40,729 bases of DNA from a candidate division TA06 bacterium (GCA_016208585.1 JACQXR010000101.1:1-40729), one strand, 5' to 3'. Shown: positions 1 to 40,729, numbered from the stretch's first letter. Notes: generated by a model from the letters alone, not told the origin. Made by a program: numbers and translations.

Positions 1-103
1 TGCGGTGGCCAAAGGTCATGACTCCCAGCAAATATGGCCATCCCAAAAGGAGGGCCATAAAGGTTGCCAGATGGTAACATCCCATTCCCAAGGCGAAGAT
101 CAT
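1..103 (-). CDS. N-terminus of a membrane protein, possibly Kdo transferase (partial)
   Basis: An ATG overlaps the stop of the upstream kinase remnant (TGATG, sharing base 103) and opens a frame that runs off the left edge after about 34 codons. The visible peptide begins MIFALGMGCYHLATF and is one hydrophobic segment ending near a Gly-His-Arg. An N-terminal anchor of this type, with Tyr, a run of Leu and Pro-Tyr-Leu-Leu, is what WaaA/KdtA (Kdo transferase, lipid A-Kdo assembly at the inner membrane) usually starts with, and waaA often follows hldE-type kinases. This is inference from a short stretch and one neighbour. Any membrane protein would also fit. Confidence 0.4.
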   Translation of the reverse strand, partial: MIFALGMGCYHLATFMALLLGWPYLLGVMTFGHR

Positions 104-283
104 CACCAGTTCCTCAAGGCTTGTTTCAATTCTGCGGCCGTCACTTCCGCTACTCCGAACTTGGAGACCTCCACCCCGGCCGCATGGTTGGCTATAACCG
201 CCGCCTCCAAAAAGCTGGCCCCGGCGCACAGGGCCAAAGTGGCCGCCGCTGCAAAGGCGTTTGTTGTGCGGTTGTTCGCTTTT
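103..283 (-). pseudogene. C-terminal remnant of heptose-7-phosphate kinase (PfkB family, HldE/RfaE domain I)
   Basis: The minus-strand frame ending in TGA at 105-103 reads FAAAATLALCAGASFLEAA, then ANHAAGVEVSKFGVAEVT, then AAELKQAL. This is the conserved tail of RfaE/HldE-type D-glycero-beta-D-manno-heptose-7-phosphate kinases, which act in ADP-heptose synthesis for the LPS core. Only about 55 codons survive. The ATP-binding Gly-Ala-Gly-Asp motif and everything before it are absent. The remnant abuts the stop codon of the restriction-endonuclease gene (TAA at 286-284), so the restriction-modification module has replaced the 5' part. No kinase 5' half is found on the far side of the module. 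Confidence 0.7.
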
Positions 284-991
284 TTATACCCGGTCTTTCA
301 GTAATCCTTTAAATATTTCAACAGCTTTTAAAAGATTTTTCTCTTCTAATTTTTTATAATATTCAGGCTTATGTATAGGCTCATCAACCTTTCTCTCGCC
401 TTCTAACAACGTAACAATGTTTAAAGCAATGTCAAAATACGATAACAAAGTATGTGTACTATGGCTTCCAAAAATTACTCTCTGGCTGGGTTTTGAATAA
501 TCACCGGTTAATTGGCTCTCCAATTGAAGTAAGGCACACATAAGGTCTGGGTGAACTTGTTTTAAAAGAGTGAAGTCAACTAATATTCTTTTGATCATGG
601 CATTTTCAGTATATGCTTTGCACTCTATACCCAAAATAATATCATCGTCAATATTAACGTGGATATCTGTTTTAATGGCGTAATAAAAATCTTTTACGTT
701 TGATCTTATCCAATCTATAATTTCCTGGCTCTGTATTCTTTTTAAGTAATCCTGTCTTAAAGGTATTTTTATGGGTTTCTTGACAAAGGACAATCTTTTA
801 GGATTTGCACCCAAATCTGCCCAGGCAATTTCAATAATTTGTTTGCCAATATTTTCGACCAAAAGCCCCTTGCCGGCTCTAATCGTACCGCCATAAGCCC
901 TTTCCTCGTCTTCATTAGCTTTGGTCTCAATGCCCTTAACTAATAAATTATAGGCCTTGATTAAGGCTTCAGTCTGTTTGTTAGCTTTCAT
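284..991 (-). CDS. putative type II restriction endonuclease (PD-(D/E)xK fold)
   Basis: This 235-residue protein is encoded directly downstream of a DNA methyltransferase (16-bp gap), in the same AT-rich base composition, unlike the GC-richer surroundings. A D...ExK arrangement fits a PD-(D/E)xK nuclease core: Asp109 in a strand reading KTDIHVNI, then Glu123-Cys-Lys125 in GIECKAY. An Arg-Ala-Gly-Lys-Gly...Glu segment around residues 38-46 resembles the N-terminal helix of many type II restriction enzymes. A GAAAGG Shine-Dalgarno-like sequence precedes the ATG. The predicted job is double-strand cleavage at the site protected by the partner methyltransferase. I do not recognise the family or specificity, so the call rests on the ExK motif and the neighbour. 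Confidence 0.65.
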   Translation of the reverse strand: MKANKQTEALIKAYNLLVKGIETKANEDEERAYGGTIRAGKGLLVENIGKQIIEIAWADLGANPKRLSFVKKPIKIPLRQDYLKRIQSQEIIDWIRSNVKDFYYAIKTDIHVNIDDDIILGIECKAYTENAMIKRILVDFTLLKQVHPDLMCALLQLESQLTGDYSKPSQRVIFGSHSTHTLLSYFDIALNIVTLLEGERKVDEPIHKPEYYKKLEEKNLLKAVEIFKGLLKDRV

Positions 992-1007
992 TTGATATGC
1001 CTTTCAG

Positions 1008-2174
1008 TTAAAGTAAAATAGATTCTACGCGTTTCTCGGCTGCTTTACAATATTGTTCGGATATATCAATGCCCAAATATCTTCTATTTAATTTTTTTGC
1101 AACCAGCGTAGTCGTCCCTGCGCCATTAAATGGATCAAGTACGATGTCGTTTTTAAAACTAAACAATTTTAAAGCGCGTGTAATTAGTTCTTCGGGGAAC
1201 ATAGCGGGATGACCATATTCTTTCATATTTCTTTCAGGAGCAATTTTCCACACGGCTAAAACCCATTTTTTAAATTCGTCCCCCGTTATATCTGCATTGC
1301 TGGTTTTGCCTTCTTTTTTTAAACTGCCCTTGCAAAATACTTCTAAAAATTCCCAGGTATATTTTAAATAAGGATTGCTGGGACTTTTCCAACTGCCCCA
1401 AGCGGTATATTTGCAATTGTAATTATTTTTTTCCCAGAGTATTTCGCTCTTCCAAATTAATTTCTTATTAATAAAATAATTACTTATAATGTGATGGGTC
1501 GGTATGTAATCGGAAAATAATGGCTGAACATTAACGATAATACGCCCGCCATATTTTACGACCCTTACGCATTCATCAAAAACGGAAAACAACCGGGTGA
1601 AATAGTTGTCCCAGTGATGGGCGTCTTGTGTGTCGGAATAATCTAGTCCAAAGTTGTATGGCGGTGAAGTAACAACGATATCAATACAATTGTTCGGCAA
1701 ATCAGATAGCACCAACTTACTGTCGCCGCAAATTATTTTATTGATATATTTGTCGGGCAAATCAGTATTTTCTGAGGAAAAATTATTGTCTTGGGCGTAA
1801 TAATACTGTTGCCTTTTAGTTTCCTTTGCTAATCTGTTTTTAACTTTTCGTTCATCGTTGTAACCCACATATACTCTTTTTGTGCCTTTTAAACCATAAC
1901 TCTTGATACTTTCAATTTGGGAAAGCAGAGTCTCAAAAAATGCAATGGCTGGACTATCCCCGGAGTAATTATGTAAAATAAAGTCGATCTCGCTTTTAAA
2001 AGCCGCAAAATCTAAACTGTGCAAAAATATTTTTGCAATATCATCATCTATTTTCAAAAATATATCATACTTGCTATACTTTTTAAAAGTATGAATTATT
2101 TTATCAAGCTCGTTTGTTTTAATAACCGGCTTAATAGGTATTTCTATCATCCGGTAATTTGTTAACGTGTCCAT
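1008..2174 (-). CDS. DNA methyltransferase, beta-class, probably N4-cytosine (type II R-M)
   Basis: This 388-residue enzyme transfers a methyl group from S-adenosylmethionine to an exocyclic amino group in DNA. The catalytic motif IV TSPPY is at residues 169-173. The SAM-binding motif I DPFNGAGTT is near the C-terminus (about 347-355), followed by YLGIDIS. Motif IV before motif I defines the beta class, and the serine in S-P-P-Y favours N4-methylcytosine over N6-methyladenine. The first 140 residues are an unrecognised extension. The gene is first in a two-gene operon with the putative endonuclease. The operon is visibly AT-rich, uses A/T-ending codons and replaces part of a heptose kinase gene, all signs of horizontal acquisition. 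Confidence 0.9.
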   Translation of the reverse strand: MDTLTNYRMIEIPIKPVIKTNELDKIIHTFKKYSKYDIFLKIDDDIAKIFLHSLDFAAFKSEIDFILHNYSGDSPAIAFFETLLSQIESIKSYGLKGTKRVYVGYNDERKVKNRLAKETKRQQYYYAQDNNFSSENTDLPDKYINKIICGDSKLVLSDLPNNCIDIVVTSPPYNFGLDYSDTQDAHHWDNYFTRLFSVFDECVRVVKYGGRIIVNVQPLFSDYIPTHHIISNYFINKKLIWKSEILWEKNNYNCKYTAWGSWKSPSNPYLKYTWEFLEVFCKGSLKKEGKTSNADITGDEFKKWVLAVWKIAPERNMKEYGHPAMFPEELITRALKLFSFKNDIVLDPFNGAGTTTLVAKKLNRRYLGIDISEQYCKAAEKRVESILL

Positions 2175-2208
2175 AGTTGTCTCACATTTTACTATTTAAA
2201 GGGTTGGT

Positions 2209-2222
2209 CATATTATAACATA
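2209..2222 (-). promoter_or_regulatory. extended -10 promoter candidate for the R-M operon
   Basis: On the minus strand the sequence TGTTATAAT gives a perfect TATAAT at 2217-2212 with a TG one base upstream, which is an extended -10 element. It sits about 40 bp before the methyltransferase ATG. No good -35 is visible at 16-18 bp, which is compatible with an extended -10 promoter. Confidence 0.5.
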
Positions 2223-2320
2223 ACCCGCTGACAAAAAAGCGAATACCGCAAAACTATTGGCTTTGCGCCAATATTGAGCGAAGCTATTGCTCATAGCTTA
2301 CGGCTGAGAGCTTCTATACG

Positions 2321-3457
2321 TTACTTATGCGTGCCGTGCTTGTAGAACGGCGTCTCCACGCCCTTCGCGGGAACGGGTTTGCCGCGGACCTCAACCTCGA
2401 AGGTATCGCCAGTCTTGGAGAATTCCGTTTCGACATAGGCCATGCCGATGCCGCGCGACACCGAGGGCGAAAACACGCCGCTGGTTACCTCACCGATCTG
2501 CTCCCCGGACTTTATGACTTTGTAGTGCTGGCGCGGGAAAGCGTTGCCCTCGACCTCGAACCCGATCAATTTCCGCTTTACGCCTTCCGCTTTCTGCTTT
2601 AGGAGGACCTCCCGGCCATTGAATTCCCCGGCTTTTTTCAGCTTGGTGATCCAACCCAGGCCTGCTTCCAACGGAGAGGTGGTCTGGTCGATGTCGTTGC
2701 CATAGAGACAGTATTTCATCTCTAGCCTTAAACTGTCCCTGGCCCCCAGCCCGATGGGCCGCAGGTCAAACTCCTTGCCCGCTTTGAAAAGGGCTTCCCA
2801 AATCTGATCGGCGTATTTGATGTCGAAATACAGCTCAAACCCGTCCTCGCCGGTATAGCCGGTGCGGGAGACTATCATCTCTATCCCGTCAACTTTTCCC
2901 ACCTTGAACCAGTAGAACTTCATGTCCGAAAGCTTTAAGTCGCAGATCTTCTGGAGTAAGGGTTCCGACTTGGGCCCCTGCAGCGCCAGCTGGGCGACTT
3001 CGTTGCTAGTATTTTTTAGGGAGACATCAAACCCCTTGGCCTGCCCTGAGTCCGGATCGTGCCGGACCGCCGAACGGACCTGCTCCTGGAGCCAGGCAAA
3101 ATCCTTGGCCAGGTTGGAGGCGTTGACAACCAAAAAGAAGTGCTCGGGGAAGCGGTAGACCAGCAGGTCGTCGACTATGCCGCCGTCCTGGTAGCACATG
3201 GCCGAGTATTGGACCTGGTCCACTGCCAAAGCCGCGGGATCGTTGACCGTGACGTAGGAAACGAATTTCAGGGCAGCGGGGCCCCGGACTTCTATCTCGC
3301 CCATGTGGGAGACGTCGAACAGCCCGGCGGCGGATCTGACGTGGCGGTGCTCCTCGATGATGCCATGGTACTGCACCGGCATCATAAATCCGGCGAAGGG
3401 CACCATCTTGGCGCCGGCTTTGACGTGATGTTCGTAGAACGGAGTCTTGTTCTCCAT
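2321..3457 (-). CDS. gcvT: aminomethyltransferase (glycine cleavage system T protein)
   Basis: GcvT releases ammonia from the aminomethyl-lipoyl H protein and passes the one-carbon unit to tetrahydrofolate in the cytosolic glycine cleavage complex. The 378 residues match the usual length. Diagnostic segments: VPFAGFMMPVQY near residue 19, GLFDVSHMGEI (about 46-56), SRTGYTGEDGFELY (about 198-211) and GLGARDSLRLEMKYCLYG (about 237-254, folate pocket), then the C-terminal barrel with GEVTSGVFSP. No gcvH, gcvP or lpd lies next to it in the window. The ATG is the natural family start and is preceded by AGGGAA. Confidence 0.96.
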   Translation of the reverse strand: MENKTPFYEHHVKAGAKMVPFAGFMMPVQYHGIIEEHRHVRSAAGLFDVSHMGEIEVRGPAALKFVSYVTVNDPAALAVDQVQYSAMCYQDGGIVDDLLVYRFPEHFFLVVNASNLAKDFAWLQEQVRSAVRHDPDSGQAKGFDVSLKNTSNEVAQLALQGPKSEPLLQKICDLKLSDMKFYWFKVGKVDGIEMIVSRTGYTGEDGFELYFDIKYADQIWEALFKAGKEFDLRPIGLGARDSLRLEMKYCLYGNDIDQTTSPLEAGLGWITKLKKAGEFNGREVLLKQKAEGVKRKLIGFEVEGNAFPRQHYKVIKSGEQIGEVTSGVFSPSVSRGIGMAYVETEFSKTGDTFEVEVRGKPVPAKGVETPFYKHGTHK

Positions 3458-3527
3458 GGCTGTTCCCTATAGATATATTATGAATTTTTAGTTTTTACGA
3501 AAGGAATTCACCCGGATACAAATTGTT

Positions 3528-3558
3528 AGTATAGCCGGGCTATTTTCAATTGAAAATA
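3528..3558 (-). promoter_or_regulatory. gcvT promoter candidate overlapped by an 18-bp palindrome
   Basis: On the minus strand TATACT (3533-3528) and TTTTCA (3556-3551) are 17 bp apart and lie about 70 bp before gcvT. The -35 is embedded in a perfect palindrome, TATTTTCAATTGAAAATA (3541-3558), which has the size and symmetry of an operator for a dimeric repressor. Which regulator binds, if any, is unknown. Confidence 0.45.
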
Positions 3559-3628
3559 AGATAACTTCCAAACTGTTTACAAAGATTTCCTGACTTCCTG
3601 AATTCCTAAGTAAGGTTCCCCGGCCGGC

Positions 3629-5125
3629 TCAAGGCGCTATCTCCAGCAGTCTTCCCAGGATCGCATCCTGTATCCGCCGGACCTCGGTGGCCTTGCCGGG
3701 ATAATTGTTGAACATCATGGCAAAGCAGTAAACTTTCCGGCCGGGAGAAAAGGCAAAGCCGGCCAGGCAGGAGACCCCGGTCATGGTGCCGGTCTTGGCC
3801 CGCACCTTTATTGGGGCGCCGCCGTTCTGCATCCGGCGGTAAAGAGTGCCGTCCACCCCGGCCACCGGCAGGGCCTCCAACAGTTCGGTCTGCAATAAGG
3901 GATCGTTATACAGCGTTGTCAGCACCTCGGCCACCTGGCGGGGATAGCACAAATTATAGCGGGAAAGTCCGGAGCCGTCGGCTACCCTGAAACTCCCGGG
4001 AACAAAACCCATCCGGTGCAGGTTTTCTTCCACTCCGTTCAGGGTGTCGGAATCCGGAGACCCGAAGGCGGAGCTGTCCTTGGAGACCTGTCTAAAAAGC
4101 ATCTCGGCGATGAAGTTGTCGCTTTCCTTGTTCATTTTCTGGATCATGGCATACAGCGGAGGCGAATTGTGCCAGGCCAGGCAGGTCAAAGCTTCCGGGG
4201 TTTCGCCTTTCTTGACCCGGCCGTTGAATTTGATCCCCTGTTTTTGCAGGGCCTGGACGAACAGGGCCCCGCAGTACAAGGCCGGCTCGGAGACGCTGAA
4301 CGAATTATACTGCACCGAGTCATCCTGGGGCAGATGTCCGGTAAGAGTGAAGATGTCTTTCCCATTGTAATGGGTGCGCTCGGCTTTGATCTTCCTTTTT
4401 ACCCCAGACCGGCTGGTTACAACCCGGTTTTGGATATTTAAATAGGGCAGGTCGGGGCTGACATTGACCGAGGCCTGGCGGCCTACTTTTGAGGACGGCC
4501 TTAAGCTTGTTTCAAAGATATTCTGGTTGCAGGACAGGGCCGAAATGGGGGCATTGTAGGCATGAGGGCCTTCGTCCCACATCCAGCCCGCCCCGTATTT
4601 GACCGTGTCCAGATACGAGGCGTCCGCTAACAGGTCTCCTGATATTTGGGTAATGCCCCGCGATTTGAGCCGGAAAGCCAGGGCCTCCAGATCGGAATAA
4701 GAAAGCAGGGGGTCGCCGAACCCCTTTAAGTAGATATCCCCTTTGAGCTTTCCTCCGATCCATAGAGAGTCGCCGTAAACCGCCGTCATAAACTGGCGGG
4801 ACGGCCCCAGGTCGTACAGGGCGGCGGCGGTGGTGAATATTTTATTGACCGAGGCCGGGATGAAAAGCTGGTCCTGGTTCCTGGCATAGAGAGGATGAGA
4901 GCCGTTCAGTTCTATCAGATACAGTCCGCACTGAGCCTGCCACAGGGAGCTGTCGGCCAAAAGCGAGTCTATGCCTGAGGCCAGCCGGGCCCGTTTAATA
5001 GCCATGCTGTCCGGAACGATGGTGGCCGTCAGCGGTTCCTGTTTTACGACCGAGTGTCCCCCGCAGCCGGCCAAGCCCAAGACCAGCAGGGCCGCAAAAG
5101 CAATATTGATATTGTTATTACGCAT
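3629..5125 (-). CDS. dacB: D-alanyl-D-alanine carboxypeptidase/endopeptidase (S13, PBP4/DacB type), lipoprotein
   Basis: This penicillin-binding protein of the S13 family trims or cleaves peptidoglycan cross-links in the periplasm. The N-terminus has a hydrophobic signal peptide and lipobox LAGC with the lipidated Cys at residue 21. The three active-site motifs are present: SVNK (Ser92 nucleophile, Lys95), SDN in KESDNFIAEM (about 332) and KTG in RAKTGTMTG (about 440). The long insert between the first two motifs is characteristic of the PBP4 class. At 498 residues it matches DacB length. The lipoprotein signal is less common than the usual Sec signal. It lies 35 bp upstream of the TPR cluster's end with no obvious functional link. 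Confidence 0.92.
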   Translation of the reverse strand: MRNNNINIAFAALLVLGLAGCGGHSVVKQEPLTATIVPDSMAIKRARLASGIDSLLADSSLWQAQCGLYLIELNGSHPLYARNQDQLFIPASVNKIFTTAAALYDLGPSRQFMTAVYGDSLWIGGKLKGDIYLKGFGDPLLSYSDLEALAFRLKSRGITQISGDLLADASYLDTVKYGAGWMWDEGPHAYNAPISALSCNQNIFETSLRPSSKVGRQASVNVSPDLPYLNIQNRVVTSRSGVKRKIKAERTHYNGKDIFTLTGHLPQDDSVQYNSFSVSEPALYCGALFVQALQKQGIKFNGRVKKGETPEALTCLAWHNSPPLYAMIQKMNKESDNFIAEMLFRQVSKDSSAFGSPDSDTLNGVEENLHRMGFVPGSFRVADGSGLSRYNLCYPRQVAEVLTTLYNDPLLQTELLEALPVAGVDGTLYRRMQNGGAPIKVRAKTGTMTGVSCLAGFAFSPGRKVYCFAMMFNNYPGKATEVRRIQDAILGRLLEIAP

Positions 5126-5160
5126 TTATCTTTCTGCCGAAGTTTCTGCCATTTAAAACA

Positions 5161-6507
5161 TCATATATCTCTGGAGCCTATCTTTGCCAGCCAGCCTTTG
5201 GCCCCCAGTTTTTCAAAAATTTCCCTGGCCTCCACTGTTTTTTCAAGTCTGCCCAGGGCTTGCCCGTAATAATAACAGGCCTTGGCGGTTTCCAGCGGCT
5301 GCTTTAGTTCCTTGAAAATCTCTAAAGCTTCCTTAAATTTATCCTCATCCTTTTCTATTCTGGCCTGCAAAAGAAGGGCCTCGGCCCGACCGGCTTTTGA
5401 ATTTAATTCTCCGGCCAGTTGTAAAGCCTGTGCCGCATAATTTTCGGCAGCATCAAGGTTGCTAACGCCGATTTCCAATTCCCCAAAGGAAACATAAATC
5501 CTCCGCAAAAGTTCTTTGGCCCCGATTTCTCCGGCAATCTTTTCAGCCCTGATCAGATAATCTCTTGATTCCTCATATTTCTCCTGCTCAAGATAAATTC
5601 TGGCAATATTGTTGAGGCTTCTTGCCTGACCCTTTCGGTCGCCTATCTCCTCCTGTATCTTCAATGATTTGGCATAATATTCAAGGGCCTGGGAATAATC
5701 GCCAAGATTATTATGGACATAGCCGATATTGTTGAGGCTTGTTGCCTGATTATCTCGGTCGCCGATCTCCTCTTGTATCTTCAAGGATTTGATATAATGT
5801 TCAAGCGCCTGGGAATAATCGCCCAGAACACGATGCACAGCTCCGATATTGTTGAGGCTATTTGCCTGACCGTATCGGTCGCCAATATCCTCTCGTATCT
5901 TTAAGGATTTGATATAATATTCAAGCGCCTGGGGATAATCGCCAAGATTATTATGCGCATAGCCGATATTGTTGAGGCTGGTTGCCTGACCCTGCCGGTC
6001 GCCTATTTCCTCATCTATCTTCAAAGACTTGGTGTAATATTCAAGCGCCTGGGGATAATCGCCAAGACTGTGATGCGCCAAGCCGATATTGCTGAGGCTT
6101 ATTGCCTGACCCTTCCGGTCGCCTATTTCCTCTCGTATCTTCAAGGATTTGTCATAATATTCAAGGGCCTGGGGATAATCGCCAAGGCTGTCATGCACGG
6201 CTCCGATATTGTTAAGGCTGTCGGCCTGGCCTTTTTTATCTTTTATCTCCTGATAGAGCAAAAGGGATTCTTTCGTCGGGTTTAGCATTTCCTCGTATTT
6301 GCCGATGCAACTATAAACATCGCTGAACTGCAAAAGGCAATCGGCCTGGCATTTTTTGTCATGGCATTTCCCGGATATCAAAAGACCCTTTTCCAGATCT
6401 TTAAGCGCCCGTTCATTCCGGCCGATCAAGCCCAGCACCTGGGCCCGGTTTAGCAGGATGTGGATTATCCTTCCGTGATCGGGCCGGTTATTTACGGTTT
6501 TAGCCAT
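5161..6507 (-). CDS. tetratricopeptide-repeat protein (third of three tandem paralogues)
   Basis: This 448-residue protein consists almost entirely of TPR helices. After an N-terminal RIIHILLNRAQVLGLIG segment, six or more 40-residue units follow the pattern YxKSLKIxEEIGDRxGQAxSLNNIGxxHxxLGDYxQALEY, the kinesin-light-chain-like TPR spacing. Units in the middle are nearly identical at DNA level (120-bp periodicity), so recent repeat homogenisation is likely. The C-terminal 130 residues are helical and end in EIFEKLGAKGWLAKIG. The start codon overlaps the upstream gene's stop (TGATG), so translation is coupled. No signal peptide, membrane helix or catalytic domain is seen. A cytosolic protein-protein scaffold is the likely role, with partner unknown. 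Confidence 0.9.
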   Translation of the reverse strand: MAKTVNNRPDHGRIIHILLNRAQVLGLIGRNERALKDLEKGLLISGKCHDKKCQADCLLQFSDVYSCIGKYEEMLNPTKESLLLYQEIKDKKGQADSLNNIGAVHDSLGDYPQALEYYDKSLKIREEIGDRKGQAISLSNIGLAHHSLGDYPQALEYYTKSLKIDEEIGDRQGQATSLNNIGYAHNNLGDYPQALEYYIKSLKIREDIGDRYGQANSLNNIGAVHRVLGDYSQALEHYIKSLKIQEEIGDRDNQATSLNNIGYVHNNLGDYSQALEYYAKSLKIQEEIGDRKGQARSLNNIARIYLEQEKYEESRDYLIRAEKIAGEIGAKELLRRIYVSFGELEIGVSNLDAAENYAAQALQLAGELNSKAGRAEALLLQARIEKDEDKFKEALEIFKELKQPLETAKACYYYGQALGRLEKTVEAREIFEKLGAKGWLAKIGSRDI

Positions 6508-8069
6508 CAGGCGTCCTCAGTTCTGGCCAACCATCCCCTGGCCCCGATTCTTTCAAAAATTTCCCTGGCCTTGTGCAGATATTCCCCGGCTTCTTTAGTA
6601 TTTTCCTGTGTCCGGCATTCTGGCTTCCGTATTCTGGACGTAAGCATTTCGCCATAATAATAGTATGCCTTTGCCAGCTCCAACGGTTGCTCTATTTCCC
6701 TGAAGGCCGAGATCGCTTCCATAAATTCGCCCTCGGACACTTGCCATTTGCCCGCTGCCGCGGTAATCCGGGCCCGCAGCAACAATGCTTCGCCCGTCCC
6801 CATTCTCGAGCTCAGCGCCCGCGCCAGTTCCAGCGCCTGCTCCGCGTGTTGTCTCCCGATAATCTCCAGGGTCCCCAGGTCTCGACCGGGCTGTCCCAGC
6901 CATTGTTCCAGTTCCAGCGATCCCTGTGCGACCGCTACTCGGCGCAGCAGTTCCCGTTCGCCGGTCTTCTGCGCGATTTCCCCGGCAGCCAGGATATGCC
7001 GTTCCGCTGTGGCCAGGTCGCCCGCCTCGTGCTCTATCCTGCCAATGTTGACAAGGCTTATAGCTTGGCCGCTGCGGTCCCCGATCTCGCGCCTGATCTC
7101 CAGCGAGCGTTGATGGTCCTCAAGGGCGGAGCGATGAACGCCTTGGCTCTGGTGCACGTTGCCTAAATTGTTGCAGCAAAGGGCCAAGCCCCGGCGGTCG
7201 CCGGTTTCTTCGGCTATCTCGTGCGCCTGCACGAAACAGGCTTCTGCGGCCGGAAAGTCGCCCAGGTTGTGATGCATGATGCCGATGTTGTTTAAGCTCA
7301 TCGCCTGGCCGCTGCGGTCCCCGATCTCCTGCTTGATCCGCAACGACCGGGTGTAGCAGTCGAGGGCGGCGCGGTACTCGCCCCGGCCGTTATGCACCAA
7401 GCCTATGTTGTTGAGACAATAAGCCTGGCCCCGACGGTCGCCGATCTGGCGATAGGCCTCAAGCGCCCCCGTGTAATGCTCAAGGGCGGCGGTTTGGTCG
7501 CCCAGCCGGTTGTGCACCAGGCCGATGTTGTTAAGACAGGTCGCCTGGCCGCGGCGGTCTCCGATCTGCTGAAAGATCCCCGCGCACTCGCCGTAGCGCG
7601 ACAGCGCTGCCGGATACTCGCCCAGGCTGTTGTGCACGTTGCCAAGGCTGCCGAGGCTGTCGGCCTGGCCCCGGCGGTCACCGGTGGCCATGCTGATCCG
7701 CAGCGAGTCGGTGTAGCGCTCCAGCGCCAAGTGGTAGTCGCCCAAACCCTCGCGGGCGCAACCGATGCTGTTTATGCTTTCCGTTTCGCCCCGGCTGTCG
7801 CCAATCTCGCGGTATAGGCGCAAGGCATCCTCGGCCAGCCGCAGCGATACGTCGTTACGGCTGATGTCACCGTAAACCCCGCTCGACTGCCGCAGACAGT
7901 CAGCCTCGGCCTGGCGATCGCCGTTCGTCCGGGCGTGGCGCAGCCCGATTTCGATGTCGTGCAGCGCCTGGTTGTTCCGGCCCACAAGGTTCAGCACCTC
8001 GGCCCGATGCTGGAGAATATGAATCAGACGACGGTAATCAATGACGCGATTGGCCGCTGACGACGCCAT
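6507..8069 (-). CDS. tetratricopeptide-repeat protein, GC-rich paralogue (second of three)
   Basis: This 520-residue protein has the same layout as its neighbours: an RRLIHILQHRAEVLNLVG start, about nine 40-residue TPR units of the type IGDRRGQAxCLNNIGLVHNRLGD, and a C-terminal EIFERIGARGWLAR tail. Base composition differs sharply from the flanking paralogues: codons are GC-rich and Arg-rich (RR, GDRRGQA) where the others use Lys and A/T-ending codons. This suggests separate origin or long divergence before the three were placed together. It is coupled on both sides by TGATG overlaps. Near the 3' end it shares a 49-bp identical stretch with the upstream paralogue. Confidence 0.9.
   Translation of the reverse strand: MASSAANRVIDYRRLIHILQHRAEVLNLVGRNNQALHDIEIGLRHARTNGDRQAEADCLRQSSGVYGDISRNDVSLRLAEDALRLYREIGDSRGETESINSIGCAREGLGDYHLALERYTDSLRISMATGDRRGQADSLGSLGNVHNSLGEYPAALSRYGECAGIFQQIGDRRGQATCLNNIGLVHNRLGDQTAALEHYTGALEAYRQIGDRRGQAYCLNNIGLVHNGRGEYRAALDCYTRSLRIKQEIGDRSGQAMSLNNIGIMHHNLGDFPAAEACFVQAHEIAEETGDRRGLALCCNNLGNVHQSQGVHRSALEDHQRSLEIRREIGDRSGQAISLVNIGRIEHEAGDLATAERHILAAGEIAQKTGERELLRRVAVAQGSLELEQWLGQPGRDLGTLEIIGRQHAEQALELARALSSRMGTGEALLLRARITAAAGKWQVSEGEFMEAISAFREIEQPLELAKAYYYYGEMLTSRIRKPECRTQENTKEAGEYLHKAREIFERIGARGWLARTEDA
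6599..6647. repeat. 49-bp direct repeat, copy 1 (inside the second TPR gene)
   Basis: The stretch is identical to 8161-8209. In both genes it is in frame and encodes the insert around SRIRKPECRTQENTKEA, which the third paralogue lacks (that protein goes directly from YYYGQALGRLEK to the terminal helix). Flanking sequence to the left is also similar with a few mismatches. Confidence 0.8.
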
Positions 8070-9157
8070 CAGCCCGCCTGCACTTTCTTAAGCCATCCCT
8101 TGGCCCCTATTTTTTCGAATATTTCCCTTGCCTTCTGCAGATATTCCTCGGCCTCTTTTGTATTTTCCTGTGTCCGGCATTCTGGCTTCCGTATTCTGGA
8201 CGTAAGCATCCGGCCGTAATAGTAATACGCTTTGGCTGTTTCAAACGGTTGTTTCAGTTCCTCAAATATTGCTATTGCTTCCTTGAATTTACTTTCGGCC
8301 TTTTCTATTCTGGCCTGTAAAAGAAGGGCCTCGGCTTTGCCTGTCTTTGACTTCAGTTCCTCGGCAAGTTGTAAAGCCTGTTCTGCGTATTCTATAGCGG
8401 CACTAATGTCATTCCCACGAAAGTGGGAATCCAGGTCTTTATGGATTCCTGCTTCCGCAGGAATGACAGAAAACGCGGTCTCTGCCATTCCCAATTCCCC
8501 AAAGGAAACATAAATCCTCCGCAAAAGTTCTTTGGCCCCGATTTCTCCGGCAATCTTTTCGGCCCTGGTCAGATAATCCCTCGCCTCCTCATATTTCTCC
8601 TGCTCAAGATAAGTTCTGGCAATATTGTTGAGGCTCATTGCCTGACCCAGCCGGTCGCCGATCTCCTCCCGTATCTTCAAGGACTTTGTCCAATATTCAA
8701 GCGCCTTGGGATAATCGCCAAGCATATTCTGCACATAGCCGATATTGATGAGGCTTGCTGCCTGACTGTATCGGTCGCCTATCTCCTCTTGTATCTTCAA
8801 GGACTTAGTATAATACTCAAGCCCCTTGGGATAATTGCCAAGACTATCATGCACATAGCCGACATTGTTGAGGCTTACTGCCTGACCCTTTTTATCGTCT
8901 ATCTCCTGATAGAGCAAAAGGGATTCTTTCGCAGAATTCAGTATCTCTTCGTATTTGCTAAGGTAGTTATAAGTTTCGCTGAACTGCAAAAGGCAATCGG
9001 CCTGGGATTTTTTGTCCTGGTATCGTTTTGACATCATCAACCCCCTGTTAAGGTCGGCCAACGACCTTTCATTCTTGCCGATCAGGTTAAGCACCTGGGC
9101 CCGGTTCATCAGGATGTGGATTATCCTTTTGTAATCTATTTCGGATTTAGCGATCAT
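8069..9157 (-). CDS. tetratricopeptide-repeat protein (first of three tandem paralogues)
   Basis: This 362-residue TPR protein leads the three-gene unit. It has the family N-terminus (DYKRIIHILMNRAQVLNLIG) and only three to four canonical 40-residue units. The helical C-terminal part contains two in-frame insertions relative to the 448-residue paralogue: about 20 codons from a palindromic intergenic-type repeat (8408-8467) and the 17-residue SRIRKPECRTQENTKEA insert. Its stop overlaps the next start (TGATG at 8067-8071). Fewer TPR units than the siblings suggests loss or gain by recombination between the 120-bp repeats. Function is unknown beyond a scaffold-type fold. Confidence 0.9.
   Translation of the reverse strand: MIAKSEIDYKRIIHILMNRAQVLNLIGKNERSLADLNRGLMMSKRYQDKKSQADCLLQFSETYNYLSKYEEILNSAKESLLLYQEIDDKKGQAVSLNNVGYVHDSLGNYPKGLEYYTKSLKIQEEIGDRYSQAASLINIGYVQNMLGDYPKALEYWTKSLKIREEIGDRLGQAMSLNNIARTYLEQEKYEEARDYLTRAEKIAGEIGAKELLRRIYVSFGELGMAETAFSVIPAEAGIHKDLDSHFRGNDISAAIEYAEQALQLAEELKSKTGKAEALLLQARIEKAESKFKEAIAIFEELKQPFETAKAYYYYGRMLTSRIRKPECRTQENTKEAEEYLQKAREIFEKIGAKGWLKKVQAG
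8161..8209. repeat. 49-bp direct repeat, copy 2 (inside the first TPR gene)
   Basis: This is the identical partner of 6599-6647. It begins TATTTTCCTGTG and ends GACGTAAGCAT. Its exact identity contrasts with strong divergence of the surrounding gene sequence, pointing to recent gene conversion or insertion of the same element. Confidence 0.8.
8408..8467. repeat. dRS3-like palindromic repeat inserted in frame in a TPR gene
   Basis: A 60-bp element starts GTCATTCCC and ends GGAATGAC. It contains ATTCCC-N8-GGGAAT (8411-8430), the form of the 20-bp dRS3 palindrome described from Neisseria and seen in many genomes, followed by a second inverted half. On the minus strand it encodes VIPAEAGIHKDLDSHFRGND, the recognisable translation of this repeat type. 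The third paralogue lacks these residues, so they are an insertion whose length (20 codons) preserved the frame. Confidence 0.85.
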
Positions 9158-9734
9158 ATTCCAAAAAATTGTAACTGTTCAGGCATTGATTGAAAAAGAT
9201 GTGTTGGTCAACCATGTTGCCACGACCTTTCGCTTATGCTACATATTTGCCTTCGTCCGGCGCCATAGGCTGCTCATATGCAGGCAGGCTTTGGCCGACG
9301 GCGTCCCTTGGGGGGCCGTCCGCTTACGCTTTTATATTTGGCCGCCTCGAGTGCCAAAGCTTTAGCGGAGGCACTAGCTTCAGCGAAGGCCTCAGGTCGT
9401 GGCGGGCAATTATATTTAATCCAATGGGCTCCCTCCTACGCTAAAGCTTCGGCGGATAAATTAGCCCCAGAGAGGCTCAGAAAATGTATCAACCAGCTGG
9501 GGTTGAAACCCCAAGAGATTTTTTCCGATCCTTCAGCCACGAGCTAAAGCTCATGGCAATTGAAATAGAAAAAATCAGCGTAAGGGATAGACACCTTTTT
9601 ACCAGGGCCTGAATAGTAACGAAAAATTTGTCTAACATTTCCACGCCTGTGAGCGGCATTTCCACGCCTGCGGCTTGCCTGTACGAAGCCATACTATTTG
9701 CCGGGCATTGTTAGGCGTAGTCAGGCGGACTTCG
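9158..9734. other. gene-free spacer with repeat debris
   Basis: No convincing gene is present. The stretch holds a repeat built on CGTCCGGCGCC...TGGCCGACGGCGTCC (about 9256-9306), which recurs in shorter form at about 18847-18881; codon-like AKASA-type repeat sequence around 9355-9455; a small hairpin GGGGTT-GA-AACCCC followed nine bases later by T6 (about 9498-9524), which could be a plus-strand terminator; and two diverged copies of the 21-bp unit (9636-9677) that belong to the adjacent tandem array. A plus-strand frame across 9278-9547 is open but resembles no protein I know. Confidence 0.6.
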
Positions 9735-10020
9735 CACTACCTGTGAGTAGCATTTCACTACCTGTGAGTAGCATTTCACTACCTGTGAGCGACATTTCAC
9801 TACCTGTGAGCAACATTTCAACATCTGTGAGCGGCATTTCACTACCTGTGAGCAGCATTTCACTACCTGTGAGTAGCATTTCACTACCTGTGAGTAGCAT
9901 TTCACTACCTGTGAGTAGCATTTCAATGCGAGCAAAGAGCATTTCAGTCCGAGCAACCAGCATTTCGGTGCGAGCAGAGGGCATTTCGGTGCGAGCAAGG
10001 AGCATTTCGGTAAGAGCAAG
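9735..10020. repeat. 21-bp tandem repeat (minisatellite), about 14 units
   Basis: Units begin CATTTC every 21 bp. Two types occur: about nine copies of the form CATTTCACTACCTGTGAGTAG (small variations such as GAGCGA, GAGCAA, GAGCGG), then about five of the form CATTTCGGTGCGAGCAAGGAG. Each unit of the first type contains a small inverted repeat, CTAC-CTGTGA-GTAG. There are no unique spacers, so it is not CRISPR. Because 21 is a multiple of 3, several frames stay open on both strands by chance, giving pseudo-peptides such as LPVSSIS. I treat it as non-coding. Confidence 0.9.
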
Positions 10021-10377
10021 ATTGTAAATGCCTGTTTTGCAATAACTTCCAGCACAACTTCCAAAAACAGTCAAAATGACCGCTTTTTTACCCGCCTGTG
10101 GCAAAAGTAACTATTCAGAGCCACGAAGACACCCCCGCCATAGCTGAACGAGCTTTTTTCTTTTGACCTTCCAAAAAATAAGACAACGGGAATCCCGCAA
10201 GGCGGGGTTGGTTCTTTTTCATGGAGCCTGCCCTGAGCAAGCCAACCTGCCTTGCAAGCGAAGGGGCGGCACAAAAAAGAAAAAGAACATAAATAACCTT
10301 TTGGTTCCGGCTTGTCCGCCTATGGCGGGCTTGTCCGGGTTAGGCGGCACAGGTGAAATTTGCAAAAGTTCAGTTCT
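10021..10377. other. gene-free spacer downstream of pgi
   Basis: No gene is seen. It contains fragments of dispersed repeats: a CCTGCCCTGAGCAAGCC stretch near 10226, an AAAAAAGAAAAAGAAC tract near 10273, and a hairpin-rich CTTGTCCGCCTATGGCGGGCTTGTCC segment split by GCCTATGGC near 10310-10345. The last of these lies 30-70 bp beyond the pgi stop codon on the minus strand and may end its transcript, though no T-tract is evident. Confidence 0.5.
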
Positions 10378-11784
10378 TTATACGATGTATTTCCCCAAGC
10401 CGCCCTTTTCAAATTTTTCCACTTCCACTTTGCGGTTGGCGAAGCCGTCCTTGCCCATCAGGCCGTAGGCGTAGCGCTTGCCCTCCTCCACTCCCGGCTG
10501 GTCCATGGGGTTGACCCCGAACAAACCCCCGGCATAGGCGGTGGCCGTCTCTAAAAGAAACATCAGCTGGCCGATGACCGGAGCGGTGATCCGGGGAATT
10601 ATGAAGCAGCAGTTGGGCCGCCCGTTCTTGGCCAGGGCCATGGCAGTGGCCCTTTGCTCGGCGTTAAGAAGCTCCCCGAAATCGTGCCCGCTCAAATAGG
10701 CCAGGTTTTTGATTTTGTGATATCCTTTGGGGATGGGCAGGGAGCAACGGAATTTCTCCACCTTGATGAAGGTCACCGACTTGTCGCGCGGCCCCTCGGC
10801 ATAAAGCTGTATCTGGGAATGCTGATCGGTGGCCCCCAGCGCCTTGATAGGGGTGGGGCCGGTCTCCACCACCTCGTTCTTGAAGTTTGTTCTTTTGCCC
10901 AGGCTCTCGGCCCACAGCTGGCGGAACCAGTCGGCTAAAAGATACAGACTGTCGGAATAGGGCATCATCACATTGATCCGGTAGCCTTTCTGATAAAGCA
11001 AATATTGCATCAGGGCATAGAGCCGGGCCGGATTGCGCCAGGGGTTTTCATCAAGGGTTCGTTTGCGCATGGCAGCCGCCCCGGAAATAAGGCCTTTGAC
11101 GTCCACTCCTGCCATGGCCAGGGGAAAAAGCCCCACCGGGGTCAGGACCGAAAACCGGCCGCCCACGCCTGACGGAACCTCCAGGCTGTAAAGCCCCTCT
11201 GCGCGGACTATCTGTCTTAAGATTCCCTCCTCGGGGTCGGTGGTGATCACCATATTGTTCTTCCACCTGGTACCCAGCGATTTGAACAGCCAGGCCTTAA
11301 GCCACAGGAACTGGGCGCTGGTCTCAGCGGTGGCCCCCGACTTGCTGATGACGTTTACCAGGGTGGTTTTGGGATTCCATAAGAACTGGATGCTTTTCAG
11401 TTTTTCAGGATCTATGTTATCCAGCACCCATAGCCGGGGCCGCCCCTGCAGCGCTTTTTTATCCTGATAGTTGTAGCTCCAAGGATTTAAGGCCGCCTGC
11501 ACCGCCGCCGTGCCCAGGGCCGAGCCCCCGATGCCCAGCGCCGCCAGGTCGGTAAATTTGCCCTTCAGCATTTTGGCCAGGGCCAGCGAGGATTTTAAAT
11601 GTTCGGTTTTTGCCGGCAGGTCAAAGAAGTCCATTTTCCCCTTGGCCCGCTGGCGATAGAACCATTCCGAGGCCTGGGCCGCCTGCAGCCCGGATTTTTC
11701 GATCTGGGAGTAGGGTATCCCGTGGTCTCCCAGCTTCTCGGACATCAGGTTGTTGAAATCAAATCTAATCTTAAGTTCGGACAT
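10378..11784 (-). CDS. pgi: glucose-6-phosphate isomerase
   Basis: Pgi interconverts glucose 6-phosphate and fructose 6-phosphate in the cytosol (glycolysis/gluconeogenesis). Family signatures are in order: ALGIGGSALGTAAV (about 102-115, phosphate loop), VNVISKSGATAETSAQF (about 158-174), VPSGVGGRFSVLTPVG (about 218-233), the active-site His in GATDQHSQIQLYAEGPRD (about 316-333) and the catalytic Lys in NPMDQPGVEEGKRYA (about 435-449). The 468-residue length is typical of the shorter bacterial/archaeal-type Pgi. A strong GAGGAAGG Shine-Dalgarno sits just before the ATG. pfkA, the next glycolytic enzyme, lies 2.8 kb away on the same strand. Confidence 0.95.
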   Translation of the reverse strand: MSELKIRFDFNNLMSEKLGDHGIPYSQIEKSGLQAAQASEWFYRQRAKGKMDFFDLPAKTEHLKSSLALAKMLKGKFTDLAALGIGGSALGTAAVQAALNPWSYNYQDKKALQGRPRLWVLDNIDPEKLKSIQFLWNPKTTLVNVISKSGATAETSAQFLWLKAWLFKSLGTRWKNNMVITTDPEEGILRQIVRAEGLYSLEVPSGVGGRFSVLTPVGLFPLAMAGVDVKGLISGAAAMRKRTLDENPWRNPARLYALMQYLLYQKGYRINVMMPYSDSLYLLADWFRQLWAESLGKRTNFKNEVVETGPTPIKALGATDQHSQIQLYAEGPRDKSVTFIKVEKFRCSLPIPKGYHKIKNLAYLSGHDFGELLNAEQRATAMALAKNGRPNCCFIIPRITAPVIGQLMFLLETATAYAGGLFGVNPMDQPGVEEGKRYAYGLMGKDGFANRKVEVEKFEKGGLGKYIV

Positions 11785-12047
11785 TTTACCTTCCTCACTT
11801 TTAGCAGTTTACAGTTTGCCAGTTTACAGTTGAACCGTTCTCAGTTTACCGTTTTACGTTTTCTGCCCCTTGCCCTAAACTGTTAGGATGAGCGTGCGTT
11901 GCACTCATCCTGTCGAAGTGCCGAAGACCTTGTCGAAGGGTCGTTTTCCGTTTTCCGTTTTTTGCTTTACGTTGTTCTTTGCCTGTCCGACGAAGCCTTG
12001 GCGTAGTCGGATTCATTGTTCATTGATATTTGCTAATTGTAAGGCCC
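11785..12047. repeat. spacer composed of degenerate word repeats
   Basis: The sequence is a mosaic of variants of CAGTTTACAGTTTGCC, CAGTTTACCGTTTTACG, CCGTTTTCCGTTTTTTGC and TTCATTGTTCATTG, plus a CTTGTCGAAGGG-type element near 11930. The same words fill the spacers at 15652-15708 and 16855-16887. No gene is seen. Confidence 0.65.
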
Positions 12048-13118
12048 TCAGCGGGAATACTGCAGGGACATGGCCAGCATATCCTGTTTCAGCCCGTCGC
12101 CGGAGAACATCCGGCTGGTGGCCCCGGAGATATTGAAGGTGATAGTGCCCATGGTGAACGACTGGCCGGCCGAAATAAAATACATGTCTTTCAGACTGGG
12201 ATAATTCTGTATCAGTTGCGGCACCAGGGGCGTGCCCATGGTAAAAAGGCCGAACCTCATGACATACTCGTCCGTCCAGGGCTGCAGCTCGATCCCCAGC
12301 TTAAAGTCGGCCCGGCCCTGATAATCCCAGGAGGCGTTCTGCCATCCGGTGATGTCGATCTGCCCGGCCAGGGTCATGGCGGAATCTATCCGGTAACTGA
12401 AGCCCAAACTGGAAAGGGCCGGGACCACTCCATAAAGTTCCAAGTCGTCTCCCGGGACCGGCAGATAATCGGTCTGGCCTTTCATCCGGCTTTCAGTGCG
12501 CAGGCGGGTGAACAGCATCAACTCGGGGTTTATGGTGATCTCTATTCCGGCGTTCAGGTTCACGCCCCGAGCCGTTCCTTCAGCTATCACGGTATCTCCC
12601 TTTTGCCAGGTTATGGCGCTTGAGCCTCCGCAGAGAGCCAGCCCGGCCGTCACTCCCCGGGATATTTCATAAAAGCCTCCCAGCGCAACCTGGCGCAAGT
12701 CTAATCCGGCCTGGTACTGGACATAGGGCTGCCACTGGTCGGGAAAATTCATGTCGGTATTCATGTAATTGGCATAGCCCAGGGCCAGGCCCCACCGTCC
12801 GAAGTTCAAGGCGGCGGCGGCCATGGCCGGCAGCACTATGGATTGAGCGGTGGCTATCAGCACATGGCTTTGGCTTTCCGAAAGATACCCGCCCGAAACT
12901 GCCGCCGAAGCCTTTGTTCCATGGGTTCCCATCCGGCAGGGATTGCCGAACAGAGCTAAAGGCACTAGAGTCAAGACTGTGCCATTGCCGCCGCCCAGTC
13001 CTGCGGCATCCAGCGGCTGGTAATAGTTGTACTGCAGCGGCAGGGTCAGCTCGTATTTGGCTGCCCGGGCCAGAGGGCTGAGCATTGTAAGGGATATGAG
13101 GATAACTGTCTTTTTCAT
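12048..13118 (-). CDS. predicted outer-membrane beta-barrel protein
   Basis: A 356-residue protein if translation begins at the ATG that opens MKKTVILISLTMLSPLARA, a clear Sec signal peptide. A longer in-frame start at 13175 adds 19 unconvincing residues and is rejected. The mature chain alternates polar and aromatic/hydrophobic residues in short strands separated by Gly/Asn/Asp turns, for example GLALGYANYMNTDMN, RGVNLNAGIEITINPELMLFTRLR and SMTLAGQIDITGWQNASWDY, and ends in LAMSLQYSR. This is typical of outer-membrane beta-barrels of the FadL/PorV-like sort. No specific family is recognised. Cargo or role is unknown, and it has no obvious operon partner. Confidence 0.6.
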   Translation of the reverse strand: MKKTVILISLTMLSPLARAAKYELTLPLQYNYYQPLDAAGLGGGNGTVLTLVPLALFGNPCRMGTHGTKASAAVSGGYLSESQSHVLIATAQSIVLPAMAAAALNFGRWGLALGYANYMNTDMNFPDQWQPYVQYQAGLDLRQVALGGFYEISRGVTAGLALCGGSSAITWQKGDTVIAEGTARGVNLNAGIEITINPELMLFTRLRTESRMKGQTDYLPVPGDDLELYGVVPALSSLGFSYRIDSAMTLAGQIDITGWQNASWDYQGRADFKLGIELQPWTDEYVMRFGLFTMGTPLVPQLIQNYPSLKDMYFISAGQSFTMGTITFNISGATSRMFSGDGLKQDMLAMSLQYSR

Positions 13119-13161
13119 GGCAAAAAATATGATTATATTGAACAGACACCTTGCCTCGGAA

Positions 13162-14343
13162 TTATTTATTGGCAATCATCTCTGCGGCCAGCAGGTCTGC
13201 CGGGATAGTCTTGACCAGGCATCCGTTTACTTTACGCTCCGAGACAGGCCCGGTAGAACAAACGATCAGTGCCCGGGCCGGATGGTGCTGTTCTATGAAG
13301 GAAGCCAGCCCGGACGGCCTGGCCCCGGGCTTAAGTTTGACTTCTATCGGCAGGAGGGTCTTGCCGGTTTGAATGACAAAATCAACCTCGGCTCTGGCCT
13401 TGGTCCGCCAGTATTTCAGCGAAACTGACATCTTCAGCAGTTCGGTGAAAACATAATTCTCAAAAAGTGCGCCCTGGTCCTCCAGCGAAGCGGGATATTG
13501 GCCCAGCCCGGCGTTCCTTAAGCCGGTATCCAGAAAATATATCTTGGGCTGCCTGACGATCTCCTTGTTGGGGTTGGTGGCCAGGGGCGTGATCAGCCGG
13601 ATCAGATAACTTTTTTCCAGGGCTTCCAGATATTTTTTAAGGGTGGGATACGAGATCCCTGTGAATTTGGCGGCAGTTTGAAAACTTAACAACAAGCCGA
13701 TATTGCCGGCCAAAAAACGAACCAGGCGTTCCAGCCCCGCCAGGTCCGTGATGGAAAAATTCTGGGCCACATCCTTGTACAACAGGGTATTGTAAAGGCT
13801 GTCCAATATCGTCCTTTTGTCCTCCAGTTCGGGGGAAAGGGCGGCCTTAGGGTACCCGCCATAGGCGGCATGTTCCCACAGCAGACGCTCCTTGATGGCC
13901 GGGGTGGTTTCGACCAGACCGGCGGCCTGCCCAAACTCCGCCAGGGAAAAAGGAAAAAGCCGGATGACGCCCACCCGGCCCACCAACTGGGAAAGAACCT
14001 GTTTGCTGAGCAGCAGCTCCGAAGAGGAGGAGATCACCAGCCGGTGCCCCCGGTCGGCCAGATATTTCAGCTTGCGCCCGGCATCGCTTCCGTAATGCGC
14101 TTCATCCAGCCCGGTCAGCCCGCCCGGAGCCAGGTACTGCCGCTCAAAATGTTTGATGTCTCGGTCAAACAATGCCAGAACGTCCGGGTCGTCAAAGGAA
14201 AAATACCGTCCGCCGGAGAGCGACTCCAGGCGCTTCCTCATCAGGGTGGTTTTCCCGGCCTGCCTGGGCCCCACCAGGGCCGTGACATCGAACAGCCTGA
14301 TGTGCTTTTGCAGTTCCGGTTCTATACTGCGATTTATATACAT
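13162..14343 (-). CDS. AAA ATPase with C-terminal DUF4143 (PD-(D/E)xK-like) domain
   Basis: A 393-residue member of the common prokaryotic ATPase/DUF4143 family. The Walker A motif GPRQAGKTT is at about residues 26-34. The Walker B-like segment GLTGLDEAHY is at about 75-84, followed by sensor-like LVISSSSELLL and the typical LFPFSLAEFGQ. A winged-helix region follows, then the DUF4143 domain with EVDFVIQTGKTLLPIEVKLK, a D...ExK nuclease-like core. The family start M-Y-I-N-R matches relatives although no Shine-Dalgarno is visible. The biological role of the family is poorly known, and its members occur as solitary accessory genes. A consensus promoter lies immediately upstream, so it is transcribed alone. 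Confidence 0.88.
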   Translation of the reverse strand: MYINRSIEPELQKHIRLFDVTALVGPRQAGKTTLMRKRLESLSGGRYFSFDDPDVLALFDRDIKHFERQYLAPGGLTGLDEAHYGSDAGRKLKYLADRGHRLVISSSSELLLSKQVLSQLVGRVGVIRLFPFSLAEFGQAAGLVETTPAIKERLLWEHAAYGGYPKAALSPELEDKRTILDSLYNTLLYKDVAQNFSITDLAGLERLVRFLAGNIGLLLSFQTAAKFTGISYPTLKKYLEALEKSYLIRLITPLATNPNKEIVRQPKIYFLDTGLRNAGLGQYPASLEDQGALFENYVFTELLKMSVSLKYWRTKARAEVDFVIQTGKTLLPIEVKLKPGARPSGLASFIEQHHPARALIVCSTGPVSERKVNGCLVKTIPADLLAAEMIANK

Positions 14344-14381
14344 TTATATTGTAGTATTACTATAATTGATATTGACTTTAA

Positions 14382-14418
14382 GTTTAGTTATTATATCACT
14401 AAACGCCCATCTTGTCAA
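14382..14418 (-). promoter_or_regulatory. consensus sigma-70 promoter with inverted-repeat operator candidate
   Basis: On the minus strand TTGACA (14418-14413) and TATAAT (14395-14390) match consensus at all 12 positions with a 17-bp spacer, about 47 bp before the ATPase/DUF4143 start. The -10 is enclosed by an inverted repeat GTTTAG...CTAAAC (14404-14399 and 14387-14382, 11-bp centre), a natural position for a repressor site. Confidence 0.75.
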
Positions 14419-14540
14419 TATGTTGGAGAATGGTGTTTTGCGCATAACGATTGGGGCTTAAAATATCACCGGACGAAGAAGAAACCATCCGGCTTAAAAT
14501 ACCCGCCAGGCAAGCCTTGTATTTGTGTCCCTTAGCCTTT

Positions 14541-15635
14541 TCAGTCGCCGAACACGGTGCCGATGGACTTGGCCGCCTTGATCACCTCGGAATCAGACTG
14601 CACTAAGCGCAGCTGGCCCACCGCCTCCTTGATGGGAACCGACTCCACTTTCAAGCCCTTTAAGGCGGCCATCTGCCCGAATTCGCCTTTGGCCAGAAGT
14701 TCCACCGCCTTGACCCCGAACCGGGTCCCCAATATCCGGTCAAAGGCCGTGGGGCTGCCTCCCCGCTGCAGGTGGCCCAGCACCGTCACCCGGCAGTCGA
14801 TGCCGGTCTGTTCTTCGATATCGTCGGCCAGCTTTTGCCCGATGCCACCCAGCCGCACCGGGTCGGTGGATTCCTTGATGATCTTCCGGACCACCATCTC
14901 CCCGCCTTTGGGCTTGGCCCCCTCCGAGACCACCACGATGGAGAAGCGCCGGCCCTTCTGATTGCGCTCGATGATCCGCCGGCAGACCCGGTTGATGTCG
15001 TAGGGTATCTCCGGCAGCAGGATGATGTCACCGCCCCCGGCCACCCCGCTGTAGAGGGCTATCCACCCGGCGTAGCGGCCCATGGTCTCCACGATCATCA
15101 CCCGGTGGTGGGACATGGCGGTGGACTGCAGTTTGTCCAAGGCCTCGGTGGCGGTGACCACCGCCGAGTCGAAACCAAAGGTAACATCGGTGGCGGCCAG
15201 GTCGTTGTCGATGGTCTTGGGGATGCCCACCACATTGATCCCCCGCTCGGCCATCAGTTGGGTGATGGCCATGGTGCCGTCGCCGCCTATGGCCACCAGC
15301 GCTTCCAGCCTGGCCTGCTCTAAGTTCTGTTTGACCTTATCAAAGACGTCCTGGTATTCTAACTGGCCGGAAGCATTTTTGACCGCGGATCTGAAAGGAT
15401 TGTCGCGGTTGGAGGTTCCCAGGATGGTGCCTCCCTCGGCCAGAATGCCGGAAACGTTGCGCCAGTTGAGCTCCTTGTACCTCCCCTCGATCAGCCCGGC
15501 GTAGCCGTCCGCGATGCCTATCGCCTGCATCCCGTAATCGCCGATGGCGGTCTTGGCCACCGCCCGGATTACCGCATTCAGTCCGGGGCAGTCGCCTCCG
15601 GCGGTCAGGATCCCGAAGCGCTTGATCTTGGACAT
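14541..15635 (-). CDS. pfkA: 6-phosphofructokinase (mixed-substrate group)
   Basis: This enzyme phosphorylates fructose 6-phosphate to the 1,6-bisphosphate in glycolysis. Motifs: GILTAGGDCPGLNAVIR (8-24), AIGGDGTMAI (115-124), GIPKTIDNDLAATDVTFG (137-154), MGRYAGWIAL and LLPEIPYD. The two diagnostic positions are mixed: Gly in GGDGT, as in ATP-using enzymes, but Lys in PKTIDND, as in pyrophosphate-using ones. This combination is known from the mixed-substrate clade, many of which use ATP without the classical allostery. At 364 residues it is longer than E. coli PfkA, as usual for that clade. GGGGAGAG is a strong ribosome-binding site before the ATG. Confidence 0.94.
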   Translation of the reverse strand: MSKIKRFGILTAGGDCPGLNAVIRAVAKTAIGDYGMQAIGIADGYAGLIEGRYKELNWRNVSGILAEGGTILGTSNRDNPFRSAVKNASGQLEYQDVFDKVKQNLEQARLEALVAIGGDGTMAITQLMAERGINVVGIPKTIDNDLAATDVTFGFDSAVVTATEALDKLQSTAMSHHRVMIVETMGRYAGWIALYSGVAGGGDIILLPEIPYDINRVCRRIIERNQKGRRFSIVVVSEGAKPKGGEMVVRKIIKESTDPVRLGGIGQKLADDIEEQTGIDCRVTVLGHLQRGGSPTAFDRILGTRFGVKAVELLAKGEFGQMAALKGLKVESVPIKEAVGQLRLVQSDSEVIKAAKSIGTVFGD

Positions 15636-15651
15636 GGAACTCTCCCCTTTT

Positions 15652-15708
15652 ACCAGTTTACCGTTCAGCGTTTACTGTTAAGTGTTCAGTGTTCATTGTT
15701 CATTGAGG
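15652..15708. repeat. spacer word repeats between pfkA and the glycosyltransferase gene
   Basis: The spacer is almost wholly made of variants of CAGTTTACCGTTCAGCG, TTTACTGTTAAGTG and TTCAGTGTTCATTG. The related words TTTACTGTTTAGTGTTCATTG occupy the next spacer at about 16868-16888. Confidence 0.6.
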
Positions 15709-16842
15709 TCAGTCCAGTATCTCCTCCACCAGTTTGGCTATATTTTGGGCGGCCCTAGGTCTTCCCAGCTTTAATGCGTTCTTCCGCAGGCTTGAAAGTT
15801 TTTGGGGAGAGGCCAGGACTTCGTCCAGGCGGTGCGGGATGTCCACCTGGTGCATGGCTTTTATCCCGGCCCCGTGCTCTAGCAGCATGTCGCTGTTCAT
15901 GTCCTCCTGTCCGGGGATGGGGTTGACTATGATCATCGGCAGGCCGCAGGCCAGGGCCTCGGCGGTGGTCAGGCCCCCCGGCTTGCTGATCAGGATGTCC
16001 GAGGCCCGCATGTATTCGTCCATCTGCTCGGTGTAGCCTATGGCGGTCATCTTGAACGGCAGCTGTTCCCGCATCTGCCGCAGACGGCTCAACAGCCGGC
16101 GGTTCTTTCCGGCGATCACCATCAGCTGGAAATTCGATTTGACCGCGGTCAGCGAGGCCACCATCTTTTCGATCGGCCCCACCCCAAAACCCCCGGACAG
16201 CATCAGCACCGAGGGCAGCTGGGGCGCCAGCACCAATTTTTCCCGGATGGGGGCCAGCGGTTTCTTTTTGGCGAACTCGCCTCCGACCGGTATGCCCAGG
16301 GCCTGGATCCGTTCGGGCAGAAGCCCCGAGGCCATCAGATGCTGCCGGCTGTTCTGGTCGGCCACCGAGTAGTGTTCGCATTCCGGCAAAATCCAGTAAG
16401 AGTGCAGGCCGTAATCGGTGGTGACTGTCAGAAGCGGCGCCCCGATCTTTCCCTTGCGCTTGAGAGCGCAGACCAGCTGGGAAGCCAGAAAATGGGTGGA
16501 GATTATCAGGCCCCAGTTCTGCTCTTTGATAAAGGAGGTGAACTTGCGGGTGTTCAGGGTGTCTAAAAGCCGCAACAGAAAATCGGGGCGGTTCTGACGC
16601 TTCAGGTTGTCCGAGGTGGTGAAGATGTAGCCGAACAACAGCGGCTGTTTCTGGGCCATGTAAAGGTAGATGTCGTGGTAGACCGTCTTATAGAGCAGGG
16701 TGGAATATTTTAAGAGGTCTATATGGGTGACCTGGCAGCGCTCCTGGCGCTGGGGCAGCCCGGCCAAAGACTGCTCGATGGCTTTGGCCGCCATGGTGTG
16801 GCCGGCCCCGGCCGAGGCGGAGATGATCAGGATCTTCTTCAT
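15709..16842 (-). CDS. MGDG-synthase/UgtP-like glycosyltransferase (GT28)
   Basis: A 377-residue glycosyltransferase of the monogalactosyldiacylglycerol-synthase/processive diacylglycerol glucosyltransferase group, also related to MurG. The N-terminus KILIISASAGAGHTMAAKAIE is the family's acceptor-domain loop with the GxGH motif. The middle shows VTTDYGLHSYWILPECEHYSVAD. The C-terminal donor domain has MLSGGFGVGPI, then ISKPGGLTTAEALACGLPMIIVNPIPGQEDMNS, the nucleotide-sugar binding signature. The predicted product is a glycolipid made at the cytoplasmic face of the inner membrane. Donor and acceptor cannot be read from sequence. No obvious Shine-Dalgarno precedes the ATG. Confidence 0.85.
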   Translation of the reverse strand: MKKILIISASAGAGHTMAAKAIEQSLAGLPQRQERCQVTHIDLLKYSTLLYKTVYHDIYLYMAQKQPLLFGYIFTTSDNLKRQNRPDFLLRLLDTLNTRKFTSFIKEQNWGLIISTHFLASQLVCALKRKGKIGAPLLTVTTDYGLHSYWILPECEHYSVADQNSRQHLMASGLLPERIQALGIPVGGEFAKKKPLAPIREKLVLAPQLPSVLMLSGGFGVGPIEKMVASLTAVKSNFQLMVIAGKNRRLLSRLRQMREQLPFKMTAIGYTEQMDEYMRASDILISKPGGLTTAEALACGLPMIIVNPIPGQEDMNSDMLLEHGAGIKAMHQVDIPHRLDEVLASPQKLSSLRKNALKLGRPRAAQNIAKLVEEILD

Positions 16843-16887
16843 AAAGTGTCTGTTGCCCGCTCATCGTTTACTGTTTAGTGTTCATTG

Positions 16888-18006
16888 TTAACTGTAATTG
16901 ATGAATTGTTCTATGAATTGGACCACCCTCTCCTGATCCCGCAAGGTCAGCTTATGGTGGAACGGAATGGCAAAACTGCGGTCGGCCGTGTCCTCAGCCG
17001 CCGGGAAATCGCCCTTCTTGTGTTTCAGCAATTCCAGGAGATACGGCTGCAAATGCAACGTCGGAAAATAATGGGCGCAGCCGATGCTTTTGGACTGCAG
17101 GTGTTTTATTAACCGGTCCCGGCCGGAGCCTTTGAGTTCTTGAGGAACCAGGGCCACGAACACGAACCAGCTCCGTTGATATCCTTTGGGCTGCTGCAGC
17201 ACAGTAAAATCCGGCAGACGTTGTTGGAATAGTTTGAGATATCTTTCGGCGATATCTTTTCTGGTTTTCAAGATCCCTTTGATCCGGGAAAGCTGGACCC
17301 GCCCCAAAGCGGCGTTGATGTCCGCCATCCTATAGTTGTAACCCATTTCATGATGGGCCAGCCAGCCGCCCAGGGAATGGCGGCCCTGGTTGCGCAGGCT
17401 GGACATAGTTTCGGCCAGACGATCGTCGTCGGTCAAGACCATCCCGCCTTCGCCGGTGGTTATCTGCTTGTTGGGGTAAAACCCGAAGGCTGAGGCTGTC
17501 CCGAAACTGCCGGCCATTTTGTCTTTGTATTTGGCGCCCAGGGCCTCGCAGGAATCCTCTATCAGCAGCAACTTGTGTTTTTTGCAGACGGCCTGAATTT
17601 TCCGATAATCGGCCGGCAGCCCGAAGACATCCACCGCCAGCACGGCCCTGGCGCGAGGAGTAACGGCGGCTTCGATCTTTCTGGGATCGATGTTCAAAGT
17701 TTTGGGATCAATGTCCGCAAAGACCGGCCTGGCCCCCTGATACAGAATGCAGTTGACCGAGGCGGCGAAGGAATAGGGCGAAGTAATGACCTCGTCTCCG
17801 GGTTTTAATCCCAAAGCCCGGGTGATCAGGTGTAGTCCGGCGGTGCCGGAGGATACCGCCAGGGCGTGTTTGCGGCCGGTGTATCTGGCAAAGGCCTTTT
17901 CGAACCTCAAGATTTCCGGGCCCAGACTTAAGGTGCCGGACTTGAGGACCTTGACCACGGCGTCAATTTCGCGCCGGGTGATGTTGGGTGAGGCCAGTTT
18001 GATCAA
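16888..18006 (-). CDS. DegT/DnrJ/EryC1/StrS-family aminotransferase
   Basis: A PLP-dependent sugar aminotransferase of 372 residues, the type that installs an amino group on a nucleotide-linked keto-sugar for LPS or glycan synthesis. Visible motifs: LAVSSGTAGLHL (about 53-64, PLP phosphate), ITSPYSFAASVNCILYQGARPVFADID (about 79-105), LLIEDSCEALGA (about 150-161) and GFYPNKQITTGEGGMVLT, where the Lys of NKQ is the Schiff-base residue. Translation starts at a TTG, supported by GGAG seven bases upstream. No dehydratase or sugar-nucleotide partner genes are adjacent, so the substrate is unknown. The downstream glycosyltransferase gene may be cotranscribed. Confidence 0.92.
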   Translation of the reverse strand: MIKLASPNITRREIDAVVKVLKSGTLSLGPEILRFEKAFARYTGRKHALAVSSGTAGLHLITRALGLKPGDEVITSPYSFAASVNCILYQGARPVFADIDPKTLNIDPRKIEAAVTPRARAVLAVDVFGLPADYRKIQAVCKKHKLLLIEDSCEALGAKYKDKMAGSFGTASAFGFYPNKQITTGEGGMVLTDDDRLAETMSSLRNQGRHSLGGWLAHHEMGYNYRMADINAALGRVQLSRIKGILKTRKDIAERYLKLFQQRLPDFTVLQQPKGYQRSWFVFVALVPQELKGSGRDRLIKHLQSKSIGCAHYFPTLHLQPYLLELLKHKKGDFPAAEDTADRSFAIPFHHKLTLRDQERVVQFIEQFINYS

Positions 18007-18055
18007 AGATCAACTCCATTTGGCATTTACGATTTATGGGAAGGTGGCCAACACA

Positions 18056-18096
18056 GATTTAGTTATTACTAAACTTTGACAATATTCTCAAAACAT
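18056..18096 (-). promoter_or_regulatory. promoter candidate with GTTTAG/CTAAA inverted repeat
   Basis: On the minus strand TTGAGA, a 17-bp spacer and TAATAA lie about 60 bp before the aminotransferase start. The TAATAA is the centre of GTTTAG-TAATAA-CTAAAT. The same GTTTAG/CTAAAC arms flank the -10 of the ATPase/DUF4143 promoter at 14382-14418. The promoter match is moderate. Confidence 0.4.
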
Positions 18097-18893
18097 CTTT
18101 GGCCTGATTTCTTTTCGCCTTGTGTGTCCTGCCTGCCCCTCATCACCGTGCCCCTGGCCCCGCGGTAAGCGTTTACCCCGAAGAAAGCGGGGGAGCCTTC
18201 CCGCCATCAGACTGTGTGGAGGGCGTGGCGGGATAAACTTCAGCAGACATCCATGTTTTTTCTGGATTTCCTCCTTCGGTCGCCAGTGGCGCACTGCGGC
18301 GGATTTACAACCCGCCGGAGTTTATCCCGTTGAAAAACGGGGCGGAAATGATACGAAGGATGGAAGTATAAATAATTTGCCAGTTGAGTTATTGGGAAGT
18401 CATGAAATTATTCCTGCATTCCTGCCGTAGCTATAACAAAGGCAGGGTTTCCTTATGAATAAAGAATGTACTGAATATTTCCGTGTGCAGATTTTGTTCC
18501 AACCGTTTCAAACCATTAAACATTTCAAACATCATAGGGAAAAGAGCGGAGTATGCCGTCATTAAAGAAAAATATCACACTGGTGGGTCAACGTTTGGAT
18601 GCCCTGGGCAAAGCACCCTTCGCCCCTACAGGTTTTGCTGCCTTAATTCTTTCCCAATATTCCTTCTCCCCTTGCAGGGGCGGGGATGTTGTTTGACGAA
18701 TTATAATGATAATTAAAATAACTACATATGTCAATAGTTACAGAGCCTTATCCAAAATGGAGCCCCACGGGCAAAGCCCGTGGTTCCTTTCCCTAGGTTA
18801 CCCCGCCAGTGGCGGGGTTATCCGCCTTGAGTAATCAGCGACATCGTCCGGCGCCAAAGGCCATGGCCGACGGCGTCCGCCGTAGCATCTACC
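18097..18893. other. gene-free spacer rich in inverted repeats
   Basis: No gene is recognised. Structures seen: an 11-bp inverted repeat CGGGATAAACT / AGTTTATCCCG about 80 bases apart (near 18228 and 18320); two perfect hairpins, CCACGGGC-AAA-GCCCGTGG (18765-18783) and ACCCCGCC-AGT-GGCGGGGT (18800-18818), which lie 75-130 bp beyond the cheC stop and may end its transcript although they lack a T-tract; and a second copy of the CGTCCGGCGCC...GGCCGACGGCGTCC repeat (about 18847-18881). The rest looks like eroded sequence. Confidence 0.6.
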
Positions 18894-19451
18894 TTACCCG
18901 CTGAATCCGTGCTCCTTTTCCCCAAAGCTGAATTTGTTCTGGACGTAGGCTACCAGGCCGCTCTCGGTGCGCTCGGCCAGGATCTTTCCCAAAATGTTCT
19001 TCATCACGCCGGACAGCATCAGGGGGGTTGAGGGCACGGTCATCAGGTTCAGCATGTCCTCCATGGCGTTAAGGTAGGCGCTGTTCATGATCTCCGAGAT
19101 CTCCCGGTGGATTTGGCCGAAGTTGAACTCCGGAGATTTCCGGGCCTGAGGCATGTGCTGCCAGCATTGCTGAGCGAAATCTTTTGCCTTGTCGCCCGGC
19201 ATCAGCCAGACCGTGGCCCCGGAGACGTCCCCGGCGAAGATGTTGACTAAGCTCAAGACCGGGATGCCCGGCTTGGCCAAGGCGCCCAGCGCTTCGTCCA
19301 CTGGCTTGATTCCGATCAAAGGCACTGAGACCATCACCTTCAGGCCCAACACCTCGGCCAGGGTGGTAGCCGCCTGGCCCGACCCGATATTAAACACCTC
19401 TTTGAGGGCGTCCTGCTGGACTGGGGTCAATTGTTGGAGAGAGAAACACAT
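18894..19451 (-). CDS. cheC: CheC-family chemoreceptor-signal phosphatase, orphan
   Basis: CheC dephosphorylates CheY-P and modulates CheD in chemotaxis. The protein shows the first active-site motif DxxxExxN in DALKEVFNIGSGQAATTLAE (about residues 15-34). The second copy, REISEIMNSAYLNAMEDM (about 109-126), keeps the E-x2-N pair but has Arg where an acidic or Ser residue is usual. The middle strands IFAGDVSGATVWLMP also fit. At about 185 residues it is near family length. I favour the ATG giving MCFSLQQLT over an upstream TTG. Neither start has a clear Shine-Dalgarno. No other chemotaxis or flagellar gene is in the window, so the partner is encoded elsewhere. Confidence 0.82.
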   Translation of the reverse strand: MCFSLQQLTPVQQDALKEVFNIGSGQAATTLAEVLGLKVMVSVPLIGIKPVDEALGALAKPGIPVLSLVNIFAGDVSGATVWLMPGDKAKDFAQQCWQHMPQARKSPEFNFGQIHREISEIMNSAYLNAMEDMLNLMTVPSTPLMLSGVMKNILGKILAERTESGLVAYVQNKFSFGEKEHGFSG

Positions 19452-19503
19452 ATATAACAAAATAGCATGAAAAAATTAAACAAGACTGATAAGATCATAT
19501 ATC

Positions 19504-19532
19504 ATTTTACCATAAAAAGTAACTTTTTACAA
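19504..19532 (-). promoter_or_regulatory. promoter candidate for cheC
   Basis: On the minus strand TTGTAA (19532-19527), a 17-bp spacer and TAAAAT (19509-19504) lie about 50 bp before the cheC start, in an AT-rich segment. Confidence 0.5.
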
Positions 19533-19672
19533 ACAAGCAAGGCGGAGTCTTTGAATAGCTCCGTCTTGAGCGCTCCATTCCTTTTCAGCTTGCCGGTCTT
19601 CCTATTGCAGTAATAATAGAGTGTTGAATAACTTTGCTTTTGCCCTTTATTTGTGACGGGTCAGGCGCCGTG

Positions 19673-19993
19673 CTATCGTAATACCAAACACCCTGCCTGC
19701 ATGAGGCTAAGCAATAGATTGAAATCATCCGGCTGTATGGTATTTTCGGCCACGAGGTTTACCCCGTTGCTCCCGCATCGGCAGCAACGGAACACGATTT
19801 GATAGCCTTTCTTACTGTTACGTATTCCAACCGGTGACATCAGGCCGCGACAAGTATTCTGCCGGTTTCCTGGCAGGAAGTCAACATGCAAAGAATGCAG
19901 ACAAAATGGACAATGGTTGTGGTAACTTCCGTTGGTAACAGGTTTATTACAATGGGTACAGTGAAACCCGGTGTTTTCCGTGCTTCTGCTCAT
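19673..19993 (-). CDS. RNHCP-domain zinc-binding protein
   Basis: A 106-residue protein of the RNHCP family. It has CxxC pairs at the N-terminus (FHCTHCNKPV), the family-defining stretch NHCPFCLHSLHVDFLPGNR (the first residue of RNHCP is replaced, giving HNHCP), CRGLMSPVGI, then a second CxxC in FRCCRCG and a terminal PDDF segment. The cysteines are expected to bind zinc. Molecular function is unknown for the family. AAGGAG eight bases before the ATG is the ribosome-binding site and lies inside the 3' arm of a long hairpin (20002-20036). Confidence 0.85.
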   Translation of the reverse strand: MSRSTENTGFHCTHCNKPVTNGSYHNHCPFCLHSLHVDFLPGNRQNTCRGLMSPVGIRNSKKGYQIVFRCCRCGSNGVNLVAENTIQPDDFNLLLSLMQAGCLVLR

Positions 19994-20001
19994 CCTCCGG
20001 T

Positions 20002-20036
20002 CTCCTTATTTTGTAATTTGTACAAATAATAAGGAG
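20002..20036 (-). promoter_or_regulatory. long inverted repeat that would sequester the RNHCP ribosome-binding site
   Basis: Arms CTCCTTATT and AATAAGGAG are perfect complements, with an additional inner TTGTA/TACAA pairing offset by two bases. The result is a near-continuous 14-bp stem around a 5-base loop. In the minus-strand RNA the 3' arm ends in AAGGAG, the Shine-Dalgarno of the RNHCP gene. It could act as a translational hairpin or as an operator for a dimeric repressor. It is not followed by a T-tract, so it is not a terminator. Confidence 0.6.
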
Positions 20037-20562
20037 CCGGGGTTCCGTTTGTTCTTCCCTTACGGGATCCAGGCTTGATCCAACCAGGGGCCGATTCACC
20101 GCCGTCCTTTAGGGACGGCGATTATTTCCGATTCCAGCTTCATCGGGGCTTGCCCTGAGCTTGTCGAAGGGCTTGTTGCATCCCCGAATCCGAACCAAGG
20201 CCGGTATTACGTATTTCCCCGGCCACTGTAGGGCGGTGTTAAACACCCTCCATCGGTAGGCGTATGTCGAATCTCACTGGCAACGGCGTCGTCCCCCAGA
20301 ATCAGGGATAAGCAGTATGCCAAATCGCAAGTATAGCTCATGTCTTTCCTTTCTTGAATTATCATTTCATCAGCGGCTCCGTGTCGGAGTTTATCCTGAT
20401 TAATAGATGGGCGGCTGATGCCTTTTACCCGTTCCGTTTCAGCTTGCCGGTCTTCTTATCGCAGAAATATGTTATATTGTAAATGACCGGACTTCAGTTC
20501 TGAAACAATTATTGAATGGGAGTTTTCCTGAATCATCGATTCAAGTTGACAATATTATTGTA
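20037..20562. other. gene-free spacer upstream of the RNHCP gene
   Basis: No gene is seen. It holds a hairpin CGCCGTCC-TTTAG-GGACGGCG (20100-20120), a CCCTGAGCTTGTCGAAGGG dispersed repeat (about 20152-20170), and at about 20437-20472 a 36-bp stretch that matches 19583-19618 with four differences. On the minus strand both copies read CxxKTGKLKRNG in one frame, so they may be ends of a duplicated, decayed gene. Confidence 0.5.
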
Positions 20563-21564
20563 TTACTTCACAGTCGTGATCGCCGGATCGGTACTGATAT
20601 CCGCCTCCCGCATGATTTCCCTCTTAACCAGTGGTCGCAGCATAATGTCGAGTTCTTCAAGAGACGCCGGTCTGCCAATAACCGGTATTTGGTCGAACAA
20701 CTGTTTGGCAAAAGCCCCGCCGTTGCATGTCCCCTTGACATCGCTGAAGCCCGCCTGTCGCAGCCAGGTTAAGTATGTTTTTCCCGAAGGATGTTGCAGT
20801 GAACATAGTTTGGCGTCGACAACGCGCTTTTTGAGGGCCTTTAAGCCATCGATGCTTACATCATCGAAAGCAAGGGCGTCGCTGCCGGGTTTCAGAGCCT
20901 GTATCACTGCCTTTGACGGAATATCCAGATACAGACCATACATTACCGCCCTTTCCTCGCTGACTATGCGGTCATAGAAGATCAGCCGGCACGTATTGTC
21001 GCCGGTCTTATCCAACCATAGTTCACGCTCGCTTTTCCCCCGGTATTGGCCAAGTGCCTCGTACTGTATCCGTAAAATCCCGCCGGGCTTCAACACCCGA
21101 CAAAATTCGGCGATGGTTGCCTGGGGATCCGGCGTCTGTTCTATGGACGAAGCTGCGGCAATCCCATCGTAGCTGTTATCTTTGAACGGCAGCGGCTGTC
21201 CCGATGGTACGTGGATAAATTCTGCGTTGATCGCGCTCATCCGTTTGCCGTTCTCGGTGCAGACCTGCACCCGTTTTAGCGAAGAATCAACCCCGGTCAC
21301 CGAGGCCGCAAAAGCGGACAGAGGTAACGATGGCCAGCCGTCGCCCGGTCCAAAGTCCAGTATACGCTTGCTCCCGCAGTGCAGACTTTCAGCGTAGTCC
21401 AGTATCCATCCCCGATCCAGCCAGTGTGATCTCTTTCCGCAATCGAACGGCCGGTAAATGATCGGCAGACAGTACCCGGATTGCGATTCCATCCCGTCGT
21501 AGAGCAGCTCGGCCGAACTGCACGGCCGGGGATCAAGCTCTCTTGCAATCCATTCGAAAAGCAT
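20563..21564 (-). CDS. class I SAM-dependent methyltransferase
   Basis: A 333-residue protein. The SAM-binding motif I is ILDFGPGDGWPSLPLSAF (about 68-85), followed by VTGVDSSLKRV (motif II, acidic residue contacting the ribose) and the methyltransferase-11 post-motifs PLPFKDNSYDGIAAASSIEQTPDPQATIAEFCRVLKPGGILRIQYE (about 124-169). The C-terminal half is unrecognised and may bind the substrate. The start lies two bases beyond the stop of the ABC-transporter gene, with GGGAAGA inside that gene's end acting as ribosome-binding site, so the three genes form one operon. The substrate is possibly related to what the exporter moves, but this is inference. Confidence 0.85.
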   Translation of the reverse strand: MLFEWIARELDPRPCSSAELLYDGMESQSGYCLPIIYRPFDCGKRSHWLDRGWILDYAESLHCGSKRILDFGPGDGWPSLPLSAFAASVTGVDSSLKRVQVCTENGKRMSAINAEFIHVPSGQPLPFKDNSYDGIAAASSIEQTPDPQATIAEFCRVLKPGGILRIQYEALGQYRGKSERELWLDKTGDNTCRLIFYDRIVSEERAVMYGLYLDIPSKAVIQALKPGSDALAFDDVSIDGLKALKKRVVDAKLCSLQHPSGKTYLTWLRQAGFSDVKGTCNGGAFAKQLFDQIPVIGRPASLEELDIMLRPLVKREIMREADISTDPAITTVK

Positions 21565-21566
21565 TC

Positions 21567-23408
21567 TTATCTTCCCATCCTCCCATCTTCTTGGTTTCTT
21601 CCGTTCTGTCCATTTCCGTTCTCCTGCAACATTTCCTTCTCCCGCAGGGTCACATAATAACCGTCCTTGGCCATCAGTTCCTGATGGCTGCCTTGCTCCA
21701 CGATCATGCCGTCCTTCAGCACCAGTATCTTGTCGGCCCGCTCGATGGTGGAAGTCCGGTGCGAGATGATGAAACAGGTGACTCCGGGGAGCTTCTGGTT
21801 CAATTCCTGCCAGACCAAGGCTTCGGTGGTGGCGTCCAGGGCCGAGGTGATGTCGTCCAATATCAGAATCTGGGGATGTCCCAGGGCGATCCTTTCCACG
21901 ATGGCCCGGGCCAATGATGTCCGCTGCTTCTGCCCGCCGGAGAGACTGGCGCCGCGCTGGCCGATCAGGGTGTCGTAGCCTTGGGCAAAGCCTTTGACCT
22001 CCTTTTCCAACTGGGAGATGCGCCCGGCCTCAACGACTTTATTCTGGTCAACTTCTTTCCGGTGGAAGATGACATTGTTCAAAATGCTGTCGGAGAACAA
22101 CAGGGCTTCCTGCGGGGCATAGCCGATGATGCTGCGAAGTTCGGAAAGTTTAAAGTCCCGAATGTCTGTCCCGTCTATTTTGATTGCGCCGGAAGCCGGG
22201 TCGTGCAGCCGGAGCAGCATATGCGCCAAAGTTGTTTTCCCGCAGCCCACCTCGCCCATCAGGGCGATCTTCTCGCCCTTGGCCACGTTGAAGCTGATGT
22301 CCTTTAACTGGTATTTGTCATTTTTTCCGTAGCTGAAGGAGACATCATTGAACTCGATATCTTTTGTAAAGCAAATCGCAGCCGGGGACAAGGGATTGCC
22401 GACCTCGGGCAAGGCTGTTTCCAGCTCTCTGACCCGGGCGTAAGAGACTGCGGCCCGCTTGCCGGTGATGAAGAAATTGCCCATGTTCCATAAAGGCTCA
22501 ATCATCATCAGGCTGTAGGTATTGAAAGCCACGAAACTGCCCAGGGTCAGCCTTCCCTTGATCACCAGCCAGCCGCCCGCCAGCAGTACCACCAGCACGC
22601 CCATTTGGTCGATCAGGATATTGGAGGAGTTGAACAGGCCTTCGGACTGGATGGTTTTCACTTCGGCCTTTATCCGGCGGTCCATGGCCCTGGAGAACCC
22701 CTGTTTCTGATGATCCTGGCGGTTATAGACCTTGAGTACCCTGATGCCCGAGAAGCAGGCCTCCAGAAAATCGTTGACCGCCGAGATGGCGTTCTGCAGC
22801 TTGAGGAAGCGCTTTTCAAATGTCTTCTCGTTGTACAGAAACAGCCAGGCCACAATGGGCACCGGAAGCAGGGCAAAGCCTGCCAGGGTGGCATTCAGCC
22901 GGAACATCACGATCATGATGAAAGCGAACAGCGCCAGCCCCTGCGCCGCCCGGAACAGGCCGGAACAGGTGAACCAGGACAACTTTTCGGCCAGATCGTC
23001 GGTCAGCCGGGTGACCACGTCCCCGGTCCGGTAACCGGACAAAGTGGAGGGTCCCAGCCTGGTGAGGTTGGCGAAGATTTTGTTCCGCAGTTCGGCCTCG
23101 ATGTTCATGTTGGTCCAGCCCCGGGTGGACATCAGCATCCAGTTGACAATGGCCGCGCCCACCCCCAGCAACAAAAGGAACAGCACATTGCGGGTCAACT
23201 GCTGCAGGGGAAGCTGGCTGACCAGTCCGTCCACCACTAACTTGAAAAAGACTGGATAGCTGATGGCCAAAGCGGTATGGACCATGGTCATGGCCAGCAG
23301 GATCAAAAGCTTCAGCCGGTGTGAAGTCCAGTAGCGGTGAAGCCATCCGAAGATCAGCCTTAAACTGCCGGTGTCTTTAGGCGAATTGGATTCTATATAA
23401 CTTTGCAT
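21567..23408 (-). CDS. ABC exporter, fused TMD-NBD half-transporter with degenerate catalytic site
   Basis: A 613-residue half-transporter. The N-terminal type-IV exporter membrane domain has six helices (about residues 30-320). The ATPase domain has Walker A GEVGCGKTTLA, signature LSGGQKQRTSLARAI, Walker B ILILDDITSALD and switch His in CFIISHRTSTIE. The residue after the Walker B Asp is Asp instead of the catalytic Glu, so one of the two ATP sites formed with the partner should be weak or non-hydrolytic, as in heterodimeric exporters such as TM287/288 or BmrCD. Its start overlaps the partner's 3' end by 32 bp, so translation is coupled. The C-terminal tail is Asn/Gly-rich. Confidence 0.93.
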   Translation of the reverse strand: MQSYIESNSPKDTGSLRLIFGWLHRYWTSHRLKLLILLAMTMVHTALAISYPVFFKLVVDGLVSQLPLQQLTRNVLFLLLLGVGAAIVNWMLMSTRGWTNMNIEAELRNKIFANLTRLGPSTLSGYRTGDVVTRLTDDLAEKLSWFTCSGLFRAAQGLALFAFIMIVMFRLNATLAGFALLPVPIVAWLFLYNEKTFEKRFLKLQNAISAVNDFLEACFSGIRVLKVYNRQDHQKQGFSRAMDRRIKAEVKTIQSEGLFNSSNILIDQMGVLVVLLAGGWLVIKGRLTLGSFVAFNTYSLMMIEPLWNMGNFFITGKRAAVSYARVRELETALPEVGNPLSPAAICFTKDIEFNDVSFSYGKNDKYQLKDISFNVAKGEKIALMGEVGCGKTTLAHMLLRLHDPASGAIKIDGTDIRDFKLSELRSIIGYAPQEALLFSDSILNNVIFHRKEVDQNKVVEAGRISQLEKEVKGFAQGYDTLIGQRGASLSGGQKQRTSLARAIVERIALGHPQILILDDITSALDATTEALVWQELNQKLPGVTCFIISHRTSTIERADKILVLKDGMIVEQGSHQELMAKDGYYVTLREKEMLQENGNGQNGRNQEDGRMGR

Positions 23409-25173
23409 AATAACCGTTCTTTTCTAATAGTTCCTGATGTCTGCCGGACTCCACGATCCGGCCCTTGTGGATCACCATTATCTTGTCGGCGTCCAGTATG
23501 GTAGAGAGCCGGTGGGCCACGATCACTGCGGTCCGCCCTTCCAGCAGGCGCTTGATGCCTTCCTGGATCAACCTTTCCGACATCGGGTCCACCGAGGAGG
23601 TGGCCTCGTCCAGGATCAGGATCTGGGGGTCGAAGGCCAGGGCCCGGGCGAAGGAAACCAGCTGGCGCTCCCCCTGGGAGAGGTTGGCGCCCCGCTCGGC
23701 CAGTTCCGATTCCAGGCCGTTGGGCATTTTATCCAGCATTCTCTGCAGGCCCAGTATCTCGATGGCCCGGTCCAGCCGCTCCCGGCTCATCTCCGACCCC
23801 AGGGTCAGATTCTCCCTGACCGTCCCCGGAAAGAGGAAGACATCCTGCAATACCAGCCCGAAATGGCGGCGCAGTCTGTCAATCGGAATATTTCTGATGT
23901 CCGTTCCGTCAATGGCGATGCTGCCCGACTGGGGGTCGTAGAACCTGAGCATTAGATTGACGATGGAGCTTTTGCCGCCGCCGGTGGCGCCCACCAGCGC
24001 TATCTTCTCGCCTTTGTTGACGGTGAAATTGATGTCGCGCAGCACCCAATCCGGCTCGTCGTTCCCGGCCCGGGTCAGGTAGGAAAAATTCACATCCCGG
24101 AACTCAATGGCGTTTTTAAAACTGTCCCAGGCGCAGCCGTCTTCGGCATTGATCACCTGAGGCTTAATATCCATGATCTCGAAGACCCGCTGGGCGCCGG
24201 CAAAGGCCCGCTGCATTATGCCCACCTGTTCCGAAAAGGCGTAGACCGGCATGAAGAATTGTCTTAAATATCCCAGGAACAGCACCATGGCTCCGATGGT
24301 CAAAAAGCCTTTGGCCACCATGTTGCCGCCCACCAAAAGGATGATGGCCAGCCCGATTATCTCAAAAACCCCCACCAGGCTGAAGAAGCCCATGGTCATT
24401 ACATCGGCCGGGAGCAGGGTCCTGATATACGAGCGGTTGAGTTTGGCCATCTTTTGTTTGACCGCGTCCTCGCGGGAAAAGGCCTGGATCACCTTCAGGC
24501 CCTGAACCATCTCGGTCAGGTAGGCCACGATCTCGGCGTATTTTTTGCGGACCACCAGGAACATCGGCCGGACCTTTTTCTGGAATAGGATGGTCAACAG
24601 CGCGATCACCGGGATCAGGGTGGAAACGGCCAGGAACAGCCGGGAACTGACTCCGAGCATGATGAATATCATCCCGCCCAGGCTGACCACCGCGCCTATC
24701 ACCGTGAACATGGTGGAGGTGAACAGGCGCCGGATGGCCTCGGTGTCGCTTTCCACCCGGGCGATCAGCCGCCCCACCGGATGCTGGTCGAAATAGGCGA
24801 TATCCAGTCCCAGCAGGTGGCCGAACAGCTGTTCCTTCAAGGCCGAGACGATCTTCACCCCCAGCGACTCCAGTATCACCAGCATCATGTAATTGACGCC
24901 GAAGGCGGCCAGCTGGAGCAGGACATAAAACCCCACCGTTATCAATAGCCCCCTGAAATCCGCACCGGCGATGTTGACGTCTATGGCCCGTTTCAACAGC
25001 AGGGGAGGCAGCAGCCCCAGCGCCGAGGAAACCGTCAGAATCAGCCCTCCGCCGATAACCCTCATTTTGAATGGCTTCAGCAGGGGCAGCATCCGTTTTA
25101 AGAGCTGCCGGTCGTAGATCTTTTTCGCCGCAGGCTGCTCTTCTATATTTTCGTCGCTTTCATCGAACCACAT
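23377..25173 (-). CDS. ABC exporter, fused TMD-NBD half-transporter with canonical catalytic site
   Basis: A 598-residue partner of the downstream half-transporter. The membrane domain (about 35-330) includes the EAA-like loop region DQHPVGRLIARVESDTEAIRR. The ATPase domain has Walker A GATGGGKSSIV, signature LSQGERQLVSFARAL, Walker B ILILDEATSSVD with the catalytic Glu, and AVIVAHRLSTI. Signature motif variants differ between the two proteins (LSQGE here, LSGGQ there), as is usual for heterodimeric exporters. The likely product is a lipid, peptide or drug exporter in the inner membrane. The substrate is not deducible. First gene of the exporter-methyltransferase operon. Confidence 0.94.
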   Translation of the reverse strand: MWFDESDENIEEQPAAKKIYDRQLLKRMLPLLKPFKMRVIGGGLILTVSSALGLLPPLLLKRAIDVNIAGADFRGLLITVGFYVLLQLAAFGVNYMMLVILESLGVKIVSALKEQLFGHLLGLDIAYFDQHPVGRLIARVESDTEAIRRLFTSTMFTVIGAVVSLGGMIFIMLGVSSRLFLAVSTLIPVIALLTILFQKKVRPMFLVVRKKYAEIVAYLTEMVQGLKVIQAFSREDAVKQKMAKLNRSYIRTLLPADVMTMGFFSLVGVFEIIGLAIILLVGGNMVAKGFLTIGAMVLFLGYLRQFFMPVYAFSEQVGIMQRAFAGAQRVFEIMDIKPQVINAEDGCAWDSFKNAIEFRDVNFSYLTRAGNDEPDWVLRDINFTVNKGEKIALVGATGGGKSSIVNLMLRFYDPQSGSIAIDGTDIRNIPIDRLRRHFGLVLQDVFLFPGTVRENLTLGSEMSRERLDRAIEILGLQRMLDKMPNGLESELAERGANLSQGERQLVSFARALAFDPQILILDEATSSVDPMSERLIQEGIKRLLEGRTAVIVAHRLSTILDADKIMVIHKGRIVESGRHQELLEKNGYYAKLYRIQFA

Positions 25174-25356
25174 AGGATAATTCCAATAATTTCATTTTTG
25201 CAACTATTCAGCCACTAAGGCACCACTTCGTTATTTGTTAATCGTAAATCGTTAATAGTGTGTGTGCCTTCGTGCCACTTCGGCCGGGCTCAGTGCATGC
25301 TTCGCGGTTGAAAGGTTGCCATTTTTGTTTGATTATTATTTTGCGGGTCAACCCGG

Positions 25357-26463
25357 TTATTCCTCCTCCAACGTTTCCCGCCGCTGCCCGTTCCGGGTTT
25401 TTTTCTGGGAGCTCCGGTGTTCCGTGATCTTATTTTTCATGGCCTGTCTTTTTTTATGCGCCGCCAGTTCCCGGTGCATCTTCTGGTAACTCTTGTAACG
25501 GGAGGGATTCAGTATTCCGCTCTCAATGGCGCTTTTTACCGCACAGCCCGGTTCCCCGGCATGGCGGCAGTCGTTGAAGCGGCAGGAGCGGGCCAGGTTC
25601 TCGATGTCCTCAAATGTCTGACTCAGACCATCGCCCCCGGCCCACAACTGCATTTCCCTTAAACCCGGAGTGTCAATCACCATTCTTTTATTCGGCAAAA
25701 GGAACAGGTTGCGGCTGCTGGTTATGTGACGGCCCTGGTCCTTGTAATCTGACAGCTCTCCGGTGGCCAGGGAATCGGTTCCGGTCAGCCGGTTGATGAT
25801 GGTGGATTTCCCCACCCCCGAACTGCCGACGAAGACGCAGGTCCCGCCCTCCGGCAGATATTCCCACAGTTTTTCCAGTCCCCGGTCCAAACCGGCGCTG
25901 ATCACCGCCACCGGAATCCCATTAGCCGCCTGTTCCGCTTCTTTCTGTTTTTCCGCCGGATCGGGGCAGAGATCGGACTTGTTCAAGACGATGACGGGAC
26001 GCGCCCCGCAGTTCCTGGCCGAGACCAGATACCGTTCCAGCCGGCTGAAATTCAGCTTGTCGTTCAAAACTCCCACGATGAAAACAGCATCGATGTTGGC
26101 GGCCATGGCCTGCTGTTCGGTCAAAGTTCCGGCCCGGTTCCGGGTGAAACAGTTCTTCCTCGGCAAAATGGCCTTGATGGTCCCGCTCCGGTTGGCCGGA
26201 TCGTGGTCAAAAACCACCCAGTCTCCCACCGCCGGGATCCCGGTCAGCCATTTTTCCGGCAGATCGTTCAGGGCGATCTTATCCCGCAGTTTTCCCGAGA
26301 CCGCCAGTTCCAGCTCGCCCGGCTCCGTCAAGACTCTTACCAGGCTTAAATGGACGGCCGCCACCCGGCCGGGTAAAAGGTTCTTATTTTCGGGCAGGGT
26401 GGAGACGAGCAACTTGAAATTATGCTCAAAATGATCATCCCAGCCTAAGGTTAAAAGGTCCAT
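25357..26463 (-). CDS. rsgA: ribosome small-subunit-dependent GTPase RsgA (YjeQ)
   Basis: RsgA is a circularly permuted GTPase that checks late 30S ribosome maturation. The N-terminal OB-fold (about 30-110) is followed by the permuted motif order G4 NKSD (about 160), G1 GSSGVGKSTIINRL (about 217-230) and G3 DTPGLREMQLW (about 263-273). The zinc-binding CRFNDCRHAGEPGC knuckle (about 294-307) and a basic C-terminal tail follow. At 368 residues it is slightly longer than E. coli RsgA. A 43-codon ORF lies 27 bp upstream on the same strand. Confidence 0.95.
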   Translation of the reverse strand: MDLLTLGWDDHFEHNFKLLVSTLPENKNLLPGRVAAVHLSLVRVLTEPGELELAVSGKLRDKIALNDLPEKWLTGIPAVGDWVVFDHDPANRSGTIKAILPRKNCFTRNRAGTLTEQQAMAANIDAVFIVGVLNDKLNFSRLERYLVSARNCGARPVIVLNKSDLCPDPAEKQKEAEQAANGIPVAVISAGLDRGLEKLWEYLPEGGTCVFVGSSGVGKSTIINRLTGTDSLATGELSDYKDQGRHITSSRNLFLLPNKRMVIDTPGLREMQLWAGGDGLSQTFEDIENLARSCRFNDCRHAGEPGCAVKSAIESGILNPSRYKSYQKMHRELAAHKKRQAMKNKITEHRSSQKKTRNGQRRETLEEE

Positions 26464-26490
26464 TGAATATTTTTCTCAAGGTCTCTGTTT

Positions 26491-26622
26491 TTAGTTTATG
26501 ATGGATTTCCCGGTGATGGTCCGGAGATCAGGTAACGAAATGCTCTTTACAATCCGATCCAGTTTATGCAATTCGCAAAGTTCCCGGTCATCTTTTAAAC
26601 GGCGTCCCAGTATCTTCAGCAT
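26491..26622 (-). CDS. small hypothetical ORF (43 residues) upstream of rsgA
   Basis: The frame runs from ATG (26622) to TAA (26491) and encodes a 43-residue charged peptide beginning MLKILGRRLKDDRELCELH and ending TGKSIIN. A purine-rich GGAAGGA lies four bases before the ATG. It is located between the attenuator-like leader and rsgA, with a 27-bp gap to rsgA. It has no signal or membrane segment and a helix-prone Lys/Arg/Asp/Glu composition. I recognise no family. It may be a real small protein or a translated leader. The ribosome-binding site and clean end-to-start spacing favour translation. Confidence 0.4.
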   Translation of the reverse strand: MLKILGRRLKDDRELCELHKLDRIVKSISLPDLRTITGKSIIN

Positions 26623-26674
26623 ATTGTCCTTCCTTCGTTGTCGTGGCTGACCTCACTCTTACACCGCCTCTAAA

Positions 26675-26712
26675 GAAAAAAGCCACAGGTTTAACTTTTT
26701 CCTGCGGCTTTT
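26675..26712 (-). terminator. intrinsic terminator-like hairpin in the leader upstream of rsgA (attenuator candidate)
   Basis: In minus-strand RNA AAAAGCCGCAGG, an 11-base loop and CCUGUGGCUUUU form a 12-bp stem (one G-U pair) running directly into U6. A competing copy of the 3' arm, CCTGCGGC followed by C and T6, lies upstream at 26764-26751 and can pair perfectly with the same central GCCGCAGG. Two mutually exclusive helices are therefore possible, as in attenuators. The hairpin lies before the 43-codon ORF and rsgA. Confidence 0.5.
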
Positions 26713-26951
26713 CGCCCGGTTTTATCGCCGTGGCGAAGAATGGTAAAAGAAAAAAGGCCGCAGGTTTTGCGCAAACCCATGGCCCTGTATAGAAGATCAA
26801 TTCAAATCAACTGTGGCATGGGGGCGCAACTATCCCAGAGAAGTCATCCGTGGGAAGCAGATTGGCGATTATGATAGTGTGGTTGATCATTTTTGCGCAT
26901 CCCCCCCTTTGGGTACCTTTAAAAAGTTAAGATTTAAGGTTAATACCATAT

Positions 26952-26979
26952 TGTATAGTAAAAACGATTGTTTTGTCAA
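26952..26979 (-). promoter_or_regulatory. promoter candidate for the rsgA transcript
   Basis: Minus-strand TTGACA (26979-26974) is followed by TATACA after 16 bp, or TACAAT after 18 bp. Transcription from here would give a leader of roughly 320 bases before the 43-codon ORF, containing the alternative hairpins at 26675-26764. Confidence 0.6.
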
Positions 26980-27097
26980 GTCTTTTTTTTTAATCTTTTT
27001 TTAAAAAAACGTGGGATTTATTTTTGAAATATTCCCATAGTCTTTGGAGCCCAGGTAAACTTTTTTTACATTTTCCGAGCAGGTTCGGCTTCTTTTC

Positions 27098-27126
27098 TTG
27101 ACATCATTAAACGTCCTTGTTATAAT
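27098..27126 (+). promoter_or_regulatory. consensus sigma-70 promoter for the UbiA-family gene
   Basis: TTGACA (27098-27103), exactly 17 bp, then TATAAT (27121-27126): a 12/12 match. It lies about 50 bp upstream of the preferred ATG at 27178 and points away from the rsgA promoter. Confidence 0.8.
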
Positions 27127-27177
27127 AATATTCAGGATTATCATTATTTGTTACGGCGTCATTCAGCTAAAGATGAA

Positions 27178-28128
27178 ATGAAAGATAAAAAATTAAATAT
27201 CCTGGACTACTTCTTCGTCCTGCGGCCGATCCTTTTGGCACCGGCCTGGACCATGCTGCTGGTCGGCCACTACCAGGCCGAGCGCCTGGCGGGGACCGTT
27301 GTCAAGCCGCTCTGGCTGCTGCCTCCCCGGTTATGGCTGGCCCTGGCCATTTACAGCGGACTGATGGGCGCGGTCTATATAGTCAACCAGATCTTTGACA
27401 TCAAAACCGACCGGCTCAACAAGAAACTGTTTTTAGTGGCCGAGGGCTATGTCAGCAAGACCGGCATCTGGGCGGAAGCGGGGATACTGATGGTCTTGGC
27501 CCTGGTTTTGTCCGTCTGTTACTTCAGCCGGGTCTTTGCGGTGATGATGCTGGTCTCAGGGATTCTGGGGTTGCTGTACTCGGCGCCGCCGTTCAAGTTC
27601 AAGGCCAAGCCTTTTCTGGACATGGCGGCCAACGCTTTTGGTTACGGCGGGCTGGCCTTTACCGCGGGCTGGCTGGTTTCCGGGGAATATTCCGAGAAAA
27701 TATGGCTGGCGGCGGCGCCCTACATGCTGGCGGTGGCGGCAGTATATGTCAACACTACCATTCCCGATTATCGTTCGGACAAGGCCACCGGCAATATCAC
27801 CACCGGCGTGTTTCTGGGCGGGACCTCCACCATCTTTTTAGGGCTGTGCCTGATGGCCGCCTCGGCGGGACTGGCTTACCACTTGAACGACAGGCTGTGC
27901 CTGATAGCCGCTGGCTGCGCCCTGCCGCTGTTTCTGACGGCGGTGATCACCCAGAAGATGCGCTGGACCATGCTTTCCTACCAGGGCGGCTCCTTGGCGC
28001 TGGCACTGCTGGTGGGGCTGATGTATCCCGTATTCTTCCTGCTTTTGGGGGCCACCTACCTGGCGCTGAAAGTTTACCATAAAAAACGGTTCGGGATGGA
28101 CTACCCGCGGTTCGCGGATCGGGGTTGA
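27178..28128 (+). CDS. UbiA-superfamily membrane prenyltransferase
   Basis: A 316-residue integral membrane protein with about eight or nine hydrophobic helices. The first Asp-rich motif, NQIFDIKTDRLNKK (about residues 79-92), corresponds to the UbiA NDxxD signature that binds prenyl diphosphate through Mg2+. The second is DYRSDKATGN (about 199-208). YSAPPFKFK (about 138-146) is the usual loop between them. Members attach a prenyl chain to an aromatic or polar acceptor (quinone, lipid or haem). The acceptor is not deducible here. The start is set at ATG 27178; an upstream TTG at 27148 lacks support. Transcribed from a consensus promoter. Confidence 0.85.
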   Translation: MKDKKLNILDYFFVLRPILLAPAWTMLLVGHYQAERLAGTVVKPLWLLPPRLWLALAIYSGLMGAVYIVNQIFDIKTDRLNKKLFLVAEGYVSKTGIWAEAGILMVLALVLSVCYFSRVFAVMMLVSGILGLLYSAPPFKFKAKPFLDMAANAFGYGGLAFTAGWLVSGEYSEKIWLAAAPYMLAVAAVYVNTTIPDYRSDKATGNITTGVFLGGTSTIFLGLCLMAASAGLAYHLNDRLCLIAAGCALPLFLTAVITQKMRWTMLSYQGGSLALALLVGLMYPVFFLLLGATYLALKVYHKKRFGMDYPRFADRG

Positions 28129-28137
28129 ACAATTATC

Positions 28138-28302
28138 AGTGTAATCAGGCGATGTAACTGGCACGCCCAGCGCTTTAAATAAAGAATCGACAAATCCCTG
28201 AGTTTGGCGCAATGGCAAATGGTATATTCCTTTGAGCTTCAACGCCGTTTCAATGGCAACATCCGAATAGACTAATCTCGGGTTGTTACGTGATGTTTTC
28301 AC
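28138..28302 (-). pseudogene. internal fragment of an IS5-type DDE transposase
   Basis: About 55 codons reading LVYSDVAIETALKLKGIYHL, then PLRQTQGFVDSLFKALGV and PVTSPDYT match the N-terminal part of IS5-family transposases (pattern YSDxAIETxLxLKxxFxLPLRxTxGFxxSL). Both the true N-terminus and the whole catalytic DDE domain are missing. The homology stops a few bases from the end of the convergent prenyltransferase gene. No terminal inverted repeats are seen. It is a scrap of an old insertion. Confidence 0.75.
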
Positions 28303-28414
28303 CTTCTGGCCCCTTTCAGTTCGTTAATCACGGCCGATTATACCAAATTACCCCTTATTCACGCAACAAAGCCATTATCAATTGCAAATTGCAAATTTCA
28401 AATTGGGTGTTGAT

Positions 28415-29851
28415 ATGAGCATCAGACGATCCATCATTGCCGGAAGCTGGTATCCGGGCGAGGCGGCAAAGCTGAAAGCCGAGATCGCAAAATATCTGGA
28501 GGCGGCCAGGGTCTTCCGCTCAAGCTCCAAACTGTTTGGGATAGTGACTCCCCACGCAGGGCTGATGTACTCCGGGCCGGTGGCGGCCTTTGCCTACAAA
28601 AATCTCAAAGGCCTTGGCATCAAGACCGTGGTGATGATCGGCCCCAGCCACCGCGCCTATTTCGAGGGGGCCGCGGTCTACGCCTCCGGAGAATGGGAAA
28701 CCCCGCTGGGCAAGGCGGGGATCAACGCGGAACTCTGCCAAAAGATCATCAACCAGGACCGGACCCATATCAAGGACCTGCCGGCGGCCCACGCCCAGGA
28801 GCATTCGCTGGAGATCCAGCTTCCGTTCCTGCAAGCGGTATTGGACCCGGGATTTGAGATCGTTCCCATAATGATGTCCGAGCACTCACTGGCTTCCTGC
28901 GAAAGACTGGCTAACTCCATTGTCCAAGCACTCAATGGGGGTGAGGGCTTCCTGTTGTTGGCTTCTAGCGACCTGTCCCATTATCATTCCCAGGCCGAGG
29001 CCCAGAAGCTGGACCAGAAAGTGGTCAAGGCAATAGAGAATTACGACTTCGAAAAACTATCCGGGGACCTGGCCTTTGAAAAGTGCGAAGCCTGCGGGGG
29101 CGGGCCGATCGTAACGGCCATGATCGCCTCCAAGCTGCTGGGGGCCGGTCAGGGCGTGGTCTACGATTACCGGACCTCGGGCGATATCACCGGGGAAAAG
29201 GACCAGGTGGTGGGGTATCTGGCGGCGGGGTTATACAAGGCCGGAAAGCAGAAAGCAGAAATCAGAAATCAAAAAGGAAACCAAACCGAAAACGGAAAGC
29301 TAACCCCGGAGGAAAAGCGGGAACTGTTCAGGATAGCTCACTTGTCCATCGAGGCTGAGGTCAAGGGACTGCCCAAACCCAGGTTTACTCCGCTGACCCC
29401 CAGGCTGGCCGAACTGCGCGGGGTCTTTGTCACCCTAAAAGAACAGGGGCAGCTGCGGGGCTGCATTGGCTACATCGAGGGCATCAAGCCCCTGTACCTG
29501 GCAGTGGCCGAGATGGCAGTGGCCGCGGCGGTAGGCGATCCGCGCTTTTCTGAGGTCACCGAGGCCGAGCTGCCGGAGTTGGAATACGAGATCTCGGCGC
29601 TGACTCCGAAAAGACAGATAGACAAGCCGGAGGAGTTCATCCCGGGCCAGCATGGCATCATCGTGCAGCGGGGCGGACGCTCCGGCGTGTTCCTGCCCCA
29701 GGTGGCGGCCGAGGAGGGCTGGAACCGGGAGGAGACCCTGAATTATCTCTGCGCCCACAAGGCGGGCCTGCCGGAAGATGCCTGGAGGGACAAGGAGACG
29801 AAGTTGTTTGTGTTTGAGGCGGAAGTGGTTGAGGAAAAGGACCTGAAATAA
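28415..29851 (+). CDS. AmmeMemoRadiSam proteins B and A fused (Memo-AMMECR1)
   Basis: A 478-residue fusion. Residues 1-270 are Memo-like (AmmeMemoRadiSam B), with GSWYPG near the N-terminus, the metal/active-site-like GIVTPHAGLMYSGPVAAFAY (about 38-57), IGPSHR, HAQEHSLEIQLPFLQ (about 126-140) and LLASSDLSHYH. Residues 300-478 are an AMMECR1 domain with LRGVFVTLKEQGQLRGCIGYIEG (about 337-359) and a PELEYEISAL core. The third partner, a radical-SAM protein, is not in the window. The substrate of the system is unknown. The inter-domain linker (about 275-297) is Lys/Gln/Asn-rich and coded by repetitive CAGAAATCAGAAATC-type DNA. The ATG at 28415 fits the Memo start better than the ATG at 28382. 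Confidence 0.92.
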   Translation: MSIRRSIIAGSWYPGEAAKLKAEIAKYLEAARVFRSSSKLFGIVTPHAGLMYSGPVAAFAYKNLKGLGIKTVVMIGPSHRAYFEGAAVYASGEWETPLGKAGINAELCQKIINQDRTHIKDLPAAHAQEHSLEIQLPFLQAVLDPGFEIVPIMMSEHSLASCERLANSIVQALNGGEGFLLLASSDLSHYHSQAEAQKLDQKVVKAIENYDFEKLSGDLAFEKCEACGGGPIVTAMIASKLLGAGQGVVYDYRTSGDITGEKDQVVGYLAAGLYKAGKQKAEIRNQKGNQTENGKLTPEEKRELFRIAHLSIEAEVKGLPKPRFTPLTPRLAELRGVFVTLKEQGQLRGCIGYIEGIKPLYLAVAEMAVAAAVGDPRFSEVTEAELPELEYEISALTPKRQIDKPEEFIPGQHGIIVQRGGRSGVFLPQVAAEEGWNREETLNYLCAHKAGLPEDAWRDKETKLFVFEAEVVEEKDLK

Positions 29852-29857
29852 AAACGT

Positions 29858-30814
29858 GATGAATCACCGTCGTTCCATCCGCCGGAATACGATTATTCGC
29901 AGGAAGGGGCATATTATATTACGATTTGCACCCGGGACCGTAAATGCATATATGGACAGGTCGTCAAGGGCCAAATGCAATTGAACGAATGGGGGCGGAT
30001 CGCGGACGATGAAATAACGAAAACCGGGAAATTGCGCCCGGATGTAATCATAGATACGCACATTGTAATGCCGAACCATGTGCAGATGATCATTGTCATT
30101 ACCGGTGATGGCAATTGTAGGGACATGGCGTGCCATGTCCCTACGGGGAAACGGGCATTCGGGAAACCGCAACCGGGTTCATTGTCAACCATCATTGGCG
30201 CAATAGAATCATCGATAACCAAAAATATTAACCTCTGTCGCAATACCCGGGTGAAACAATTTGGCAGGGACGATTCTATGAACATATCATCCGTAACGAT
30301 AAATCATACGATAAAATGGACTTACCCCATTTTTCAAAAGGTATGTTATGTTCCACGATTAATTAAAATAGTTCGGCAACGCTCACTACAAGTGGTTTGG
30401 TAAGCCTGCCCTGAGTAGGCCGAAGGGCTCACCACAAATGAAGAAATTAAGCCGGCTTTAGCCGGAAGCGCCACCCACCACATTCTGTGTGGCAAGCGCC
30501 TCTGGCCCCGCCCGCCAAAAGCGGCAAAATCAATTAATTTTGTCTAAAGCCAAATATATTTCATTACAAGACTCAATGGTGACTGAAAAACCGATTTTAT
30601 AAATCGCGGGTTATCACTTTTTTACGTTCATAACCTAATTTGCCTCATATAGTTAGAAATCTCACACATTCATTTTTTGGGTAACTCCAGATACGATAAA
30701 ATCAGACAATATATCATCGAGAACCCTTTGTATTGGGCGACTGACAACGAAAACCCGGACAGACCGATTATAAAACAAAACATGAAAAGCGAAAAAATAA
30801 CAGATAATGCGTGA
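29858..30814 (+). pseudogene. REP-associated tyrosine transposase (RAYT, Y1_Tnp), frameshifted and split by a MITE
   Basis: Across three frames the family can be followed end to end: HRRSIR near 29865, PEYDYSQEGAYYITICTRDR, MQLNEWGRIADDEI, the HUH-containing DTHIVMPNHVQMIIVIT (normally MPNHxH; the second His is Gln here), PGETIWQGRFYEHIIRNDK, and after the inserted element IRQYIIENPLYWATDNE. There is a one-base frameshift near 29880 and another between about 30110 and 30250. A 375-bp element sits at about 30316-30690. The His-to-Gln change and frameshifts make it inactive. A perfect 28-bp palindrome (30117-30144, arms GTAGGGACATGGC) lies within it. The stop overlaps the next gene's start by 8 bp. 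Confidence 0.85.
30316..30690. mobile_element. MITE-like non-autonomous element, about 375 bp, with TIRs and target duplication
   Basis: The element interrupts the RAYT pseudogene exactly between two copies of ATACGATAAA (30306-30315 and 30691-30700), and joining the flanks restores the RAYT reading frame. Its ends are inverted: the left begins ATGGACTTACCC and the right end, read inward, begins CTGGAGTTACCC (10 of 12 matching). It encodes no transposase. The interior contains a CCCTGAGTAGGCCGAAGGG repeat and GC-rich hairpin debris. A 10-bp (up to 12-bp) target duplication and about 12-bp TIRs indicate mobilisation by an unidentified DDE transposase. Confidence 0.75.
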
Positions 30815-31109
30815 CAATCAAATAATCGAAGCCATGACCCTTTTGGCCGAAAAACTGGGCCTGTCCATCAAATTCGACGAATTTGAGGGCCGGGGCGGCT
30901 GGTGCAAGTTAAAGGGCACAGAAAAGATCATCATCAACAAGCGGCTGATGCCCAAGGAGCAGATAAGGATCCTGGCCCAGATCCTGGTCCGGTACCCCAC
31001 CGAGGAGCAGGCCATGCCGCCCAAGATCCGCCAGCTGATTGATGATGCCAAAGAGGAAAACTTGGACAAAGAGGAGCCGCAAACCGAACTGGAGGTCGAA
31101 GAAAAATGA
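30807..31109 (+). CDS. conserved-looking small protein of unknown function
   Basis: This 100-residue protein begins MRDNQIIEAMTLLAEKLGL. The middle, GRGGWCKLKGTEKIIINKRL followed by MPKEQIRILAQIL, reads like a two-strand segment followed by a helix. The tail is highly acidic (EEENLDKEEP...ELEVEEK). No catalytic motif, signal or membrane segment is seen. I have the impression of a family of similar short proteins in other uncultured bacteria but cannot name it. The start overlaps the decayed RAYT end by 8 bp and has no clear Shine-Dalgarno. The stop overlaps the next gene (ATGA), so the two are coupled. Confidence 0.65.
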   Translation: MRDNQIIEAMTLLAEKLGLSIKFDEFEGRGGWCKLKGTEKIIINKRLMPKEQIRILAQILVRYPTEEQAMPPKIRQLIDDAKEENLDKEEPQTELEVEEK

Positions 31110-31630
31110 GTATGACAATCTGCCGGGAATGCAAAAAAGAGGTCAGCCCCAATGCCCGGAGCTGCCCCCACTGCGGGGCGCCCCAGCCGGCCAATCAAGT
31201 ATGGAACGGGTGGGGCTTTGACTGGAAGTCCAAAACTTCTTACTACGGCTGGCCCCTGGTCCACGTTTCAATCGGCAAGGACCGGAACGGACGCTTAAGG
31301 GTGGCCAAGGGCTGGATCGCCATCGGACAGTTCGGCGTCGGCCTGATAACCATCGCCCAATTCGGGGTGGGGGTGCTGTTCGGCTTCGGACAGTTCATCT
31401 TCGGGCTTACCGCCATCGCCCAGTTTGCGGTGGCCCTGCTGTTCGGGCTGGGGCAGTTCGCCACCGGCTACATTGCAGTCGGGCAGATCGTCTTCGGATA
31501 CTACGGCCTGTGCCAGACTGGCTTGGCCGCCCACCTGTGGAGCCAGAAATTCAGGGACCCTGAAGCGGTGCGGTTCTTCAAGCAGCTGGCGGAACATCTG
31601 GGATCGCAGATGCTCAACCAGGTAAAATGA
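31106..31630 (+). CDS. zinc-ribbon membrane-associated protein with Gly/Ile/Ala-rich repeats
   Basis: A 174-residue protein. The N-terminal zinc ribbon is CRECKKEVSPNARSCPHCG (residues 5-23, two CxxC pairs). A segment YYGWPLVHVSIGKDRNGRLRVAKGWIAIGQF follows. Then come about five degenerate repeats of the form xAIGQFxxGxxxxGQF (about 72-135), strongly hydrophobic and glycine-rich. They could be short membrane helices or a stacked beta structure. The same repeat-plus-ribbon layout is found in small uncharacterised bacterial proteins. Translationally coupled to the preceding gene by ATGA. Function unknown. Confidence 0.75.
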   Translation: MSMTICRECKKEVSPNARSCPHCGAPQPANQVWNGWGFDWKSKTSYYGWPLVHVSIGKDRNGRLRVAKGWIAIGQFGVGLITIAQFGVGVLFGFGQFIFGLTAIAQFAVALLFGLGQFATGYIAVGQIVFGYYGLCQTGLAAHLWSQKFRDPEAVRFFKQLAEHLGSQMLNQVK

Positions 31631-31726
31631 AAAACCAGTCTAAGCCGCAGTCATATTGGTCATAGGACAATATCACCTCAACTTTAAACCGGCCAACTGC
31701 AAACTCTAAACACGAAACAGTTGTAA

Positions 31727-32353
31727 ATGCCCCACTGCAAAAAAAACATCTCCCTGCCCGAGCAAGCCACCAGCTTTACCAAGGACTTTCTGGACCTCTG
31801 GGTCTCCGACAAGGAGGGCATCAAGATCGGGCGGGTATCCGACCTGGCTATCAAGATGGGCGAGGAATTTCCCACCGTCTCCTCGGTGGTGGTGGCGGTC
31901 AAGCTGCGGATCAGCCTTTTCGGCTACGCCAAGTTCGAGGCGGTGGTCCCCTGGCGCCAGGTGAAAAGCCTGAACGAGAAAGGCATCGCCTTGCGGATCG
32001 CCTACAGCGAGGTCAAGACCGGCAAGCTGGAACAGGGGGAGCTGCTTCTGAAGACTAACGTGATGGACCAGCAGATAGTAGACAACGAAGGCCGGAAGAT
32101 CCTGCGGGTCAACGATGTCAAGCTGAAGTGCTTCAGCGAACACCTCCGGCTGGTGGGGGTGGAGGTGGGCATCAAAGGCCTGCTCTATCGGCTGGGGGCG
32201 GGGCGGCGGCTGGAACGGCTGGCCAATCAACTTAACGTAAAGATCATAGAAAACATCATCATGTGGGACTTGGTGGAACAGTTTGACAACGAAATGAAAC
32301 GGATAAAACTTTCCATCTCCCAGGAGATACTGAAGGACCTGATAAACCTATGA
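31727..32353 (+). CDS. PRC-barrel-like protein, paralogue of the MgtE_N protein's N-terminal half
   Basis: This 208-residue protein has two PRC-barrel-like units: residues about 20-95 (LWVSDKEGIKIGRVSDLAIKM) and about 105-165 (NVMDQQIVDNEGRKILRVNDVKL, then VGVEVGIKGLLYRLG). The same order and wording recur in the next protein (DKQVVDTRKKKVYRVNDIEV, VRWVDAGLAGLLNRLG). This protein ends at about the point where the MgtE_N domain begins in its paralogue (SISQEILKDLINL against EKLSKLHPADIADI), so it looks like a duplicated copy without the Mg-sensor part. First gene of an operon; the stop overlaps the next ATG (ATGA). Confidence 0.7.
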   Translation: MPHCKKNISLPEQATSFTKDFLDLWVSDKEGIKIGRVSDLAIKMGEEFPTVSSVVVAVKLRISLFGYAKFEAVVPWRQVKSLNEKGIALRIAYSEVKTGKLEQGELLLKTNVMDQQIVDNEGRKILRVNDVKLKCFSEHLRLVGVEVGIKGLLYRLGAGRRLERLANQLNVKIIENIIMWDLVEQFDNEMKRIKLSISQEILKDLINL

Positions 32354-33573
32354 GATACCTATCGCACTATCTTCACCGCCAGGTGCATTTCAAAAAACAG
32401 CACCTGGGCGAACTGGCGGACTGGATAATGAACGCCCGCCCCACTCAGGCCGAGCTGGCCGGCCTGGCGATCACCGACAATGACGGCCGGGAGCGGAGCA
32501 TCTCCTTAAACGACGTGGAATCGCTGGGCCACCGTTACATCTACCTGAAGCGGAACCTGGATGAATGTCCGGATCTGGCTCCGGCCGAGGGCCAGATCCG
32601 GCTGGCCGAGCACATCCTGGACAAGCAGGTGGTGGACACCAGAAAGAAAAAAGTTTACAGGGTGAATGACATCGAAGTGGAACAGGAGGGCGAACGCTTC
32701 CTGGTGCGCTGGGTGGACGCCGGACTGGCCGGGCTTTTGAACCGGCTGGGCCTGCCGGAATCTTTGCAGCCCAAGTCGGGAAAGATGCAGCGCCGCATAG
32801 CCTGGGCCAACGTGGAGCCGCTGGATCCGGATCTGAAGAGCAGTTTTGAAAAGCTCTCCAAGCTTCACCCGGCCGACATCGCCGACATCGTGGAGGAACT
32901 AGGGGTCACCCAGGGGGCCAATCTATTAGAGCGGCTGGACGACGAGACCGCGGCCGAGACCCTGACCGAGGTGGAGCCGGCCATGCAGAGCGACATCGTG
33001 GAAGAGATCAAGCCCCAGGATGCCGCCGACATCATCGGGGAGATGGAGCCGGACGATGCCGCCGACCTGATCTCCGACCTGCCCCAGGAGACCGCCCGCC
33101 AGATAATGAACGAGATGGAGTCCGAGGAAAAGGCCGAAGTTCAGGAACTGCTGCAGTACCTGGAGGATTCGGCCGGGGGCATCATGAACAACGACTATCT
33201 GGCGGTGTCCAGGAGGCAGACGGTGGAGCAGGTGCTCAATAAATTCCGGGCCGATAAACCAGAGCCCGAAGTAGCCTATAACCTGATCGTGACCGAGGGC
33301 GGGGAAAAACTGGCCGGGGTGCTGTCGCTCCGAGATCTGGTGGTGGCCCTGCCCCAGACTAAAATAGACGATCTGATTATCACCGACACACCGACGGTCC
33401 GGCCCGATACCCCCTTGAGCGAGGTGGCCGACCTGTTCTCCAAATATGACTTGGTGATGCTGCCGGTGACCGACCATGCCCGGCAGGTGCTGGGGGTGAT
33501 CACGGTGGACGACGTGATAGAACTGGTGGTCCCCGAGAAATGGAAACGCTCCCACCGCAAACGCCTGATCTGA
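32350..33573 (+). CDS. PRC-barrel / MgtE_N / CBS-pair protein (soluble Mg2+-sensor-like)
   Basis: A 407-residue protein without transmembrane segments. Domains: two PRC-like units (about 35-70 and 88-135); an MgtE N-domain superhelix (about 175-275) with the repeats LHPADIADIVEEL, IKPQDAADIIGEM, MEPDDAADLISDL and LQYLEDSAGGIMN; and a CBS pair (about 277-400) with GVLSLRDLVVAL and GVITVDDVIELV. In MgtE channels this N-CBS cytoplasmic module binds Mg2+ and closes the pore. Here the MgtE pore domain is absent and an NRAMP-type transporter gene follows one base after the stop. A regulatory subunit for that transporter is the likely role. Confidence 0.88.
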   Translation: MRYLSHYLHRQVHFKKQHLGELADWIMNARPTQAELAGLAITDNDGRERSISLNDVESLGHRYIYLKRNLDECPDLAPAEGQIRLAEHILDKQVVDTRKKKVYRVNDIEVEQEGERFLVRWVDAGLAGLLNRLGLPESLQPKSGKMQRRIAWANVEPLDPDLKSSFEKLSKLHPADIADIVEELGVTQGANLLERLDDETAAETLTEVEPAMQSDIVEEIKPQDAADIIGEMEPDDAADLISDLPQETARQIMNEMESEEKAEVQELLQYLEDSAGGIMNNDYLAVSRRQTVEQVLNKFRADKPEPEVAYNLIVTEGGEKLAGVLSLRDLVVALPQTKIDDLIITDTPTVRPDTPLSEVADLFSKYDLVMLPVTDHARQVLGVITVDDVIELVVPEKWKRSHRKRLI

Positions 33574-33574
33574 C

Positions 33575-34810
33575 ATGAAGAAACTCTGGATCAAATTAGC
33601 GCTGATCTTCGGCGTAGTGGGGCCGGGCCTGATCACCTCCTTCGCCGACAACGACGCCGGAGGCATCACCACCTATTCCATCGCCGGGGCCCGCTACGGG
33701 TATTCCCTGCTGTGGATGCTGCTCTTGATCACCTTCGTGCTGGCCTTCTTCCAGGAGATGGTGGCCCGGCTGGCGGCGGTCACCGGCAAGGGGCTGTCCG
33801 ACCTGATCCGGGAGGAGTTCGGCCTGCGCTGGACCCTGTTTGCCATGATCGTGCTGTTGGTGGCCAATTTTACCACCACCATCGCCAATTTCGCCGGGAT
33901 CGCGGCCAGCCTGGAGATCCTGGGGGTCAGCAAATATATCTCCGTTCCGGTGACGGTCCTGGCCCTTTGGCTTTTAGTGGTCAAGGGTTCCTACCGTTTT
34001 GTGGAAAGATTCTTCCTGATAGTGGCCCTGTTCTTTGCCGCCTATGTCATCGCCGGGTTCCTGGCCAAGCCGGACTGGGGCCGGGCGGCGGACAGCCTGG
34101 TCAAACCGACCCTGGTCTGGAAGGCCGATTACTGGGTGATCTTCATCGCCACCATCGGCACCACCATCACCCCCTGGATGCAGTTCTACCTGCAGTCCTC
34201 GATCGTGGACAAGGGGATCACCATGAAGCATTACGGCTACGTCAAGCTGGATGTATTCGTGGGGACATTTTTCACCAATTTCATTTCCTTTTTCATCATC
34301 GTCACCTGCGCCGCCACCCTGTTCAAGGCCGGCATTCCGGTGCATAACGCCGAGGACGCCGCCCTGGCCCTGGCCCCCATCGCCGGGAAATATTCCTCGG
34401 TGCTGTTCGCCGTCGGGCTGTTCGTGGCCTCGATGATGGCCGCCTCCATCGTTCCCCTGTCCACCTCCTACGCCATCTGCGAAGCCTTTGGGATGGAGAC
34501 CGGCATCAATAAAAACTTCAGCCAGGCCCCCATATTCTTCAGCCTGTATACCCTGCTGCTGATCCTGGGCGGGGCGGCCATCCTGATCCCCGGCCTGCCC
34601 CTGATAAAAGTAATGCTGTTCGCCCAGACGGTGCAGGGCGTCCTGCTGCCCGTCATCCTGATATTCATCCTGCTGCTTTTGAACAACCGGGACGTGATGG
34701 GGGACCACGTCAATTCCAAGTTCTACAACATAGCGGCCCTGATCGCGGTGGCCGGGATAGTGCTGGCCTCCCTGATCCTGCTGGTGCTGACGCTGATGGG
34801 GAAGACCTGA
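33575..34810 (+). CDS. NRAMP-family divalent metal transporter, probably the Mg2+-type (NRMT-like)
   Basis: A 411-residue, 11-helix inner-membrane transporter. Helix 1 reads GPGLITSFADNDAGGITTYS, where canonical Mn/Fe NRAMPs have the metal-binding DPGN. The helix-6 region SFFIIVTCAATLFKAG lacks the soft-metal-binding Met usually found in A-M-x-A. The rest, with FFQEMVARLAAVTGKGLSDLI and STSYAICEAFGME, fits the family. Loss of both signature ligands is expected in NRAMP-related Mg2+ transporters. The preceding gene encodes an MgtE-type Mg2+-sensing module, supporting the same substrate. Substrate assignment is inference; family membership is firm. Confidence 0.88.
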   Translation: MKKLWIKLALIFGVVGPGLITSFADNDAGGITTYSIAGARYGYSLLWMLLLITFVLAFFQEMVARLAAVTGKGLSDLIREEFGLRWTLFAMIVLLVANFTTTIANFAGIAASLEILGVSKYISVPVTVLALWLLVVKGSYRFVERFFLIVALFFAAYVIAGFLAKPDWGRAADSLVKPTLVWKADYWVIFIATIGTTITPWMQFYLQSSIVDKGITMKHYGYVKLDVFVGTFFTNFISFFIIVTCAATLFKAGIPVHNAEDAALALAPIAGKYSSVLFAVGLFVASMMAASIVPLSTSYAICEAFGMETGINKNFSQAPIFFSLYTLLLILGGAAILIPGLPLIKVMLFAQTVQGVLLPVILIFILLLLNNRDVMGDHVNSKFYNIAALIAVAGIVLASLILLVLTLMGKT

Positions 34811-34866
34811 CAAATATTCAGTTGAAGATGTTTAACGGGTTCAACAGGTAAAATGGAGGTTTTTAA

Positions 34867-35109
34867 GTGAAAACAGCCGGTTATATCATCGCCGCCATCC
34901 TGATATTCTTCGGGGTGCTTTTTCTGATGTCGGCCCGGGCCGAGTATTCCGCCAATCCGGGCAGCCGGATCATCACCGGGCTGGCGTTGTTCGCGGCGGG
35001 CATCGGTATGGCGGTGGCACTCAGGAAGAGCCAGCTTAAGCCCGACCAGAAGATCGAAATCGTCCAGAAAATTGATCTGGCCGGAAAATCCCTGCCCGAG
35101 CAGCGGTAA
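34867..35109 (+). CDS. small two-helix membrane protein, truncated by a frame disruption
   Basis: This 80-residue protein starts at GTG with GGAGG eight bases upstream. Two transmembrane helices (about 5-23 and 38-54) are followed by a cytosolic tail ending EIVQKIDLAGKSLPEQR. In look-alike proteins such a tail runs on into a two-CxxC zinc ribbon ending NCPYCG.YQ.TEEPKW. Here a TAA intervenes, and the second half of that ribbon is found in a different frame just downstream (35121-35183). The gene therefore appears frameshifted, with the first CxxC deleted, unless the short product is functional on its own. Confidence 0.6.
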   Translation: MKTAGYIIAAILIFFGVLFLMSARAEYSANPGSRIITGLALFAAGIGMAVALRKSQLKPDQKIEIVQKIDLAGKSLPEQR

Positions 35110-35120
35110 GGGAGGGAGCG

Positions 35121-35183
35121 GTGTTCATAAACTGTCCCTACTGCCAAAGCGCCTACCAGATAACCGAAGAGCCGAAATGGTGA
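35121..35183 (+). pseudogene. detached zinc-ribbon tail of the preceding gene
   Basis: A GTG after GGGAGGGAG opens a 20-codon frame, FINCPYCQSAYQITEEPKW, with a single CPYC knuckle. In the same frame the upstream codons add VREGA. It resembles the C-terminal end expected for the upstream small membrane protein but lies out of frame with it. The strong purine run could also let it be translated as a separate micro-ORF. Confidence 0.5.
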
Positions 35184-35190
35184 GAGAAAA

Positions 35191-35661
35191 ATGAGTATCG
35201 AAAACCAGGCCAAACAATATTTCAACTCCGGCTATAACTGCGCCGAGTCGGTGCTGCTGGCGGTCTGCCGGGAATCCGGTTACACCGAAAGCGAGATCAT
35301 AAAGTTCATTCCCCGGATGGCCACTGGCTTCGGCGGGGGCATCGCCCGCAACGGCAGTCTCTGCGGAGCACTGAGCGGCGGTTTGATGGCCCTGGGGCTG
35401 GCTTTAGGCCGGGATGATGCCAAAGAAAGCCGGGATCCCTGCTATCCGGCGGCCGACCAATTCTACAATGATTTTGTAGATAGATTCGGGCACTCCAGCT
35501 GCCGGGAACTGACCGGATTGGACATGAAGAATGAACAGGATCGTAAAAAATATCAGGAAACCGTGCATTTGGAACGGTGCAACCCCATAGTGGCTTGGTC
35601 GGCCTTAAGGGTGATGGAGATAATTGGGGAGTATTCCAAAGTGAAGCCGGGAGTTGCCTGA
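35191..35661 (+). CDS. C_GCAxxG_C_C-family redox-type protein
   Basis: A 156-residue protein of the C_GCAxxG_C_C family, found mainly in anaerobes. The order of cysteines is visible: YNCAESVLLAVC near residue 14, GFGGGIARNGSLCGALSGGLMALG (about 44-67, the defining CGAxxG), then DPCYPA, SSCRELTG and ERCNPIVAW. The conserved cysteines suggest metal or cluster binding and a redox role. The biochemical function is not established. No neighbour indicates a partner. It is the last gene before a hairpin terminator. Confidence 0.85.
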   Translation: MSIENQAKQYFNSGYNCAESVLLAVCRESGYTESEIIKFIPRMATGFGGGIARNGSLCGALSGGLMALGLALGRDDAKESRDPCYPAADQFYNDFVDRFGHSSCRELTGLDMKNEQDRKKYQETVHLERCNPIVAWSALRVMEIIGEYSKVKPGVA

Positions 35662-35684
35662 ATCATCATAATGGAGGAAATATC

Positions 35685-35717
35685 ATAGGGGCGTAATTAT
35701 GCGGCCCCTATCTTTGT
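35685..35717 (+). terminator. rho-independent terminator candidate
   Basis: ATAGGGGC (35685-35692) and GCCCCTAT (35704-35711) form an 8-bp stem around an 11-base loop, followed by CTTTGTTT. It lies 24 bp beyond the C_GCAxxG_C_C gene, at the expected end of the plus-strand unit. Confidence 0.65.
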
Positions 35718-35790
35718 TTGCGAATATGAACTATTGAAATTAAACCAAAAATTGAAATTCCTAAACTTTATATTTAGCTAAAATGACTCT

Positions 35791-37227
35791 ATGCAATTGC
35801 CAGCAAACATAATCCAAGCCATCAACTCCTTCGGCCGGCTTTACGAGGTGGGCGGAGCGGTGCGCGATCGCATCCGCCATTCCCTTGACTCCTCGGGGAA
35901 CATAGATCCGGAGCGCTTTTCCCAATACCAGCCGGTCGAGGCGGACTATCTGGTCGCCGGCATACCGATGGACCAGCTTGCCCGTCTCCTCAAACAATTC
36001 GGCCGGGTGGAATTGGTAGGCAGATCCTTTGGCGTTATTAAATTTAAAGTGCAAAATGAAAATTGTAAATTGCAAACCTTTGACATCGCTCTTCCCCGCA
36101 AGGAGCAAAGCATCGGTCCGGGGCACAAGGATTTTGCGATAGAGTACGACCCCGGTATTCCCATAGAGCTGGACCTGGGACGGAGGGATTTTGCCGTCAA
36201 CGCTATCGCTCTGCGAATTCAAAATTCAAAATTCAAAATTCTGAATTCAGAGTTGCTCGACCCATATGACGGACTTCAGGATATCAAGAACAAGCTGATC
36301 CGGATGGTCTCCAAGAACACCTTTGCCGAAGATCCCTTGCGGATGCTGCGGGCCTGCCAGTTCGCCGCCCGGCTTCGGTTCTCCATCGAGCAGGACACCT
36401 TCAAGGCCATCAAAAAGAACGCCGGGCTCATCTCCACAGTTTCCCCGGAACGGGTGCAGCAGGAGCTTAACAAGATGCTGTTGTCCGATCAGCCGTCCGT
36501 CGGTTTCTGGCTGATGCAGCGCAGCGGACTGCTCAAAATACTGTTGCCAGAGCTGGAGCAGGGCGCGGACGTAAGCCAGCCCGGAGGCTGCCACCGCTAC
36601 AAGGTGTTTGAGCATTCCATAAAATCGTCAGACTTCGCGCCCAAAACTCTGGAACTGCGGCTGACGGCCTTGCTGCACGATGTGGCCAAGCCCCGGTGCC
36701 GGGAGGTCTTTGAGGGCGGGGCCCATTTTTACGGGCACGACAAGCTGGGGGCAAAAATGGCCGGGGAGATCCTGTCCCGGTTGAAATATTCCAACCAGGT
36801 TATCGAAAGGGTCACAGGGTTGATCGGAAGACACATGTTCGCCGTGCCCGAGACCGGGAAGGGATTAAGGCGGCTGATATCAAAGGCCGGGATAGACGGC
36901 CTGGACGACCTGATAGCCTTGCGTCGGGCTGACATCATGGCCCAGGGGATGAAGGGGGATACGGAGTATCTGAAAGCCTTTAAACAGGCGGTCAAAGAAG
37001 AACTTGATAAAAAACCGGCCTTTTCCATCAAGGACCTTAAGATCGACGGGAACGACCTGATGAAGGAGCTGGGCCTTGGGCCGGGCCCTAAGCTGGGGCG
37101 CATACTAAAACAGCTTTTTGAGTTGGCGTTGGAAAACCCCAAAAACAACCACAAAACATTGCTCTTAAAAGAGGCCCGACGTCTGGCTGCTCAACTAAAG
37201 TATTCACGCCAAGATTTTTATTCTTGA
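35791..37227 (+). CDS. cca: CCA-adding tRNA nucleotidyltransferase / poly(A) polymerase family, with HD domain
   Basis: A class II nucleotidyltransferase-fold enzyme of 478 residues that adds CCA to tRNA 3' ends. Motifs: YEVGGAVRDRI (about 14-24), LGRRDFAVNAIAL (about 129-141), EDPLRMLRACQFAARL (about 180-195) and an HD-domain segment LLHDVAKPRCREVFEGGAHFYGHD (about 293-316). The catalytic DxD reads EAD (VEADYLVAG), with Glu replacing the first Asp. Two in-frame inserts made of AT-rich spacer-type repeat lie in the catalytic domain (KVQNENCKLQT and RIQNSKFKILNSE). Whether activity survives is uncertain, but the frame is intact. No clear Shine-Dalgarno precedes the ATG. Confidence 0.85.
   Translation: MQLPANIIQAINSFGRLYEVGGAVRDRIRHSLDSSGNIDPERFSQYQPVEADYLVAGIPMDQLARLLKQFGRVELVGRSFGVIKFKVQNENCKLQTFDIALPRKEQSIGPGHKDFAIEYDPGIPIELDLGRRDFAVNAIALRIQNSKFKILNSELLDPYDGLQDIKNKLIRMVSKNTFAEDPLRMLRACQFAARLRFSIEQDTFKAIKKNAGLISTVSPERVQQELNKMLLSDQPSVGFWLMQRSGLLKILLPELEQGADVSQPGGCHRYKVFEHSIKSSDFAPKTLELRLTALLHDVAKPRCREVFEGGAHFYGHDKLGAKMAGEILSRLKYSNQVIERVTGLIGRHMFAVPETGKGLRRLISKAGIDGLDDLIALRRADIMAQGMKGDTEYLKAFKQAVKEELDKKPAFSIKDLKIDGNDLMKELGLGPGPKLGRILKQLFELALENPKNNHKTLLLKEARRLAAQLKYSRQDFYS
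36041..36077. repeat. AT-rich spacer repeat inside cca (first copy)
   Basis: The stretch contains GCAAAATGAAAATTG (36051-36065), identical to 39997-40011 in the spacer before dtd, followed by TAAATTGCAAA. It encodes VQNENCKLQ in frame, where the family normally has a short turn before the conserved FDIALPR. Confidence 0.75.
36216..36252. repeat. AT-rich spacer repeat inside cca (second copy)
   Basis: Three tandem AATTCAAA units are followed by ATTCTGAATTCAGAG. It encodes QNSKFKILNSE in frame between the conserved FAVNAIALRI and LLDPYDG, where relatives have only a few residues. Confidence 0.75.
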
Positions 37228-37309
37228 TTTTGCGGTCATTTGATGTTAAAATTAAACTTTGTATCCTGAAATAACAAAAAATAATATAAACCTACACGGG
37301 TCAGCTAAA

Positions 37310-37696
37310 ATGAAGTATCTCAAGACCAGCCCGGACAAATGCCAGGGGGTGCGGGCCTGCGAGAAGATATGCTCCAAGACTTTCTTCAGGACCGAGGATC
37401 AGGCTTTGTCGGCCATCCAGGTCAAAGGGATAGAAGGCAAATTTGAGATCAACGTCTGCAACCAGTGCGGGGACTGCATAGCGGTTTGCCCGGTGCTGGC
37501 CCTCAAGCGCAACCAGCAGGGCGTGGTGATGCCGGACAAAAAGCTGTGCGTAGGCTGCCTGATGTGTGTCGGCTACTGCCCCACCCTTTCCATGCGCACC
37601 CATCCCTCCTTAAGCGAACCCTTCAAGTGCGTGGCCTGCGGGGCCTGCGCCAAGGCCTGCCCCGAGAAGGCCCTGGAGATAGTGGAACGCGATTAA
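37310..37696 (+). CDS. polyferredoxin-like electron-transfer subunit (3-4 [4Fe-4S])
   Basis: A 128-residue protein with three full CxxCxxCxxxCP motifs: CNQCGDCIAVCP (about 51-62), CVGCLMCVGYCP (about 81-92) and CVACGACAKACP (about 106-117). A degenerate N-terminal group, CQGVRACEKIC, may help bind a fourth cluster. It directly precedes an aldehyde:ferredoxin-oxidoreductase-type gene, the same order as YdhY-YdhV-like and BamC-BamB-like pairs, so it probably takes electrons from that enzyme in the cytosol. The ATG at 37310 is chosen; the in-frame TTG at 37259 would add 17 residues of unlikely sequence. Confidence 0.88.
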   Translation: MKYLKTSPDKCQGVRACEKICSKTFFRTEDQALSAIQVKGIEGKFEINVCNQCGDCIAVCPVLALKRNQQGVVMPDKKLCVGCLMCVGYCPTLSMRTHPSLSEPFKCVACGACAKACPEKALEIVERD

Positions 37697-37780
37697 CCGA
37701 TAACCCCTGGTCCATTCAACAATCAGTTTGAACGTTTGAAACGTTTGAACGGTTTAAACCACTCAAACAGCGAGGGAACC

Positions 37781-39982
37781 ATGGACGAGAACAAGGTCTT
37801 TGAATATACCAAATACACCCAGGACATAGAAGTGATGAAGAAGGCCCACCAGGTGCTGGCCGAGTATTCCTTCACTCCCAGCCTGCCCCAGAGGGGATAC
37901 AACAACCGTTCACTGCATATTGATCTGAGTGCTTTGAAGTTCACCGAGAAGAAAATCGACGAGGCTACCAAGCAGATTTTTACCGGCGGGCGGGGCTTCG
38001 GCTTAAAATACCTGTGGGACGCCATCAAGCCGGACACCAAGTGGAACGACCCGGAGAACGACATCATCATCTCGCCCGGCCCGATCTGCGGCATCACCCA
38101 GTATCCCGGGGCCGGCAAGTCGCTGGTGGTCACCCTGTCGCCCATCACCAACATCCCCATCGACTCCAATGTCGGCGGATACTTCGGCCCGCTCTTAAAA
38201 TTCTCCGGCTTCGACGCCCTGGAGATCCATGGCAAGGCCGAAGATGACGTGATCGTGGTGATAGACGGAGTCCGGGGAAAGGTCACCATCGAGGCCGCGC
38301 CGCAGGAGTCGGTCAACTCGCATGTGGCGGCCGAGCAGTTCACCCACGAGTACGCCGACAATGAGGCCGACCTGCGCAACGTCTCGGTGGTAAGCTCGGG
38401 GACCGCCGCGGCCCACAGCCTGATCGGCTGCCTCAATTTTTCCTATTACGATATGCGGCGCAAGGTGACCCGGCTGAAGCAGGCCGGCCGGGGCGGCATC
38501 GGCACGGTGTTCCGCGACAAACACCTCAAGGCCCTGGTGGTCCACGGACCGCAGGTGAAAGGCGACATGAACCATCCGGCCGACCTGGGCCGGATCCAAA
38601 GAGCCGGGGTCAAACTGCACAAGGAGATGCACGATTTCGACGACAAGATGTGCACCATGCGCAAGGTGGGAACCACCAATATCGTCAGCGTGATGAACGC
38701 CTACGATCTGCTGCCGGTAATGAACTTCCAGTACGGCAGCCACTCCGAGTCCCAGAACATAGACAAGACCGTCTGGATTAAGCAGTTCACTCAGGGCATC
38801 CCGGACGGCTGCTGGTACGGCTGCTCCATGGCCTGCGCCCACGGGGTGGACGAGTTCACCCTGCGCACCGGACCCTACCAGGGACACCAAGTGGTGGTGG
38901 ACGGGCCAGAATACGAGACCGCGGCCGGCTGCGGTTCCAACTGCGGGATCTTCGATCCTTTATGGGTGATAGAGTGCAACTTCTACTGCGACACCTACGG
39001 CCTAGACACCATCAGCTTCGGCACCATCACCGGCTTCATCATGGAGTGCTGGCAGCGCGGCATTCTCAACGCCGAACGCACCGGCGGGCTGGACATGAGC
39101 TGGGGCAAGGGGGAATCGCAATTAGAGATGATGCACCAGATGGCTAAGGGGCAGGGTTTCGGTCTGATCGCCGGCCAGGGCGTGCAACGCATGAAAAGAA
39201 TATTCGCCGACAAGGGTTGGGGAGACTCCGCCTTCCTCCACGACATCGGACTGGAGGGCAAGGGGCTGGAGCAGTCGGAGTACATGTCAAAAGAATCGCT
39301 GGCCCAGCAGGGAGGCTACTATCTCACCAACAAGGGCCCCCAGCACGACGAGGCCTGGGTGATCTTCATGGACATGGTCAATAACCAGATCCCCACCTTT
39401 GAGGACAAGGCCGAGGCCCTGTACTATTTCCCGATGTTCCGCACCTGGTTCGGGCTGAACGGCCTGTGCAAGCTGCCCTGGAACGACATCGAGCCCGGCG
39501 ACAATCGGACCAAGAACGCCCCCATGGACGCGGCCAAGGTGCCGGAGCACGTCCAGAACTACGTCGACCTGTTTTCCGGGGTCACCGGCCGGGAGATTAC
39601 CAAGGAAGAGATCATCAAAATGTCGGAGCGGGTCTACCAGTTCCAGCGGGTGTTCGACCTGAGGATGGGCAAGGGGACCAGGAAATACGACCAGCCGCCC
39701 TACCGGGCCATGGGGCCGGTTACCAAGGAGGAATACGAATCCCGTCAGGAACGCTACGACAAACAGCTTTTGGACTGGATGCAGATAGATCCGGCCGGAA
39801 AATCCACCGAGGAAAAGATGGCCCTGCACCGCAAGTACCGGGAGGACCGCTACCAGAAATTAGTGGAGGCGGTCTACCAGCGCCGGGGCTGGACCGCCGA
39901 CGGCGTCCCCACCCTGGAGACGCTGCAGCGCAACGGGATAGACTTTCCGGAGGTGGTGGAAGTGGTGGCCAAGCACCAATAG
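37781..39982 (+). CDS. aldehyde:ferredoxin oxidoreductase family (tungsten-pterin enzyme)
   Basis: A 733-residue member of the AOR family, whose enzymes oxidise aldehydes or reduce acids at a tungsten-bis-pyranopterin site beside a [4Fe-4S] cluster. The N-terminal domain has FTGGRGFGLKYLWD (about 65-78) and ISPGPICGITQYPGAGKSLVVTLSP. Candidate cluster cysteines are Cys344, Cys348 and Cys352 in CWYGCSMAC and Cys563 in GLCKLPW. The first spacing is C-x3-C, whereas the Pyrococcus enzyme has C-x2-C. It is longer than typical AOR (about 600-650) and closer to YdhV-like proteins. GAGGGAACC precedes the ATG at 37781; 15 upstream in-frame codons read like spacer. Substrate unknown. Confidence 0.9.
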   Translation: MDENKVFEYTKYTQDIEVMKKAHQVLAEYSFTPSLPQRGYNNRSLHIDLSALKFTEKKIDEATKQIFTGGRGFGLKYLWDAIKPDTKWNDPENDIIISPGPICGITQYPGAGKSLVVTLSPITNIPIDSNVGGYFGPLLKFSGFDALEIHGKAEDDVIVVIDGVRGKVTIEAAPQESVNSHVAAEQFTHEYADNEADLRNVSVVSSGTAAAHSLIGCLNFSYYDMRRKVTRLKQAGRGGIGTVFRDKHLKALVVHGPQVKGDMNHPADLGRIQRAGVKLHKEMHDFDDKMCTMRKVGTTNIVSVMNAYDLLPVMNFQYGSHSESQNIDKTVWIKQFTQGIPDGCWYGCSMACAHGVDEFTLRTGPYQGHQVVVDGPEYETAAGCGSNCGIFDPLWVIECNFYCDTYGLDTISFGTITGFIMECWQRGILNAERTGGLDMSWGKGESQLEMMHQMAKGQGFGLIAGQGVQRMKRIFADKGWGDSAFLHDIGLEGKGLEQSEYMSKESLAQQGGYYLTNKGPQHDEAWVIFMDMVNNQIPTFEDKAEALYYFPMFRTWFGLNGLCKLPWNDIEPGDNRTKNAPMDAAKVPEHVQNYVDLFSGVTGREITKEEIIKMSERVYQFQRVFDLRMGKGTRKYDQPPYRAMGPVTKEEYESRQERYDKQLLDWMQIDPAGKSTEEKMALHRKYREDRYQKLVEAVYQRRGWTADGVPTLETLQRNGIDFPEVVEVVAKHQ

Positions 39983-40076
39983 GCCAAATTCAAATTGCAA
40001 AATGAAAATTGCAAAATCAAAGAACAACGGGAGCAATATTTTGCATTATTAAATTTGAATTTTAAGTTTTGAAATC
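39983..40076. repeat. AT-rich word-repeat spacer before dtd
   Basis: The spacer is built from CAAATTCAAATTGCAAAATG and related words. It shares the 15-mer GCAAAATGAAAATTG with the in-frame insert in cca and resembles CAATTGCAAATTGCAAATTT at about 28379-28398. No gene is seen. Confidence 0.65.
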
Positions 40077-40529
40077 ATGCGTCTAGTGATCCAACGTGTG
40101 TCTTCGGCCAGCGTGTCGGTCGCTGGCGCCGTGATCGGCCAGGTCGGTCAGGGACTGTGCCTGCTCTGCGGTTTCACCCACGGCGATACCGGGCAAATAG
40201 CGGAGCAGATGGCCGCCAAGTGCCTTAACCTTCGCATTTTCGAGGACAAAGAGGGCAGGATGAACCTGTCCCTTCTGGATGTCAAGGGCGCAGCGCTGGC
40301 CGTCTCCCAGTTCACCCTGTACGCCGACTGCAAAAAGGGGAGAAGGCCGTCGTTCACCGATTCGGCCGATCCGGGAAAAGCCGAAAAGCTTTATCAGAGA
40401 TTTATCGAGGTCCTCAAAAGTTCCGGGGCCGAGGTCCAGACCGGCAGTTTCGGGGCCAAGATGCTGGTCGATATTCAGAATGACGGGCCGGTAACCATTG
40501 TATTGGACTCGAAGGATTTTAAGTGTTGA
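40077..40529 (+). CDS. dtd: D-aminoacyl-tRNA deacylase
   Basis: Dtd hydrolyses D-amino acids (and Gly from mischarged tRNA-Ala) off tRNA in the cytosol. The 150-residue protein has the family start MRLVIQRVSSASVSV, LNLRIFEDKEGRMNLS (about 51-66), the catalytic SQFTLYADCKKGRRPSF (about 77-93, Thr nucleophile region) and the Gly-cisPro-type NDGPVTIVLDS (about 136-146). Length is standard. It is transcribed in the same direction as the AOR pair but separated by a repeat spacer. Confidence 0.96.
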   Translation: MRLVIQRVSSASVSVAGAVIGQVGQGLCLLCGFTHGDTGQIAEQMAAKCLNLRIFEDKEGRMNLSLLDVKGAALAVSQFTLYADCKKGRRPSFTDSADPGKAEKLYQRFIEVLKSSGAEVQTGSFGAKMLVDIQNDGPVTIVLDSKDFKC

Positions 40530-40539
40530 ACTTGCAATT

Positions 40540-40729
40540 CCCTGTGGTCTCTGCCACAGGGATACCACTGAGAAAAGGGAAAGTTTGAAAACCGTAGGTT
40601 TTCATAGTATCCTTATGTACTCTGAGCCTGAAGAAAGGATACCATTGTGCCTAGGAAACGCACTACCACATAGTGTTACCGGTGAAATACCGAAAGGCGT
40701 TGTTGCAGGAACCGGTGGTGCATATGATC
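40540..40729 (+). ncRNA. structured RNA candidate at the right edge, possibly the 5' part of a group II intron (partial)
   Basis: No reading frame is recognised, but pairing is dense: CCCTGTGG/CCACAGGG (40540-40561), GAAAACC-GTA-GGTTTTC (about 40587-40603), GTATCCTT with AAGGATAC (about 40607-40642), GTGC/GCAC (about 40647-40663), CACTA-CCACA-TAGTG, and ACCGGT with ACCGGT (about 40678-40716). GNAAA-like loops and GAAA-rich joints (CCGAAAGG, GGAAACG) recall domain I of bacterial group II introns. GGATAC occurs twice, so GTATCC has two alternative partners. The strand is assumed. Identity is unproven. A riboswitch-like leader is the main alternative. Confidence 0.4.

Follow-up and report, generated by a model that had tools for sequence, protein, structure and literature searches.

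Three adjacent genes (A, B and C) of the window, i.e., the whole 40,729-nucleotide stretch of DNA analyzed here, form a tight operon on one strand, with a 4-bp ATGA overlap at the A/B junction and a one-base gap between the stop of B and the start of C. The genes and their residues of interest are located as follows.

31727–32353, + strand: gene A, double PRC-barrel protein (208 aa)
32350–33573, + strand: gene B, double PRC, MgtE_N and two CBS domains (407 aa), detached sensor, no membrane domain
33052–33066, + strand: D235 and D239 of B, corresponding to D91 (Mg4) and D95 (Mg6) of T. thermophilus MgtE, N-domain side
33511–33570, + strand: D388 of B, corresponding to MgtE D247 (Mg4), then the truncated basic plug region ending EKWKRSHRKRLI
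33575–34810, + strand: gene C, Nramp-related, NRMT-type putative Mg2+ transporter (411 aa)
33653–33664, + strand: helix-1 metal-site motif D27-A-G-G30 of C (DxxG; DPGN in MntH)
34157–34177, + strand: helix-6 motif G195-T-T-I-T199-P-W201 of C (TxxT; canonical Ala/Met replaced by Thr/Thr, first His by Trp)

Chance or misread ORFs were rejected as an explanation for A, B and C, since ORFs and domains were confirmed and the B-C pair recurs in many phyla. The host genome (2.5 Mb, 167 contigs) contains one Nramp gene, one MgtE_N gene and one CorA gene. An Rfam search of the window gave no match to an M-box or any other riboswitch, and counts of sigma-70 promoters and terminators that might mark the operon were not above those in shuffles. 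Just upstream of A (31106–31630), a zinc-ribbon protein with hydrophobic repeats (IGQFGVG, IAQFGVG) is encoded, which is kept in the sister genome G003. The region downstream of C (34867–35190) encodes a small membrane protein of 80 aa, as compared to 123 aa in relatives; the gene is truncated, since of the C-terminal zinc-ribbon-like part of the relatives (CQQCG...CPYC) nothing but a partial remnant is left here, located past the stop codon.

Protein B comprises a double PRC barrel (about residues 1–165), an MgtE_N domain (172–273, E=1.7e-27), a CBS pair (about 280–393, E=2.2e-17) and a basic tail (394–407). The chain ends at residue 407, directly past the CBS pair, and has neither a transmembrane pore nor the TM5 aspartate (D432). 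Accordingly, a domain search for the MgtE channel domain (PF01769) matched neither B nor any other protein of the host genome, bearing out the sequence-only reading of B as an MgtE_N-CBS sensor detached from its channel. In the AlphaFold model (pLDDT 85.8), the N-terminal ~165 residues, which are homologous to A, form beta-rich PRC-like units. The best PDB match in a fold search with this model was the MgtE cytosolic domain with Mg2+ (2yvy; E=6.4e-20, TM-score 0.84 over the target), and a PDB sequence search with B likewise retrieved the MgtE cytosolic domain. A search of the available paper library for PRC barrels together with MgtE found nothing.

In MgtE, site Mg4 is formed by D91 and D247, Mg6 by D95, Mg7 by E59 and Mg2/Mg3 by E258 and D259 (PMC5882242). 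The equivalents of the Mg4, Mg6 and Mg7 residues in B of the window are D235 (D91), D388 (D247), D239 (D95) and E203 (E59), and an acidic residue is kept at these positions in nearly all of 66 homologues (64, 64, 63 and 60 of 66, respectively; for D235 and D239, these counts are all Asp). E258 and D259 of the plug helix correspond to K399 and R400 in B and to mostly basic residues in the homologues. Hence B has retained the elements by which the N domain and the CBS pair close on each other, and in place of those contacting the channel pore it has a basic tail. The residues of the ATP site (sites from PMC5529423) are partly kept in B, with N311 for Tyr170 and L368 for Phe227. Given the loss of Mg2/Mg3 and the poor conservation of the ATP site, any signal from B would have to travel otherwise than in MgtE.

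Gene C encodes an Nramp homologue (PF01566; 320 bits, E=1.9e-95), as the sequence-only reading had stated for the gene one base downstream of the sensor gene. Among solved relatives, EleNRMT (7qia) is by far the best match (E=1.2e-109; 45 % identity over the whole chain), all other solved Nramps scoring 5.3e-30 or weaker. The references DraNramp and E. coli MntH carry DPGN in helix 1 and GATVMP/GATIMP in helix 6, whereas C has D27-A-G-G30 and G195-T-T-I-T-P200, with T199 at the position of the helix-6 Met. Both canonical elements are thus absent from C, as had been noticed before; of the helix-1 motif, the replacement of DPGN stands, but the motif originally given as DNDAGG is better written DxxG (DAGG). 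According to Ramanadane et al. (PMC8806188), NRMTs are recognized by DxxG in helix 1, TxxA/T in helix 6 and the loss of the proton-pathway histidines of helix 6b. C displays D27-A-G-G30 and T196-T-I-T199, and at the position of the first histidine has W201, a Trp also present in EleNRMT. Glu133 of EleNRMT aligns with Asn105 of C.

In a FastTree phylogeny rooted on 16 canonical MntH-like rows, C groups with EleNRMT (support 0.879) and lies in an inner clade of 49 rows (support 0.989) that is free of MntH rows. The protein thus clusters with NRMT rather than with Mn2+/Fe2+ MntH, in line with the Mg2+ type initially expected for it. Assignment of C to MntH or canonical Nramps was rejected in view of its position outside the MntH rows and the absence of DPGN and of the helix-6 Ala, Met and His. 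By motifs and phylogeny, C is best classified as a putative NRMT-type Mg2+ transporter and not as MntH. A profile made from Rfam M-box matches detected an M-box upstream in 31 of the 49 loci of this clade. The order M-box, B, C is found in Sporomusa, Desulfosporosinus, Pelosinus and Geobacter, and in six Bacillota loci an M-box precedes C alone. Upstream of B-C operons of Pelosinus (L055, L063, L072; ~3000–3490), M-box riboswitches occur as a tandem pair, which in L055 was also detected by Rfam.

The association of sensor and transporter genes across taxa, on which the sequence-only reading had relied, proved to be strong in two data sets. Among the 80 nearest relatives of C in GTDB genomes, 65 are accompanied by a full B gene, which with few exceptions lies immediately upstream in the same orientation and in many cases overlaps C by 4 bp; two have a PRC-only gene, and 13 (one of them at a contig edge) are without B within 5 kb. 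The second data set comprised 290 sampled genomes, in which an Nramp hit was counted as NRMT if at least 43 % identical to C, and a B gene within 1.5 kb as linkage; MgtE_N matches were considered down to E of about 1.5e-21, with genomes G192 and G277 settled from their loci. Among the matches listed, B lies within 1.5 kb of 25 of 28 NRMT genes (in 23 cases directly upstream and on the same strand), but of only 2 of 75 other Nramp genes (Fisher p=1.9e-18 among the matches listed, a value to be taken as indicative, since the genomes are related). Conversely, an NRMT-type gene is present in 30 of the 31 genomes that encode a PRC-MgtE_N protein. Based on gene neighbourhoods, the linkage of B to NRMT is real, broad and near-obligate, and the locus of the window is probably an NRMT magnesium-uptake operon with an extra gene A.

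Variants of the arrangement include a PRC-MgtE_N-CBS gene downstream of a more distant Nramp relative with 36–37 % identity to C (L148, 3440–4762; L152, 1436–2731) and, in Anaerolineae, a tandem of two NRMT-like genes behind a single B gene (L091, 2233–6416). No natural fusion of B and C was found, the long Nramp ORFs of L151, L155 and L158 being devoid of MgtE_N, CBS and PRC domains; apparent overlaps of B and C in L092, L095 and L099 result from open or early ORF starts.

Protein A scores exactly at the cut-off of PF05239 (21.2 bits), its relatives above it. Its similarity to residues 56–163 of B (29 % identity, E=3e-13) confirms the PRC-type paralogue noticed upstream of the sensor gene and identifies A as a true paralogue of the N-terminal part of B. 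That B starts with such a double PRC region as well had gone unmentioned in the sequence-only reading. In the tree, A groups (support 0.998) with PRC-only genes from another lineage (L027/L163 and L100), where a gene of ~200 residues is located directly upstream of NRMT (L027, 4203–4805; L100, 1605–2207). No MgtE_N or CBS gene is present within these loci. Gene A is not part of the usual operon: most operons consist of B and C, a few of a PRC-only gene and C, and all three genes together were encountered solely in the small phylum to which the window belongs. The three-component system proposed from the sequence is therefore not general. Two sister genomes of this phylum, G002 and G003, have lost B and the greater part of C through separate deletions (L016, 1254–1460, and L017, 1815–2052, respectively), whose end points differ and whose joints show short shared bases; in G002, the initial codons of B now run into the final 39 or so codons of C. 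Gene A is intact in both and under purifying selection (dN/dS about 0.1); hence A may work without C, or the deletions may be recent.

The B and C genes of the window seem to differ in their histories. C is sister to the C proteins of Margulisbacteria (support 99/98; compared loci L021–L025), whereas B is very divergent, and a tree constrained to unite it with B of Margulisbacteria was rejected (p-AU 0.002). An exchange of the sensor gene is a possible cause of this discordance, though the long branch of B calls for caution.

Five B proteins of Coriobacteriia/Actinomycetota that adjoin NRMT (L058, L070, L076, L077, L095; genes within about 2516–4965) have kept the acidic plug and a C-terminal membrane region. 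An hhalign comparison matched the whole of this region to the whole of the MgtE pore domain (probability 99 %, 17 % identity), and the model of the L070 protein matches full-length MgtE over 447 columns, its membrane part being of low confidence. The GGNxGxQ-like stretch and the TM5 Asp are absent in all five, whereas the TM5 Asp is present in 14 of 14 intact MgtEs. By these residues, the membrane regions are degenerate MgtE pores. Genome G128, which contains no NRMT-type gene, encodes a 618-aa protein (L192/L197 on contig G128:C77; ORF at 6818–8674 of L197) in which a PRC barrel is joined to an MgtE that is complete and seems intact. Together, the dead-pore B proteins and this intact PRC-MgtE suggest that B descended from a PRC-MgtE channel; the tree leaves the direction of descent unsettled.

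A tentative scenario, which may well not hold in full, extends this descent. The detached sensor would be what is left of a whole PRC-MgtE channel that lost its working pore, the gating half having been put to new use in controlling a carrier of unrelated fold; in Coriobacteriia, from which EleNRMT comes, the dead pore would have persisted as a membrane-embedded partner. Docking would be provided by the double PRC barrel, allowing PRC-only proteins such as A to pair with NRMT without a sensor. On this view, an NRMT carrier would comprise two subunits and be gated by Mg2+, and the work on EleNRMT would have been done without its partner.

For the operon of the window, we infer that C imports hydrated Mg2+ without proton coupling, by analogy to EleNRMT. 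B would be a soluble Mg2+ sensor derived from the cytosolic half of an MgtE-type channel and attached to C from the cytosolic side by means of the double PRC barrel and the basic tail. Docking via PRC is proposed because the double barrel is common to every partner, including those of the PRC-only lineages lacking B. When cytosolic Mg2+ is plentiful, the N domain and CBS pair of B would close around Mg2+ as in MgtE, and closed B would lower the activity of C, resulting in negative feedback. A may use the same docking surface without carrying a sensor, so as to serve as a further adaptor or to compete with B. Against the model, the window contains no riboswitch match, so that control of this very operon by Mg2+ is no more than presumed. 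Taken as a whole, this model is the reading towards which we lean.

The model has to be set against published data on NrmT (Shin et al. 2014, PMC4072509). There, the NrmT of C. acetobutylicum transported in complementation assays without need of the MgtE-N fragment, and rescue by the A. capsulatum transporter was no better when the fragment was co-expressed. The allosteric gating suggested in the sequence-only reading is thus unsupported as stated. The lack of effect on rescue is compatible with an inhibitor active only at high Mg2+, but does not speak for it; Mn2+ transport by the A. capsulatum protein, the lost Mg2/Mg3 sites and poorly conserved ATP site of B, and the NRMT loci without B within 5 kb also count against the model. 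Shin et al. guessed at feedback as the role of the fragment, with metal-chaperone activity as the alternative.

Apart from inhibition, B could sense Mg2+ and aid C, as activator, chaperone or metal-handing scaffold, or could act off transport on ribosomes or RNA by means of its PRC barrels, the operon merely grouping genes of Mg2+ homeostasis. RimM, a binder of ribosomal S19, likewise contains PRC barrels, and the intact gene A of the two genomes that lost B and most of C would agree with a function beyond transport. These readings are in keeping with the chaperone activity offered by Shin et al. and with the missing effect of co-expression in their work (PMC4072509). However, the near-confinement of B to NRMT-type genomes, its overlap or abutment with C and the five membrane-tailed B proteins adjoining C point to the transporter itself, and we regard these roles as unlikely.

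Even less probable appears a system of the kind suggested for the A. capsulatum pair, with Mn2+ as the main substrate of C (or Mn2+ together with Mg2+) and B as an Mn2+ sensor. In its favour, the A. capsulatum NrmT fully rescued an Mn2+-transport mutant, while its rescue of a Mg2+ mutant was confined to Mg2+ in the low millimolar range (PMC4072509). C of the window belongs to the M-box-rich sub-clade (31/49), which includes none of the Acidobacteriota loci found (L057, L083, L099), and its DxxG-TxxT site lacks the Asn and Met ligands for transition metals. That A and B are hitch-hikers or relics, left over from an MgtE gene beside the transporter taking its place and functionally unconnected to that transporter, would accord with the loss of B and most of C in both sister genomes through different short deletions; yet conservation of order and overlap over many phyla, retention of the Mg2+ residues and intact reading frames throughout render this very improbable.

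Control of NRMT by a borrowed MgtE sensor has been a standing question since 2014. If such control is real, a channel fold and a LeuT-fold carrier are gated by one and the same Mg2+ sensor module, which would be a clear case of regulatory domains exchanged between unrelated transporters, and purified NRMTs would have to be studied differently. The sensor question is open to direct tests by way of the conserved residues, the PRC-only pairs and the Coriobacteriia partners with dead pores.

Compared to known systems, C shares the Nramp fold with the Mn2+-H+ symporters of the MntH/Slc11 type (DraNramp, E. coli MntH), but lacks their DPGN and helix-6 Met/His. It resembles EleNRMT of Eggerthella lenta (7qia; PMC8806188) in DAGG, the TxxT/A motif and the Trp replacing the first helix-6 His, and differs from it in Asn105 (Glu133 in EleNRMT); EleNRMT was studied alone, without a partner. 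B has the N domain, the CBS pair and the D91/D95/D247/E59 equivalents in common with the MgtE channel of T. thermophilus (2zy9/2yvy), but is devoid of its transmembrane domain and acidic plug helix and has additional N-terminal PRC barrels. The closest counterparts are the operons of NrmT and MgtE-N fragment described by Shin et al. 2014 (PMC4072509; e.g., Clostridium acetobutylicum Ca_c0685), in which a gene for the MgtE cytoplasmic domain adjoins most NrmT genes, often behind an M-box. The window shares this gene pair, while no M-box was found in it and the PRC-only gene A is added upstream; the double PRC barrel of B is not mentioned in the passages of that paper considered here. The C. acetobutylicum fragment is said there to be split in two genes, which does not imply equivalence to A and B. 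Pairing of B and C has thus been known since 2014, and of the novelty attributed to the system, the variant operon with A stands, while the association as such was already published; the window represents a variant of a known, unexplained system. New here are the linkage counts, the operon with gene A, the PRC-only pairs, the B/C deletions in sister genomes and the pore-dead B proteins of Coriobacteriia.
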